Source: Bacillota bacterium (GTDB lineage Bacteria; Bacillota; Limnochordia; DUMW01). From it: a DNA stretch of 56,499 nucleotides. The stretch lies in the NCBI GenBank assembly GCA_012839765.1, contig DUMW01000063.1, positions 1 to 56,499 of the forward strand, written 5' to 3'. The number at the start of each line of letters is the position of its first letter. Within the stretch, counting starts at the first letter, position 1. Below, piece by piece: positions 1 through 56,499 of this stretch. The notes below the pieces were generated by a model. It saw only the letters and a list, made by a program, of their open reading frames with translations. It had not been told where the DNA came from and ran no database searches. The position numbers and the translations under genes are program-made.

Positions 1-24
1 CCAGGATCAAACTCTCCGTTAAAA
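1..24 (-). rRNA. rrs: 16S rRNA, 5' end only
   Basis: The reverse complement of the first bases reads AACGGAGAGTTTGATCCTGG, the conserved start of bacterial 16S rRNA and the target of the standard 27F primer. The gene runs leftward out of the window, so only about 24 bases are visible. The exact mature 5' end near base 24 is estimated by comparison with other Firmicutes. Too little is present for classification. Confidence 0.97.
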
Positions 25-30
25 TCTATC

Positions 31-52
31 CTAAAGTGCCTTAGCACTTTAG
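31..52 (-). other. Perfect hairpin just upstream of 16S rRNA
   Basis: CTAAAGTGC and GCACTTTAG form a perfect 9-bp stem with a 4-nt loop, ending about 7 nt before the 16S 5' end. Further upstream on the same strand (110-130) is TTCTTTGACAACTAAACAG, which resembles the conserved rRNA leader element of Firmicutes. The hairpin is probably a pre-rRNA processing or folding element. It lacks a following U-run, so it is not a terminator. Confidence 0.6.
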
Positions 53-171
53 CTCCAACTTCGAGTAAATCCTGCAAACTTGAATCTCAAGGCTTCTCGC
101 TTTTCGTATACTGTTTAGTTGTCAAAGAACGTGTCGCCAGCGCCAACAGGCGCATCGGAGCGACGTTGTAT

Positions 172-200
172 AATCTATCACGTTTGCCTTGCTCATTCAA
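172..200 (-). promoter_or_regulatory. Candidate rRNA operon promoter
   Basis: On the minus strand, TTGAAT (195-200) and TAGATT (172-177) are separated by 17 bp, which would start transcription about 140 nt before the 16S gene. Each hexamer matches the consensus at only 4 of 6 positions, so this is tentative. The 300 bases further upstream (240-540) hold several short inverted repeats, for example GCTG/CAGC around 347-368, but no recognisable gene or riboswitch. Confidence 0.3.
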
Positions 201-520
201 ATCCAGTATTCCCGCGAAGACCATTGCTTATGTGCGCGTAACTCCATAATGCTCACTTTTCCTCCGGATAACTTTTGAAATCATTTATGATGAAGGGGTC
301 TCTTCCCGGAGTCAATGGACGTCATGACCACTCGAAAGGTCTTAGGCTGTGCTGGGTTTCCCCACAGCTAGTATCCGGATGCAAGCTAGAGAATCCCATC
401 GAGTAATAATATGGTGAAACCCATTTGCTCGGGCAAGGAACCAATGGCTAAACGAAAGTTCCCACTGGGCAATATTGATCTATGAAGGAAAACCTACTCG
501 TAGGCAGGTTCTGCATTATT

Positions 521-529
521 TGCTATAAT
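521..529 (+). promoter_or_regulatory. Extended -10 element upstream of DUF523 gene
   Basis: TGCTATAAT is a perfect -10 hexamer with the upstream TG of extended -10 promoters, 20 nt before the GTG start at 550. No good -35 is visible at 17 bp spacing, which extended -10 promoters tolerate. The resulting 5' leader would be about 15 nt. Confidence 0.45.
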
Positions 530-549
530 AAATCTACCAAATAAAGCGG

Positions 550-1005
550 GTGATACCTTTGTTATTAATCAGCGCCTGTTTGGTGGGACTCAATTCCCGA
601 TATGACGGTACGAGCAAATGTTATGAGCAGGCACGTCAGCTCGTCTTGGAAGGGAAGGCAATTCCCGTTTGTCCTGAACAGTTGGGAGGCCTGCCCACAC
701 CCCGTCCCCCGGCAGAGATTCAACGGTTAGACGGCGATGCAGTCCTCCGGGGCATGGCGAAAGTGCTCACGAAGGCTGGACATGATGTAACCGACTCCTT
801 CGTGCGAGGTGCTCTGGAGACCTTGAAACTGGCAAGACTGGCCGGGGTAACCCAGGCCATCCTCAAGGACGGCAGTCCTTCTTGCGGTTCTAGACTAATC
901 TATGATGGTACCTTCAGCGGTACCAAAAAGCCAGGCAAAGGTGTCACCGCAGCCTTGCTGGCCAGCAGTGGGATCTTAGTTCTGACTGAATACGATGGAT
1001 TTTGA
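550..1005 (+). CDS. DUF523 family protein (YbbK-like)
   Basis: This 151-residue protein spans the whole DUF523 family, whose members open with a short hydrophobic strand followed by SACLxG, as here at residues 7-12. It also has the conserved CPEQLGGL (41-48) and the SPSCG loop (109-113). The conserved cysteines suggest metal or thiol chemistry, but no function is established for the family. The start is GTG at 550, and the ribosome site is weak. Two bases separate its stop from the ribosome site of the AI-2E gene, so the two are probably co-transcribed. Confidence 0.85.
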   Translation: MIPLLLISACLVGLNSRYDGTSKCYEQARQLVLEGKAIPVCPEQLGGLPTPRPPAEIQRLDGDAVLRGMAKVLTKAGHDVTDSFVRGALETLKLARLAGVTQAILKDGSPSCGSRLIYDGTFSGTKKPGKGVTAALLASSGILVLTEYDGF

Positions 1006-1017
1006 GGGGTGCAAGCA

Positions 1018-2151
1018 TTGGGTAAGTTCGACTGGTCCAGTATAGACTTGAAGAAGCTTGGAATCGTTCTGCTCATCCTGTTGGGCCTGATGGTCTCTTT
1101 ATATCTTTTCGCTCGGCTGGTCAGTGCGGTGACCACAGAGATCGTCCCCGTGATTGTCACCCTGTTTCGCTATGTACTCGTTGCCATCACCCCCTTTGTC
1201 ATCGCGTTAATCCTCGCAGAACTGTTGGATCCAGTCGTGGGGTTTTTCCAGACCAAACTGAGAATACCTCGCCCCCTTGCAGTCCTCGTGACTTTAGGTG
1301 CCGTGATCATAATCTTCGGCTGGCTTTTGGTCATGATGTTCAGCAAGTTGATGGCTGAACTCTGGGAATTGGTCAATCTCTTACCCCAATACCGGGTGGA
1401 AATTAGCAACTTCATCAACGACTTACTCATTCAATATGAAGAGTTCAGCAGCAACCTCCCCGGGCCTGTCAGTGCGAAGATCCAGGAAACGGTGGAAAGC
1501 TTCGGCCGCACCTTGGAAGGTACCGCCGCCCAATTGGTAAACAGTATCCTAAACGCCCTTTCTGGCCTGCCCTACTCCCTGTTCTTACTGGTGGTTGTCT
1601 GCCTGGGCACGTATATCATCAGCCGCGACAAAGACCACATTATTAACACCATCAGCGAGTTTACCCCAAGAAGATGGCGCAAGCCCATCAACCTGTTAAG
1701 GGACCGCATCACCATCGATATTATCGGTCTCATCAAGTCCCAACTGCTCTTTGTGACCATCTCCGTAGTCATCGCGGCAGTAGGGTATCTAGTCATCGGT
1801 AACCGCTATTGGCTCCTTTTGGCCTTAGTAACCGGTATCCTAGACATCATCCCTGTGGTGGGACCAGGCACCATCATGCTCCCTTGGGCCTTGTTTTCTT
1901 TTCTCATGGGACATCCCAAGGTAACCGTCATCCTTTTGCTAGTGTATGTCACCATCCTCATCGTCAGACAGGTACTACAACCCTACGTGATGGGCGATTC
2001 CATCGGCGTACACCCTTTGACTATGCTCTTTTCCATATATGTAGGAATTGTACTGGTGGGTGCTTGGGGCATCTTCGTAGGCCCGATCCTCGTGATCATT
2101 ATCAAGGCTATCCTGAAAACCTGTGTGGCCTTAAGAAGCGGTGAGCTATAG
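1018..2151 (+). CDS. AI-2E family transporter (YtvI/PerM type)
   Basis: This is a 377-residue polytopic membrane protein. It has hydrophobic segments near the N-terminus, a charged helical stretch in the middle, and a C-terminal block containing DIIPVVGPG and GDSIGVHPLTMLFS, typical of the UPF0118/AI-2E exporter family. The Firmicutes branch includes the sporulation membrane protein YtvI, and this protein looks closest to that branch. Substrates are mostly unknown, and some relatives are ion antiporters. The GTG at 1009 overlaps the GAGGGG ribosome site. TTG at 1018 has 8-nt spacing and is preferred. Confidence 0.8.
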   Translation: MGKFDWSSIDLKKLGIVLLILLGLMVSLYLFARLVSAVTTEIVPVIVTLFRYVLVAITPFVIALILAELLDPVVGFFQTKLRIPRPLAVLVTLGAVIIIFGWLLVMMFSKLMAELWELVNLLPQYRVEISNFINDLLIQYEEFSSNLPGPVSAKIQETVESFGRTLEGTAAQLVNSILNALSGLPYSLFLLVVVCLGTYIISRDKDHIINTISEFTPRRWRKPINLLRDRITIDIIGLIKSQLLFVTISVVIAAVGYLVIGNRYWLLLALVTGILDIIPVVGPGTIMLPWALFSFLMGHPKVTVILLLVYVTILIVRQVLQPYVMGDSIGVHPLTMLFSIYVGIVLVGAWGIFVGPILVIIIKAILKTCVALRSGEL

Positions 2152-2221
2152 ACAAGAAGCTTTGACTCAAATATTTTGAAGGCGTCCGGCTGTGAAGAAA
2201 AGTCACGGGCCTGAAGTCTCG

Positions 2222-2284
2222 CCCTTCGCAGAAGCATTCCGCTCCTACGAAGGGGGAAAAGACCTTCGTTGCCGGCGTTTTCCC
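2222..2284. other. Overlapping inverted repeats in convergent intergenic region
   Basis: Between the convergent AI-2E and pilD genes, CCCTTCG/CGAAGGG (2222-2228 and 2248-2254) and GGGAAAA/TTTTCCC (2254-2260 and 2278-2284) form two 7-bp stems that share one base. Neither is followed by a clear U-run on either strand. They are the best candidates for ending both transcripts, but they are not textbook terminators. Confidence 0.35.
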
Positions 2285-2327
2285 ATTGACATACTAAGAT
2301 AACGCTTTAGACACGTTCCGAGACATT

Positions 2328-3077
2328 TCACAAAAACAGGTTAAGCCACCACTGAATCAGGTTATCCCCCCAAAGGAGCACCACCAGGCCCCCTAAAGCA
2401 AGGAACGGACCAAAGGCAAGACGAGTGGTCAAAGTCTTCCTTCCTCCCCGGATTAACCTGGGTAGATTACTCAGCAAACCTAACAAAGAGGCCAAAAACA
2501 GGGCCAAGAGCGCATGTCCGGCACCGCTTATGATGCCAATGTACCCCAGCAACTTCGCATCACCCATCCCAATGGAGTGGGGATAGACCATGAGAACTAG
2601 GAAGATCACCCCAAAACCGACGAGCCCTCCGAGGAGGGCCAGGGGCAGTCGTTGGGGTTGCCGCAGAGCAAAGTAGAGCAACCCAAAAAAAGCCCCGCTG
2701 TAGGTTACTTTATTGGGAATTAGCCCCGTCTCCAGATCGATGGCCGCGGCTAACATCAGAAAAAAGCCATTGATGCCCAACCATAGGAAGACACTGAATT
2801 CACCGGTTAGCCACCAAGCAAGACACAGCCAGCCTGCGGAAAGCAGTTCCACAAGCAGATACCGGCGATGAATCGCAGCCCGGCAATATCGACACCGCCC
2901 CCGAAGGGCCAGGTAACTTAGGATGGGGATTAGATCAAATGGCCCCAGACGATGGTTGCAATGGGGACACGAGGAGGGTGGGAACACCAGCGAGATTCCC
3001 CGGGACAGCCGATAAATACAGGCATTAAGGAAACTACCGATGATCCCACCCAGGAAGAACAACAATACATATTCCAT
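2328..3077 (-). CDS. pilD: Type IV prepilin peptidase / N-methyltransferase
   Basis: PilD cleaves the leader of prepilins at the inner face of the cytoplasmic membrane and methylates the new N-terminus. The 249-residue protein is polytopic. It has the cytoplasmic zinc tetrad CPHC (37-40) and CRYC (62-65), which marks the bifunctional form. The two catalytic aspartates lie in AIDLETGLIPN (D113) and GMGD (D172). ATG at 3077 is preferred because an upstream in-frame start would overlap the secretin stop. It is the last gene of the pilus operon, and its substrates (pilins) are not encoded in this window. Confidence 0.93.
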   Translation of the reverse strand: MEYVLLFFLGGIIGSFLNACIYRLSRGISLVFPPSSCPHCNHRLGPFDLIPILSYLALRGRCRYCRAAIHRRYLLVELLSAGWLCLAWWLTGEFSVFLWLGINGFFLMLAAAIDLETGLIPNKVTYSGAFFGLLYFALRQPQRLPLALLGGLVGFGVIFLVLMVYPHSIGMGDAKLLGYIGIISGAGHALLALFLASLLGLLSNLPRLIRGGRKTLTTRLAFGPFLALGGLVVLLWGDNLIQWWLNLFL

Positions 3078-3081
3078 TGCC

Positions 3082-5043
3082 CTAGAACTCCATTCCCACA
3101 TTAAACCCAAGACCGGTGGTCCGCTCTTTTTCTAAGGAAGTGGCAAGGGGATAGGACACATACCCCTCAAGGATTAGTCTGTCAGAAACAAAGCGCATCC
3201 CGGAACTGGTTAGAAGGGAGTAACCCTCTTCTTGTCCTTCGGAGAGATAATAGAGACTGAGTTCCGCCCAGACCGGTTCATAGGTCCGGCGGACACCGGC
3301 TCCTAGACCCCAACCGGACTCGTTGACATGGCCCAACAGAGCATAGGTCCAGGGATTAATCCGCTTTTCGACCCGCAGGTTGACATTCCCTGCCAACAGG
3401 TCACCCACTTCCACTAAGACCGCAGAGGTAGGCTCCGGCTGCGGAGGGACGATGGAGATCTCCTGTGGCGGGCTTTCCAAAAGGTCCCCATCGGTGACAA
3501 TATGCGGCACCAAAAAGATTAGCATTTCTGTCTGCTGCACCTTATTGGTCCTTGTACGAAATAGCTCGCCGATCAAGGGCAGCTGGGACAACACAGGCAC
3601 TCCCGAGCCCTCTAGGGTCTCTTCATCCTTGATGAGCCCGCCGATCATCAGAGGTTGTCCATCCTTCACCCGCACTTGGGTCTGGGCTTCCCGGGTCCGG
3701 GTCTGGGGAAAGCCTTGGGCGGTGGAACCGGTGATACTGCTGATTTGCGTATCCACCTGCAGAGTAATCGTGCCTTCGCTACTAATCCGGGGGGTAATCT
3801 CCAGCAACACACCGGACTGGAAGTATTCGATGGTCTCCCGCACCACTCCTTCATCCTCATCCTTGAGGACAACGGGTACCCGGTCACCAATAAAGATCCT
3901 AGCCTGCTCACCGTCTACCGCGGCAATCTTGGGATGAGCTAGCAACCGGGAATTCCCATGGGTCAGTAAAGCATCTAGGGCCACCTCCAAGCTAGGCCAA
4001 TCAATACTCAACGCCAAGGGCTTGCCTCCCTCGTTGGTGTCAATCCGGGGAAGGGTCCAACTTAAGCCCAGCTTTGCCAGGTCTTCCCTGGTGACCTCTT
4101 GGATCCTCGCTTCCACCAGCACCTGGGCCCGGGGCTGATCCAACTGGGACAAGACGGCAGCCACTTCCTCCACCAAAGGTGCTGCTCCCCTGAGGAGCAA
4201 ATAGCGATCTCCCAAGGTCTCCACCGCGATCTCCTCCGGGTACATGCTGCTCAACATCTCCCGGGCCATTCCCGCAGAGATTTCGTTGAGGAATACCACC
4301 CGATTGCTAGTTTCCTCCTCTGCCACCGGCCGGGGTCTGATGACCAGAATCTGATCCTCAAGGGTGTAATTGAACTGGAAAAATTCAGCCAACAGTTCTA
4401 AGGCCTTTTCGGGAGGCAGCTTGCTGAAGTCGGTGGTGATGCTCCCTTCGAGCTCCCCTACCATAAACAGAGTCCACCCCGCCTGTTCCGCCACCGCTTC
4501 CAAAGCACTCCGCACCGACACATTGTCCAGCAGTGCCCCAGCCCTTTGATCCACCTGTGCCCACAGCTCATCGATGGTAGAGATCTCCGCGGCCGACGCG
4601 TAAAGGATTAGTTTTCCTTCCACCTGTTGCACGTTGGTCTCACCAACCACAAGCTGTGCCAAAGCTTTGGCATCGGCCAGGGACAGATACTGGGGAGTAC
4701 GTACATAATAGGTTTTGGCTACAAACTGCTCTGCTAGCCGCTCGGGACTGGCGATCACCAAAGTACCGTTTACCACCGCATATTCATATCCCGCAGTACG
4801 GGCCACCAGATCGATGGCCTCCAAGACCGGTACACCGGCCAGCTCCACGGTGACCGTGCCGGTGACGCTATGATCGGTAACCACATTGAGCTGGCCAATA
4901 GTCGCAAGGCTTTTGAATACCTGAAGCAGGTCAGCATCTTGAAAGGATAGGTTAATCACAGGCTCTTCGGCCAAGGCCGGAAACACACAGCTGACCAGGA
5001 TAACAAGACAAAGTAATCCATGAAAAAGCGATTTCCTTTTCAT
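3082..5043 (-). CDS. pilQ: Type IV pilus secretin (PilQ-like) with beta-rich C-terminal extension
   Basis: This 653-residue secreted protein has a signal peptide (about 1-25), a first STN/N0-like domain (28-100), a second related module (170-240), and a secretin domain (about 303-515). The secretin domain carries the signature VPVLSQLPLIGELF (482-495). Secretins form the gated outer-membrane pore for pili. Unusually, after a proline-rich linker (about 523-540) there are about 95 residues of alternating beta-strand pattern ending in GFNVGMEF, which resembles an outer-membrane beta-signal. Start ATG 5043 follows directly after the stop of the preceding gene, with GGAG 11 nt away. Confidence 0.9.
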   Translation of the reverse strand: MKRKSLFHGLLCLVILVSCVFPALAEEPVINLSFQDADLLQVFKSLATIGQLNVVTDHSVTGTVTVELAGVPVLEAIDLVARTAGYEYAVVNGTLVIASPERLAEQFVAKTYYVRTPQYLSLADAKALAQLVVGETNVQQVEGKLILYASAAEISTIDELWAQVDQRAGALLDNVSVRSALEAVAEQAGWTLFMVGELEGSITTDFSKLPPEKALELLAEFFQFNYTLEDQILVIRPRPVAEEETSNRVVFLNEISAGMAREMLSSMYPEEIAVETLGDRYLLLRGAAPLVEEVAAVLSQLDQPRAQVLVEARIQEVTREDLAKLGLSWTLPRIDTNEGGKPLALSIDWPSLEVALDALLTHGNSRLLAHPKIAAVDGEQARIFIGDRVPVVLKDEDEGVVRETIEYFQSGVLLEITPRISSEGTITLQVDTQISSITGSTAQGFPQTRTREAQTQVRVKDGQPLMIGGLIKDEETLEGSGVPVLSQLPLIGELFRTRTNKVQQTEMLIFLVPHIVTDGDLLESPPQEISIVPPQPEPTSAVLVEVGDLLAGNVNLRVEKRINPWTYALLGHVNESGWGLGAGVRRTYEPVWAELSLYYLSEGQEEGYSLLTSSGMRFVSDRLILEGYVSYPLATSLEKERTTGLGFNVGMEF

Positions 5044-6159
5044 TTAGAAACTACTCCCCCAGACGCTGTAACCCAAGCAGGTTTCACCGTCACAAAGTTT
5101 GACGTAGTCACTGGTAATCTCAACCACTGTATAATTGCCCACGGTCACCCCCGGCCACAGCAAAGTTTGCTTCCCTGCAATGTTGGCAATGGCAATACTG
5201 CCAGTCTCCGATGTAATGACTCCGGTAACCAGCAACTGAGGACGGTCGTACTGGCGGATAAACTGCCCGAGGCGCTCTATTTCGTTTTTTGGCCCCCTCA
5301 CCACCAAAAGCCCCAGGTCGTCGTCAAAGACAGCGGTCAGGCGGGGTGCCAGCACCTCCAAAAAGGCCCGAAACTGGCTTACCTTGGCAAAGTTGAACTG
5401 GAAGGTTTCCACCCCTTCCGGAGCGGTAATGAGATCACCGGTATCCTGGGGATATACAAAAAGGATCTGATCGAGAATCTGATACTCCAACCCCACCCGT
5501 TGGGTCACCAACTTGATACCCTGGACAGGGTCCACATTAGCCAAATACATGGAAACCGTGCCGTCCACTCCACTATCCATTACCAGACTTAACCCTGCCT
5601 CCTTGGCCAGTGAATACAGTACCGCGAAGATGTTTTCATTCTCCCAGGTGAATTCACGACCCCGGGAATGATCGATCTCTTTCAGAACCGCCCGGATCAG
5701 AGCGATTTGGGACGGCTCTCCCCGGACAAGCAAGCTATTATTCTTGTCATCGGGATAAACCAACGCATCGATATTCAAATTCCGGAGGACTTCCACGGCC
5801 CTAGCGGGGTCGATATGTTCCAACGGCAGGGCAATCAGTTCTTCTGACGTAAATTCCTCCTGAATTCGGTTGGGACTGGCTACCACTAAAGTATTGTTCA
5901 CCATCCGATAACTCAATCCATTGGTACGGGCAATGAGATCCACCGCCTCCAGCACATCCAGGCCGTTCAAGGAAAAAGAGACCGTTCCCCGAACCGATTC
6001 GTCCGCGATAATGTTAAACCCACCGATCTTGCCTAGGGCTTGGAATACATCCAGAAGATCCGCAGACTCAAAGTTCATGTTCACCAAAGTGGTCCCCAAA
6101 GCTATAGGACTTGCGATAAGTACCAAAACGAGGCCCAGTAAGAATACCTTCTTCTTCAC
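5044..6159 (-). CDS. Secretin-like periplasmic protein: two STN-type domains plus PilP-like C-terminus, no pore domain
   Basis: This 371-residue protein has a signal peptide followed by an STN/N0-like domain (about 26-96), clearly paralogous to the start of the neighbouring secretin. A second such module lies at about 170-240. The final 65 residues (about 308-365) resemble PilP: a small beta domain with GSIAIANIAGKQ and PGVTVGNYTVVEIT, plus two cysteines (356, 361) that could form a disulphide. The secretin pore domain is absent. The likely role is a periplasmic adaptor linking the inner-membrane PilNO platform to the secretin. GTG 6159 is chosen because AAAGGAG lies 9 nt upstream. The fusion is inferred from pattern only. 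Confidence 0.7.
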   Translation of the reverse strand: MKKKVFLLGLVLVLIASPIALGTTLVNMNFESADLLDVFQALGKIGGFNIIADESVRGTVSFSLNGLDVLEAVDLIARTNGLSYRMVNNTLVVASPNRIQEEFTSEELIALPLEHIDPARAVEVLRNLNIDALVYPDDKNNSLLVRGEPSQIALIRAVLKEIDHSRGREFTWENENIFAVLYSLAKEAGLSLVMDSGVDGTVSMYLANVDPVQGIKLVTQRVGLEYQILDQILFVYPQDTGDLITAPEGVETFQFNFAKVSQFRAFLEVLAPRLTAVFDDDLGLLVVRGPKNEIERLGQFIRQYDRPQLLVTGVITSETGSIAIANIAGKQTLLWPGVTVGNYTVVEITSDYVKLCDGETCLGYSVWGSSF

Positions 6160-6177
6160 GAGAAAAGCTCCTTTCAC

Positions 6178-7059
6178 CTAATTCTTGTTATTACTTTGAA
6201 TGAATATTACGGGTTCAGAGTCAATATGACCCAACCCGATATAATCCGGACCAATGGTGTGCACCACCAGTTCGCCCCAATAATCGCCCTCGCTGAGCAT
6301 TTCAACCTTGTCTCTAGTTTCCACCAGGGCATACTTCTGGTCTTGACCGATGACCACCCCCACCAACCGAATGTTCTCACTCATTAATCTCTCCTCCATC
6401 TGCCCCAAAGACATCTTGGCTGCTAAACGCCCATCGGGGACAAAGGGATCGGAAACCTCCAGTTTCGGTAGATCGGACGTGGGAAACTGCCAATCAGACT
6501 CTTTATTGGAAACAGAGTATAAATCCAAGGTCAAACGACTATATATCCCGTCGGAAACACCTTCTATCCCCAGCTGCCAGGCTTCCATCCGCAAACTGGG
6601 AAACAGGTGGAACAGCTCCTGCACCACCTGCACACAGGAAGAAAAGTCGGTAATGTATTCCACGGTAATCTGGGTGCGGCTGTAGTTCTCTAGGTCCTCC
6701 CTGACACCGGAACGGAAATCGATCAGTTCAATCCCTGTTCCCTTCAGCCAGTATTCCATCCATCGGATCAAGACGGGGATTTCCTCCTCCTTGGGAAAAA
6801 GCTCGATCAACTCGTTGGCCTGCGCCTCAAGGAGCTGGAGCTCCTCCTGGAGCCTTGCCACCTGTTGCTTGGCCACCAAACGCATCGCCAACAGCTGCTC
6901 TTCCTGTTGCACCCTGGCCTCCAACTCCCGCAACTGGTTCCGCTGGATTACGGCCAGCACGGAGGAGAGCACCAACAAGCCCGTACAAAGGAGCAGGACC
7001 AACATCCAACCAAAACCTTCTGGAATGGTCAACTCCCGTTTTGCCAGTTCAATTCTCAT
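6178..7059 (-). CDS. pilO: PilO with fused PilP-like domain
   Basis: PilO forms the inner-membrane alignment platform with PilN. The protein has one transmembrane segment (about 17-38), a coiled coil (40-90) and the PilO ferredoxin-like domain (about 90-185). At 293 residues it is much longer than usual PilO (about 200). The extra part begins with DPF (204-206) and continues with GVVIG, ALVETRD and a GDYWG turn, the strand pattern of PilP. No separate pilP gene exists in the operon, which supports a PilO-PilP fusion. The start ATG 7059 has GGAGGGG in the end of pilN, so translation is coupled. Confidence 0.82.
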   Translation of the reverse strand: MRIELAKRELTIPEGFGWMLVLLLCTGLLVLSSVLAVIQRNQLRELEARVQQEEQLLAMRLVAKQQVARLQEELQLLEAQANELIELFPKEEEIPVLIRWMEYWLKGTGIELIDFRSGVREDLENYSRTQITVEYITDFSSCVQVVQELFHLFPSLRMEAWQLGIEGVSDGIYSRLTLDLYSVSNKESDWQFPTSDLPKLEVSDPFVPDGRLAAKMSLGQMEERLMSENIRLVGVVIGQDQKYALVETRDKVEMLSEGDYWGELVVHTIGPDYIGLGHIDSEPVIFIQSNNKN

Positions 7060-7064
7060 GGCGA

Positions 7065-7616
7065 CTACCCCTCCGTTTCTACGCTGTACCCGAATCGAAA
7101 GATGGTCTGTTGACCGATGGTCAGTTCCCTAATCTCTTCCAGCTTCACCTTGAACCCGCCAAAGGTAGTGGTCAGCGTCCTCCCCAGGGAGGTAACACTC
7201 TCAAAATCCAGGGAGACGCCCTCCAACAGGATTCTCCCGGGTCCCAGGGAAACATGCTGCAACCAGGTGCCCTCAGCACCAATGGGCAACCGCAACAAGA
7301 GTTCCTCCACCTGGGGGAAAGAAGTTCTGGTAGGATCTGAAAGCAACGAGCTGAGAACGGTAATGGTACCTTTCAATTCCTGATGCTGTGCTTGTAAGCT
7401 ACTCAATTGTAGACCCACGTCCAACTGCCGGGACTGACTCTGGGTGACCTCCAACCTCGACCGCATCGTCTCCAGACTCCTGTTTAGCACCACCGTGTAG
7501 ATGGTCATCCATAATACCAAGGGAATGGAAATGAGAGCAACAATCTTCACCCAGTTGACCTTTGGTTGTCCCGACACCCGTTCCTGCTCCGGCAATAGGT
7601 TGTTGGAAATGTTCAT
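7065..7616 (-). CDS. pilN: Type IV pilus assembly protein PilN
   Basis: This 183-residue bitopic membrane protein begins with the cytoplasmic segment MNISNNLLPEQE, the conserved NLLP-type motif by which PilN docks into PilM. A single transmembrane helix (about 24-44), a coiled coil and a periplasmic ferredoxin-like domain follow. It pairs with PilO. Its start overlaps the pilM stop in an ATGA arrangement, so the two are translationally coupled. Confidence 0.88.
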   Translation of the reverse strand: MNISNNLLPEQERVSGQPKVNWVKIVALISIPLVLWMTIYTVVLNRSLETMRSRLEVTQSQSRQLDVGLQLSSLQAQHQELKGTITVLSSLLSDPTRTSFPQVEELLLRLPIGAEGTWLQHVSLGPGRILLEGVSLDFESVTSLGRTLTTTFGGFKVKLEEIRELTIGQQTIFRFGYSVETEG

Positions 7617-8641
7617 CTTTCTTTCACCCCCCGGTACGCCAAAGCTAAAGCTGGCACCAACATCGGCCCCCAGGAGTTTAGTTGTGCCTCTTGTCTAATC
7701 GAAATAAGCCCAAAGGGATCAAAGGGTCTCACCGGTAAACCCAGTTCGTTCTTAAGTAGCTGCGTGATTTCGGCAAAGAGAGCACCGCCACCGCAGACCA
7801 GAATTTCCTCCACTACGTCATTGATGGAATTGTGGCGCTGTTGCACCCTTTCATATTCCAGACTCTGCATGATCCCACTGATCATTTGGGAGATGACCTG
7901 TTGCATCTCCCCTCCATATATCCGTTCCGTATCCCACCCGTGGGACAACATCTGCATCGCCTCTTCGTAGCTAAGGCCCTCATCCTGGGCCAAGGCCTCA
8001 ATCAGATGGCGACAACCCACAGGAATCAGGCGCCCTAGGCGATACCCTTCGGCATTGCAAACCAAAAGCTGCAGCGATTCGGAGCCAAGAATAATGTGAC
8101 ACAGGGGTCCGGGATTCTCAATAAGATAGGGCAGGGACAAAAGCCCCAGGTCAATGATCTCCAGGGCCAACCCCACCTGCTTACAAACGTTGATGTAACC
8201 GTAGATCTGGGATTTTCTCGCGGAGACCACCAAGATCTTCACCAGATCGCCGGTTTTGCCCTTGGTCAGGGGATGGAAATCAAAGACGATCTCTTCCAGG
8301 GGCAAATGTTCGTAAATTGCTAGATCCTTCAGCTCCCAGGCGATAGCTTGTCGTAACTCGTTCTTCCCCATCATCGGCAACTCTATCTGCCGCAAATCCA
8401 AACCCATTCCGCTAATGGCTACACAGACAAAATCCCGGCGAGCCTGACTCTTTTCAAATAATTCTGTGATGGCAACGCCTAAAGAATGGGGATCCGCCAC
8501 CAGCCCCCTGTCCAAGGCACCGGGCGGCGTGGGATGCACAGCGCAGCTTGTCAACTCTGGCGGTCCTAGACGCTTTTTCTGCAACTGAACAAGTTTAAGG
8601 TAAGAATGTCCGATATCCAATCCCACTGCGGTACGAAGCAT
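7613..8641 (-). CDS. pilM: Type IV pilus assembly protein PilM
   Basis: This 342-residue soluble actin/FtsA-fold ATPase-like protein sits on the cytoplasmic face of the pilus motor. The first phosphate loop AVGLDIGHSYLKLVQ (5-19) and the late EEILVCGGGA glycine loop are the adenosine-binding hallmarks of the family. It binds the PilN N-terminus and connects to PilB/PilC. ATG 8641 is preceded by AGGAGGTTACAA, a strong ribosome site. It lies 11 nt downstream of pilC in the same operon. Confidence 0.93.
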   Translation of the reverse strand: MLRTAVGLDIGHSYLKLVQLQKKRLGPPELTSCAVHPTPPGALDRGLVADPHSLGVAITELFEKSQARRDFVCVAISGMGLDLRQIELPMMGKNELRQAIAWELKDLAIYEHLPLEEIVFDFHPLTKGKTGDLVKILVVSARKSQIYGYINVCKQVGLALEIIDLGLLSLPYLIENPGPLCHIILGSESLQLLVCNAEGYRLGRLIPVGCRHLIEALAQDEGLSYEEAMQMLSHGWDTERIYGGEMQQVISQMISGIMQSLEYERVQQRHNSINDVVEEILVCGGGALFAEITQLLKNELGLPVRPFDPFGLISIRQEAQLNSWGPMLVPALALAYRGVKER

Positions 8642-8652
8642 TTGTAACCTCC

Positions 8653-9864
8653 TCAGATCGCGGAAGTAATCTGGAACATGGGCAAAACCACCGAAACCGC
8701 GATGATCGCCACCACCACCGCCATCACCGCCAACATAATCGGTTCGATCATCGCGGAGATGTTCGTAGCCATGTGGTCCAATTCTTCTTCATAGAATTCC
8801 GCAACATACCCCAAAACTTCCCCCAAGGAACCACTTTCTTCCCCAATCTCAATCATTTCTTTCAACAATGGCGGAAAGGTCACCGCGGTACGCAAGGGAA
8901 CCGCCAATCCCTGTCCCCGCTCGATGCCCTGTTTGGCCATGCGCACGTCCTTGGCTACGGCTTCGTTGGCAATAACCTTGATACTCGACTCCAGAGAGCT
9001 TACCATGGGGACGCCACTGTTGAGCATTAGCCCCAGGGTACGACAAAATCTACTAAAGATCATCCGGCTTAACATGTAGCCAAGAATGGGGATACGCAAC
9101 AGGAAACCATGGATGCGTAGTCTCCCCGTGGGGGTCTTACTGTACCGCCAGAGGGCCAGCCAGAGCAGTACAAGACCAGCCACGATCACCAACGCCCACC
9201 GGGTCATCCAATCCCTAAAGGCCAGCACAAATCGGGTTAAGGCCGGCAACTGAACACCCATGCCGGCATAGATGGAGGCAAATCGCGGCAACACCACGAA
9301 CAGGACGATGAAGATCATCACCACCGCAAAGATCGACACTACGGTAGGATACATCAACGCCTGCTGAATCTGATTGCGCATCTTGTTCTGGCTTTCAAAG
9401 TACCGGGACATGGTATCCAGAACTTCATCTAAAGTTCCGGCAATCTCGCCGGTCTCCAACATGCTGACGAAGATCGGAGGAAAAATGGTCTCTTCCCGGA
9501 AGGCATCGGCCAAGCCGGAGCCTGCACTAACCGCCCGCCGGGCCCGGATCAAGGCCTCCTTCAGGTGCTTGTCCATAGATAGATTCGCCAATAGCTCCAA
9601 AGTATCCACCATAGGGACGCCGGTCCTGACCAAAACCGCAAACTGCCGGCAAAACAAAGACAGAGCCTTGATCTTCAACCGTCGGGGACCACCAATTTCC
9701 CTGCTTAAGAAGGAACTCTTCAGCGGCGTTTCCTTAAGCTCGAGGATCAGATTCCCTTCACTTCTCAGGATACGGGCGGCCGCAGCCTGGTCATCGGCCT
9801 CGATGGTCCCAGTAAAGGTCCGCCCCTGCTGATTCCGCACCTTGTAGTTGAATACCTTAGGCAT
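8653..9864 (-). CDS. pilC: Type IV pilus inner-membrane platform protein PilC
   Basis: This is a 403-residue GspF/PilC family protein with two T2SF repeats (about 70-195 and 272-395). Each repeat contains the FxRxLxxLxxxGVP type motif (FCRQFAVLVRTGVPM and FCRTLGLMLNSGVPM), and three transmembrane helices are placed as in PilC. It transmits rotation from PilB or PilT to the growing pilus. ATG 9864 has GGGAGAG upstream and overlaps the pilT stop by 8 nt, indicating coupling. Confidence 0.95.
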   Translation of the reverse strand: MPKVFNYKVRNQQGRTFTGTIEADDQAAAARILRSEGNLILELKETPLKSSFLSREIGGPRRLKIKALSLFCRQFAVLVRTGVPMVDTLELLANLSMDKHLKEALIRARRAVSAGSGLADAFREETIFPPIFVSMLETGEIAGTLDEVLDTMSRYFESQNKMRNQIQQALMYPTVVSIFAVVMIFIVLFVVLPRFASIYAGMGVQLPALTRFVLAFRDWMTRWALVIVAGLVLLWLALWRYSKTPTGRLRIHGFLLRIPILGYMLSRMIFSRFCRTLGLMLNSGVPMVSSLESSIKVIANEAVAKDVRMAKQGIERGQGLAVPLRTAVTFPPLLKEMIEIGEESGSLGEVLGYVAEFYEEELDHMATNISAMIEPIMLAVMAVVVAIIAVSVVLPMFQITSAI

Positions 9865-10891
9865 CAACCATCTCTCCCAACTGTAAAAGCTCCCTAGGGT
9901 CGATTAGTTGACGATCGATCAGGCTTTTGACGCTGCTGCGCAGCGTATGCATTCCATAGCGACTGCTGGTCTCAATCATCTGCTCCAATTGGTGGGTCTT
10001 GCCTTCCCTAATGAGATTTCGCACTGCCGGTATCCCGGTCATCACCTCGGTGGCCAACACTCGGCCCTGGCCGTCCTTCCGCAACAGCAGACGTTGGGAA
10101 ATCACCGCCTGCAAAGAGGCCGCCAGTTGCACCCGGATCTGCTGCTGTCCATGGGGAGGGAAAGCGTCCACAATCCGGTCGATAGTCTGGGCACTACTTC
10201 TGGTATGTAGGGTAGACAGGACTAAATGGCCTGTTTCCGCGGCCTGCACCGCAATGGCCATGGTCTCCGGATCCCGCATCTCCCCCACCAGAATCACATC
10301 GGGATCACTTCGCAAGGCGGAACGCAGTCCTTCCGCAAAGGACCGGGTGTCGCTGCCAATCTCCCGCTGGTTGATCACGCACTTACCGTGGGTGTGGAGA
10401 AACTCGATGGGATCCTCCAAGGTCACCACCACTCCCTGGCGGGTCTGGTTGATCTCGTTGATCATCGCCGCCAAGGTGGTGGACTTACCGCTACCCGCTG
10501 GCCCCGTCACAAGGATCAGCCCTTCTTTCTTGGTGCACAGGCCTTTGACCACCTCGGGCAGTCCCAACTCCTCCAAGGACAGAATTTCAGGGGGAATCAC
10601 CCGCACGGCAATGGCAACGGAACTCCTTTGCCGGTACATGTTAATTCGAAATCTCCCCAGTTCCGGGATTCCAAAGGAAAGATCAATCTCTCCCCGCTCT
10701 TTGAAGACTTCCTTCTGTTCGGGATTTAGGATGGTCTCCGCCACACCCGCGGTGTGGGCAGGACTCAGGGTAGGTTCATGGGGCATTACCCGAAGCCTAC
10801 CATCAATCCGAACACAGGGAGGCATGCCCACTGTCAAATGTAAATCCGATGCACGCATTTCCACGGCTCTTTCCAGCAATCTATGGATCAT
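9857..10891 (-). CDS. pilT: Pilus retraction ATPase PilT
   Basis: This 344-residue hexameric secretion ATPase powers pilus retraction (twitching). The N-terminal motif RASDLHLT, the Walker A GPAGSGKST, the Asp box LEDPIE, the Walker B DPDVILVGEMRD and the His box identify PilT, as does the absence of the extra N-terminal and zinc modules of PilB. The usual threonine in GPTGSGKST is alanine here, which is a mild departure. The ATG overlaps the pilB stop (ATGA) and has GGAGGAG upstream. Confidence 0.95.
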   Translation of the reverse strand: MIHRLLERAVEMRASDLHLTVGMPPCVRIDGRLRVMPHEPTLSPAHTAGVAETILNPEQKEVFKERGEIDLSFGIPELGRFRINMYRQRSSVAIAVRVIPPEILSLEELGLPEVVKGLCTKKEGLILVTGPAGSGKSTTLAAMINEINQTRQGVVVTLEDPIEFLHTHGKCVINQREIGSDTRSFAEGLRSALRSDPDVILVGEMRDPETMAIAVQAAETGHLVLSTLHTRSSAQTIDRIVDAFPPHGQQQIRVQLAASLQAVISQRLLLRKDGQGRVLATEVMTGIPAVRNLIREGKTHQLEQMIETSSRYGMHTLRSSVKSLIDRQLIDPRELLQLGEMVDA

Positions 10892-12606
10892 AACCCTGCT
10901 CCTCCAAAAACCTTATCTCCTGAAACCAGTTCATCTAAGGTATAAACCGACCGGGCCGCTTCCAGCACTGTGGTTTCACCCTTCAACACTCGTTCAATGG
11001 CATTTTCCTTAATGGTCTTCATCCCTTGGGCCTTAGCCAACTTGGCGATCACTTGCTCATCGAGCCCCTTCTTAATCTGTTGGCGCAGCTCCTTGGTCAT
11101 AATCAGCACTTCCTCGATGGGGATCCGCCCCGTAAATCCTGTATGGTTACAGGCGGGGCAGCCCACACTCTGGTATACCGTGGCCTCCTCCATCCCCAAG
11201 AAAAGCCGATCCGCCGGTTCCAGGTTCCTCGTGGCACGCTTACAGCGGTTACACAATTTGCGCACCAGCCGCTGGGACACTACCCCGATCAGGGTGGCAG
11301 ACAACAAATAGGGTTCTATACCTAGATCCAAGAGTCGCACCACCGTTTGGGCGGCATCGTTGGTGTGTAGAGTGGAAAGGACCAAGTGACCGGTCAGGGA
11401 GGCCCGTACCGCCACACTGGCGGTCTCCGCATCCCGAATCTCCCCCACCATGACAATATCCGGGTCTTGGCGCAGTACCGCCCGTAAGCCATCGGCGAAA
11501 TCGATGCCCCCTCGCCGGCGCACCTGCACTTGAGTAATTCCCGGCATCCGGTATTCCACCGGATCTTCCACCGTCACGATATTCACATCTGGCACATTGA
11601 GGCGTCGGATAAAGGAATACAGGGTAGTGGTCTTACCACTGCCCGTGGGTCCGGTGACCAGGATCAGCCCCTGGTTCTGACTAAGCATCTGCTCGATCCT
11701 GTACACCGAATCCTCTAGAAAACCAATCTCTTCCAGGGACACAGTGGCTAGATTGCGGTTTGGCAACCGCAGGACCACCTTTTCTCCGTTCACCGTGGGC
11801 AAGGTGGACACCCGCACGTCGATGGTGTTATTCTCCACCAGCACCCGCAGCCGTCCGTCCTGGGGCATCCGGCGATTAGTAATGTCCAGATTGGCCATCA
11901 CCTTTAATCTGGAAACCAGGTCCGGATGCAGACGTTTGGGCAAGGTCATCACCTTCCGCAGTACTCCGTCAATCCGGAACCGGACTACCACCTCAGACTC
12001 CTCGGGCTGTAGGTGCACATCACTGGCGTTACTGGTCACCGCTTGGTGGATAATTAAATTGACGATTCTCACCCCGGGGACATGGCCTACGTCCATATCC
12101 GCCAGGTTCTGCTCAAAAAGTAGATCGGAGTCTTCCTCCTCGGACAGGTCCCCAATTACCTGATCCGCGGAATCCTGGAGATCTAAGTGTCGTTGGTAAG
12201 CCGCGTTAATGTCCGAGGGAGTACTGAGCAGTGGCTTCACCTCAAGACCGGTGAGCCTACGAACATCATCGATGACCTGCACGTCAAAGGGATCTACCAT
12301 GGCCAGGTGCAGAACACGTCCCTCCACCTTGACGGGCAGCACCCTAAACCGTTTGAAAAACTGCTCCGGCAACAGGGATAGCAAAGTGGGATCCAAGGGT
12401 TCCTCGTTCAGGTTGGCAATGGGCAGACCGCTTTGCCGCGACAGTTCAAAGGCCAGTTGCTCCTCGGTGATGTAGCCCAGTTCCACCAGGGTTTCACCCA
12501 ACCGCTTCCCCGTTTTCCGCTGGAGTTGAAGTGCTTCTGTCAGTTGTTCCTGGGTTACCAATCCCTTTGTCACTAACAAATCTCCAAGCCTGGTTACAGA
12601 CCGCAT
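10888..12606 (-). CDS. pilB: Pilus extension ATPase PilB
   Basis: This 572-residue GspE/PilB ATPase drives pilus extension. The N-terminal GspE_N/MshEN-type domain (about 1-150) is a known c-di-GMP-binding fold in some relatives. The ATPase core has Walker A GPTGSGKTT (319-327) and Walker B DIVMVGEIRD (383-392). A zinc knuckle is formed by C452, C455, C483 and C486. ATG 12606 is chosen over an upstream extension because AGGGG lies 6 nt before it. It is the first gene of the pilus operon and is preceded by a structured leader with a terminator-like hairpin. Confidence 0.95.
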   Translation of the reverse strand: MRSVTRLGDLLVTKGLVTQEQLTEALQLQRKTGKRLGETLVELGYITEEQLAFELSRQSGLPIANLNEEPLDPTLLSLLPEQFFKRFRVLPVKVEGRVLHLAMVDPFDVQVIDDVRRLTGLEVKPLLSTPSDINAAYQRHLDLQDSADQVIGDLSEEEDSDLLFEQNLADMDVGHVPGVRIVNLIIHQAVTSNASDVHLQPEESEVVVRFRIDGVLRKVMTLPKRLHPDLVSRLKVMANLDITNRRMPQDGRLRVLVENNTIDVRVSTLPTVNGEKVVLRLPNRNLATVSLEEIGFLEDSVYRIEQMLSQNQGLILVTGPTGSGKTTTLYSFIRRLNVPDVNIVTVEDPVEYRMPGITQVQVRRRGGIDFADGLRAVLRQDPDIVMVGEIRDAETASVAVRASLTGHLVLSTLHTNDAAQTVVRLLDLGIEPYLLSATLIGVVSQRLVRKLCNRCKRATRNLEPADRLFLGMEEATVYQSVGCPACNHTGFTGRIPIEEVLIMTKELRQQIKKGLDEQVIAKLAKAQGMKTIKENAIERVLKGETTVLEAARSVYTLDELVSGDKVFGGAGL

Positions 12607-12621
12607 AGCAACACCCCTGGG

Positions 12622-12660
12622 AAAAAATAAACCGACCAGAAGATTACCTTCGGCCGGTTT
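12622..12660 (-). terminator. Terminator-like hairpin in the pilB leader (possible attenuator)
   Basis: Read on the minus strand, AAACCGGCCGAAGG pairs with CTTCTGGTCGGTTT, with minor bulges, around a short loop. TTATTTTTT follows directly. This is the shape of an intrinsic terminator. It ends only 16 nt before the pilB ATG, and the pilB ribosome site lies just after it, so read-through must occur for the operon to be expressed. Confidence 0.65.
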
Positions 12661-12839
12661 CACTACTAGCTCCCCCATGGTTTATCCAGTGACCACAGCT
12701 TACCTTGGGTTCATCGCTCCGAAGCAGCAACATCTCGGTTAGTTTATCTACCATTGTTCTCAGCGGTTGATGAGAATACAACATTGTATATTTAGATTTC
12801 GACCTGGAGTACGGATTTCCTTCATATTCCGCGATTTTC
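12661..12839 (-). promoter_or_regulatory. Pilus operon 5' leader region
   Basis: This stretch between the HEAT gene stop and the terminator-like hairpin carries a weak promoter candidate (TACAAT in AAATATACAATG near 12785) without a clear -35. It also has pairing segments AGCTGTGGT and ACCATgggggAGCT at about 12670-12703. Known riboswitch cores (c-di-GMP-I, c-di-GMP-II, SAM, T-box) were looked for by eye and not found. The layout of structure followed by a terminator hairpin fits a regulated leader of unknown ligand. Confidence 0.4.
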
Positions 12840-14129
12840 TTAGTCCAATTCCACCCGCCAGGATTCAGCATCCATCTCAAATCGGGCCCGCAGTTCCTCC
12901 CGCTTTTGCCGCCGCCGTTCGATCTCCTCCCAGGCTTTGTCCAGTTCCTCGGGAGGAACCACCTGCTCTAGGATTTCCTCCGCGGCCTTCAAAATGCTCT
13001 TCTGTAGCAGATTCCGGGTGGGATCGGTGAGGATATCCCTAATCACCGGATAGACCACGTCCCTGCCGCGGACTTTCAGGAAGTGCAGCGCCGCGATACG
13101 CACTGCCGCCACCTGGTCCCCGTTGGCCATGTTCTGGGCCCGCTGTACAATATCAGACCCCAGTCCGGGCAACAGGCAGAGGAAATAGAGGGCGATCTCT
13201 CGAATCACCGCGTTATCCTCCCGGAGGAAGGACATAAGAAGCTTGAGCAAAGGTTCCCGTTTGGCCTTCGTAAGGACGCTTGCCACCTCTTTACTGTTGT
13301 CGGAGGTAGGTTCAAACTCCACCACCCCATAGGCTGCAAAGCCCAACAAGGCCGTAGCTGCCTCCGTCCGAGTATGGTGATCCACCAGCACCAACCGGAC
13401 CAGATCTCCTACGAACTTCTCGTTCCGGAGGTGCAGGGCCGCCTTCACGCCCAAAAGACGCATCTTTGGATCTTTGTCCCTCATCCAGCCCATGACCAAA
13501 GTCTCAGAATCGGCGCCCAAAGTCTCCAAAATGGCCCGGCGCGCCATATGACTGAGTTTTTCTGCCCGGTTTTCCTCCGCTTGCAGGTAAAACTTCACAA
13601 GCCTTGGCAGTAAGGGCTCATGCTTTAAACGCCGGCACAGGTGCAATGCAAATACCTGCAGGTTCTCGTCGGGTTGTTTTAGCGCATGCAGAATCGGCTC
13701 TTTCAGATCCTCCACTGAAAACTGACGAATATGGGCAATTAGTTCCCGGGCTAGGACGGTGTGATCCGTAAAGGATACAATCCGGAAAAAGGCCGTAAGG
13801 GCCCGGGGATCCCTTATCCCCCTTAAGACCTCACGGGTTGTTTTTCGGTCCTGGTCCATACACCACTTCAAATGCCTTTCAATGGCGCGCAAAGACCCCA
13901 CCGCATTCCGTCTGCGGATCAGGATAATCTCATAGAAGCGGGATCGAATTTCCGGAGTCTGATCGGCCAACAATCGCAGAAAGATCTTCAGATTTCCTGG
14001 AAATAGGGCAATGTCTTCCAGTTCAGCGACACAATTATGGAAAACTTCGGTGTCTTCACCCCACTCCATCTGCAAGGTATTAAATAGGTCGATGATCCGA
14101 CCCGTCACTTCATCCCTATTTAGTTCCAC
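12840..14129 (-). CDS. HEAT-repeat protein of unknown function
   Basis: This 429-residue soluble, all-helical protein shows repeated helix pairs typical of HEAT/ARM solenoids, for example around LKEPILHALKQPDENLQVFA, KMRLLGVKAALHL and DNAVIREIALYFLCLL. It ends in a charged coiled-coil tail rich in E, R and K. No signal peptide, membrane segment or catalytic motif is visible, so it is probably a cytoplasmic scaffold. GTG 14129 has AAAGGAG 8 nt upstream and is preferred over an upstream extension. It lies in front of the pilus operon in the same direction. A role with the pilus is possible but unproven. Confidence 0.65.
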   Translation of the reverse strand: MELNRDEVTGRIIDLFNTLQMEWGEDTEVFHNCVAELEDIALFPGNLKIFLRLLADQTPEIRSRFYEIILIRRRNAVGSLRAIERHLKWCMDQDRKTTREVLRGIRDPRALTAFFRIVSFTDHTVLARELIAHIRQFSVEDLKEPILHALKQPDENLQVFALHLCRRLKHEPLLPRLVKFYLQAEENRAEKLSHMARRAILETLGADSETLVMGWMRDKDPKMRLLGVKAALHLRNEKFVGDLVRLVLVDHHTRTEAATALLGFAAYGVVEFEPTSDNSKEVASVLTKAKREPLLKLLMSFLREDNAVIREIALYFLCLLPGLGSDIVQRAQNMANGDQVAAVRIAALHFLKVRGRDVVYPVIRDILTDPTRNLLQKSILKAAEEILEQVVPPEELDKAWEEIERRRQKREELRARFEMDAESWRVELD

Positions 14130-14212
14130 AGTCCTAACTCCTTTCGTAATAGGATACACGAATGCCCATAGAACACTTTCCAAAGCGCATTCAAAAAAGA
14201 CACTTCGGCAAT

Positions 14213-14250
14213 AAAAAAGCAGCCGGCTTCAGGTGCAGAAACCGGCTGCT
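14213..14250 (-). terminator. Intrinsic terminator after KDPG aldolase gene
   Basis: On the minus strand AGCAGCCGG and CCGGCTGCT form a perfect 9-bp GC-rich stem, followed by TTTTTTATT. It lies 20 nt after the aldolase stop and before the HEAT gene, so it separates the two transcription units. Confidence 0.92.
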
Positions 14251-14269
14251 TGAAGGTCGTTTTTAGTTC

Positions 14270-14935
14270 CTATCCACCGGTTCTCGCCTGAGCGATTACT
14301 TTTATAAACTCCCGCGCCCGTTCGGTGATCACCTGATAATTCCCCGAACTGATCGCTTTCTTATCTAATAATGAACCACCGACACCTACCGCTGCTGCCC
14401 CCGCCTTGATAAATGCCGCCGCATTATCCAGATCGATTCCCCCGGTGGGAATCACAGGGATCTGGGACAATGGTCCCTTTACGGCTTTAATATACTCAGG
14501 TCCTAAGACGTCTGCGGGAAATACCTTCACCATCATCGCACCAGCTTTGTAGGCCGTAAGCATCTCCGTAGGTGTCATAACCCCCGGAATCACCAACTTG
14601 TCATAGGTGTTTGCGATCTCAATTACTTCTAGATCCAAAGTAGGCGTAAAAATGAACTCCGCCCCCGCCAAGATGGCATTTCTAGCAGTTTGGGCATCCA
14701 GCACCGTCCCTGCCCCGATGACTGCACCGCTAGTATCCTGTGCCCGCACTTGTTCGATCATATGCATAATTCCCGGGCTATCTGCTGTAATCTCCAAGAC
14801 TTTTACTCCCGCCGCCGTCAATGCCTGGGCTACCTGACAAACCTGGTTCACATCCAGCCCGCGCATGACAGCGACAACTCCGCTTTCTAGTATTTGGTTC
14901 ATCTGCGCAAATCTATTCATCGTTTGAAAACCCAC
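14270..14935 (-). CDS. eda: KDPG/KHG aldolase
   Basis: This class I aldolase splits 2-keto-3-deoxy-6-phosphogluconate to pyruvate and glyceraldehyde 3-phosphate in the Entner-Doudoroff and hexuronate routes; the family also acts on 4-hydroxy-2-oxoglutarate. In the 221-residue reading, the Schiff-base lysine is in MVKVFPAD (K137) and the catalytic glutamate in LEIT (E48). GAGTV and PTGGI are the usual phosphate-site loops. The start is either GTG 14935 or ATG 14920, and neither has ideal spacing. It stands alone between its own promoter and terminator, without neighbouring sugar-acid genes. Confidence 0.92.
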   Translation of the reverse strand: MGFQTMNRFAQMNQILESGVVAVMRGLDVNQVCQVAQALTAAGVKVLEITADSPGIMHMIEQVRAQDTSGAVIGAGTVLDAQTARNAILAGAEFIFTPTLDLEVIEIANTYDKLVIPGVMTPTEMLTAYKAGAMMVKVFPADVLGPEYIKAVKGPLSQIPVIPTGGIDLDNAAAFIKAGAAAVGVGGSLLDKKAISSGNYQVITERAREFIKVIAQARTGG

Positions 14936-14961
14936 AGCTCCCTAATCGTGGTCTTTGGTCC

Positions 14962-14990
14962 ATAATATCAATATCTGGGTATCAATGCAA
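14962..14990 (-). promoter_or_regulatory. Promoter of the KDPG aldolase gene
   Basis: TTGCAT (14985-14990) and TATTAT (14962-14967) on the minus strand are spaced 17 bp apart. The -10 matches 5 of 6 consensus bases and the -35 matches 3 of 6. The start of transcription would be near 14955. Two direct repeats overlap this element. Confidence 0.55.
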
Positions 14991-14997
14991 TATCTGG
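14969..14997. repeat. Direct repeats overlapping the eda promoter (putative operator)
   Basis: CAATATCTGG occurs twice, at 14969-14978 and 14988-14997, 19 bp apart, about two helical turns. One copy lies in the spacer between -10 and -35 and the other over the -35. That placement suits a repressor of the aldolase gene responding to a sugar acid. The regulator is not encoded nearby. Confidence 0.5.
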
Positions 14998-15130
14998 TTC
15001 TTAATACCAAAACTTATAAAGTAACAACAGATGGGGCTTAGCAATATAGCTGAATAATCGCAAGGGGAAGGGAAACTCTAGACTATGACTACAATAGAAT
15101 TATACCATAATGCACCCCATTGTACAAACA

Positions 15131-15709
15131 TCACTTTAAAGCAGCAAAGGCCGCCTCCGGAGTAGCAAGGATGCTCATCTTGTTCAAGGGCCAATAACGC
15201 CAGATGGCCCGGCCCACAATCAGGTCCTGGGGCACAAATCCCACATCCGCCGACCGACTATCTTTGCTATTGTTCCGATTGTCCCCCAAAACAAAGTAAG
15301 CATCGGCGGGAACCTCCGTTGGCGGCAGTTGCCCCCACATCCTTTCGGCTATATAAGGCTCATCAATGGGCTGTCCGTTCACCACCAGACGACCGTTTTC
15401 AATAGCCACCACATCACCGGGGATTCCAATGATACGTTTGACAAAATAATGATCCGGTGATGCTGGGTATCGAAAGACAACAATCTCTCCCCTCCGGGGA
15501 GGGCGAAATCGGTATGTAACCTGATCGATCAATAATCTTTCCCCGTCAGCCAAGGTGGGCAACATCGAAGGCCCATCCACGGTAAAGGCCCGGGCGATAA
15601 AGGTAATACACAAAAAGGCCAGGATACTCGCGGAAAGCAGGGTCTCCAAGACCTCTTGCCAAAGGGGTTTTGTCTGGTTGCTCTTTGCTCTTCCCACAGG
15701 TATTTTCAC
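15131..15709 (-). CDS. lepB: Type I signal peptidase
   Basis: This enzyme removes signal peptides from Sec-exported proteins at the outer face of the cytoplasmic membrane. It is a Firmicutes-type short form (192 residues) with one N-terminal transmembrane helix (about 20-40). The catalytic serine is in DGPSMLPT (S48) and the general-base lysine in YFVKRIIGIPGD (K91). The GDNRNNSKDSR box is also present. GTG 15709 is chosen because GAAGGTGG lies upstream. A longer reading from 15769 is possible. The gene is divergent from the PhnP-like gene. Confidence 0.92.
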   Translation of the reverse strand: MKIPVGRAKSNQTKPLWQEVLETLLSASILAFLCITFIARAFTVDGPSMLPTLADGERLLIDQVTYRFRPPRRGEIVVFRYPASPDHYFVKRIIGIPGDVVAIENGRLVVNGQPIDEPYIAERMWGQLPPTEVPADAYFVLGDNRNNSKDSRSADVGFVPQDLIVGRAIWRYWPLNKMSILATPEAAFAALK

Positions 15710-15831
15710 CTTACAGGCGCCACCTTCATTGCCAAGTTGGAAAAAACATAATAGAATGTAATTTGACATATTCGAGTCTCCGCAAACAGATTCCTGCTTG
15801 GGCAGCTTTTGTCAGCGCTGGAGGTACGAAG

Positions 15832-16599
15832 ATGCTAAAGATCTTGTTTTTGGGAACAGGCACTTCCCACGGAATCCCCGTTATTGGCTGCAACTGTGCC
15901 GTATGTCAGTCACCGGACCCGAGAAATAAGCGGAACCGCTCCTCGGTCCTGCTCACCACGGACCACGCTAACATCCTCATCGACACCGCCACGGAACTCC
16001 GCCTACAAGCCCTTCGGTTCAACATAACCAAAGTAGATGCGGTGCTGTACACCCATTTTCACGCGGACCATGTCTTCGGTTTCGATGATCTGCGCCGGTT
16101 CAACGACGAGGGCACCAAAGCTATCCCGGTCTATGGCAATGCGGCCACCATCGCGGAACTGCGGGAATGCTTCTCCTATGCCTTCCGCAAAACCCAGGAG
16201 GGAGGAAAAAAGCCCGTAGTAACCACCCACATCATCGGGCCTACACCCACGGTCATTAACGGTCTACAGATCCAGCCTATCCCCATTCTCCACGGAAAAT
16301 TGGAGATCTACGGCTACCGTTTCGGAAAGGTGGCTTATATCACCGACTGCAGCCATATCCCTTCTGAAAGTGAAGCACTGCTTCAGGGACTGGAGCTGCT
16401 CATCCTAGGGGTCCTGCGCTATCGTCCCCATCCCACCCACTTCAATTTGAGCCAGGCCCTGGAGGTCATCGCCCGGTTGAAACCCCAGCGCACCTTTTTT
16501 ACCCACATCTGCCATGATTTCGATCACGAACAGGTGCAAAGGGAGCTGCCCCCCAACTGTTATCTGAGCTACGACGGATTGGAGCTCACCATTATCTAA
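15832..16599 (+). CDS. MBL-fold hydrolase, PhnP-like
   Basis: This 255-residue metallo-beta-lactamase-fold protein opens with FLGTGTSHGIPVIGCNCAVC. It has the THFHADH metal motif (74-80) and later conserved His and Asp ligands (TDCSH, FTHICHDF). The N-terminal cysteine cluster after GTGTS is characteristic of the PhnP branch, whose studied member opens 5-phosphoribosyl 1,2-cyclic phosphate. No phosphonate genes are nearby, so the substrate may be another cyclic phosphodiester. ATG 15832 has GGAGG 7 nt upstream, and a longer upstream extension is rejected. Confidence 0.85.
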   Translation: MLKILFLGTGTSHGIPVIGCNCAVCQSPDPRNKRNRSSVLLTTDHANILIDTATELRLQALRFNITKVDAVLYTHFHADHVFGFDDLRRFNDEGTKAIPVYGNAATIAELRECFSYAFRKTQEGGKKPVVTTHIIGPTPTVINGLQIQPIPILHGKLEIYGYRFGKVAYITDCSHIPSESEALLQGLELLILGVLRYRPHPTHFNLSQALEVIARLKPQRTFFTHICHDFDHEQVQRELPPNCYLSYDGLELTII

Positions 16600-16632
16600 C
16601 AGGCTTGGCAGCAATCCCCACCGGAGAGTCAA

Positions 16633-16661
16633 TTGACATCTTCCCCGGGGGTTAATATACT
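16633..16661 (+). promoter_or_regulatory. Sigma-A promoter of the imuB-dnaE2 cassette
   Basis: TTGACA (16633-16638), a 17-bp spacer and TATACT (16656-16661) form a near-consensus promoter. Transcription would start around 16668, immediately before or within the adjacent LexA-type box. LexA binding there would block initiation. Confidence 0.85.
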
Positions 16662-16669
16662 GTTTTAGG

Positions 16670-16698
16670 GGAACATATGTTTCCCAGAACATCTATTC
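16670..16698 (+). promoter_or_regulatory. LexA/DinR SOS box, with a second degenerate copy
   Basis: GGAACATATGTTTC (16670-16683) matches the Firmicutes SOS box CGAACNNNNGTTCG at the key GAAC-N4-GTT positions. GAACATCTATTC (16687-16698) is a second copy with one mismatch in the right half-site. Both lie just downstream of the -10, in the classical position for repression, and upstream of the ribosome site GGAGGG at 16699-16704. This indicates DNA-damage induction of the genes that follow. Confidence 0.88.
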
Positions 16699-16709
16699 GG
16701 AGGGTGGGA

Positions 16710-17720
16710 ATGGTGAGATTCATCGCCTACGTCCAGGGAGTGCGTGAAATCCAAGGTACTGCCCCGTGGGATCTGTTTTATTCCTTTACCCCTCAGATTG
16801 AAGTGGTGGGAAGCCAGGCTGCCTTTTTGGATCTGACCGGGTGTGGGGTGTTGGCCAAGCTGCTGCAGCGGATCGATCCGCTACTTGCGGAACCTTGGGC
16901 CATGGGCATTGCCTCCACAAAGCTATTGGCCAAAGCTGTTCTCATGGCGCCCAGAGCCCCTTCCCACTCGGTGGATCTGGCCAAACAGCTGCAGCTGTCC
17001 AACCTGAGGCCCTGTACCTATCTGCTTCCTGCCCAGGAAGAAGCTTTCCTGGCCACCTTACCCGTCCAATGGTTGAATCTGTCCTCTGCTTTGCAGGAAG
17101 ATTTGACCAAACTAGGCCTGTTTTGGGTTGCGGACATTCTGAAACTGACCAAACAGCAATTGATCTATCGCTTGGGGACCGATGGCGCAATAGTGTATCA
17201 ACGGGCTTGCGGCCTGGACCGGGATCAGGTGAGGGGGAATTATCCGCCCCGCAGGATCACGGTGGAACGCAATATTGAGGAGATCTCCCAGCGGGAAGCC
17301 CTGGAAGAAATCCTTAGAGCGTGTGCTTGGGAGCTGGCCGCCACCCTGAAGCAAAGGGAAATGGCTGCCACCCGCTGTCAACTCAAGCTCACCACTGAAA
17401 CAGGTCAGTGTTTGACCGCAGAACGGAAGCTTCCCTCCCCCAGTAATGAACCGGAGAGACTGCGAACACTGGTTCAAACCATGTTGGGCACTTTGTCCCT
17501 GGTGGAACCCCTAAACACTTTGGAGCTAATCGCACCGGAACCAGTACCGGTGGTCTACCGGCAGCTGAGTCTGTGGGAAAGGCCCAAGCCCAACCATAAC
17601 AGGCTAGGCAAGCTCCTTTCCACTCTACAATACCGGTTTGCCGATGCTAAAACCTACCTGGGCTCCCAGATCCAGTTAGACCGTTATGAACAGATGCTAG
17701 CCCTTCATCGCCATGACTAG
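16710..17720 (+). CDS. imuB: ImuB-like Y-family polymerase subunit, N-terminally short
   Basis: This 336-residue protein resembles the inactive Y-family polymerase ImuB of the ImuABC/DnaE2 mutasome. FYSFTPQIEVVGSQAAFLDL and MGIASTKLLAKAV match the ImuB palm region. A little-finger-like domain and a tail with QLSLWERP, resembling a beta-clamp-binding motif, follow. The first 60-90 residues of normal Y-family proteins, including the first catalytic acidic strand, are absent. ATG 16710 has GGAGGG 5 nt upstream, and no missing part is seen upstream. It probably acts as an adaptor recruiting DnaE2 to the sliding clamp. Confidence 0.75.
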   Translation: MVRFIAYVQGVREIQGTAPWDLFYSFTPQIEVVGSQAAFLDLTGCGVLAKLLQRIDPLLAEPWAMGIASTKLLAKAVLMAPRAPSHSVDLAKQLQLSNLRPCTYLLPAQEEAFLATLPVQWLNLSSALQEDLTKLGLFWVADILKLTKQQLIYRLGTDGAIVYQRACGLDRDQVRGNYPPRRITVERNIEEISQREALEEILRACAWELAATLKQREMAATRCQLKLTTETGQCLTAERKLPSPSNEPERLRTLVQTMLGTLSLVEPLNTLELIAPEPVPVVYRQLSLWERPKPNHNRLGKLLSTLQYRFADAKTYLGSQIQLDRYEQMLALHRHD

Positions 17721-17949
17721 GATCCTAAAACAAAAAGTTCAGTTAAAAAGCAAGCCCTGGCGCATGATTTGGCGGAACACCACCTATTTGATCAAAGGCA
17801 TTCAGGAAATCTGGGTCTACCGCGGTCGCTGGTGGCAAGGGGAGCCTGAGCGGATCTTTTACCTGGTGGAGCTAAAGGACGGTACTTTGTGCGAAATCTG
17901 CCGGGAATACCCCGGTGATGACTGGTTTTTGTATCGCCTTTACGATTAG
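17713..17949 (+). CDS. DUF6504 family small protein of the mutasome cassette
   Basis: This 78-residue, tryptophan-rich small protein (WRMIWRN, WVYRGRWW, DDWFLYRLYD) resembles DUF6504, a family I associate with ImuB/DnaE2 cassettes. Its exact role is not known to me. It overlaps the imuB stop by 8 nt (ATG 17713) and is therefore translated together with it. About 120 nt then separate it from dnaE2, a stretch with no visible terminator. Confidence 0.72.
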   Translation: MTRILKQKVQLKSKPWRMIWRNTTYLIKGIQEIWVYRGRWWQGEPERIFYLVELKDGTLCEICREYPGDDWFLYRLYD

Positions 17950-18067
17950 GGAAGCATATCCTACTACAGCTCATGAAGGCAATGTTGGCACTAACTTTAG
18001 TTCAAGGGGATAAAGACGGTCCAAGACCGCGGCCCTTATGATTTCATCAAGGATTGAGGGGTCTGTG

Positions 18068-21000
18068 ATGTTTGTCCACCTGCACGTACATAGCCCCTAC
18101 TCCTTCTTGGATGGGGCATCCACCATCGAAAGCCTGCTTGCCCGGGCCACGCTCTTGGGGATGCGGGCCCTCGCGCTTACGGATCATAACAATGTCAGTG
18201 CCGCGGTGCAGTTTCATCGACTGGCGGAAAAGTATCAGCTGCAAGCCATCCAGGGGGCGGAAGTGACCATGGAAGACGGTTCCCACCTGGTCTTACTTGC
18301 CCAAAACCCCCAAGGATACGCCAACCTATGCCGGTTGCTGACCGCGGCCCATTTGCACGAACAGCGCCTGCCCTGGCAGATGTTGGAACGATTCACCCAG
18401 TCCTTGATTTGTCTATCGGGATGCAGCCAGGGCCTGATTCCCCGGTTGCTGTTGGCACATCGTTACGCGGAGGCAGAAAGGATCGCAATACGCCTCAGGG
18501 AGATCTTCGGGCCAGAGCGGTTTTTCATTGAACTGCAGAACCTGTTACTACCGAAAAACAAAATGTTGAACCGCCTTTTGGCGGAGCTGGCCGAAAAAAA
18601 CCACATCCCCCTTGTGGCCACCAACAACGTCCACTTTACCACAAAGGAGGAATTCCCCTTACACGATGTCCTCACCTGTGTACGCCACAAATGTCAGCTG
18701 GAGGCTGTAAACCCCCACCGGCGATTCAATGCAGAGAATTACCTCAAGTCTCCGGAAGAAATGCAAGAATTGTTTAGGGAGTATCCCACAGCGCTGACAA
18801 ACACCCTGAAAATCGCGGACCAATGTGAGCCGGCGCTAAAACTGGGGGTCGATCATCTACCGAAATACGGTGGGGCCACGGAGCCCATCAGGCTTTTGCG
18901 CTCTTTGACCTATCAAGGTGCAAGGCGGCGCTACCCCAAGATCACATCCCAGATAAAAGAACGCCTGGAGCACGAACTGACAATCATCCACAAACTTCAG
19001 GTAGCCGACTATTTCCTCATCGTTTGGGACATCGTCTGCTTTGCCCAGCGCAAGCAAATCCGCTTTTCGGGGCGGGGATCAGCCGCGGACAGTGCCGTTG
19101 CCTATTGCCTTGGCTTTACCAATGTGGACCCCATCAAACGGGGTCTGATGTTTGAACGGTTCCTTTCTTTGGAACGGGCAGAAAAACCGGACATCGATCT
19201 GGATTTCGATGCCCGCTACAAGGATCTCGTTGTGCAATACGTGAAGGAAAAGTACGGCAAGGAGCACACTGCAGCGGTCTGCACCTTTGCCACCTACCGG
19301 GCCCGCATGGCCATCAGGGACTTTGGCAAGGTCCTGGGCATCTCCCCGGAGGAAATCGACGATCTCACCCAGCGCATACCCCACATTCCCGCCGATGGTA
19401 TCCACAAAGCCATCGCGCAGGTTCCGGAACTAAGGGACAGTGGGATTTACTTTCCCAAGTATGACCTGCTCTTTGCCCTCTGCGCCCAAGTGGCCGGGTT
19501 CCCCCGCCACATGGGGACCCACTTGGGGGGCATTGTCGTCTCCGATGTACCCCTGTACCAGCTGAGTCCTCTACAGCAAGCGGCCAAGGGAGAGCAAATC
19601 ATCCAGTTTGACAAGGAAGATATTACGGATCTGGGGCTAATCAAAATCGATCTTCTGCCCCTGCGCACCTTGAGCGTCATCGAGGACACCATCCGCCTTG
19701 CCCGCAGGGAGAGAATTGAAATCAACTACGAAAGCATCCCCCACGACGATCCTTCCACCTATCGGCTGTTGCAATCGGGGAACACCGTAGGGGTCTTCCA
19801 ATTGGAGAGTGCAGCCCAGCGTGCACTACAGCCAAGGCTCAAACCTACTTCCTTTGAAGATCTAGTGGCAAGTGTAGCCCTGATTCGACCCGGTCCCATC
19901 AAGGGGGATATGGTAGAACCCTTCTTAGAACGCCGCCATGGCAAAAGTCCCATCACTTACCTGCATCCAAAACTGAAGGAGATCCTGGACAAAACCTATG
20001 GTGTGGTGCTCTTCCAGGAGCAAGTCATTGAAATTGCCGTCAAGATCGCGGCTTTCACCCCGGGGGAGGCGGACCGCTTACGGAGGACCATCACCCATTA
20101 TCGCTCCGAGCGGGAAATGGAGGAGTTGGGAAAACATTTCATAGAAAAGGCCATACAAAACGGAGTTTCCCTAAAAGATGCCAAGACCATTTTTTCGTAC
20201 ATCGCCGGATATGCAGGCTATGGTTTTTGTGAAGCCCATGCGGCCTCCTTCGCGGATATTGCCTATCGCAGTGCCTATCTGCTTTGCCACTATCCTGCGT
20301 ATTACCTAGCCGGGATGTTGAATCACCAGCCCATGGGATATTATCCTCCCCACACTTTGTGTGTAGTAGCCCGCAACAAAGGCATCCAGATTTTAGGACC
20401 AGACATCAACCAAAGCCGGAGGGAATATACCGTGGAAGGGGGGCATATTCGGGTAGGGTTGAAGCAGATCAAAGGGATTTCTTCAAAGGAACTAACACGG
20501 ATCGAACAATGCCAAGGGATTGCTCCCTTCACATCGGTACTTGATTTCCAAAGACGGGTAGCCCCATCACGGGAGACCCTGGAAAACCTCATCTTGGCCG
20601 GAGCCTTCGATAGACTCGCCCCCAACCGGCGAAGGCTGCTGTGGCAGGTCCCCAACATCTTGCACCTGAAGGCTACTCCGGAAGGCTTTACCGAGGAAAT
20701 CGAAGATTTTCCCCTGCCACAGAAAATCTACCACGAATACCGGGTGCTGGGATTCAGCACTACCGGTCATCTGTTAACCCCCCTCCGCAAGACCCTCCAG
20801 GCCCAAGGAATGGTCACCAGCCAGCAGCTGGCCAGACTCCCCGAAGGGGAACGGGTAAAGGTGGCCGGCATCGTAGTAAGACCCCACCGTCCGCCCACCA
20901 AAAGCGGCAAAGTGGTAGTCTTTTTGACCATGGAGGATGAATTTGGCCTCATCGACGTGGTGGTCTTTGAGGAGGTTTATCAGAAGTATGGGGGGCTGAT

Positions 21001-21112
21001 CTTCCTGCGTCCCGCCTTGATCGTGGCCGGCTCCATCCAAAGGACAAAGCATAGCTTGTCCCTCATCGCCACCCACATCCGGAAACTGAATCTTTCTACC
21101 CAAGAGTCCTAG
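18068..21112 (+). CDS. dnaE2: Error-prone DNA polymerase III alpha subunit DnaE2 (ImuC)
   Basis: This 1014-residue C-family polymerase starts with the PHP domain (HLHVHSPYSFLDGAS). The palm contains the catalytic aspartates D375 and D377 in PDIDLDFD, preceded by GRGSAADSAVAY. Fingers, an HhH region, and a C-terminal OB-fold (about 880-970, VKVAGIVVRPHRPP) follow. Length, a C-terminus ending soon after the OB-fold, and location behind imuB and DUF6504 indicate DnaE2 rather than the replicative DnaE1. It performs translesion synthesis after DNA damage. ATG 18068 has GAGGGG 6 nt upstream. Confidence 0.88.
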   Translation: MFVHLHVHSPYSFLDGASTIESLLARATLLGMRALALTDHNNVSAAVQFHRLAEKYQLQAIQGAEVTMEDGSHLVLLAQNPQGYANLCRLLTAAHLHEQRLPWQMLERFTQSLICLSGCSQGLIPRLLLAHRYAEAERIAIRLREIFGPERFFIELQNLLLPKNKMLNRLLAELAEKNHIPLVATNNVHFTTKEEFPLHDVLTCVRHKCQLEAVNPHRRFNAENYLKSPEEMQELFREYPTALTNTLKIADQCEPALKLGVDHLPKYGGATEPIRLLRSLTYQGARRRYPKITSQIKERLEHELTIIHKLQVADYFLIVWDIVCFAQRKQIRFSGRGSAADSAVAYCLGFTNVDPIKRGLMFERFLSLERAEKPDIDLDFDARYKDLVVQYVKEKYGKEHTAAVCTFATYRARMAIRDFGKVLGISPEEIDDLTQRIPHIPADGIHKAIAQVPELRDSGIYFPKYDLLFALCAQVAGFPRHMGTHLGGIVVSDVPLYQLSPLQQAAKGEQIIQFDKEDITDLGLIKIDLLPLRTLSVIEDTIRLARRERIEINYESIPHDDPSTYRLLQSGNTVGVFQLESAAQRALQPRLKPTSFEDLVASVALIRPGPIKGDMVEPFLERRHGKSPITYLHPKLKEILDKTYGVVLFQEQVIEIAVKIAAFTPGEADRLRRTITHYRSEREMEELGKHFIEKAIQNGVSLKDAKTIFSYIAGYAGYGFCEAHAASFADIAYRSAYLLCHYPAYYLAGMLNHQPMGYYPPHTLCVVARNKGIQILGPDINQSRREYTVEGGHIRVGLKQIKGISSKELTRIEQCQGIAPFTSVLDFQRRVAPSRETLENLILAGAFDRLAPNRRRLLWQVPNILHLKATPEGFTEEIEDFPLPQKIYHEYRVLGFSTTGHLLTPLRKTLQAQGMVTSQQLARLPEGERVKVAGIVVRPHRPPTKSGKVVVFLTMEDEFGLIDVVVFEEVYQKYGGLIFLRPALIVAGSIQRTKHSLSLIATHIRKLNLSTQES

Positions 21113-21118
21113 GAAAAG

Positions 21119-22378
21119 TCAATCCCGCTTCACCGCCAGCTCCCGTCCGGTCTCCCCGTCAATGTAGATCAGATAACGCTGCTCTCCCAGCTTACCCCAA
21201 AACTCATAGGCTACCCTGGGGACCCCGTCCACAGGGAAGAAAACCTGTTTGTAGCCTTCGGGGACAAAAGCCGGATGGAGTCTTTCCCGGGCCGCAGTAA
21301 GGCCAATAAGGGTCGTTGTAGCCAGTTGTCCGGGGACCGAGGATAAATAGGCACTGGCATCATAACCGATAACCAGCCCCCGCTCCAATTCGATCCGGAG
21401 CTTGACCTGCCGTCCATAATCCACCACGCCCTCTATAACAGGGGCAAAACTGGCGATAAGATAATTTGCGGAGACATGGTCCACTGTCACATTCACCATG
21501 GGGGCCAGACCTTGTTCCCGGAGAAACTGTTGCCCCCGCTCCAAGGCTTCCTCTGGGGAAAGATTAGCTCGGGTGGGTACAAAATCACTGAGCATCCACA
21601 GGATCTGGCCACTGGACTTGGTCACCGCCACCGTCATCCTCTCTCCTGCGGTGCCTAGGGCGGGTACCATTTCAACTGTGTAGGTCTGTTCTGTATCTTT
21701 ACTGCTTGGGGTAACGGTAATCAAGTGATCCTGTAACCGCCCGGCGCAAAAGGCCATGGCCACCCGGCGGGCAGTGGCAGGATCGATGGCCGCTTCCCCT
21801 GGAGATCGTGCTTCCACCGGGGAGGACAGTTCCCGGAGCAATTCCTCGATGGCCAGCAGACTGGTAGCCGCAGGATGGGCCTCAGCAGGGGTTTCCAGGG
21901 CAACGGTAAAGCCCCGCGCCCAGGAGGTATGGGGGTCCATGCTCTGTACCGCCAGTTGGGTCTCTTGTAGTTTGCGGTTCATCTCCCGCAGGTACTTCAA
22001 GAAGTTCGGGAGTTCACTGAAATCGGCATCTTGCGCCGGTTCCAAGATCCCCTGCCGGGCGTAGTCGGCACAGGTGCGCAAAAAAAGGGTAGTCTTCGTC
22101 AAGTTCAAGGGCAAAGTGGGTAAATGCTCCAGATGCAACCGGGCTGCAACGGCATGGTGATAGGCATTAAACAGATACTCAGTCCGGTTGGCGGGATCCA
22201 TGGCCACCAGGACCTTGTCCAGTTCCGCTTCTAACCCGGCCAAATGATCCGCAAGCTCATAGAAGGCACAATAATAGTGGTCTTCAATCGGCTGCTCCTG
22301 GCCGGCAAGATATCGCTGACCCCCCCAGACCAAAAGGCCAACGGCTACAAGGAAGACCAAAAACCGAATCCCTTTCAT
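21119..22378 (-). CDS. ypeB: Germination protein YpeB
   Basis: YpeB is needed for the stability and localisation of the spore-cortex hydrolase SleB. This 419-residue protein has an N-terminal transmembrane/signal segment (about 5-22), a helical domain (30-180) and three repeated PepSY-like modules in the C-terminal half, as in the family. It lies directly after sleB, the usual order in spore formers. ATG 22378 is used. GTG 22387, immediately after the sleB stop, is an alternative. Its 3' end is 6 nt from the convergent dnaE2 stop, with no terminator between. Confidence 0.9.
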   Translation of the reverse strand: MKGIRFLVFLVAVGLLVWGGQRYLAGQEQPIEDHYYCAFYELADHLAGLEAELDKVLVAMDPANRTEYLFNAYHHAVAARLHLEHLPTLPLNLTKTTLFLRTCADYARQGILEPAQDADFSELPNFLKYLREMNRKLQETQLAVQSMDPHTSWARGFTVALETPAEAHPAATSLLAIEELLRELSSPVEARSPGEAAIDPATARRVAMAFCAGRLQDHLITVTPSSKDTEQTYTVEMVPALGTAGERMTVAVTKSSGQILWMLSDFVPTRANLSPEEALERGQQFLREQGLAPMVNVTVDHVSANYLIASFAPVIEGVVDYGRQVKLRIELERGLVIGYDASAYLSSVPGQLATTTLIGLTAARERLHPAFVPEGYKQVFFPVDGVPRVAYEFWGKLGEQRYLIYIDGETGRELAVKRD

Positions 22379-22387
22379 TGCCCTCAC

Positions 22388-22879
22388 CTATTTCGTAAAC
22401 ACATGTCGTCCGATGGTCTTGGTTTGCGGCCTTTGTTCCAGCCAGCGGCTCTTAGCAATGGCTGGATTGTAGAAGTACAGGGCCCCTTCCGAAGGATCCC
22501 AGCCGTTCATGGCATCGATCGCCGCCCTTCTTGCTTCTTCATTGGGTTCCAGGTTAATCTGCCCATCGGCCACCACACTGAAGGCCCCAGGTTGATAAAT
22601 CACTCCGGAGATGGTATCGGGAAAGAGTGGGCTTTGCAGCCGGTTCAAAACAACGGCGGCCACCGCCACTTGTCCGACGTAAGGTTCCGCCCGCGCCTCC
22701 GCATAGACCAAGCGACTCAACAGGGCCAAGTCCGCCTCATCTATGGTCAATTTTTCTTCCTCCAACGGAGGCTCTTCCCGGGTAAGCTCCCGAAAAACAC
22801 CAATCCCCACCAGACAACCGATTAGCAGAAGCAATAGCAAATTGGAGTGAAAAATCCTCTGCCACAGTGACCTCGTCAT
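22388..22879 (-). CDS. sleB: Spore cortex-lytic enzyme SleB (catalytic domain form)
   Basis: SleB-type lytic transglycosylases degrade cortex peptidoglycan during germination. The 163-residue protein has an N-terminal membrane segment (about 11-27) followed by the SleB/CwlJ hydrolase domain, with the catalytic glutamate in LVYAEARAEP, then GQVAVAAVVLNR and GALYFYNP. The N-terminal peptidoglycan-binding domain of Bacillus SleB is missing, so this is a short form. ATG 22879 is chosen because a sigma-G-like promoter lies inside the upstream in-frame extension. It is followed immediately by ypeB. Confidence 0.87.
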   Translation of the reverse strand: MTRSLWQRIFHSNLLLLLLIGCLVGIGVFRELTREEPPLEEEKLTIDEADLALLSRLVYAEARAEPYVGQVAVAAVVLNRLQSPLFPDTISGVIYQPGAFSVVADGQINLEPNEEARRAAIDAMNGWDPSEGALYFYNPAIAKSRWLEQRPQTKTIGRHVFTK

Positions 22880-22916
22880 TGATCCGGTACAACCCTTCCA
22901 GTGAACTACTAACAGA

Positions 22917-22947
22917 TAGTATGATCTTCTCCAAATCGATCCATGCA
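22917..22947 (-). promoter_or_regulatory. Sigma-G (forespore) promoter of sleB-ypeB
   Basis: On the minus strand CATACTA (22917-22923) is identical to the sigma-G -10 consensus. TGCATG (22942-22947), 18 bp upstream, matches five of six bases of the sigma-G -35 TGMATA. Transcription would start about 30 nt before the sleB ATG. This fits the known forespore expression of sleB operons. Confidence 0.75.
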
Positions 22948-23053
22948 CATGCGGCTACGGATACCGGTGAAACTGGCAGTAAAGGAAGGAGATCCCCGGT
23001 ATAACGACGAATGTTGAGATGGTTATGATGCACAGTCAAAGGAGGACACACTG

Positions 23054-23770
23054 TTGAAGCCAATTTTGCACATATGCTCATTAATGTTAATCATAATTAT
23101 GCTGACGATCACCACCATAGCTGCTTCCCCCTTTATCGATGGACCCGAAGAAGCAGCCGATTGTGATATATCTACCTTGTTGGATCGGGTGATCAACGCC
23201 TATACAGAGATCAATGAACTGCGGGCCACCATTCGGATCGAGATCATGGATCCCAATGCAGCCGGTTCCTTTTCAGACTACATCGTCGGTGAGGTGTTGT
23301 ATCGCAAACCTGACATCCTCCGCTTGACCTACTTGGAACCAATGGAATGGGCTGATTACTTTATCCTCATCGATCGCAAGCAGGATACCATGAAGACTTA
23401 TCAGCCGGTCACGGATCGGCTCTTTGTGGAGTCCCTCTCCGGTGCGGCCAAAAGCAACATCGGACTTTCCCTGGACAGTCTGCTGGTGCCCCCGGGGGAA
23501 GAGGATGTCATCCGTGTTACCCAGATGACCGACGTAAATACCCAGCAAAACCATTATGTAATCTACAACAAGACGGATCAGTATACCGATCTGGGCCTTC
23601 AGAAGTTCTGGCTAGATCCGGAAACCTATTTGATCAAGCAAGTGCATCTGTATGATCTGGAAGGCAAACTGTTGTTGCGGGGGATCATCCTGAAGATGGA
23701 GATCGATCCCAATATCAAGGATAGCGAACTGTTCTACATTCCACTGGAAGCAGAGATCTCATATCGATAA
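23054..23770 (+). CDS. LolA-like outer-membrane lipoprotein-sorting protein
   Basis: This 238-residue exported protein has a hydrophobic signal peptide followed by the LolA/LolB-like half-barrel pattern: an early helix (STLLDRVINAYTEINEL) and successive strands such as GEVLYRKPDILRLTYLEP, YFILIDRKQDTMKTYQP and KFWLDPETYLIKQVHLYD. LolA-fold proteins carry lipids or lipoproteins through the periplasm. The TTG start at 23054 has an ideal AAAGGAGG 8 nt upstream. It is the first gene of an operon with an RND protein, so it may deliver a hydrophobic cargo to or from that pump. Confidence 0.82.
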   Translation: MKPILHICSLMLIIIMLTITTIAASPFIDGPEEAADCDISTLLDRVINAYTEINELRATIRIEIMDPNAAGSFSDYIVGEVLYRKPDILRLTYLEPMEWADYFILIDRKQDTMKTYQPVTDRLFVESLSGAAKSNIGLSLDSLLVPPGEEDVIRVTQMTDVNTQQNHYVIYNKTDQYTDLGLQKFWLDPETYLIKQVHLYDLEGKLLLRGIILKMEIDPNIKDSELFYIPLEAEISYR

Positions 23771-23791
23771 CAAACAGGATGAGGGATTTGG

Positions 23792-26700
23792 ATGGGATTA
23801 CCTGAGTTAGCAGTTTCGAGGAAGGTCACGATGACAATGTTCATCGTGGCCGCACTTATCTTCGGTGTCATAGGCTTAAATCGGTTAGGGCTAGAGCTGT
23901 TACCGGACCTGAATATCCCAATGATGACCATCGCCACAGTCTATCCTCTGGCCAATCCCGAGACCGTAGAGATACAGATCACCAATCCCATTGAGCAAGC
24001 CATGGCTAAGATACCTAATGTTCGCAAGCTGGAGTCCATCAGCACCGAGAATATCTCGGTGGTCATGGTCCAGTTCAATTGGGGAACAGATCTAATAAAA
24101 ATGGTGGATCAGGTGCGCATCAGCCTCGATCAACTGTCTTACCAATTGCCGGAGGAAAGTTCTAAGCCTGTCATCATGTTGGTGGACCCTAACCAGACTC
24201 CCTTAATGCTTTTGGGTGTCAGTGCCAATGTGGAACCCGGAGAACTGGCCCGACTGGTGGAAGAGTTCTTACCAGCCCTGGAACGGATTCCGGGAGTGGC
24301 CGCTGTATCCGTAAGTGGAGGTCTCCAGGAAGAGATAAAGGTTACCTATTATCCCGAGAAACTGCAGCAATATGGACTGACGGTAGATCAACTGAAGCTC
24401 CTTTTGCAGGCCCAGAATGTGGTCTTGCCCATTGGCGCCATTGAAAGGGACGATACCCGCTATCTGGCCACGGTAGGTAACCGTTACAAGACCATTGATG
24501 ACTTACAGAACATGATCCTTGGAGAGCTAGATGCGGATCCGGCCCTGAACCAAGGCATTGGCCTTCTGGTGCCCAAGATGTTGCGCCTGCACCATGTGGC
24601 CGATGTAGAACTGGGCTATAAACCAGTGACCGGTTTCAGCCGGGTCGATAATCATCCGGCGATGATCATCAGCATCTACAAGCAGGCGGGCAGCAACACG
24701 GTGGAAGTAGCTACGGCCATCCATGAGGCGTTAGAAAGGATCCAACAGGCATCGGAAGAGCAACTAAGTTTTGCGGTATTACAAGATCAATCCTTCTTTA
24801 TCCGGGAATCCATGTCCTGGTTGAGCTCCTCTTTGGTGGAGGGTGCCCTTTTGGCAGTGATAGTTCTGTTGGTATTCTTGCGGAGCATTGCCAGTATCGC
24901 CTGCATTGCCGTAGCCATCCCCCTTTCCATCCTGATCACCTTTTTCCTCATGTATTTGTCCGGTTATACGTTGAATCTCATGACCCTAGGGGGAATTGCC
25001 CTCGGGGTGGGGATGCTGGTGGACAATGCCATCGTGGTATTGGAGAATATCTATCGTCACCTACAACTGGGTAAAGGGCTAAAAGAGGCAGTAGTGCAAG
25101 GCACCACCCAAGTGGCCAGTGCGATCACCTCATCCACCCTCACCACTTTGGTAATCTTTGTTCCCGTGGTGTTCCTGGGCGGTCTCACTGGAGAGCTTTT
25201 TAGGGAACTGGGGATTACCATCTCCTATGCTCTGCTAGCATCTTTGCTGGTGGCCCTCACCATTATCCCTATGTTGGCCTCACAGTTTATTAGAGCCAAC
25301 AAAAGAGGACAGCGGTATACCCGCAAACAATTGGATAAACTTAACGACTTGTATCGTTCTGCTTTGCAGTGGACCTTAAACCACAAGTCTTTGATCATTG
25401 GGCTTGTTATCGTACTCCTTTTGGGTAGCTCCCTGGTCCTGCTGTATCTGGATGTGGAGTTCCTGCCACCAATGGATCAGAGCATGATCAATGTCAATAT
25501 CGAGTTACCACCGGGACACACTCTGGCCGACACCAATGAGTTGGTCCTTCAGGTGGAAGAAGCCCTTCGTACCATTCCGGAGGTGGAAAGCATCGCCTCT
25601 TTGGTCGGTTCCTGGGCCGATGATCTGTTGGCTGCGGCCCGGGGAGCGTCCATCAACACCGCGAAACTGACGGTGATCCTCAAAGAGAAGGAACAACGGA
25701 CACGAAGCGCAGCACAGATTGCGGAGGAGATGAAGGCAGTCCTTGCTCCCTTTACAACGGCCCGGTTCGAAGTGATCCATGACATCGTGGGGGCCAGCAT
25801 GGGTACAAAACAGGCCATCACCTTGAACATTTCCGGACCGGACTTTTCCCTGTTGACAGAACTGACAAGGGAAATACAACAGCGGCTGAAAGCCACACCG
25901 GGCTTTGGAAATATCGTCTCGTCCTTGGATAAAGCCCAGCCGGAGTTATTCTTTGAGGTGAATCCCTTCCGGGCCCTCTCCGGAGGTCTTACCGCCACCC
26001 ATATCGCTCTGGCTATGCGGGATGCGGTGGGTGGAGCCGAAACCACCACCCTCCAAGTGGGTGGTCGGTCCTTGCCGGTGGTCCTGCGACCCAATTATGA
26101 CCCCACGACAGACTTTGACGCCTTTACAAAACACCGCATCCCCTCGGCGCTTGATCTAGGGAACGGACAATCCTATGTATACTTTGATCGGGTGACAACC
26201 CTTACGGAAACCACGTCCACCCTGGATATTCACCATACGGACCGGGTGCGCGCAGCCACGATCACCACGGCCTTGGAGGGAATCGGGATGCGCCAGGCCC
26301 TCAAACTAGTGGATGAAGTGGTAGCTGACCTCAACTTACCACCGGGCTATGCCATCGAATACGGTGGTTCCTGGGAAATGATCCGTGAATCCCTAGATGA
26401 GCTGTTCTTGGCCCTTGCTTTGTCCGTAATCCTGGTCTACATGGTCATGGCTGCCCAGTTCGAGGCCTTTGTTCATCCTTTGATCATCATGCTTACCGTT
26501 CCCCTGGGAGCCATCGGTTCCTTCCTGGGACTAGCCATCTCCGGCAGTCGCATCGGCGTGCCGTCGATGCTCGGGCTGATCATCCTGGTGGGAGTAGCCG
26601 TCAACAACGGCATCGTTCTGATTGACCATATCAACTATCTGCGCCGGAAGGAAAGCTACTCCCTAACCGATAGCGTAATCCAGGGTTCCGCCAACCGATT

Positions 26701-26944
26701 ACGGGCGGTGTTGATGACCACCCTTACCACGGTGTTGGCCTTGCTTCCCCTCAGTCTCGGTATTGGTTCCGGAGCGGAGGTACTCAAGCCCCTGGCCGTA
26801 ACATTCTCCTCTGGCCTGTTCATTTCCACGCTAATGACACTTTTCGTCATCCCCACGGTATATCATCTGGTGGAAGGCGGGCTAGCCAAAGGGCGTGCAA
26901 GGTCAGAGCAACAAGGAGGAACCATCAATGTGGTCGAAAACTAA
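23792..26944 (+). CDS. RND family transporter (HAE1/AcrB-like)
   Basis: This 1050-residue proton-driven pump has the RND plan of 12 transmembrane helices and two large periplasmic loops (about 35-340 and 560-870). The fourth helix carries GVGMLVDNAIVVLENIYRH with D411 and N412, where AcrB has two aspartates. The late GVAVNNGIVLIDHINYLRRK also fits. It starts with ATG 23792 behind GAGGG. Unlike normal efflux operons, there is no HlyD-type adaptor or TolC gene. Its partners are a LolA-like carrier upstream and a beta-barrel-like protein downstream. Confidence 0.92.
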   Translation: MGLPELAVSRKVTMTMFIVAALIFGVIGLNRLGLELLPDLNIPMMTIATVYPLANPETVEIQITNPIEQAMAKIPNVRKLESISTENISVVMVQFNWGTDLIKMVDQVRISLDQLSYQLPEESSKPVIMLVDPNQTPLMLLGVSANVEPGELARLVEEFLPALERIPGVAAVSVSGGLQEEIKVTYYPEKLQQYGLTVDQLKLLLQAQNVVLPIGAIERDDTRYLATVGNRYKTIDDLQNMILGELDADPALNQGIGLLVPKMLRLHHVADVELGYKPVTGFSRVDNHPAMIISIYKQAGSNTVEVATAIHEALERIQQASEEQLSFAVLQDQSFFIRESMSWLSSSLVEGALLAVIVLLVFLRSIASIACIAVAIPLSILITFFLMYLSGYTLNLMTLGGIALGVGMLVDNAIVVLENIYRHLQLGKGLKEAVVQGTTQVASAITSSTLTTLVIFVPVVFLGGLTGELFRELGITISYALLASLLVALTIIPMLASQFIRANKRGQRYTRKQLDKLNDLYRSALQWTLNHKSLIIGLVIVLLLGSSLVLLYLDVEFLPPMDQSMINVNIELPPGHTLADTNELVLQVEEALRTIPEVESIASLVGSWADDLLAAARGASINTAKLTVILKEKEQRTRSAAQIAEEMKAVLAPFTTARFEVIHDIVGASMGTKQAITLNISGPDFSLLTELTREIQQRLKATPGFGNIVSSLDKAQPELFFEVNPFRALSGGLTATHIALAMRDAVGGAETTTLQVGGRSLPVVLRPNYDPTTDFDAFTKHRIPSALDLGNGQSYVYFDRVTTLTETTSTLDIHHTDRVRAATITTALEGIGMRQALKLVDEVVADLNLPPGYAIEYGGSWEMIRESLDELFLALALSVILVYMVMAAQFEAFVHPLIIMLTVPLGAIGSFLGLAISGSRIGVPSMLGLIILVGVAVNNGIVLIDHINYLRRKESYSLTDSVIQGSANRLRAVLMTTLTTVLALLPLSLGIGSGAEVLKPLAVTFSSGLFISTLMTLFVIPTVYHLVEGGLAKGRARSEQQGGTINVVEN

Positions 26945-28025
26945 GACCTGCATTTTTCTCGCTGGACTGATTGTCCTTTACACCTTTCTCGGGGCCGTTG
27001 GTATGGCCCAGACTATCACCCAGGAGGATTCCGGCCTGATCATTAATGAACGGGAACTGAATCTGGGATTTTTGCGCCGAGCCGGCGACATTGGCGAATA
27101 CTTGCTGGGGGTTTTGATTCACGGTCGCACCTCCGACGCCATTTTCCGTTTTCATGTCAGCAATCTACCGACCGCGGGCATCGAACCCACTGCCCCCGTA
27201 ACGGGACTGCAGTTTAACTGGAACAAGATCATCGGGGTCACCAGTTATGTGGATCTCAAGGGAGATTTCCACATCCAGTGGAACCCCAATGAATATGGTG
27301 CCGTGGCCTCACCTTCCCTGTATCTGATCGGCGGCGCCGGCCAGGCAGCCTTCCGGAATTTCTCCGGGGCCATCCGGACCGGCTTCATTGAAGGGAAATT
27401 TCCTGTGGATTCGTTACCTGGCATCGGATCAGCCAACTGGAGTCTACCTCTATCGGAGTTTTTCGGTATCGGCAGTTCCGTGGGTCTGGTGGCTCCCAAT
27501 TCAGATCCTTTCTTCTGGATGGATCTGGAGGGGCGTCTCCGGGTAGATCGTACCCTCACAAATCTAGCTAACATTAGTTGGCGCTTTAGCATGGGTGATA
27601 CGGTTCAACAGGAATTGCGTGTTTTGGTGGGCTCCCAGTTCACCCTGACGACAGAGAATACCGTATCCCGGTTCACCGGCCGCATCGGCGTCCTAAACGT
27701 CGGGGACAAGCTGTACCCGGTACTACAAATGGACTATTCCCTGCGGCAAGGCCATGAGCAAAGATTTCATATCGGCCTAATGACCGCCGCGGGTCATCTG
27801 GCCAACAAGGGTATTGACCCCCAGCTGGGACAAGCTGCCGTCTCCTATGAACGAGCCCTCAGCGACCGGGAAACCATCAACCTGCTGTTTATCTCCTCCC
27901 TAGACCAATTGGGGAAGATTAATGTATTTCAGTTAGACCTCAAACGGTTGGATCTTGATACGAATTTGCGCTTGCAGCGCACCGAAGACGGTCAATTACG
28001 CACGACCCTGTCCGTAAGTTTCTAG
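26928..28025 (+). CDS. Secreted beta-strand-rich protein, probable outer-membrane beta-barrel
   Basis: This 365-residue protein has a clear signal peptide (about 1-28, cleavage after GMAQ or nearby). It is then almost entirely alternating hydrophobic/polar strands with short turns, with no transmembrane helices, and ends in TTLSVSF. A C-terminal aromatic residue after an amphipathic strand is typical of barrel proteins inserted by the BAM complex. I do not recognise the family. ATG 26928 has AAGGAGGA 7 nt upstream, and the gene overlaps the end of the RND gene by 17 nt, so the two are coupled. Confidence 0.65.
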   Translation: MWSKTKTCIFLAGLIVLYTFLGAVGMAQTITQEDSGLIINERELNLGFLRRAGDIGEYLLGVLIHGRTSDAIFRFHVSNLPTAGIEPTAPVTGLQFNWNKIIGVTSYVDLKGDFHIQWNPNEYGAVASPSLYLIGGAGQAAFRNFSGAIRTGFIEGKFPVDSLPGIGSANWSLPLSEFFGIGSSVGLVAPNSDPFFWMDLEGRLRVDRTLTNLANISWRFSMGDTVQQELRVLVGSQFTLTTENTVSRFTGRIGVLNVGDKLYPVLQMDYSLRQGHEQRFHIGLMTAAGHLANKGIDPQLGQAAVSYERALSDRETINLLFISSLDQLGKINVFQLDLKRLDLDTNLRLQRTEDGQLRTTLSVSF

Positions 28026-28047
28026 CAGGTAAAGGAGCGCATGTCCC

Positions 28048-29775
28048 TTGCGAAGACTACTGGTCGTGATTGCTCTTGTCTGCAGCTTCACTATTTTTAT
28101 GAGAGGGACTTTGGCGTGGGCTTTGGATCTATCTGCCATCACCCAACTGCCCTTCCTGGCTTCTGCACAGTTGGCGGTGGAATCCACCCCCTACGCGGGG
28201 ATCACCTTCTACCGCCTAGAACAAACCACGCCTCGTCCCTTATTAATTCATATCCTAGAGGTAGATCTCACAAACCCTAGTATCAGTCTGGATCTCTTGC
28301 TGGGAAATCACGTCCTTACCAGTCCGCGGACCCTCACCAGCATGGTGGATCAGGAACAGGAAGTGATCGCGGCCACCAATAGTGACTTCTTCTACATTTC
28401 TTCTACCCAATCTCCGGTAGGACTAGCCATCAAAGAGGGAGTGGTATTAAAAGGGGATCATCCGGATCTCTTGCGACCCTGTCTCGGTTGGGATCAGGAA
28501 GGCCGGGGACACATCGGTTACTGGTCCTGGGAAGGGATCTTAAGACTTCCCACAAGCAACGAAAGTTTCCCCATCGCTGCCTTCAATGACATTTACCTTC
28601 CCAGCAACGGATTGGTCATGTACAACAGCTATTGGGGGACGCGGGTACCGCAGAACATTGTTCAACAGGCTGCATTGGCAGTTTCCATAAAAGAAGACAC
28701 GGTCCAGGAAATCCGACAGAATCCCAACCAGATAACGATCAACCCCGATACAACCTATTTATTGGCCTTTGGCCCGATGGCATCCCAACTACTGACCTTG
28801 ATTGCCCCGGGAAGCAAAGTAGAGATTGAGGAAGTCTTCTACGGTCCTGCGGGCCTTAAACTGGCCGTCTGCGGTTTTCCCATGCTGGTGGAGGAAGGAA
28901 GGATCCTGACGGATTTTCCCGATTGGCTCAACGGACCTAATCCCCGCACCGCGGCGGGATTGAATGAGGAGGGAACCGCTCTCACCCTGATGGTAGTGGA
29001 TGGGCGCTCCCAGATCAGTCATGGAATGACCCTCGATGAACTGGCCCAGTTTTCTGCGGCCCTAGGTCTGTATTCGGCCCTCAACTTTGACGGAGGGGGT
29101 TCGTCTACCATGGTCATGCGTCAACCCCTGGGTCAGGCCATGGTCCTGAACAACCTGCCAGACAATGTTCAACGGGCCATTCCTATTGCGCTAGCCCTTA
29201 GGAGTGTCCCCGTCGTCATCGACTGGGCGGAGATTTGGTCCACCATTACCGCCAAATACTCCACCCACTCTCTACTTGATTTTACCGAGGAAGCCATCAC
29301 CCTCAGCTTCGCCCCGAACAGTATCCAGGGAGAACTGCTCATCACCCAAGGGCCCGTTCTGGAAGATGGCACTACTGCCTTGGCGGCTCGCCTGGATTTC
29401 GTCCCCGAGGCCACCCTCCGACGCCGAGAGCTCTCCTTAGACCTGGCGGAACCGGTAGAGTTGCCGGAAAATGCCCGACAGCTGGGAGCATGGGTTTATG
29501 CAGAGATACCTGCGCCCTATGCCATCGAAGCCACGATCACGGATAAGGAGGGTACAGCTCATCGCCTGGTCCTGACGGAGACCATCGACTGGACCGGATG
29601 GCTCTACATCAGTGCCGAACTCCCCGATGCGGTACCGGCGACGACCTTCTCGTCACTGCACGTGATTATTCCCCCTTTGAAGCGAGGGGAGCTTACCAGG
29701 CTCTATTTCCAAACGATCATGGTGGGTGTGGATGATGAACAAAGACCCACGAAAAGATGGGAACTGGTTCCTTAG
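28048..29775 (+). CDS. Phosphodiester glycosidase (NAGPA) domain protein
   Basis: This 575-residue exported protein starts with a signal peptide (about 1-26). The region 55-390 fits the NAGPA fold: AATNSDFFYISS, AIKEGVVLKGD and the diagnostic ALNFDGGGSSTMV. Bacterial NAGPA proteins cleave sugar-phosphodiester linkages in the envelope or polysaccharides. The C-terminal 180 residues form an extra beta-rich region resembling a carbohydrate-binding module. TTG 28048 has AAAGGAG 10 nt upstream; an ATG at 28041 is in another frame. It is the last gene of the LolA-RND operon, after a 22-nt gap. Confidence 0.85.
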   Translation: MRRLLVVIALVCSFTIFMRGTLAWALDLSAITQLPFLASAQLAVESTPYAGITFYRLEQTTPRPLLIHILEVDLTNPSISLDLLLGNHVLTSPRTLTSMVDQEQEVIAATNSDFFYISSTQSPVGLAIKEGVVLKGDHPDLLRPCLGWDQEGRGHIGYWSWEGILRLPTSNESFPIAAFNDIYLPSNGLVMYNSYWGTRVPQNIVQQAALAVSIKEDTVQEIRQNPNQITINPDTTYLLAFGPMASQLLTLIAPGSKVEIEEVFYGPAGLKLAVCGFPMLVEEGRILTDFPDWLNGPNPRTAAGLNEEGTALTLMVVDGRSQISHGMTLDELAQFSAALGLYSALNFDGGGSSTMVMRQPLGQAMVLNNLPDNVQRAIPIALALRSVPVVIDWAEIWSTITAKYSTHSLLDFTEEAITLSFAPNSIQGELLITQGPVLEDGTTALAARLDFVPEATLRRRELSLDLAEPVELPENARQLGAWVYAEIPAPYAIEATITDKEGTAHRLVLTETIDWTGWLYISAELPDAVPATTFSSLHVIIPPLKRGELTRLYFQTIMVGVDDEQRPTKRWELVP

Positions 29776-29781
29776 AGGAAG

Positions 29782-30175
29782 TCAATCCTGTAGGAAGACC
29801 CGCACCGTCATCTTGACCCAGTTTCCCAAAACATCAATGCCCGAAATCACTCCGAAAACGAGTTTGCCCGCGTCCATTAGCCGGGTGATGATCTGATTAA
29901 CGTTCCTTGGCAGTACCCCACCTTATTTCCAGCCCCATCTTTGATCACAATGGCAAACTGGTCGTGGGCATTGTTTGTTCCCGGAAAAACCTCAGACGCA
30001 CGTCGAGGGCCAGTCCTTCCACGATTTGCTCGATATTCTTTACGTAGGACGTGCCAGCCACATGGGTCTCCACCAGAAAAATGTCCCGGGAGAAGGGTTT
30101 TATCAACTGGTTTCCCCTGTTAAGCAGTCCGAGTTTGACAACCAAATCCTTATCCACAGGGACGAGATCGCTCAT
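29782..30175 (-). pseudogene. HIRAN-domain protein broken by two single-base frameshifts
   Basis: The minus-strand reading from ATG 30175 gives ETHVAGTSYVKNIEQIVEGL and RLRFFRE, a HIRAN domain start. It then runs into a stop near 29950. In the next frame the domain continues as NNAHDQFAIVIKDGAGNKVGY, and after a second shift as LPRNVNQIITRLMDAGKL to a final TGA at 29782-29784. Each shift equals one missing base, near 29975-29985 and 29910-29920. Rejoined, it would be about 130 residues. HIRAN domains bind DNA ends or damaged DNA. The shifts may be real decay or sequencing error. It lies 10 nt after the J-domain gene. Confidence 0.75.
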
Positions 30176-30185
30176 GTTACTCCAC

Positions 30186-31007
30186 TCAATTCAGGTGTGT
30201 ATTGGTGTTTAGAACCAGGGTGGTCAGATATTGCTGCAACTCTTCTAACATCTCCTGACCCCGTTGGATAGCCTCACGCAACTCTGCCTGCCGGCGTGCC
30301 ACCAACAGGGGGCTTTTGAGGAGTTCCACCTGATCAAAGGGAAAGGTTTGCCGAATCTGCTCCATTTCTAAAAGCAGGTCCCCAATCTTCTTCCTCAAAA
30401 ACTGCATCTTCTCTGTCAGCTCTTCCATGGCACTGGGCCGGCCATTGTTGGAAGACCCCCCCTGTAGCACCAGTTCCAACAGAACCCTAAGCATATCTAC
30501 ATTCCCGGTACGATAGGCCGCATTTACCTGATGCCAAAGGGCCCGCTGCTCCTCTCCCCTGTGGGGGTTGAGATCCGGATGCAGTTCCTTAACCAGGAGA
30601 CGATAGATCCTTTTCAGCTCAGCCACTTCCTGCGGCCGAAGTTTGGGACATTTCTTGAGGTAATTGGCCAGGTCGATCTCCGCAGCTAACTGTTTCAGCC
30701 GTTCCCGATATTGCTCATACTCCCGATCCAACTGCCTTTCGATGGCAGCAAGATTGATCGCTACCCGTCGGTTTATGCAAGATTGTACCAGCTCGATTTT
30801 CCGCCTGGTCCGGGCAATACTGCACTCCACTTCATACAAGTCGTACTCCAACACCCCAATTTTCAGCATATACTCGGTCTGCCATCGATTTGCCTCATGA
30901 TACACAAGATCCGCCCGTTGTTCGAAAACCTCCGCCAATTGTGCCTTCAGTTGAATGTACTCTTCCAGGAGCTTGGCATATTCCGGGTCGATGATCAGAC
31001 TGGACAT
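30186..31007 (-). CDS. Coiled-coil protein with central J-like domain
   Basis: This 273-residue soluble protein has long coiled-coil segments at both ends (about 8-110 and 195-262). The middle segment (about 125-175) reads LKRIYRLLVKELHPDLNP and contains the HPD tripeptide (143-145) of DnaJ domains, which stimulates Hsp70 ATPase. No glycine-rich or zinc regions of DnaJ are present. It may be a specialised co-chaperone. The downstream neighbour is the broken HIRAN gene. ATG 31007 is preceded by AAAGGGAGGGGG. Confidence 0.75.
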   Translation of the reverse strand: MSSLIIDPEYAKLLEEYIQLKAQLAEVFEQRADLVYHEANRWQTEYMLKIGVLEYDLYEVECSIARTRRKIELVQSCINRRVAINLAAIERQLDREYEQYRERLKQLAAEIDLANYLKKCPKLRPQEVAELKRIYRLLVKELHPDLNPHRGEEQRALWHQVNAAYRTGNVDMLRVLLELVLQGGSSNNGRPSAMEELTEKMQFLRKKIGDLLLEMEQIRQTFPFDQVELLKSPLLVARRQAELREAIQRGQEMLEELQQYLTTLVLNTNTHLN

Positions 31008-31320
31008 CTAACCCCCTCCCTTTGTAGCCGCGAACGAGACTATCGGCTTCTCCCCAACATCGTCCTATCTGCTGCGCTCTACCGTCCGACTACCCGTTAC
31101 TGGGACAAGGTCCCGGCAAGGAGGGCTTGACCATCACATGTCGAATCCAAGACGCCCATCACCTAGCAAACTGTCCACTGGTCTTGGTTCATATTTTCCC
31201 TTTTCCTCATGGATACTCCTGCTTGTGCCCGTGAGAACTTCTTCCCGGAAAACACTGAAGCCCCATGTTAGACAACAACTATTCGGTGGACAAATGTGGG
31301 GAAACAATGGGTGCGGGTAC
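31008..31320. other. Intergenic stretch without a recognised gene
   Basis: This separates the J-domain gene from the rpsI terminator. Minus-strand TTGTCC-17-TAACAT, near the rpsI end, is a weak promoter candidate for the J-domain gene. Short open frames here have no ribosome site or recognisable sequence. I see no tRNA, repeat array or riboswitch. Confidence 0.4.
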
Positions 31321-31348
31321 AAAAAAAGAGAGGCGAAAGCCTCTCTTT
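31321..31348 (-). terminator. Intrinsic terminator after rpsI
   Basis: On the minus strand AAAGAGAGGC and GCCTCTCTTT form a perfect 10-bp stem with a 4-nt loop, followed by TTTTTTT (31321-31327 on the complement). It lies 16 nt after the rpsI stop and ends the rplM-rpsI operon. Confidence 0.95.
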
Positions 31349-31363
31349 GATTCGGAAGTTCGA

Positions 31364-31762
31364 TTAACGCTTGGAGAACTGCGGTGCCCTACGAGCCTTC
31401 TTCAGACCGTACTTCTTCCGTTCCTTCATTCTTGGATCTCGAGTCAAGTAACCTGCCTTCTTCAACACAGGCCGGAATTCTGCATCGGCATCAATCAACG
31501 CCCGTGCCAAACCATGGCGCACAGCACCGGCTTGACCACTGAAACCACCGCCTGTGACGGTAACAAACACGTCATACTTCCCTTCGGTACCTGTGGCAAC
31601 CAAAGGCTGACGAACGATTGTCTGCAGCACAGGACGTTTGAAGTATTCGTTAATATCCAGCCCATTGACAATGATCCTACCGCTACCTTCCTTCAGCCGT
31701 ACCCGGGCTACAGAAGTCTTTCTGCGACCTGTCCCATAGTAATACTCCTTCACAATCGCCAA
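31364..31762 (-). CDS. rpsI: 30S ribosomal protein S9
   Basis: S9 sits in the head of the 30S subunit, and its C-terminal tail touches P-site tRNA. This 132-residue form has the family start [16 protein letters not shown] and ends in the conserved FSKR, preceded by KARRAPQ. TTG 31762 is preferred because GGGGGAGG lies 8 nt upstream; a further TTG at 31780 lacks this. It follows rplM with 19 nt between, the standard pair, and has a strong terminator after it. Confidence 0.97.
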
Positions 31763-31781
31763 GTCGTACACCTCCCCCAAG

Positions 31782-32213
31782 TCAGATCTCTAACTCTTTC
31801 GGTTGCTGCGCCTGATGTGGATGCTCAGGTCCTGCATAAACCTTGAGCTTTCTGAACATCTTTCTGCCCAACCGATTGTGGGGAAGCATACCCCAGACAG
31901 CTGCTTTAACAACCCGCTCAGGATTCTTCTCCAACATTTCGGCAGCAGTTACTTTCTTCAGGCCGCCCGGATACCCAGTATGCCGGTAGTAAACCTTCTT
32001 TTCCCGTTTATTCCCAGTCAACACAACATCTTTCGCATTGATCACAATGACATGATCGCCCACATCCATATGGGGCGTATAAATCACCTTATGTTTTCCT
32101 TTAAGGACACTAGCTATTTTTGTGGCCAGCCGACCCAACGTCTTACCCTTCGCATCAACCACGTACCACTGTCTGACTATGTCAGCTGGTCTGGCCGTAT
32201 AGGTCTTGCTCAA
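31782..32213 (-). CDS. rplM: 50S ribosomal protein L13
   Basis: L13 is an early-assembly 50S protein. The 143-residue product contains [26 protein letters not shown] and [10 protein letters not shown], all diagnostic. TTG 32213 has AGGGGTGA 7 nt upstream and gives a normal N-terminus (SKTYTARP). An ATG at 32231 would add six residues and has no ribosome site. It is transcribed with rpsI from the strong promoter at 32320-32348, after a structured leader of about 100 nt. Confidence 0.97.
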
Positions 32214-32251
32214 CTTGGTGTCACCCCTCATGCCATACTAGGCTGCATCCG

Positions 32252-32285
32252 TCCAGACATGGGCGGGGCTAGGACCAAGTCCGGA
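32252..32285 (-). other. Hairpin in the rplM leader
   Basis: TCCGGAC and GTCTGGA form a 7-bp stem (one G-U pair) around a loop containing GGTCC and CCCGCCC, in the leader between the promoter and the L13 start. Firmicutes rplM mRNAs are known to carry an L13-binding leader. This is a candidate for it, not confirmed against the family model. Confidence 0.45.
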
Positions 32286-32319
32286 ACACAATGCACTGCC
32301 TGCTAAACCATCATTGCTC

Positions 32320-32348
32320 ATTGTAATACACCGATGCGAGACTGTCAA
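32320..32348 (-). promoter_or_regulatory. Sigma-A promoter of rplM-rpsI
   Basis: TTGACA (32343-32348) and TACAAT (32320-32325) on the minus strand are separated by exactly 17 bp, an almost perfect housekeeping promoter. Transcription would start near 32313 and give a leader of about 100 nt before the L13 TTG. Confidence 0.93.
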
Positions 32349-32361
32349 GCTTATCCGACAC

Positions 32362-32481
32362 CTAATCTGTAGGCTTTTCCACAGAGATCGTAACTTCTTT
32401 CCCAAAGTCGAAAGCTACCCCAACTCCACCGATGTCAAGGGGTCCTTTATGGAAACCGAAAGCCATCGGTAGGACTTGCAT
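32362..32481 (-). CDS. Possible 39-residue small protein
   Basis: A minus-strand frame from ATG 32481 (or ATG 32466, 34 residues) to TAG 32362 encodes a peptide with GGVGVAFDFGKEVTISVE, an amphipathic strand-like pattern that looks protein-like. No good ribosome site precedes either ATG, and I recognise no family. It ends 13 nt before the rplM promoter. It may be chance. Confidence 0.22.
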   Translation of the reverse strand: MQVLPMAFGFHKGPLDIGGVGVAFDFGKEVTISVEKPTD

Positions 32482-32655
32482 GGAAGGGTAACCTGCTTTT
32501 CCTTCTCTAGACGTTCATCGCCCCATCATGTAGACGGGTCGGTGAAAGGCACAGGGCACTATGGTTACGAATCGAAAGCACCCCTAATTGCATCAAGCAA
32601 AACTTAGCCACTATCTGCGATTAAAAGGGTCAGGACTCTTGGGATACCCCCAGAC

Positions 32656-32736
32656 TTAACTTAGGACCAGGCGACTGATTTCCGCTTCTGACTGGCAGCT
32701 CAGAGGTACTGCCGCTGAGTCATTGCCTTCAGGCAT
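32656..32736 (-). other. Possible pseudoknot / micro-ORF in the truA-rplM gap
   Basis: Here CTCAG, GGCAG, CTGAG and CTGCC occur in that order within 26 nt on the minus strand (32694-32719), an arrangement that can form an H-type pseudoknot with two 5-bp stems. The same stretch holds a 26-codon frame (ATG 32736 to TAA 32656) with no convincing ribosome site. The rest of the 529 bases from 32349 to 32877 shows no recognisable gene. Confidence 0.3.
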
Positions 32737-32877
32737 GGTTTTCACTTCTTGGAAGGTTTAGGGCAAAGTGGCAAGGGAAATAGGGAACAACCGGTGGACT
32801 TCTTCGGCCGATGATCCCGCACTTGACTGCGGCCAGCGCATCTGGAGTACACTACAAGCATTGGAATAGAGAAAAAT

Positions 32878-33660
32878 CTAATCCTCTGGTACATAGCCTT
32901 CCGGATAGTACACTTTCGCCAGATAGAGGCCATGGGCCGGTGCTGTCTTGCCGGCCAGGTTGCGGTCCCTTGCTTCAAGAATCTGCGGGACCTCCTCCGG
33001 GACACGACGCCCAAGACCTACCTCCACCAGGGTACCAACGATGTTCCGCGCCATTTTGTACAGGAAACCATTGGCGGTGATCGAAAAAACCACCAGAGGA
33101 TAATCGCCGGGGAGGGTCGCCTCTTTCACATCTAGCTTTTCCACCCGCCTTACGAAATCTCGCACATTGCTGTTGCTTGCGCAAAAGGAGGTGAAGTCAT
33201 GTTCCCCCAGAAGATGGGGAATCGCCGCTCGCACTGCAGCAAGATCCAGTGCCCTATGGAGCCGCCAGGCCCGATCGTCCCATAGGGCCGCCGGTTGAGA
33301 ACTGTAATAGATCCAATAATCGTATGTCTTGGCAATGGCGGAAAAGCGGGCGTGAAAACCCAGTGGAGCTTCCCAGGACTTCCTTACCCGTAAAGAACGG
33401 GGCAATCTCCCGTTGAGGGCATAGGCAAAGCGTTCTGGGGGAATGGTGGAGCGGGTATGGAAGTTCACCACCTGTCCCCAGGCATGCACCCCCGAGTCAG
33501 TACGACCGGAACCAATCAACTGCACCTTCTCGCCCGTGAGTTGGGCCACGGACTCTGCAAGGGTACCCTGAACAGTAGGGCCCTTGGCTTGAACCTGAAA
33601 ACCAAGGAAGTCTGTTCCACAGTATTCCACTAGCATAGCTATGTTCCGCATCTTACTCAT
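32878..33660 (-). CDS. truA: tRNA pseudouridine(38-40) synthase TruA
   Basis: TruA isomerises uridines 38-40 of tRNA anticodon arms. The 260-residue protein has the catalytic aspartate in GSGRTDSGVHAWGQ, the YCGTDFLGFQVQ opening strand and the FHARFSA and FLYKMARNIVGTL motifs. Its ATG at 33660 overlaps the ecfT stop (TGATG), so translation is coupled. It is the last gene of the long cluster before a 665-nt gap, and no clear terminator is seen after it. Confidence 0.96.
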   Translation of the reverse strand: MSKMRNIAMLVEYCGTDFLGFQVQAKGPTVQGTLAESVAQLTGEKVQLIGSGRTDSGVHAWGQVVNFHTRSTIPPERFAYALNGRLPRSLRVRKSWEAPLGFHARFSAIAKTYDYWIYYSSQPAALWDDRAWRLHRALDLAAVRAAIPHLLGEHDFTSFCASNSNVRDFVRRVEKLDVKEATLPGDYPLVVFSITANGFLYKMARNIVGTLVEVGLGRRVPEEVPQILEARDRNLAGKTAPAHGLYLAKVYYPEGYVPED

Positions 33661-34478
33661 CACCAGACGACTACAATTATCCCCAGGACAACCGTGGTGA
33701 GTCCCAGTGTAAGCCAGTCCACCGGTTTAAACACTAGGGGTTTAAACTTACTTCTTCCCTCACCGCCCACATAACCCCGGGCCTCCATAGCCACCGCCAG
33801 ATCTTCGGCCCGACGAAAGGCACTAACAAATAGAGGAATTAGAATGGGCAACAGACTCTTTGCCCGTTGGAGCAAATTGCCCTCGGTAAAGCTAGCCCCC
33901 CGGGCCGTCTGAGCCTTCATGATTTTTTCCGCCTCCTCCATGAGGGTGGGAATGAATCTGAGGGCAATGGTCATCATCATCGCGAGCTCATGGGCAGGAA
34001 CGCTAATGCGCTGGGCCGGGGCTAACAGGGCTTCAATCCCGTCGGTGAGAACCAGAGGGGAGGTAGTCAAGGTCAACAGGGAAGCACTTACCACCAGCAA
34101 AATCAAGCGCATTCCCATCTGGACTCCCCGAATCAAGCCCTCCTCGGTCACCTGCAAGGGTCCCACTTGCCACAGGACCGTGCCTTGACTAAAGAATACA
34201 TGCAACACAAAGGTGAAGATCATGATGAACAACACCGGCTTCAGACCCCGCAGAATCCGGGTTAAGGGTATCCGTGCCAGGGCGATCACCAACCAGAGTA
34301 AGCCTGCTACACATAAATAGCCCCAGGGGGAATCGATCATGAACAGACCGATGATCACCATGAACATCGCACCCAGCTTCGTCCGCGGATCCAACCGGTG
34401 AATCACGGTCTCACCGGGGATGTATTGTCCTAAGGTGATGTTCCGAAAACTGAAGACCTGACTAATGGTGACCACCAC
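33660..34478 (-). CDS. ecfT: ECF transporter transmembrane (T) component
   Basis: EcfT is the membrane scaffold of energy-coupling-factor transporters and links the two ATPases to substrate-binding S components for vitamins or metals. The protein has several transmembrane helices and the two coupling-helix signatures AQTARGA and MEARGY. It starts with GTG 34478 and overlaps ecfA2 by 17 nt. No S component is encoded nearby, so this is the shared (group II) module that serves S proteins encoded elsewhere. Confidence 0.94.
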   Translation of the reverse strand: MVVTISQVFSFRNITLGQYIPGETVIHRLDPRTKLGAMFMVIIGLFMIDSPWGYLCVAGLLWLVIALARIPLTRILRGLKPVLFIMIFTFVLHVFFSQGTVLWQVGPLQVTEEGLIRGVQMGMRLILLVVSASLLTLTTSPLVLTDGIEALLAPAQRISVPAHELAMMMTIALRFIPTLMEEAEKIMKAQTARGASFTEGNLLQRAKSLLPILIPLFVSAFRRAEDLAVAMEARGYVGGEGRSKFKPLVFKPVDWLTLGLTTVVLGIIVVVW

Positions 34479-35340
34479 CGTCTCTCGGGGAAACTTTAGC
34501 CAATGCTCTCATAATCTCTTTGGCACATTCTTCGGGAGTAAACAAACCGCTCCGAATGGGCCAACCAAGTTTCTGCAACCTGTAACCCAAGTCCACCGTT
34601 TGGGGAATATCCAGTCCTAAGCTGCGGATCTCTTCCACACGGGCAAAGACTTCCGCAGGGGGCCCCTCCATCACAATCCGACCGCGGTGGAGAACCACCA
34701 GGCGGCTAGCTAGCAGACCCAACTCCTCCATATTGTGGGATACGTACACAATTCCCAGATTCCGGGTCTCGTGCAGCTTCTTCAGCAATGTCAAAAGGTC
34801 CTGACGTCCCGCTGGATCCAATCCCGCGGTAGGCTCGTCCAGGACTAAGTAGTGGGGCTCTGTGGCCAACACCCCTGCAATGGCCACCCGCCTCTTTTGC
34901 CCTCCACTCAAGGCAAAGGGCGAGCGGTTCCAAAACTGGGGTTCAATACCCACCTGTTTGAGCCCGGTCTCCACCCGCCGCTTAATCTCACTAGGCTCCA
35001 AGCCCAAATTCTTGGGCCCGAAGGCCACATCTTCCCACACAGTCTCCTCAAAGAGCTGGTGCTCCGGATACTGGAAAACGACACCCACCTTTTGGCGGAT
35101 CCTGGTGAGGCTTGTACCTTTCACCCACAGTTCTTCTCCGTCCACCGTCACGGTACCGGAAGTGGGTTTTAACAAGCCGTTGAAGTGTTGGATGAGGGTG
35201 GATTTCCCGGACCCCGTGGGTCCAAGGATCCCCAAAATCTCTCCTGGGTGCACGGTGAGGTTGATCTGGGACAACGCGGGAACTGCCCGTTCAGTACCGG
35301 CATCGTAGATATATTCTACATCTTTCAGCGATATCGACAT
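34462..35340 (-). CDS. ecfA2: ECF transporter ATPase EcfA2
   Basis: This 292-residue ABC ATPase has Walker A GPTGSGKST, the Q-loop region VFQYPEHQLFEETV, the signature LSGGQKRR and the Walker B LVLDEPTAGLDP. The YPEHQLF segment is typical of the EcfA2 partner, which forms a heterodimer with EcfA1 on EcfT. It overlaps the ecfA1 stop by 16 nt and ecfT by 17 nt, giving tight translational coupling. Confidence 0.94.
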   Translation of the reverse strand: MSISLKDVEYIYDAGTERAVPALSQINLTVHPGEILGILGPTGSGKSTLIQHFNGLLKPTSGTVTVDGEELWVKGTSLTRIRQKVGVVFQYPEHQLFEETVWEDVAFGPKNLGLEPSEIKRRVETGLKQVGIEPQFWNRSPFALSGGQKRRVAIAGVLATEPHYLVLDEPTAGLDPAGRQDLLTLLKKLHETRNLGIVYVSHNMEELGLLASRLVVLHRGRIVMEGPPAEVFARVEEIRSLGLDIPQTVDLGYRLQKLGWPIRSGLFTPEECAKEIMRALAKVSPRDGGGHH

Positions 35341-36182
35341 AGGGCATTCACCATCTCTTCAACATCCAGTACCTCACCGATTGCAACACCCTGCTGCCGC
35401 AAAAGTTGCGCCACTTTCACCATGGGAGGGGGCGCCAATCCACAACTGGCCAGTAACCGGTCATCGTACAAGACCTCCCGGGGAGAGCCGTCACGGCAGA
35501 TCTTACCCTGATCTAGCACAATAATCCGCTGAGCCCGGGCCGCTTCCTCCATGAAATGGGTGATAAGTACGATAGTAATCCCCTGGGCGTGCAACTCATC
35601 AAGGATCCGCAGCACATCGGCCCGACCACCGGGATCCAACATCGCCGTAGGCTCGTCTAATACAAGACACTGCGGCCGCATGGCCAGGATCCCCGCAATG
35701 GCGATCCGCTGCTTCTGTCCACCGGAAAGCTCATACAAAAGCCGATGCCGGAACTCCAACATGCCCACAGCCCGCAAGCTCTCCTCGATGCGCCGGCCGA
35801 TCTCATCGGAAGGTAGTCCAAGGTTCTCTGGACCAAAGGCAATGTCCTCTTCAACGGTGGATGCAATCAATTGATTCTCCGGATTTTGAAAGACCATACC
35901 CACAGTGGAACGAATGTCCCGGACGGCCTGCGGATCCCGAGTGGAGCGGCCATCGATCCAGACCTCCCCACGGACAGGCACCAGAAGGGCGTTCAGATGA
36001 CGGGCTAAGGTAGATTTTCCAGATCCATTTGAACCAATAATGGCAACATATTCACCGGCGTCTATCTCGAAGCTAAGATCGTCCAAGACAGGGGTAGGAG
36101 TAGATCCTGCACTGCCATCGGCATGCTCGTCATAATAGTATGTGACATGCGATACAGTGATAAAAGACCGGCTAATTTGCAA
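35325..36182 (-). CDS. ecfA1: ECF transporter ATPase EcfA1
   Basis: This 285-residue ABC ATPase has Walker A GSNGSGKST, Q-loop VFQNPENQLIASTV, signature LSGGQKQR and Walker B LVLDEPTAMLDP. It is the first gene of the ecfA1-ecfA2-ecfT-truA block following rplQ, the canonical Firmicutes order. No ATG is available near the N-terminus. TTG 36182 has GAGGAG just upstream, while TTG 36218 would lie within a hairpin. The spacing at 36182 is short, so the start is uncertain. Confidence 0.92.
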   Translation of the reverse strand: MQISRSFITVSHVTYYYDEHADGSAGSTPTPVLDDLSFEIDAGEYVAIIGSNGSGKSTLARHLNALLVPVRGEVWIDGRSTRDPQAVRDIRSTVGMVFQNPENQLIASTVEEDIAFGPENLGLPSDEIGRRIEESLRAVGMLEFRHRLLYELSGGQKQRIAIAGILAMRPQCLVLDEPTAMLDPGGRADVLRILDELHAQGITIVLITHFMEEAARAQRIIVLDQGKICRDGSPREVLYDDRLLASCGLAPPPMVKVAQLLRQQGVAIGEVLDVEEMVNALCRYR

Positions 36183-36203
36183 CCACTCCTCAGAGGTAGA
36201 GAA

Positions 36204-36228
36204 CGCAGAGGTATCCAATCCCTCTGCG
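36204..36228 (-). other. Hairpin between rplQ and ecfA1
   Basis: CGCAGAGG and CCTCTGCG form a perfect 8-bp stem with a 9-nt loop. No U-run follows, so it is not a normal terminator. It may be a processing or mRNA-stability element that lowers or separates expression of the ecf genes from the ribosomal genes. Confidence 0.5.
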
Positions 36229-36266
36229 GCTCTTCCCTTTGATTGATCTAATATCTAGTTGAAAGC

Positions 36267-36611
36267 TTAAGCGTCCACCAGCTCAATGATGGCCAGTTCC
36301 GCAGCATCGCCCCTTCTTATGCCAGTCCGGACAATTCGCGTATATCCACCCTGTCTATCTGCGTACTTCGCAGCTATTTCGTCAAACAGAATCCCTACCG
36401 CTTTGGGGTTTTGTAAGAAAGACGCAGCCTGCCGTCTGGCGCTCAGATCACCACGCTTGCCTAAGGTGATCATCTCTTCAACGAAGGGTTGAACCGCCTT
36501 TGCTTTCGTATGAGTGGTTTCCACTTTCTTATGCAAGATTACCGCTGAAGCAAGACTGCGAAACAGCGCCTTGCGATGGCTACTGGTGCGTCCCAATTTA
36601 CCAGTGCGCAC
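36267..36611 (-). CDS. rplQ: 50S ribosomal protein L17
   Basis: L17 lies near the polypeptide exit of the 50S subunit. The 114-residue protein has the usual start RTGKLGRTSSHRKALFRSLA and the central TTHTKAKAVQP. GTG 36611 has GGAGG about 9 nt upstream. It follows rpoA by 16 nt, the normal end of the alpha operon. Confidence 0.97.
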   Translation of the reverse strand: MRTGKLGRTSSHRKALFRSLASAVILHKKVETTHTKAKAVQPFVEEMITLGKRGDLSARRQAASFLQNPKAVGILFDEIAAKYADRQGGYTRIVRTGIRRGDAAELAIIELVDA

Positions 36612-36627
36612 GTCAGTCCACCTCCAA

Positions 36628-37569
36628 TCAATCCTCAGAAGACCGCAAGGATAGTCCTACGGCTTTCAGTTTGTCCTTCACTTCCTGCAACGACTTCTTT
36701 CCAAGGTTGCGAACCTTCATGATATCCTCTTCATCCTTGCGGACCAATTCGCCGATGGTGTTAATCCCTGCCCGCTTCAGGCAGTTGTAGGACCGAACAG
36801 ATAGCTCCAATTCTTCGATGGGCTGTTCCAGTAGACGACTGAGTTCGTCGTCTTCCTTTTCCACCATGATCTCAATCTGCTCGGACTGGTCCGTCAGACT
36901 CATAAAAAGCTGCAGGTGTTCCACCAGGATCTTGGCCGCCCACCCTACCGCATCCTCAGGAGTTAAGCTACCATCAGTGGTGACTTCTAACACCAGTCGA
37001 TCATAGTCAGTAACCTGGCCGACGCGGGTGTGTTCCACAGTATAGTTAACCCTCGTGACAGGGGAGAAAATTGAATCGATGGGAATCACACCAATAGGCT
37101 GTCCTTCCCGTTTGTTCTTTTCCGCGCTACGATACCCTCTGCCTTTTTCGATGGTCAACTCAACAGTCAACTTCCCATCGTCTTCAAGGGTGGCGAGATA
37201 CAGCTCGGGGTTCAAAATCTCCACTTCGCTGCTCACGGAGATATCCCCAGCGGTAACTTCGCCCGGGCCCTCCGCATTGATGCGAGCCGTCACCGGACCG
37301 TCGGTGTGGAGTTTCACCAGGACTTGCTTCATATTCAGCACGAAGTCCGTAACGTCCTCGCGCACACCGGGAATGGTGGAAAACTCATGGAGCACACCGT
37401 CTATCTTAATGGAGGTCACTGCAGCCCCGGGCAAGGAAGACAGTAAAATGCGTCGCAGGGAATTACCTAGGGTGATCCCATAGCCGCGCTCTAAGGGCTC
37501 GACCGAGAATTTCGCGTAATTACCGTTTCCTTCCACCTTTTGGATCTTAGGCTTTTCGATTTCAATCAT
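36628..37569 (-). CDS. rpoA: RNA polymerase alpha subunit
   Basis: Alpha nucleates RNA polymerase assembly, and its C-terminal domain contacts promoter UP elements and activators. The 313-residue protein has the N-terminal domain ([20 protein letters not shown]) and the C-terminal domain (about 250-305, [19 protein letters not shown]) joined by an acidic linker. ATG 37569 has GGAGG about 13 nt upstream. It lies between rpsD and rplQ as in other Firmicutes. Confidence 0.98.
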
Positions 37570-37645
37570 GGATACATCCCCCTCCTTCGGGCTGTACACC
37601 GCCACGGCTCACCACTTGGCCCTGCACGATCTCTCGCCTAACACC

Positions 37646-38272
37646 TTATCGTGAATAGTACTCAACGATCAAGTGCTCCTGGATCGGTACATCAATCTGT
37701 TCCCGAGTGGGGATCGCCAAGACCCTGCCTGCCATGTTGTCTGCATCCAGCTCTAACCATGCGGGTAATGCTCGGTCCGCTGCGGCCTCCAGATTGCCGC
37801 GGATCAACTCTACGTCTCGACTCTGTTCCCGCACTGCAATCACATCACCGGCTTTCAACTGGTAAGAGGGAATGTTTACCCGTCTACCATTGACGGTGAA
37901 GTGTCCATGCCGAACCAGTTGCCGAGCTTGGGCCCTGGATTCGCCAAAGCCTAAACGGTACACCACGTTATCCAACCTTAGTTCCAACAACTGCAGCAAA
38001 TTTTCACCGGTAATCCCCCGACGGCGGCTCGCCTCCTCATAGTAGCGCTCGAACTGCCGCTCCAGGATACCATAGATGCGACGGCACTTCTGCTTCTCGC
38101 GCAAGTGCAATCCGTACTCGGTAACCTTCTTGGGGCTTCGACCGTGCTGGCCGGGAGCATAACTCCGCCGCTCAATACTGCATTTTGCTGTATAGCAACG
38201 GTCGCCCTTTAGAAACAGTTTCTCGCCCTCACGCCGGCAAAGCCGACAAACGGGTCCTGTATATCTTGCCAT
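37646..38272 (-). CDS. rpsD: 30S ribosomal protein S4
   Basis: S4 initiates assembly of the 30S body and can repress its own operon. The 208-residue protein keeps a zinc-type cysteine set near the N-terminus (CRLC at 9-12, then C26 and C31) and an S4 RNA-binding domain ([26 protein letters not shown]). ATG 38272 is used because a longer GTG reading starts inside the ribosome site. It sits in the alpha operon next to rpoA, as in many Clostridia; in Bacillus rpsD is elsewhere. Confidence 0.97.
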
Positions 38273-38303
38273 TAGTTTAAACCGCACCTCCTACTGTTTT
38301 GCG

Positions 38304-38699
38304 TTACACCCTTCTTCTCTTCGGAGGACGACAACCGTTATGCGGAATCGGTGTTACGTCCTTAATCACGGTAATATCTAGGCCGGTGGCTTGAAGCTGT
38401 CGAATCGCCGCTTCTCTTCCCGCTCCTGGTCCCTTCACATGCACTTCCACTTCCCGCAAGCCGTGTTCCATCGCGGCCTTCGCTGCTGCTTCCGCTGCCA
38501 TGCCGGCGGCAAAGGGTGTACCCTTCCGGGAACCTTTAAAGCCAACATTGCCGGAGCTGGCCCAGGAAATCACGTTGCCTTCGGGATCGGTAATCGTCAC
38601 AATTGTATTGTTAAAGGTCGAACGAATGTGCGCTAGACCGCGAACTATGTTCTTCCGTTCTCTGCGCCTCGTTCTCCTTGCACCCTTACCTCTCGCCAT
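38304..38699 (-). CDS. rpsK: 30S ribosomal protein S11
   Basis: S11 shapes the 30S platform near the mRNA exit. The 131-residue protein has [24 protein letters not shown]-like [10 protein letters not shown], and the C-terminal [16 protein letters not shown]. It starts at ATG 38699 and follows rpsM by 32 nt. Confidence 0.98.
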
Positions 38700-38731
38700 A
38701 GTGAACTCCCTCCTTACTTACTCCTCTCGAC

Positions 38732-39100
38732 TTACTTCGAACGTCTGACTCCGACGGTCCGCTTCGGTCCCTTACGGGTCCGGGCATTGGTCCGAGTTCT
38801 CTGCCCCCGAACAGGTAGCCCTCTGCGATGCCGCAGACCACGATAACACCCAATATCCACCAACCGTTTGATATTCATGTTAACTTCCCGCCGGAGGTCG
38901 CCTTCCACTACCTCGTGGCCAATCAGCTCTCTTAGCTTGTTCACTTCATCGTCGGTCAGGTCACGTACCCGAGTATCAAAATCGATTCCTGCCATAGTCA
39001 GGAGCCGCCGGGATGTGCTTCTGCCGATGCCATAAATATACGTTAGACCAATTTCAACTCGCTTCTCCCTTGGTAGGTCCACACCTGCAATACGTGCCAC
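38732..39100 (-). CDS. rpsM: 30S ribosomal protein S13
   Basis: S13 in the 30S head forms bridges to the 50S subunit. The 122-residue product reads [20 protein letters not shown] and ends with the basic [21 protein letters not shown] 39100 has GGAGG 9 nt upstream and gives the normal N-terminus. An ATG two codons earlier is too close to that site. Confidence 0.97.
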
Positions 39101-39125
39101 GCACATTCACCTCCCACTGACAAAC

Positions 39126-39239
39126 CTAGCCCTGTCTCTGTTTATGCTTTGGATTCTCACAAATCACACGAACCCGTCCATGGCGTTTGATCAACTTGCA
39201 TTTCTCGCATATAGGTTTTACCGATGCGCGTACTTTCAT
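39126..39239 (-). CDS. rpmJ: 50S ribosomal protein L36
   Basis: This is a 37-residue gene read directly from the minus strand between infA and rpsM. It starts [20 protein letters not shown] and has the zinc ligands C11, C14, C27 and H32 expected of the zinc-binding (C+) form. GGAGG lies 7 nt before the ATG. L36 stabilises 23S rRNA near the GTPase-associated region. Confidence 0.97.
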
Positions 39240-39264
39240 GTTTATCCCTCCATTTCCGCCATCG

Positions 39265-39486
39265 TTAGGACTTGGTACGGTACACTATCCGGCCACGGGT
39301 CAAATCATAGGGACTCAACTCCACGGTGACCTTGTCGCCCGGTAAGATCTTGATAAAGTGCATCCGCATTTTTCCAGAAACATGGGCAAGAACTTTGTGC
39401 CCGTTATCTAATTCTACTCGAAACATCGCATTAGGCAAGGGCTCGATCACCGTACCCGTGACTTCGATGGTATCTTCTTTACTCAC
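39265..39486 (-). CDS. infA: Translation initiation factor IF-1
   Basis: IF-1 occupies the A site during initiation. This 73-residue S1/OB-fold protein has the conserved [21 protein letters not shown] and [10 protein letters not shown]. It begins with GTG 39486, overlapping the stop of the KOW gene, with GAGGAG upstream, so the two are coupled. Confidence 0.97.
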
Positions 39487-39776
39487 TAACTCCTCGCCTC
39501 CTCTTGCCCCGCATTTAATGAATCTAGAACCTCTGCGACTTCGGCATCGGTCACACTCTGAGGATCTTGGGATAGTTTTTCCGCAAGTTTCCGGTCTACA
39601 TACCGATGAATCATCAAGTGCCTGAGGTTCTTCCGCTTGGGTTTACTCACCAAGCGGAGACTCCCGTCCGCTACATCTACGAACCGTTCATCCACCACAC
39701 GCACCACGATATATTGTCGACCCCGATCCCTGCCTGCCATTGACGTGACCAGTTGCCCTAGACGTACTGTTTGCAT
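39486..39776 (-). CDS. KOW-domain RNA-binding protein
   Basis: This 96-residue basic protein has a KOW-type start ([22 protein letters not shown], cf. L14e/L24-like) and a charged C-terminus. Genes of this kind sit between map and infA in many Clostridia and are annotated as KOW-domain RNA-binding proteins of unknown role, probably ribosome-associated. ATG 39776 has AGGAG 8-9 nt upstream. Confidence 0.85.
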
Positions 39777-39800
39777 TGGCTTCACTCCTAATAGCACCAT

Positions 39801-40547
39801 TTACAGCCTCGTCAAGACCTCGGGGCCATCCCCTAGGATGGCCACAGTATCCTCGAAGTGGGCACACAGGCTTCCGTCCAGGGTGACCACGGTCCAGTTA
39901 TCCTCGAGGATCCGTACCCGATAGTCTCCCATTGTCAACATCGGTTCAATTGCTAGGACAAGCCCTGGCTTTAACCGGGGTCCCCGGTTGGGTAATCCAA
40001 AATTGGGTACCTGAGGGTCTTCATGCATTTGTGTACCAATACCATGGCCCACAAAATCTCGCACAACGCCGTACCCAGCTGCCTCAGCAAAGGATTGAAT
40101 GCTATGGGATATATCCCCCAACCGACCGCCGGGCACAGCCGCGGAAATACCTGCTTCCAGTGCTCCAGCGGTGGCTTCAATCAACCTCTGGGCCTCGGGC
40201 GAAATCTCCCCCACCCCGTAGGTACGAGTGGCATCCCCGTGATAGCCATCAATATAGGCGCCCACATCAATACTGATGATGTCGCCCTCTTTAAGACGCC
40301 TTTCACCGGGGATCCCATGCACCACCTCTTCGTTAATCGATGCACAGATACTCTTAGGGTAACCACGATACCCCTTAAAGGATGGGGCTGCACCACAGCT
40401 CCTAAGGTAATCCTCTGCCAGCTGATCTAGCTCCAGTGTCGAGACTCCGGGCCGAATGGCCTCCGCGATTTTGGCCTGAACCTCCGCCACAATACGCCCA
40501 GCTTTGCGCATGGCGGCAATGGCCCGGTCCGACTTCAGAACAATCAT
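39801..40547 (-). CDS. map: Methionine aminopeptidase, type I
   Basis: This enzyme removes the initiator methionine from new proteins. The 248-residue pita-bread-fold enzyme shows its metal ligands in order: D in SIDVGAYIDGYHGDATRTY (two aspartates), H in VGHGIGTQMHEDP, E in AIEPM and E in HFEDTV. ATG 40547 has GGAGG 6 nt upstream. It follows adk by 13 nt. Confidence 0.97.
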   Translation of the reverse strand: MIVLKSDRAIAAMRKAGRIVAEVQAKIAEAIRPGVSTLELDQLAEDYLRSCGAAPSFKGYRGYPKSICASINEEVVHGIPGERRLKEGDIISIDVGAYIDGYHGDATRTYGVGEISPEAQRLIEATAGALEAGISAAVPGGRLGDISHSIQSFAEAAGYGVVRDFVGHGIGTQMHEDPQVPNFGLPNRGPRLKPGLVLAIEPMLTMGDYRVRILEDNWTVVTLDGSLCAHFEDTVAILGDGPEVLTRL

Positions 40548-40560
40548 TTCATCCTCCACC

Positions 40561-41217
40561 TTAGCAACATTCATTACAGCGTTTGAGGTCGTTCAGGACT
40601 TTGCTGATCTCGGCAAACACCATCTCAACCTCTTGTTGTCCTTCTATATTGTACAACTTTTGCTGCGTGGTGTAATACTTCACCAGAGGCAACGTCTGCT
40701 CATAGTACACGGCCAGACGTTTCCGAGCGGTCTCCTCGGTATCATCACTGCGCCGTCCTAGTTTACCCCCACAGACTGTACAGTGGGTAAGGTCGGCGGC
40801 CTCTTGGTAAGTTGCCCCGCAGTCCTCACAGATTAGCCTGCCACTAATCCGTCGAACTACTTCCTCTTCATCAATCTCAATATTCAACACTGCATCCAAA
40901 CAAGTCCTTAGTTCCGTCAACACCTGATCCAAAGCCTTGGCTTGCGCCAATGTCCGCGGAAATCCGTCGAGGACAAAGCCACGAAGACAATCTGGCTGTT
41001 GGACCCTCTGCTTTACCACTGCAACCGCGATCGCATCAGGAACCAGTCGTCCTTGATCAATGTGCTTTTTCGCTTCCCGACCGAGGGCGGTTTGGGCTTC
41101 GATTTCCTCCCGGAACATCTCGCCCGTGGAAATATGCGCTATTCCATACCGGTGAGCTATGAGCCGGGCCTGGGTCCCCTTCCCTGCCGCCGGCATCCCC
41201 AGTAGAACAATTCTCAC
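40561..41217 (-). CDS. adk: Adenylate kinase, zinc-containing LID
   Basis: It catalyses AMP + ATP to 2 ADP. The 218-residue protein has the P-loop GMPAAGKGTQ (7-16) and the AMP-site motif DGFPRT. Its long LID holds a Cys4 zinc site (CEDC and CTVC), as in Gram-positive and thermophilic forms. The last residues, KRCNECC, add three more cysteines outside the normal fold. It starts with GTG 41217 and lies between secY and map. Confidence 0.97.
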   Translation of the reverse strand: MRIVLLGMPAAGKGTQARLIAHRYGIAHISTGEMFREEIEAQTALGREAKKHIDQGRLVPDAIAVAVVKQRVQQPDCLRGFVLDGFPRTLAQAKALDQVLTELRTCLDAVLNIEIDEEEVVRRISGRLICEDCGATYQEAADLTHCTVCGGKLGRRSDDTEETARKRLAVYYEQTLPLVKYYTTQQKLYNIEGQQEVEMVFAEISKVLNDLKRCNECC

Positions 41218-41260
41218 CTTCCTGGCCCCCTCTACCCAATCAAAGGAATCAATTGCCCTC

Positions 41261-42529
41261 TTACGACATGAATCCCTCGTAATGCCTCATGACTAAGTGG
41301 GCTTCGATTTGCTTCATTGTGTCCAATGCCACGCCGACCATAATCAGCAAGCCGGTACCACCAAAGTAGAACAAGTTCATAGGGACCCTTGTGATGGTAG
41401 CCATCAAGTATGGTGATACGGCGATCACGGCCAAAAAGATCGCACCCACCAACGTAATCCTTGTGAGGACCCGCTCCAGGTACTGAGTTGTTGGCCATCC
41501 AGGTCGTAAACCGGGAATAAACCCACCGTGTTTCCGCATGTTGTCGGCGATATCCTTCGGGTCGAAGGTTACCGCGGTATAAAAATAGGTGAAAAAGATA
41601 GTCAGCGCCACATACAGAATATTATAACCGATCGTCCCTACGTCAAGCCAGCGCGTTAAACCTGACAGCGCAGGAATGAACTGGGCCAGGGTCAGCGGAA
41701 AAGTCAACACCGAGGAGGCAAAGATCACCGGCATCACCCCGGCTTGGTTTACCCGCAGGGGGATGTAGGTGCTTTGTCCGCCATAGACTCTGCGGCCCAC
41801 CACTCGCTTGGCGTACTGCACAGGGATGCGACGTTGACCTTCCTGAATCAGGATCACACCGCCGATTACTACTACCGCAATCACCAAGAACGCGATAAAG
41901 CTTACCGGACTGAGTCCCCCTTGACCGATAGAACGAATGGTCAACCATGTGGACCCCGGTAGTCTTGCCACGATACCGGTGAAGATCAACAAGGACACGC
42001 CATTGCCGATACCGTTCTCCGTTATTTTCTCACCCAGCCACATCAAGAACACGGTCCCTGCCGTCAGGGTGACCACGATCAATAGGATCCCACCCAGGCC
42101 TGGAAAGGCAAGGACTCCATAGTTCCGAGCAAGCATCGTCGTCCCCAACGCCTGAAAGATGCCGAGCACCACGGTGCCGTACCGGGTGTAGTCCTGTAAC
42201 TTCCGTCGTCCCTCAGGGCCTTCCTTCGCTAAGGCTTCCAGACTGGGTACCACCGCCGTTAAAAGCTGCAGGATAATCGATGCAGTAATGTAGGGACTAA
42301 CCCCCATGGCGAACAAACTGAAACGCTCCAACGCTCCGCCGGCAAACATATCCAGGAAGCCGAAGATTCCGCCTCCGGCAATGTTTAACCCTTCGGCAAG
42401 AGCCCGCGCATCTACCCCGGGGACAGGTGCGTGGGTACCTATCCTAAACACCACCAGTAACGCGACGGTATATAATATTCGTTTCCTCAGCTCCGGGATC
42501 TTGAAAGCATTACGTAGGGCCGCTAGCAT
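41261..42529 (-). CDS. secY: Preprotein translocase channel SecY
   Basis: SecY is the central protein-conducting channel in the cytoplasmic membrane. The 422-residue protein has ten hydrophobic segments. Its opening, ALRNAFKIPELRKRILYT, and the fifth cytoplasmic loop region near PGLRPGWPTTQYLERVLTR are conserved. ATG 42529 follows directly after the rplO stop, with AGGTGAT upstream. Confidence 0.98.
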   Translation of the reverse strand: MLAALRNAFKIPELRKRILYTVALLVVFRIGTHAPVPGVDARALAEGLNIAGGGIFGFLDMFAGGALERFSLFAMGVSPYITASIILQLLTAVVPSLEALAKEGPEGRRKLQDYTRYGTVVLGIFQALGTTMLARNYGVLAFPGLGGILLIVVTLTAGTVFLMWLGEKITENGIGNGVSLLIFTGIVARLPGSTWLTIRSIGQGGLSPVSFIAFLVIAVVVIGGVILIQEGQRRIPVQYAKRVVGRRVYGGQSTYIPLRVNQAGVMPVIFASSVLTFPLTLAQFIPALSGLTRWLDVGTIGYNILYVALTIFFTYFYTAVTFDPKDIADNMRKHGGFIPGLRPGWPTTQYLERVLTRITLVGAIFLAVIAVSPYLMATITRVPMNLFYFGGTGLLIMVGVALDTMKQIEAHLVMRHYEGFMS

Positions 42530-42973
42530 TTAAATCACCTGCGCCTTTCCACCTGCCGCCTCAATCTTCTCTACTGCGCTCTTGGAGAAACGGTGCGCCT
42601 TCACTACGAAGGGCTTCGTGACTTCGCCCTTACCTAATACCTTCACGCCATCGCCAATCTTCTTGATGACGCCTGTTTCCAGCAACAGTTCCGGTGTAAC
42701 CTCGGTATTGGCCTCGAACACTGCGTCCAACCGATCCAGATTGACAACGGTGTACTCCGTACCAAAGGTGTTGGTAAACCCGCGCTTGGGCAGGCGGCGC
42801 TGCAATGGCATTTGGCCTCCCTCAAATCCAGGGCCCTTGGCACCCCCGGATCTGGCTTTCTGCCCTTTATGACCCCGGGTGGAGGTTTTACCTAGGCCAG
42901 AGCCAATCCCGCGACCAACCCGTTTCGCTTTCTTTCTTGCCCCTGGGTTCGGTTTCAGATCATGAATCTGCAC
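42530..42973 (-). CDS. rplO: 50S ribosomal protein L15
   Basis: L15 is a late assembly factor of the 50S subunit. The 147-residue product has the basic N-terminal tail [19 protein letters not shown], followed by [20 protein letters not shown] and [20 protein letters not shown] 42973 has GAGGGGG 8-9 nt upstream and is preferred over a longer reading. Confidence 0.97.
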
Positions 42974-43007
42974 AAACTGCACCCCCTCGTACATGTAACG
43001 TTGTTCC

Positions 43008-43187
43008 CTACTCTTCTACCTCAACCAAATGCTGTACCTTCGCCACCATGCCACGTACAGCCGGATTGTCGGGCTTGACCACGGTCATCCCGAGCTTACG
43101 TAATCCCAAGGCTTCCAGGGTAGCTTTCTGGTCCCTACTCCTGCCTGCACCACTCTTTACCAGAGTAATCTTCAGTTGCTTACTCAT
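43008..43187 (-). CDS. rpmD: 50S ribosomal protein L30
   Basis: This short 59-residue gene was read directly between rpsE and rplO. It begins [20 protein letters not shown], then [20 protein letters not shown], matching the bacterial L30 fold. GGGAGG lies 11 nt before the ATG. Its position between S5 and L15 is universal in Firmicutes. Confidence 0.97.
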
Positions 43188-43217
43188 CCCACATGCTACC
43201 TCCCATCACTTCTGCCG

Positions 43218-43733
43218 TTACTCCTCAACCAACGAGGAAACCTCGGCCACATCCTTGCCTCTTATCCGAGCAACCTCTTCGGCTGTACGCAGGTTCTTCA
43301 GGGCTTCCATGGTAGCTTTCACTACGTTCACCGCGTTGCTGGATCCCAGAGACTTGGTGAGAATGTCCCGAATCCCCGCGGCTTCCAGTACCGCACGGAC
43401 AGGGCCACCGGCAATCACCCCTGTTCCTTCGGCGGCAGGTTTCAAAAGCACACATGCCCCAGCGTACCGTTGGACAATCTCATGGGGAATGGTGGTCCCC
43501 ACGATGGGCACCTCGATCATATTCTTCCTTGCTTTCTCGGAACCTTTCCGGATGGCCATCGAGACCTCCTTCGCCTTACCCATGGCTGCCCCAACCCGGC
43601 CCTTGCCGTCGCCAACAACCACGAGGGCGTTGAACCTCCGGTTCCGACCGCCTTTTACCGTCTTAGACACGGGATTTATCGCCACTACCCGTTCATCCAA
43701 ATCCACCGCTTCCATGTTCCGCTGTCTCCGCAT
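43218..43733 (-). CDS. rpsE: 30S ribosomal protein S5
   Basis: S5 at the mRNA entry of the 30S subunit contributes to decoding fidelity. The 171-residue protein has the double-stranded-RNA-binding-like domain ([32 protein letters not shown]) and the C-terminal domain ([26 protein letters not shown]). ATG 43733 has GGGAGG 8 nt upstream. Confidence 0.98.
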
Positions 43734-43756
43734 AGCTTAACCTCCCTTCCCCTAGC

Positions 43757-44119
43757 TTAGAACTCTAGCCCACCTGACCGCGCTGCGTCGGCCAAGCTGG
43801 CTACTACCCCATGGTATTTGTATCCGGCTCGGTCAAATACAACCTTGGTAATTCCCTTCTCCAGGGCCCGTTTCGCCACAAGCTGACCAACTTCCTTGGC
43901 TGCTTCGGTCCTGGTGCCCAGGTCGCGACCCCGCAGTTCCGGATCCAAGCTAGAGGCGGCGGCTAATGTCCGACCGCTCGTATCATCAATGACTTGGGCA
44001 TACACATGCTTAAGACTCCTAAATACCACCAGCCGCGGTCTTTCAGGAGTTCCGCTTATTTTCTTCCGAACCCGGGCCTGGCGGCGTTTCTTAGCTAGCA
44101 ACTTTTCGCTGGTAGACAC
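43757..44119 (-). CDS. rplR: 50S ribosomal protein L18
   Basis: L18 binds 5S rRNA with L5. The 120-residue product shows [23 protein letters not shown] in its basic N-terminal part and [13 protein letters not shown] near the end. GTG 44119 fits the ribosome site better than GTG 44128, which is only 2 nt from GGAG. Three residues differ between the choices. Confidence 0.96.
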
Positions 44120-44169
44120 CTTCTTCACCTCTCTCCTAAGACGAACACACCGCTAACAACACTGGCCTA

Positions 44170-44709
44170 TTACACCTTACCGGCCTTGCCAGCCTTCCGG
44201 CGCACATGTTCGTTGACGTACCGAATCCCCTTGCCCAGATAGGGTTCCGGTGGCCTCACAGCCCGAATGTTCGCTGCCACCTGCCCAACGACTTCTTTAT
44301 CGATACCGCGAACGATGATCTGCGTCGGTTTGGGCACGTCAAGCTCGATGCCTTCCGGCGCCTTGAATTCCACCGGGTGGGAATAACCAACAGCCAAGTT
44401 GATCCCTGAACCTTGCTTGGTAGCACGATACCCCACACCGACAATCTCCAGTTGCTTTTCGTAACCCTTGGTCACTCCGTCCACCATATTGGCGATCAAC
44501 GTCCGGGTTAACCCATGCAAAGCCCGATGTCTCTTTTCGTCGCTAGGGCGCCGGACCACCACTTGATTCTCCTCGACGGAGATGCTCATTTCCGGGTGCA
44601 AATCCTTCACCAGGGTTCCCTTGGGACCCTTCACTGTCACCCGCGTTCCCTCTACGGTTACCGACACACCCGCTGGGATCTCAATTGGTTGTTTACCGAT
44701 CCTCGACAT
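44170..44709 (-). CDS. rplF: 50S ribosomal protein L6
   Basis: L6 lies near the factor-binding centre of the 50S subunit. The 179-residue protein has the two repeated L6 domains, with [16 protein letters not shown] at the start, VGVGYRA in the middle and [11 protein letters not shown] near the end. It lies 21 nt after rpsH. Confidence 0.98.
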
Positions 44710-44730
44710 CGCAGCAATTCACCCCACTTT

Positions 44731-45129
44731 CTACCAAATGTAACAAAGCACTTCTCCACCCACACCACGTTTCCGGGCTGCCTTATCGGTCATGACACCC
44801 TGCGATGTGGAAAGCACGGCGATCCCTAAGCCTCCCAAAACCCTTGGGATCTCGTCCTTCTTGGCGTACACGCGCAGTCCCGGTTTGCTAATTCTCTTGA
44901 GTCCCCGCATGACTCGTTCTTTGTTCTGACCGTACCGCAAGAAGACCCGGATCACACCCTGCTTATCATCTTTGTACACCTTGTAATCCCGGATGTAGCC
45001 CTCTTCCTTCAAAATCCGGGCGATCTCAATCTTGATCTTGGACGCGGGGATATCTACTTTATCATGATAAGCGGAATTAGCATTCCTAATCCTTGTTAGC
45101 ATATCTGCAATCGGATCGGTTAAAGCCAT
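44731..45129 (-). CDS. rpsH: 30S ribosomal protein S8
   Basis: S8 is a primary binder of 16S rRNA helix 21 and represses the spc operon in other bacteria. The 132-residue protein begins [17 protein letters not shown] and ends [26 protein letters not shown], the rRNA-binding signature. ATG 45129 is used; an in-frame GTG sits immediately before it. Confidence 0.98.
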
Positions 45130-45168
45130 CACGCTACCCCCTCTCTAATCTGCACTACAAGCCCGCTA

Positions 45169-45354
45169 CTACCAGCTAGCTTTGACCACGCCTGGTAACT
45201 CCCCACGGTGAGCGAGGTTGCGAAAACAAATTCGGCAGAGTTTGAATCGGCGAAGGTATCCCCTAGGCCGGCCGCAAACCTGACACCGGTTGACCCTGCG
45301 GGTAGCAAATTTCGCCGGACGCTTGCTCTTTGCAATCATCGACTTCTTGGCCAT
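45169..45354 (-). CDS. rpsN: 30S ribosomal protein S14, zinc type Z
   Basis: The 61-residue short form of S14 has two CxxC pairs, CQVC (24-27) and CRIC (40-43), binding one zinc. It begins [18 protein letters not shown]. It sits between rplE and rpsH as usual in Firmicutes. The zinc-free form is not present in this window. Confidence 0.98.
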
Positions 45355-45365
45355 GACTCTCCTCC

Positions 45366-45905
45366 TTATTGTCTAAAGGGAAGTCCTAAACTCTTCAGCA
45401 ACTCGTACGCCTCTTCATCGGTCTTCGCCGAGGTATGGAAGCTGATGTTCATACCCCGCACCTGATCGATGTCGTCATAGCTAATCTCCGGAAAGATGAG
45501 TTGCTCCGAAAGCCCTAAGTTATAGTTACCTCGCCCGTCAAATCCCTTTGGCGACAAACCGTTGAAATCCCGGATCCGCGGCAGCGTAGCCCGTACGAGT
45601 TTTTCAACAAAGTTGTACATCCGCTGACCACGCAGAGTCACTTTGCAACCGATGGCCATTCCCTTCCGCAGCTTAAAGTTGGAAATGGACTTCCTCGCCC
45701 GGGTGATCACTGGTTTTTGCCCCGTGATCATGGACAACTCCTTCACGGCATTATCCAGAATCTTGCTGTCCGCCACAGCTTCACCGACGCCCATGTTGAC
45801 CGTAACCTTAACCAGTTTAGGTACTTCCATAACCGACTCATACTGAAATCTATCCATCAACGCAGGTACGATTTCGCTTTTGTACCGCTGATACAGCTCT
45901 GACAT
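45366..45905 (-). CDS. rplE: 50S ribosomal protein L5
   Basis: L5 binds 5S rRNA and contacts P-site tRNA. The 179-residue protein has [32 protein letters not shown] and [15 protein letters not shown], all conserved. It follows rplX by 31 nt and precedes rpsN by 11 nt. Confidence 0.98.
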
Positions 45906-45936
45906 TCGAACACGTCCCCCCTCTCATGCCGGTACG

Positions 45937-46260
45937 CTAGTCAATCTGTTTCCCGCACTTCTTACATACCCGGACCGGAAAACCATCATCGTTGCGTTCC
46001 TTGGCAGTCCGCGTCGGCTGATCACAGTGCGGACAAACCACTTGGACCTTCGATGCATCAAGCTTGCCAGGCTGCTCGATGATCCCCCCCTGGGGTAACT
46101 CTTGGGATGGTCTGGTGTGCTTCTTTTGCAACCGCACGCCTTCCACCACAACTTTACCGGTCTTCGGCAATACCTCGAGGACCCGGCCCCGTTTCCCTCT
46201 ATCTACACCACTAAGCACAATCACGGTGTCATTTTTCTTCACATGAAGCTTCGGTGCCAC
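45937..46260 (-). CDS. rplX: 50S ribosomal protein L24
   Basis: L24 starts 50S assembly at the exit tunnel. The 107-residue protein has the KOW motif ([23 protein letters not shown]) and a C-terminal zinc ribbon (CPHC and CKKC). GTG 46260 is placed 7 nt after AGGAGG. An ATG two codons earlier is too close to that site. Confidence 0.97.
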
Positions 46261-46288
46261 CGTCATCCCTCCTCCCGGAACGAAATCG

Positions 46289-46657
46289 TCACAATACCTC
46301 CGGTGCCAAGGAAACAATCTTCATAAACTGCTTATCCCGAAGTTCTCTGGCCACAGGACCGAAAATCCGTGTGCCCCTTGGCTCCTTTTGGGGATTGATG
46401 ACCACTGCAGCGTTATCGTCAAACCTAATATAAGAACCGTCCGGCCGCCGGATGCGCTTCTTCGTGCGAACAATAACCGCCGAAACGACGTCTCCTTTGC
46501 GTACCACACCACCTGGGGTAGCCTCTTTTACCGTGGCGATAATGATATCTCCCACACTGGCGTACCGACGCTTTGAACCGCCAAGCACCCGGATACATAG
46601 AAGCTTCCTCGCACCGGAGTTATCAGCAACATTCAAGACTGATTCTTGTTGAATCAT
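46289..46657 (-). CDS. rplN: 50S ribosomal protein L14
   Basis: L14 forms an intersubunit bridge. The 122-residue product begins [20 protein letters not shown] and contains the [18 protein letters not shown] loop and [10 protein letters not shown]. Start ATG 46657. It follows rpsQ by 30 nt. Confidence 0.98.
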
Positions 46658-46687
46658 GGCCTACCCCTCCTTTCCCGCTCTAATCCC

Positions 46688-46945
46688 TTACTTCGCCTTC
46701 TCCAGGATTTTCACAACTCGCCATCTCTTTTCCCGACTCAAAGGCCGCGTCTCCATGATCAGAACCCGATCGCCAACGTTGCACTCGTTGAGCTGATCAT
46801 GGGCCTTGTACTTCTTACTGCGGCGCATGCGTTTGCCGTAAAGAGGATGCCGAGTGACCCGGTCGACCTGCACAACCACCGTCTTATCCATTTTATCGCT
46901 GACCACTATGCCAGTCCGCGTCTTTCGGTTGTTGCGTTCCTGCAT
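46688..46945 (-). CDS. rpsQ: 30S ribosomal protein S17
   Basis: S17 is an OB-fold primary binder of 16S rRNA. The 85-residue protein has [34 protein letters not shown] and the end [17 protein letters not shown] 46945 has GGAGGG 6 nt upstream; an in-frame GTG two codons earlier lies in that site. Confidence 0.97.
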
Positions 46946-46979
46946 GCACACCCCTCCTAGCTACCCCTCGCGGGCCTCG

Positions 46980-47186
46980 TCATATTCTAATTCCTAGTTC
47001 CCGTTCCCGCAAGATTGTTTTGATCCGGGCAATGTCCTTACGCACCTGCCGCACTCGCATCGGGTTATCCAATTGACCAATGGTCAGCTGGAACCGAAGG
47101 TTAAAGAGTTCTTCCTTCAACTCGTCCAGTTGGCGGTGCAGTTCCTCGTTGCTCATCTCCCGTAACTCCTTAGCTTTCATCTGCAT
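46980..47186 (-). CDS. rpmC: 50S ribosomal protein L29
   Basis: L29, beside the exit tunnel, is part of the docking site for SRP and trigger factor. The product of about 68 residues has the two-helix pattern [19 protein letters not shown] and [21 protein letters not shown] 47186 or 47180 could be the start; both follow AGGTGG. It overlaps the rplP stop, so translation is coupled. Confidence 0.96.
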
Positions 47187-47607
47187 CACCACCACCTACA
47201 CCCGCCCTCTTAACAAACTTGCATTTGATGGGCAATTTATGTGCGGCTAGCGTCATGGCTTCCCGCGCCAATTCCTCGGATACACCGGACATCTCAAACA
47301 TGATCCGTCCCGGCTTTACCACTGCAACCCAATACTCCGGGGCACCTTTACCTTTACCCATACGGGTTTCCGCCGGCTGCGCCGTTACCGGTTTGTCCGG
47401 GAAGATCTTAATCCAGACTTTACCGCCCCGCCGAATGTGTCTGGTCAAGGCCACACGCGCGGCTTCGATCTGGGCGTTGGTGATCCAACCGGGTTCCTGG
47501 GCTTGCAATCCGTATTCACCTAACGTAAGGGTGTTCCCGCGGTACGCCTTACCTTTCATCCGTCCCCGCTGAACCTTACGATACTTTACCCTCTTGGGAA
47601 TCAACAT
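47170..47607 (-). CDS. rplP: 50S ribosomal protein L16
   Basis: L16 helps position A-site tRNA in the 50S subunit. The 145-residue protein reads [18 protein letters not shown] at the start, with [20 protein letters not shown] and [19 protein letters not shown], all diagnostic. It starts 2 nt after the rpsC stop. Confidence 0.98.
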
Positions 47608-47609
47608 GA

Positions 47610-48275
47610 TTATTCTCCCCCTTCAACCGCGGCCTTCCCTGTGGTCTCGGGCAATACCTCTCCCTTGTAGATCCAGACCTTGACCCCAATCTGGCCATAG
47701 GTGGTCTGGGCCTCGGCAAAACCGTAGTCAATGTCGGCCCGCAGCGTATGCAGAGGGATCTTTCCTTCGGAACTCCATTCGGTGCGCGCAATCTCGGCAC
47801 CGCCAAGGCGTCCACTAACACTGACCTTGATTCCCTCGGCTCCCAACCGGAGCGCCCGCTGCTGAGCCTGGCGCATCGCCCTGCGGAAGGACACACGCCG
47901 CTCCAACTGATAGGCAATACTCTCTGCCACTAACTGGGCATCGAGCTCAGGATATTTCACTTCGACAATGTTCACCTGTACCCGTTTTCCGGTACGAGCT
48001 TCCAACTCGTTCCGTAAGGCATCAACTTCCTGGCCGCCTTTTCCGATGACCATACCGGGCCGGGCGGTGTGAATGGTAATCCGAACTTGGTTAGCCGCCC
48101 GCTCGATCTCAATCCGGGAAACGCCAGCGGAATAGAAACGCTTCTTAACGAACCGCCGAATCTTCAGATCCTCGTGCAGCAGCTCGGCGTATTCCCGCTT
48201 TCCGGCGTACCAACGGCCATCCCAGTCTCGAATAATGCCTAATCTAAGACCGTGCGGATGCACTTTCTGGCCCAC
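47610..48275 (-). CDS. rpsC: 30S ribosomal protein S3
   Basis: S3 lines the mRNA entry channel. The 221-residue product starts [18 protein letters not shown] and has the KH domain [19 protein letters not shown] and the C-terminal [20 protein letters not shown]. The start is GTG 48275 with GGGAGGAG about 8 nt upstream. Confidence 0.98.
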
Positions 48276-48279
48276 TACG

Positions 48280-48618
48280 CTACTCCTCCCTTTCCTCTAA
48301 AATCACCGTAACATGACTGGTACGTTTGATAATCTTATCCGCGCTTCCTCGGGCCCTAGGCCGCCACCGCTTCCATCGGGGACCTTCATCCACCAAGGCA
48401 GCAGCTACGTAGAGGAGATCGGGATCCATATCGTGATTGTTCTCTGCATTCGCAGCAGCTGATTTCAAAACCTTCTCCAGGATTCGCCCACCGCGCTGCG
48501 GAGTAAACTGCAAAATTGCCATGGCTTCATCAAGACTCTTCCCGCGAATCTGATTGGCCACCAACCGCAGCTTCCGTGGGGAGATCCGAACGTGGCGCGC
48601 TATTGCTCTTGCTTGCAC
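48280..48618 (-). CDS. rplV: 50S ribosomal protein L22
   Basis: L22 lines the exit tunnel with its long hairpin. The 112-residue product has [40 protein letters not shown] and the tunnel-loop [21 protein letters not shown] 48618 lies 7 nt after GGAGG and gives the usual N-terminus; a longer reading from 48651 is not supported. Confidence 0.97.
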
Positions 48619-48650
48619 CTGACTACCTCCTTCCCTAATGAAGCAGCACA

Positions 48651-48935
48651 CTACTTCAACGCTGTCGAGCGTTCAGTATGGGAACCGTGCCCACGAAATG
48701 TCCGGGTTGGCACAAACTCGCCTAACTTGTGGCCCACCATATCCTCGGTAATATAGATCGGCACGTGTTTCCGTCCGTCATACACAGCAATGGTATGGCC
48801 CACCAGTTGCGGGAAGATGGTGGAACGACGAGACCAGGTCTTGATTACCCGTTTCTCACCCTTCTCGTTCAGTTCCTCTACCTTTTTCAACAAATGATCA
48901 TCAATGAACGGGCCCTTTTTTAGAGATCTGCTCAT
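48651..48935 (-). CDS. rpsS: 30S ribosomal protein S19
   Basis: S19 sits in the 30S head near the A site. The 94-residue product begins [20 protein letters not shown], with [19 protein letters not shown] and [19 protein letters not shown] 48935 has AAGGGGG about 10 nt upstream. Confidence 0.98.
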
Positions 48936-48976
48936 CTTGTCAAGCCCCCTTCCCAATCGTACCCATTGGTCGCTGC

Positions 48977-49804
48977 CTACTGGCCGCGCCTGCTGCGCAC
49001 GATATATTTATCCGATGGCTTCTTCTTCCGCGTCCGATAACCCAGGGTAGGTTTGCCCCAGGGAGTAACCGGTGCCCGGCCAATGGGGGACCGTCCTTCT
49101 CCACCACCATGGGGGTGATCCACGGGGTTCATCGCCACACCGCGTACCTTCGGCCGGCGTCCCAGCCAACGTATCCTTCCGGACTTACCCCAGGTAATGT
49201 TCTCATGTTCCACGTTGCCCACCTGGCCAATGGTGGCTCGACAGGTCAACAGTACCATTCTAAACTCTCCCGACGGCAAGCGCAAGGTGGCATATTTGCC
49301 TTCCTTCGCCATCAGCTGCGCGCTGGCACCAGCAGACCGGGCCAGCTGTCCACCCCGACCCGGATACAACTCCACATTGTGCACCACGGTACCCACGGGG
49401 ATGTTGGCTAAGGGCAGGCAGTTGCCCACTTTGATGTCAGCATCGGGACCGGAGACTACTTCATCGCCCACTGCAAGACCTAGCGGTGCCAAGATATACC
49501 GTTTCTCTCCGTCGGCGTAGTTCAGCAAAGCGATGAATGCGGTTCGATTCGGATCGTACTCAATTGCTGCTACCTTCGCCGGAACACCGTCTTTATTCCG
49601 TTTAAAATCAATCAGGCGATAATTGCGCTTATGGCCACCTCCACGGTGCCGCGCCGTAATCCTGCCTTTGTTGTTCCGACCACCAGTCCTATTCAGCGGG
49701 ACAACGAGGGATTTCTCCGGCTCGGTCTTAGTAATCTGCTCAAAGGTGTAAGCGGTCATATCCCGCCGTCCCGGGGTGATCGGTTTAAAGGACTTGATCG
49801 CCAT
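48977..49804 (-). CDS. rplB: 50S ribosomal protein L2
   Basis: L2 is essential for subunit association and peptidyl transfer. The 275-residue protein has the RNA-binding stretch [19 protein letters not shown] and the near-universal [19 protein letters not shown], which contains the histidine close to the catalytic centre. It lies between rplW and rpsS. Confidence 0.99.
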
Positions 49805-49846
49805 TCCTAACCCTCCTTAACTTCCCGCCAGCAAACCAAAGCCATA

Positions 49847-50131
49847 TTACAGGCTCTCAAACATTTCGATGGTGTTGCCGGGGGCCAACTTCACGATGGC
49901 CTTCTTTCTAGCCTTGGTGTAACCTTCGGTCCTACCACGCCGGACCAGTTTGCCCGGTAGGCTAACCGTGCTCACCTTTTCTACCTTTACATCAAACAAT
50001 GCTTCCACCGCCTGGCGAATCTGTGTCTTGTTCGCCCGGCGATCCACTTCGAAGACGTATTTATTATCTTCCCGGAGCAAGGTACTCTTCTCGGAGATGA
50101 TCGGTCGAATAATGACATCCCGCAGATCCAT
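49847..50131 (-). CDS. rplW: 50S ribosomal protein L23
   Basis: L23 is the main docking point for trigger factor and SRP at the tunnel exit. The 94-residue product has RDVIIRPIISEKSTLLREDN, KYVFEVDRRANKTQIRQAVE and RRGRTEGYTKARKKAIV. Its ATG overlaps the rplD stop (TGATG). Confidence 0.98.
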   Translation of the reverse strand: MDLRDVIIRPIISEKSTLLREDNKYVFEVDRRANKTQIRQAVEALFDVKVEKVSTVSLPGKLVRRGRTEGYTKARKKAIVKLAPGNTIEMFESL

Positions 50132-50757
50132 CAGCCCAGCACCTCCTCCAACTTTTTCACAGCAGCACTGGTCATGACCACATACTTGGCTACCAACAGC
50201 GGATAAACATGCAAATCACTGGCCATTAAGCAACTGGCCTTCGGAATGTTGCGGGTAGCCAAAAGCACATTGCGGTCATATTCCGCCGTTACAAATAAAA
50301 CCGAACTACCTTCTATCCCCAGTTTCTTCAGAAGTTGCACCGCTTGCTTCGTTTTTGGTTCAGTAATGCCAAAATCGTCCACCACGATCAACTGTTCGGC
50401 GGCCACCTTGGCGCTCAACGCGCTCTTCAGAGCAGTGCGCCGCGCCTTCTTCGGTAGCTGATAGCTATAGTCCCTCGGTTTAGGTCCGAAGGTAACACCG
50501 CCACCAACCCAAATGGGTGAACGGATACTGCCATGCCGGGCTCGCCCGGTACCCTTCTGCCGCCAAGGTTTCCGGCCGCCACCACTGACCTCTCCTCGGG
50601 TCTTGGTGGAAACCGTGCCTTGCCTGCATCGGGCCAGATGGGCCACCACAGCGTCATGCATCAGGCCCGTGTTAATCTCCGTCCCAAAAACTTCCGGACG
50701 CAACTCCAATGTCTCTACCTGTTGCCCTTCGGCATTCAATACGGTTACCTGTGGCAT
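50131..50757 (-). CDS. rplD: 50S ribosomal protein L4
   Basis: L4 reaches into the exit tunnel through its long loop. The 208-residue protein has TKTRGEVSGGGRKPWRQKGT and ARHGSIRSPIWVGGGVTFGP, the loop signature. In Gammaproteobacteria it also represses the S10 operon. It starts at ATG 50757, 21 nt after rplC. Confidence 0.98.
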   Translation of the reverse strand: MPQVTVLNAEGQQVETLELRPEVFGTEINTGLMHDAVVAHLARCRQGTVSTKTRGEVSGGGRKPWRQKGTGRARHGSIRSPIWVGGGVTFGPKPRDYSYQLPKKARRTALKSALSAKVAAEQLIVVDDFGITEPKTKQAVQLLKKLGIEGSSVLFVTAEYDRNVLLATRNIPKASCLMASDLHVYPLLVAKYVVMTSAAVKKLEEVLG

Positions 50758-50778
50758 CGTCCAACCTCCTCTTCGCCA

Positions 50779-51396
50779 CTAACTTGCTTTGATCAGGACC
50801 ATAGCACCCCGCACACCGGGCACGGCCCCCTTGACCAACAGCAAGTTCCGTTCTTGATCGACCCTGACGACCTCAAGGTTCTTGACGGTTACCCGCTCAT
50901 TACCCATTCGTCCGGGAAGTTTGCGTCCTTTGAAAACTCTAGGTATACCGGTGGCACCTAGGGATCCTACCCGCCGGTGGTATTTTGAGCCATGGGCTGA
51001 GGGGCCGCGGCCAAATCCGTGACGCTTGATTGCGCCGGCAAAGCCCTTCCCCTTCGACCGACCCACGACGTCAACCAGTTGGCCCGGTTCGAAGATCTCT
51101 ACGGTCACCGTTGCACCCACTTCGTACTTTTCCAGTTCCTCCGGCTCGACTCTAAATTCCCGCAGGTATTTACAGGCACCCACACCGGCCTTCTTAAAGT
51201 GACCAGCAAGGGGCTTGTTTGGTCGCTTTTCCTCTCCAAAACCCAGCTGAACTGCGGTATAGCCGTCCCGTTCCTGGGTCTTCTTCTGTACCACCACACA
51301 GGGACCGGCCTCGAGCACCGTCACCGGAATCATCCGACCGTTCTCATCGAAGACCTGGGTCATACCCAGCTTGCGACCCACTAATCCAATCGCCAT
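50779..51396 (-). CDS. rplC: 50S ribosomal protein L3
   Basis: L3 is one of the first 50S assembly proteins, with a loop reaching the peptidyl transferase centre. The 205-residue product starts [19 protein letters not shown] and contains [20 protein letters not shown] and [13 protein letters not shown]. Start ATG 51396. Confidence 0.98.
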
Positions 51397-51428
51397 TACT
51401 GCACCTCCTCCTCTTCACACCGACTGAC

Positions 51429-51737
51429 TTACAGCTTGATCTCAATATCGACACCCGCTGGCAGATCCAAACGCATCAGCGCGTCGACTGTCTTCGGTGT
51501 TGGATCGAGGATATCGATCAGTCGTTTGTGCGTTCTCATCTCGAACTGTTCTCGGGAATCCTTGTGAATATGGGTGGATCTCAGTACCGTCACCACATGA
51601 CGCTCCGTGGGCAACGGTACTGGACCCGACACCCCCGCGCCCGTACGACGGGCGGTGTCCACAATCTTCTCCGCTGAGCTATCCAAGACCTTGTGATCAA
51701 AGGCCTTCAGACGAATTCTAATCTTCTGCTTAGCCAC
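51429..51737 (-). CDS. rpsJ: 30S ribosomal protein S10
   Basis: S10 is both a ribosomal protein and, in many bacteria, the NusE antitermination factor. The 102-residue product begins [18 protein letters not shown], with [20 protein letters not shown] and [17 protein letters not shown]. The start is GTG 51737 with AAGGAGG about 10 nt upstream. It heads the S10-type gene order after tuf. Confidence 0.98.
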
Positions 51738-51771
51738 TGTTCAACTTCCTCCTTGACGCCCGATTATTCTT

Positions 51772-51825
51772 ACCCCTGACGAGGGGTTTACGGACATGCT
51801 CTCCGGAAATTACCCGGCGCGCCGG
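51772..51825. other. Inverted repeats in the tuf-rpsJ gap
   Basis: ACCCCT and AGGGGT form a 6-bp stem with a 4-nt loop (51772-51787), and CCGGCGCGCCGG (51814-51825) is a perfect 12-bp palindrome. Neither carries a U-run on the transcribed strand, so they are unlikely to be simple terminators. They may belong to an S10-operon leader structure. Confidence 0.4.
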
Positions 51826-51874
51826 CAACCTCCCGGTTCATCGCTCTTCCTTACATCGTCGGTCAGCTGATTAA

Positions 51875-53071
51875 TTACTTAATAACCTTCGAAACAACAC
51901 CGGCACCAACAGTGCGGCCACCTTCGCGAATAGCAAAGCGCAGTCCCTCTTCCATCGCGATGGGGGTGATCAGCTTCACATTGATGGTGACCCGGTCACC
52001 AGGCATGACCATCTCAACGCCCTCGGGCAGGGTCAGATCCCCGGTCACGTCGGTAGTTCTGAAATAGAACTGGGGCCGGTAGCCGCTGAAGAAGGGAGTG
52101 TGCCGTCCGCCTTCTTCCTTGCTCAATACGTAAACCTCACCCTCAAACTCAGTATGGGGGGTGATGGAACCAGGCTTAGCCAAGACTTGACCCCGCTCGA
52201 TCTCATCCCGGTCAACACCACGCAACAGGACACCCACGTTGTCTCCCGCCTCGGCCTGATCCAAAAGCTTGCGGAACATTTCTACACCAGTGGCAACGGT
52301 CTTCCGAGCCTTGTCCATCAGACCAACGATCTCAACCTCGTCACCAACCTTGACGGTACCCCGCTCCACACGACCAGTGGCCACGGTACCCCGTCCGGTG
52401 ATGCTGAACACGTCTTCCACAGGCATGAGGAAGGGCTTGTCAACTTCCCGGGTTGGGGTGGGGATATACTCGTCCACCTGCTCCATCAGCTCGACGATCT
52501 TCCCACACCATTCACACTCGCCGCAGCCGCACTCCAGAGCCTTCAGAGCAGATCCCGCTACAACCGGAACCTCATCCCCAGGGAACTCGTATTCACTCAG
52601 AAGATCCCGCACTTCCATCTCCACAAGCTCCATAAGCTCCTCGTCGTCTACCATGTCGGCCTTGTTCAGGAATACCACGATGTTGGGCACGCCAACCTGA
52701 CGGGCCAAAAGGATGTGCTCCCGGGTCTGGGGCATCGGACCATCAGCCGCGGATACCACAAGGATCGCGCCGTCCATCTGGGCTGCACCGGTAATCATGT
52801 TCTTAACGTAGTCAGCGTGACCAGGGCAATCCACGTGAGCATAGTGCCGCTTCTCGGTCTCATACTCCACGTGGGAGGTGTTGATGGTAATACCACGCTG
52901 CTTCTCTTCAGGGGCATTGTCGATCTCGTCGAACCGCTTCGCCGCGGCGCCACCCTTCTTCGCCAATACGTTGGTGATCGCTGCAGTCAAAGTGGTCTTG
53001 CCATGGTCTACGTGACCGATGGTACCAATATTCACGTGTGGTTTGGTTCTTTCAAATTTTGCCTTAGCCAA
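51875..53071 (-). CDS. tuf: Elongation factor Tu
   Basis: EF-Tu delivers aminoacyl-tRNA to the ribosome using GTP. The 398-residue protein has G1 GHVDHGKT (19-26), G3 DCPGH, G4 NKAD and the G5 SAL motif (174-176), followed by the two beta-barrel domains. Directly after G5 there is a cysteine cluster C181, C183, C186 and C189 in [14 protein letters not shown], where most EF-Tu proteins have no cysteines. The start is TTG 53071 with AAGGAGG 8 nt upstream, an uncommon start for such a highly expressed gene. Confidence 0.98.
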
Positions 53072-53100
53072 TTTAGCTGCCTCCTTGATTGAATTCGCTG

Positions 53101-55173
53101 TTAGGAGTATTTCTCCATGATTGTATCCCTAACGCTGCTGGGTACTTCAGCGTAACTATGGAACTGCATAACATGGGTGGCGCGTCCTTGGGTCAGGGAC
53201 CTGACGTCGGTGGCATAACCAAACATCTCCCCTAAGGGCACTAGGGCCCGGACCACCTGGGTGTTGCCCCGGTGTTCCATTCCCTCGACTCGACCCCGGC
53301 GAGCATTGATATCTCCACAGATATCCCCGACAAACTCCTCTGGTGTAACGATCTCCACTTGCATCACCGGTTCCAGGAGCACAGGCTTAGCCCGACGCAG
53401 CGCTTCTTTGAGCGCTACGGACCCGGCAATCTTGAAAGCCAATTCCGAAGAATCCACTTCGTGGTAGGAACCGTCCACCAGGGTCACTTTCACGTCCACC
53501 ACGGGAAACCCCGCGAGAACACCCGACATGAGTGCTTCCTTGATTCCGGCTTCCACCGCAGGAATGAACTCCTTCGGGATTACACCGCCCACAATCTTGT
53601 TCTCGAAGATGAAGTCAGAGCCTCGCTCCAAGGGCTCCACCTCAATGACCACATGGCCATACTGCCCACGTCCACCGGACTGCCGGACAAAGCGTCCCTC
53701 GGCCCTGGCCGGCTCGGTGATGGTTTCCCGATAGGCCACCTGAGGCTTACCCACGTTTCCTTCCACCTTGAATTCCCTAACCAAGCGATCAACGATAATC
53801 TCTAAATGTAGCTCTCCCATACCGGAAATAATGGTCTGCCCTGTCTCTTCGTCGGTTCGCACTTGGAAAGTGGGATCCTCCTCGGATAACTTGGCAAGGG
53901 CGATAGCCAATTTGTCTTGGTCTGCTTTACTCTTCGGCTCGATGGAGCGATTGATCACCGGTTCCGGAAACTCAACGGATTCCAGAACTATGGGATGATC
54001 GATATCGCATAGAGTATCACCAGTTTGAGTAAACTTCAATCCCACTGCGGCCACGATGTCTCCCGCGGATACCTCCGTCACATCCTCCCGATGATTAGCA
54101 TGCATCCTCAGAAGCCGGCTGATCCGCTCGCGTTTACCCTTACTGGAATTCATCACATAACTGCCCGTAGACAGCGTCCCTGAATACACCCTGAAGTACG
54201 CCAGTCTGCCGACGTAAGGGTCGTTCATGATCTTGAAGGCTAACGCTGAAAACGGCTCATCGTCCGCAGGCCGCCTCTCCACCGTTTCCTTGGTGTCAGG
54301 GGTGATCCCGGTAACCGCTGGTAGATCCACAGGTGATGGTAAGTAGTCCACCACCGCATCCAGCAGGGATTGCACACCCTTGTTCCGGAAGGATGACCCA
54401 CAGAGCACCGGGACCATCTGGGCGGATAGAGTAGCCTTGCGGATGGCCTGTTTCAGCTGTTCTTCCGTCAGCTCTGCTCCCTCAAGGTAGACAGCCATCA
54501 ACTCATCGTCCAATTCCGCCAGAGCCTCGATCAGCTGTTCCCGGTACATTTGCGCTGCATCTAGATAATCCGCCGGTATCTCACCCACATGACGTTGCGT
54601 ACCCAGATCGTCTGCGTAGGTGATAGACACCATGCTGACCAGATCAATAAGACCCTTAAATGTATCCTCGGCACCCACTGGAAGCTGGATCGGCACCGCG
54701 TTGGCACCCAGCCGGGTCCGGATCATCTCCACAACCCGTTCGAAATCGGCGCCCACCCGGTCCATCTTATTGATGTAAGCGATCCGAGGAACTCCATAGC
54801 GATCCGCTTGACGCCAGACTGTCTCCGATTGGGGCTCAACGCCACCTACCGCGCAAAACACCGCCACCGCGCCGTCGAGCACGCGCAGGGAGCGCTCCAC
54901 CTCAACGGTAAAGTCCACGTGTCCGGGCGTATCGATAATGTTAATATAATGATCCCGCCACACACAGGTGGTAGCAGCAGAGGTGATGGTGATCCCCCGC
55001 TCCTTCTCCTGCACCATCCAGTCCATGGTGGCGGCACCTTCATGCACTTCGCCCAGTCGGTGTAGACGGCCGGTATAGAACAAGATCCGCTCGGTGGTAG
55101 TTGTCTTCCCGGCGTCGATATGGGCCATGATTCCAATATTCCTCGTTTTCTCCAGTGGAACTCGCGTAAACAA
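53101..55173 (-). CDS. fusA: Elongation factor G
   Basis: EF-G is the GTPase that drives translocation. The 690-residue protein has the G1 loop [11 protein letters not shown]3 DTPGHVDF, G4 NKMD, and domains II-V to the C-terminus, including the domain [12 protein letters not shown] loop. TTG 55173 is chosen because GGAGG lies 9 nt upstream and the resulting [15 protein letters not shown] start has the usual length. It lies between rpsG and tuf in the str order. Confidence 0.98.
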
Positions 55174-55206
55174 TAACTTTTCCCTCCTCGGGCCCAATGC
55201 CCGGAA

Positions 55207-55677
55207 TTACCAGCGATAATGGGCGAAGGCCTTGTTGGCTTCCGCCATACGATGCATTTCTTCCTTCTTCCGCACCGCACCGCCGGTATTGTTTGCGGCG
55301 TCGAGAATCTCCGCGGCCAAGCGCTCAATCATGGTCCGCTCGGACCGCTGTCTTGCCTGATCCACAACCCAACGGAAAGCCAGGGAAGCACGGCGCTCGG
55401 GCCTTACTTCCATGGGCACCTGGTAGGTGGCTCCTCCCACCCGCCGGGGACGCACTTCCAGGACAGGCTGGATGTTCTTCATGGCAGTCTCCAGCACTTC
55501 CAAGGGGTCCTGGTTGGTCCTTTCCCTGATCAGGTCAAGGCTGCCGTAGACGATTCGCTCCGCCAAATTGCGCTTCCCGTCCAACATCACTTTGTTGATG
55601 AGACGGGTCACTGTCTTGCTGTTATAAACGGGATCTGCTAGTACATCCCGCTTTGGCAACTTACCTCTTCTCGGCAT
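55207..55677 (-). CDS. rpsG: 30S ribosomal protein S7
   Basis: S7 nucleates the 30S head and in other bacteria regulates the str operon. The 156-residue protein starts [20 protein letters not shown], with [18 protein letters not shown] and [16 protein letters not shown]. It follows rpsL by 18 nt. Confidence 0.98.
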
Positions 55678-55695
55678 TCATTAACCCTCCTGCCA

Positions 55696-56109
55696 TTATT
55701 CGGGCTTTTTCGCACCGTATTTCGACCGACCTTGGCGCCGGTTGTTCACACCCTCTGCATCTAGTGTTCCCCGGATGACGTGATAGCGCACACCCGGCAG
55801 GTCCTTAATTCGGCCACCGCGAATCAAAACCACGGAGTGCTCCTGCAGGTTGTGACCCTCACCGGGGATATAGCTGGTAACTTCGATGCCGTTGGTAAGA
55901 CGCACACGAGCTACCTTTCGTAGCGCCGAGTTAGGCTTCCTTGGCGTAATGGCAGAAACACGGGTACAAACACCGCGTTTTTGCGGGGCACCTCCGGTCT
56001 CTTTATATTCATTCCGAATACTGTTGTAGATATACTGCAGAGCTGGCGCGCCACTCTTCTTCTTGACACTCTTACGCCCTCTACGCACTAACTGATTGAT
56101 TGTTGGCAT
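55696..56109 (-). CDS. rpsL: 30S ribosomal protein S12
   Basis: S12 monitors codon-anticodon pairing. The 137-residue protein has [19 protein letters not shown], the decoding loop [20 protein letters not shown] and a second loop [20 protein letters not shown]. The lysine in TPRKPNS corresponds to the K42/43 position linked to streptomycin resistance, so the sequence predicts a sensitive type. Confidence 0.99.
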
Positions 56110-56110
56110 C

Positions 56111-56365
56111 TTATCCCTCCTTTCCGTCGTAAATTGCCGCAGTGGAAGCTCCTACCTCGATCCCGCACAGAGTACCCAGTTCCTTCATGGTCTCCACCAT
56201 GACAATCTCCACATTCTTCTGTCGGCACAATTCCATGAGCGGTCCTGTCAATCGTTCGTCGGCGTCCTTTGCCACATAAACAACCTCCGCGCGGTTCTCC
56301 TTGACAACTTGCGTAGTTTGCTTCAGGCCAACAACCCGCTTTCCCTGTTCCAGGCGGTGTGGCAT
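56111..56365 (-). CDS. L7Ae-family ribosomal-like protein (YbxF-like)
   Basis: This 84-residue small protein of the L7Ae/L30e/S12e/Gadd45 family has the fold pattern [39 protein letters not shown] and [11 protein letters not shown]. Relatives between rpoC and rpsL in Firmicutes (YbxF) bind RNA kink-turns in vitro. It ends 1 nt before the rpsL ATG, so the two are coupled. It is the first gene after the promoter at 56456-56485. Confidence 0.93.
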
Positions 56366-56388
56366 GCATCCTCACTCCCACATTGAAC

Positions 56389-56407
56389 AAGCGGCCATGG
56401 GCCGCTT
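56389..56407 (-). other. Perfect hairpin in the str leader
   Basis: AAGCGGCC and GGCCGCTT form a perfect 8-bp GC-rich stem with a 3-nt loop, between the promoter and the L7Ae-like gene. On the transcribed minus strand it is followed by GTTCAATG, not a U-run. On the plus strand five T residues follow. It may be an mRNA-stability or regulatory element, or a plus-strand terminator blocking antisense transcription. Confidence 0.5.
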
Positions 56408-56455
56408 TTTGTCATGTCATTGCGCCTTCACCTATGCCCCGACACATACTTTGAC

Positions 56456-56485
56456 ATTTTAGCACCACCTGCTTAGATGTGTCAA
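56456..56485 (-). promoter_or_regulatory. Sigma-A promoter of the str-type operon
   Basis: On the minus strand TTGACA (56480-56485) and TAAAAT (56456-56461) are 18 bp apart, close to the housekeeping consensus. Transcription would start around 56449 and give a leader of about 85 nt before the L7Ae-like gene. It could drive much of the downstream ribosomal cluster. Confidence 0.88.
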
Positions 56486-56499
56486 GACTTACTGGAAGC

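Follow-up and report, generated by a model that had tools for sequence, protein, structure and literature searches.

The locus at 23054-29775 of the window, by which we mean the whole 56,499-nucleotide contig analysed here from a bacterium of the class Limnochordia, raises the question of what an RND pump is doing between a LolA-like protein and a barrel-like protein. Four plus-strand open reading frames were confirmed there (Table 1). The LolA-like and RND genes are separated by 21 nt, the ATG of the barrel gene lies within the end of the RND gene, giving a 17-nt overlap, and a further 22 nt lie between the barrel and NAGPA genes. No HlyD or TolC gene was found adjoining the operon. An initial annotation had described four co-directional genes with small gaps or overlaps and no HlyD or TolC alongside, all of which the reading-frame check at the locus upholds; the strong ribosome sites that it saw are present in three of the four genes, whereas the RND gene has a weak one.

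Table 1. Features of the LolA-RND-barrel locus in the window.
Feature	Position	Strand	Evidence
Shine-Dalgarno AAAGGAGG of LolA-like gene	23038..23045	+	sequence
LolA-fold putative periplasmic carrier, 238 aa, TTG start, N-terminal signal peptide	23054..23770	+	profile, Pfam, AF2/Foldseek
HAE1/AcrB-type RND permease, 1050 aa, ATG start, without adaptor gene beside it	23792..26944	+	ACR_tran 769 bits
Shine-Dalgarno AAGGAGG of barrel gene, within 3' end of RND gene	26913..26919	+	sequence
Exported outer-membrane beta-barrel-like protein, 365 aa, ATG start	26928..28025	+	hhalign, alternation, C-terminal Phe, AF2
NAGPA-domain exported protein, 575 aa, TTG start	28048..29775	+	PF09992 103 bits

The neighbouring genes comprise a DnaE-like gene on the plus strand (judged by sequence alone) and, on the minus strand, ypeB, sleB and a gene at 30186-31007, whose 273-aa product weakly matches a DnaJ domain in its middle part (24.1 bits against a cut-off of 27.8). 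Because sleB and ypeB stand upstream on the opposite strand, the host is taken to be a spore former. Promoter and terminator scans gave chance-level results only.

The conserved cassette consists of the first three genes, encoding a LolA-fold protein, an HAE1-type RND pump and an exported barrel-like protein. The LolA-RND pair occurs at 34 loci, 19 of them in the class Limnochordia (counting that of the window) and 15 elsewhere in the phylum, and since it recurs at so many loci and in many genera, a chance neighbourhood is ruled out. At 26 of the 34 loci a barrel-like protein lies next to the pump or is fused with it, seven of these being fusions, which supports the expectation of a dedicated outer-membrane-type protein tied to the pump. 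Seven LolA-RND loci (in family f2, in one f4 genome and as second copies in f13) have no adjoining barrel and count against the carrier system proposed below; one further contig ends too early.

The fourth gene behaves differently. The initial annotation had made the phosphodiester glycosidase (NAGPA) part of the system, and this is not supported: the related cassette loci yielded no NAGPA homologue, and for this reason we left it out. That all four genes constitute one envelope-polymer system would agree with the position of the NAGPA gene, 22 nt after the barrel gene on the same strand and with a ribosome site, but with homologues not found at other loci, and with the cassette followed instead by a MATE gene in f76 and by PrkA in f16, we regard such a system as very improbable.

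The pump is a full-length HAE1 permease, in which ACR_tran spans residues 5-1027 at 769 bits and whose nearest solved relative is MdtB (PDB 9lyq, E=1.3e-109). The LolA-linked pumps form one group with a support of 0.99 in an RND tree whose outgroup is thinly sampled, with two other RNDs. The window's genome yielded no RND-linked adaptor; as this assembly consists of 121 contigs and is 95.9% complete, an unseen adaptor gene is possible. The sole HlyD detected in the genome belongs to an ABC operon of MacB type, which also has two TolC genes. With HlyD and TolC absent at the locus and the only HlyD in an ABC operon, the window set was rejected as a tripartite HAE1 efflux system in its own right. 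The RND could instead be an ordinary tripartite pump that borrows an adaptor and a TolC encoded elsewhere, with the LolA-like protein and the barrel as accessories. Its normal HAE1 membership and the TolC homologues in 71 of the 73 genomes of the class are compatible with this, but the single HlyD available belongs to the MacB-type operon, which has its own two TolC genes, and we consider the borrowing improbable. SwrC is thought to export drugs as a lone pump, and by analogy a generic HAE1 RND could do the same, which counts against a carrier system. A second RND of the window's genome (L126:8392-11999) has a MarR-like regulator as neighbour but neither adaptor nor TolC, and so stands alone.

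We then consider the first protein of the cassette. The window's LolA-like protein on its own matches Pfam weakly (PF17131, 14.6 bits against a cut-off of 30), PHROGs returned nothing useful for either the LolA-like or the barrel protein, and PF03548, the curated LolA family, has no match in the window's genome. Since PF03548 is silent, kinship to LolA could be recognized only with the wider LolA_like family and a profile. The profile of the family (A1, 19 members) matches the LolA-like structure PDB 2yzy over its full length with E=1.6e-11, and 13 of the 19 members match Pfam LolA_like at E<=0.1. A narrower LolA profile for related loci retrieved four loci only, which made the AF2 alignments shallow; from an alignment of five sequences, the window protein was modelled with pLDDT 68 and pTM 0.67, and the top 50 Foldseek matches of this model are LolA, LolB, RseB and their relatives (best LolA E=7.8e-9). 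Taken together, these results establish that the family has the open beta-barrel fold of the LolA/LolB superfamily, as had been suggested from the letters of the window. The protein was rejected as a lipoprotein carrier LolA of the Lol pathway, given the lack of a PF03548 match in the genome and a neighbour that is an RND pump and not LolCDE.

For the third protein, Pfam gave no family above cut-off for the 365-aa sequence. The sequence features of an outer-membrane barrel, namely a signal peptide, amphipathic strands and a C-terminal aromatic residue, are nevertheless all present: the signal peptide of the window protein ends in GMAQ and its last residue is Phe. A signal-peptide-like start is found in all barrel candidates at the same position, and a C-terminal Phe in 25 of 25 complete same-position proteins versus 61 of 560 complete ORFs of >=200 aa (barrels included). 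The beta-type alternation of hydrophobicity, scored over shuffles, reaches z=1.4-5.4 in the barrel candidates versus -0.9 to 1.5 in five controls, with z=3.6 for the window protein. By hhalign, the window protein is related to the separate barrels of f13 (E=2e-4) and to the fused domains of f16 (E=6e-4), which are themselves related to each other in profile comparison (E=3e-10). The barrels of f76 and f51 make up another profile group, and those of f23, f4 and f14 showed no sequence link to other groups in the profile comparison; lacking detectable homology to the others, these last three may be unrelated barrels.

Structure prediction of the window barrel, from four sequences, yielded a low-confidence model (pLDDT 41) that is beta almost throughout and has 15 strands of >=7 residues. 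Foldseek matches of this low-confidence model are mostly outer-membrane barrels (PorV-like, LptD, porins, TamA), the best at E=5e-4. We conclude that an outer-membrane-type beta protein as third member of the cassette is strongly indicated and that the window protein itself is likely a barrel.

RND and barrel are encoded as one ORF at seven loci (L032, L033, L036, L038, L046, L047 and L048, in families f16, f4 and f14), with fused frames of up to 1457 codons; that of L047 is cut by a contig end. As six of the assemblies are fragmented and one locus (L048) lies on a closed chromosome, a single assembly error is no explanation; the closed chromosome that bears a fused form is G063. The linkers contain a hydrophobic core followed by AxA in 7/7 cases and basic residues upstream in 6/7, and resemble the signal peptides of the separate barrels. 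Two genes that had lost the stop between them and kept an internal start were rejected as the origin of the fused frames, since no start in the linkers has a convincing ribosome site; L048 alone has a candidate, an ATG preceded by a weak GGAG. The C-terminus of AcrB-type pumps is cytoplasmic, so a linker resembling a signal peptide would export the barrel domain, and signal peptidase could cut it. The fused pumps fall on three separate branches of the RND tree, indicating that fusion or splitting happened more than once. Fusion strongly signals that the joined parts are functionally coupled. In the limited literature searched, no report was found of a fusion between an RND pump and an outer-membrane protein; RND-TolC fusions may be described elsewhere.

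A sister family gives the arrangement a reference point. At the f12 loci (L117:1-5375, L118 and L119) an HlyD gene (PF16576, 110 bits) is followed by an RND::TolC fusion of ~1450 aa, which matches ACR_tran at 891 bits and OEP at 113 bits and has the same type of internal linker resembling a signal peptide. Because HlyD followed by RND::TolC and LolA followed by RND::barrel share one layout, the LolA-like protein corresponds by position to the adaptor and the barrel to TolC. This common layout, together with the failure to find an RND-linked adaptor in the genome, supports the earlier suggestion that the LolA-like protein replaces the adaptor.

The cassette is found in organisms with two membranes. 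In the window's genome (2.56 Mb), BamA (147 bits, with POTRA), LpxD-like and LptF/G genes lie in one cluster, the gene equipment of a diderm envelope; directly upstream of bamA is a gene whose 610-aa product gives a partial match to the SpoIVB peptidase (S55) (L127:3302-5134). Omp85 is found in 71 of 73 members of the class, and an outer membrane has been visualized by TEM in two Limnochordia isolates (PMC11456536). In a sample of 398 genomes of the phylum, LolA-family matches at E<1e-20 occur in 28, and 28/28 of these have Omp85 versus 102/398 overall (hypergeometric p ~1e-18, a value that ignores shared ancestry). These counts and the microscopy bear out the outer-membrane setting supposed by the initial annotation. 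The gene order likewise recurs in diderm relatives, and no monoderm relative with the complete set was found among the 398 genomes. Another locus of the same class, L116, matches the Guaymas Basin MAG GB_124 (ZCTH02-B6 lineage), which has been placed in class Limnochordia (PMC8630151).

The LolA-like gene also occurs outside the cassette. Five of the 28 strongly LolA-positive genomes (family f8) carry it without a pump. At L053:3728-6597, and also at L055, L057 and L060, genes for an M48 peptidase, a LolA-like protein and an exported protein of ~250 aa stand in a row, with genes for an rRNA methylase and for Rnf downstream. The LolA-like genes in this M48/Rnf context (f8-f12) were put aside as a different, pump-free gene group. 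One genome without Omp85 has a LolA-like gene with no RND gene nearby (L112, G344:C34:67118-67696), which shows that the LolA fold by itself does not mark an outer membrane.

We think it rather probable that the three genes form a trans-envelope carrier system of diderm Bacillota for a hydrophobic cargo. Powered by the proton gradient, the RND would extract a molecule of hydrophobic or amphiphilic nature from the inner membrane, or from the outer leaflet of that membrane, and pass it to the LolA-fold protein, whose hydrophobic cavity would carry it across the periplasm. The dedicated outer-membrane beta-barrel would receive the cargo and either insert it into the outer membrane or release it outside, so that LolA would do the work of the HlyD adaptor and the barrel that of TolC as exit duct. 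In several lineages pump and barrel would be made as one polyprotein, with the linker acting as an internal signal peptide that places the barrel domain in the periplasm; a cut by signal peptidase after AxA could then supply pump and barrel parts in equimolar amounts. No cargo gene is linked to the cassette, which counts against this reading; the class of the cargo, its hand-over and the cleavage are inferred.

The outward direction is similarly deduced, and the flow could in principle be reversed, the barrel taking up a hydrophobic nutrient or a mislocalised lipid, LolA bringing it across to the inner membrane, and the pump then clearing or returning it. FadL-like and porin barrels among the Foldseek matches of the low-confidence model would fit such a retrograde route, as would Thalassolituus, in which an MMPL protein with a LolA-like domain and a porin form a pair induced by long-chain alkanes (PMC6304351). 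It is established, however, that AcrB-type RND pumps move cargo outward, and the slot comparison with HlyD followed by RND::TolC points to export as well, making inward transport quite unlikely.

A close functional parallel is AmeABCD of Castellaniella defragrans, which comprises an RND, a LolA-superfamily protein (DUF1329) and an outer-membrane protein (DUF1302) with no HlyD or TolC; it is an apolar monoterpene exporter whose deletion lowers tolerance to hydrophobic monoterpenes (PMC6394551). Both gene sets unite an RND, a LolA-superfamily protein and an outer-membrane protein. AmeD, however, is an HAE3 pump and the one here HAE1, AmeABCD has an extra periplasmic protein (AmeC), its genes are separate, its host is a betaproteobacterium, and its LolA and barrel families are others. 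The cassette was accordingly rejected as a member of the AmeABCD type: Pfam gave no DUF1302 match, DUF1329 is matched marginally by one member (E=0.082), and the operon has no AmeC-like gene. In aryl polyene clusters, ApeL-ApeM-ApeN combine a LolA-like chaperone with an RND transporter and are proposed to bring a lipid-linked product to the outer membrane (PMC8253772). They share the LolA-like protein and the RND with the cassette, but have a LolB-like protein (DUF3261) in place of the beta-barrel, lie within a biosynthetic cluster and belong to Proteobacteria.

Among conventional systems, AcrAB-TolC and MdtABC have a pump of the same RND family, and the f12 RND::TolC beside HlyD has the layout of the LolA-RND::barrel loci; unlike these pumps, the window set is without HlyD and TolC and has a LolA-fold protein and a porin-like barrel. 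The Lol pathway (LolCDE-LolA-LolB) has the LolA fold in common, but neither LolCDE nor LolB stands beside the window gene. Within the class, one closed chromosome (G066, locus L111) has a single operon for an RND, a LolA_like protein (E=2.8e-57) and an exported protein of 408 aa whose last residue is F, and differs in its 795-aa pump of MMPL/HAE3 type and in the order RND-LolA-OMP. A TetR-like regulator accompanies this AmeABCD-like MMPL-LolA-OMP triad (L111:5184-10290).

Judged by gene content, the cassette would work like AmeABCD, ApeLMN and the Thalassolituus pair, and by its HAE1 pump, its Pfam differences and the pump-barrel fusion it is a member of none. The initial annotation had seen in the set a candidate for an uncharacterised system, which has to be qualified: sets of a LolA-superfamily protein, an RND and an outer-membrane partner are known in Proteobacteria (AmeABCD, ApeLMN), and the HAE1 pump and the fusions set the cassette apart. 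We lean slightly against the stronger proposal of a distinct transporter class of diderm Bacillota mostly without Lol, in which a LolA-fold shuttle takes the place of the adaptor of an HAE1 RND and a private barrel that of TolC, made in at least three lineages as a polyprotein split by signal peptidase; if it is true, LolA-fold shuttles serve outer-membrane building beyond lipoprotein sorting.

According to a review, diderm Terrabacteria are mostly without Lol, and the origin of LolA is unclear (PMC11784454). Diderm Firmicutes, most of which have neither Lol nor outer-membrane lipoproteins (PMC11784454), must bring hydrophobic molecules to their outer membrane, and the cassette is a concrete candidate for such a route. 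The pump-barrel fusions, for their part, would imply that components of both membranes come from one polypeptide, a direct and testable claim.

At one f16 locus (L032:13585-18075), PrkA, DUF444 and SpoVR genes come after the cassette, and the window's cassette stands beside sleB and ypeB. With such neighbours, the cassette may be linked to sporulation or germination.
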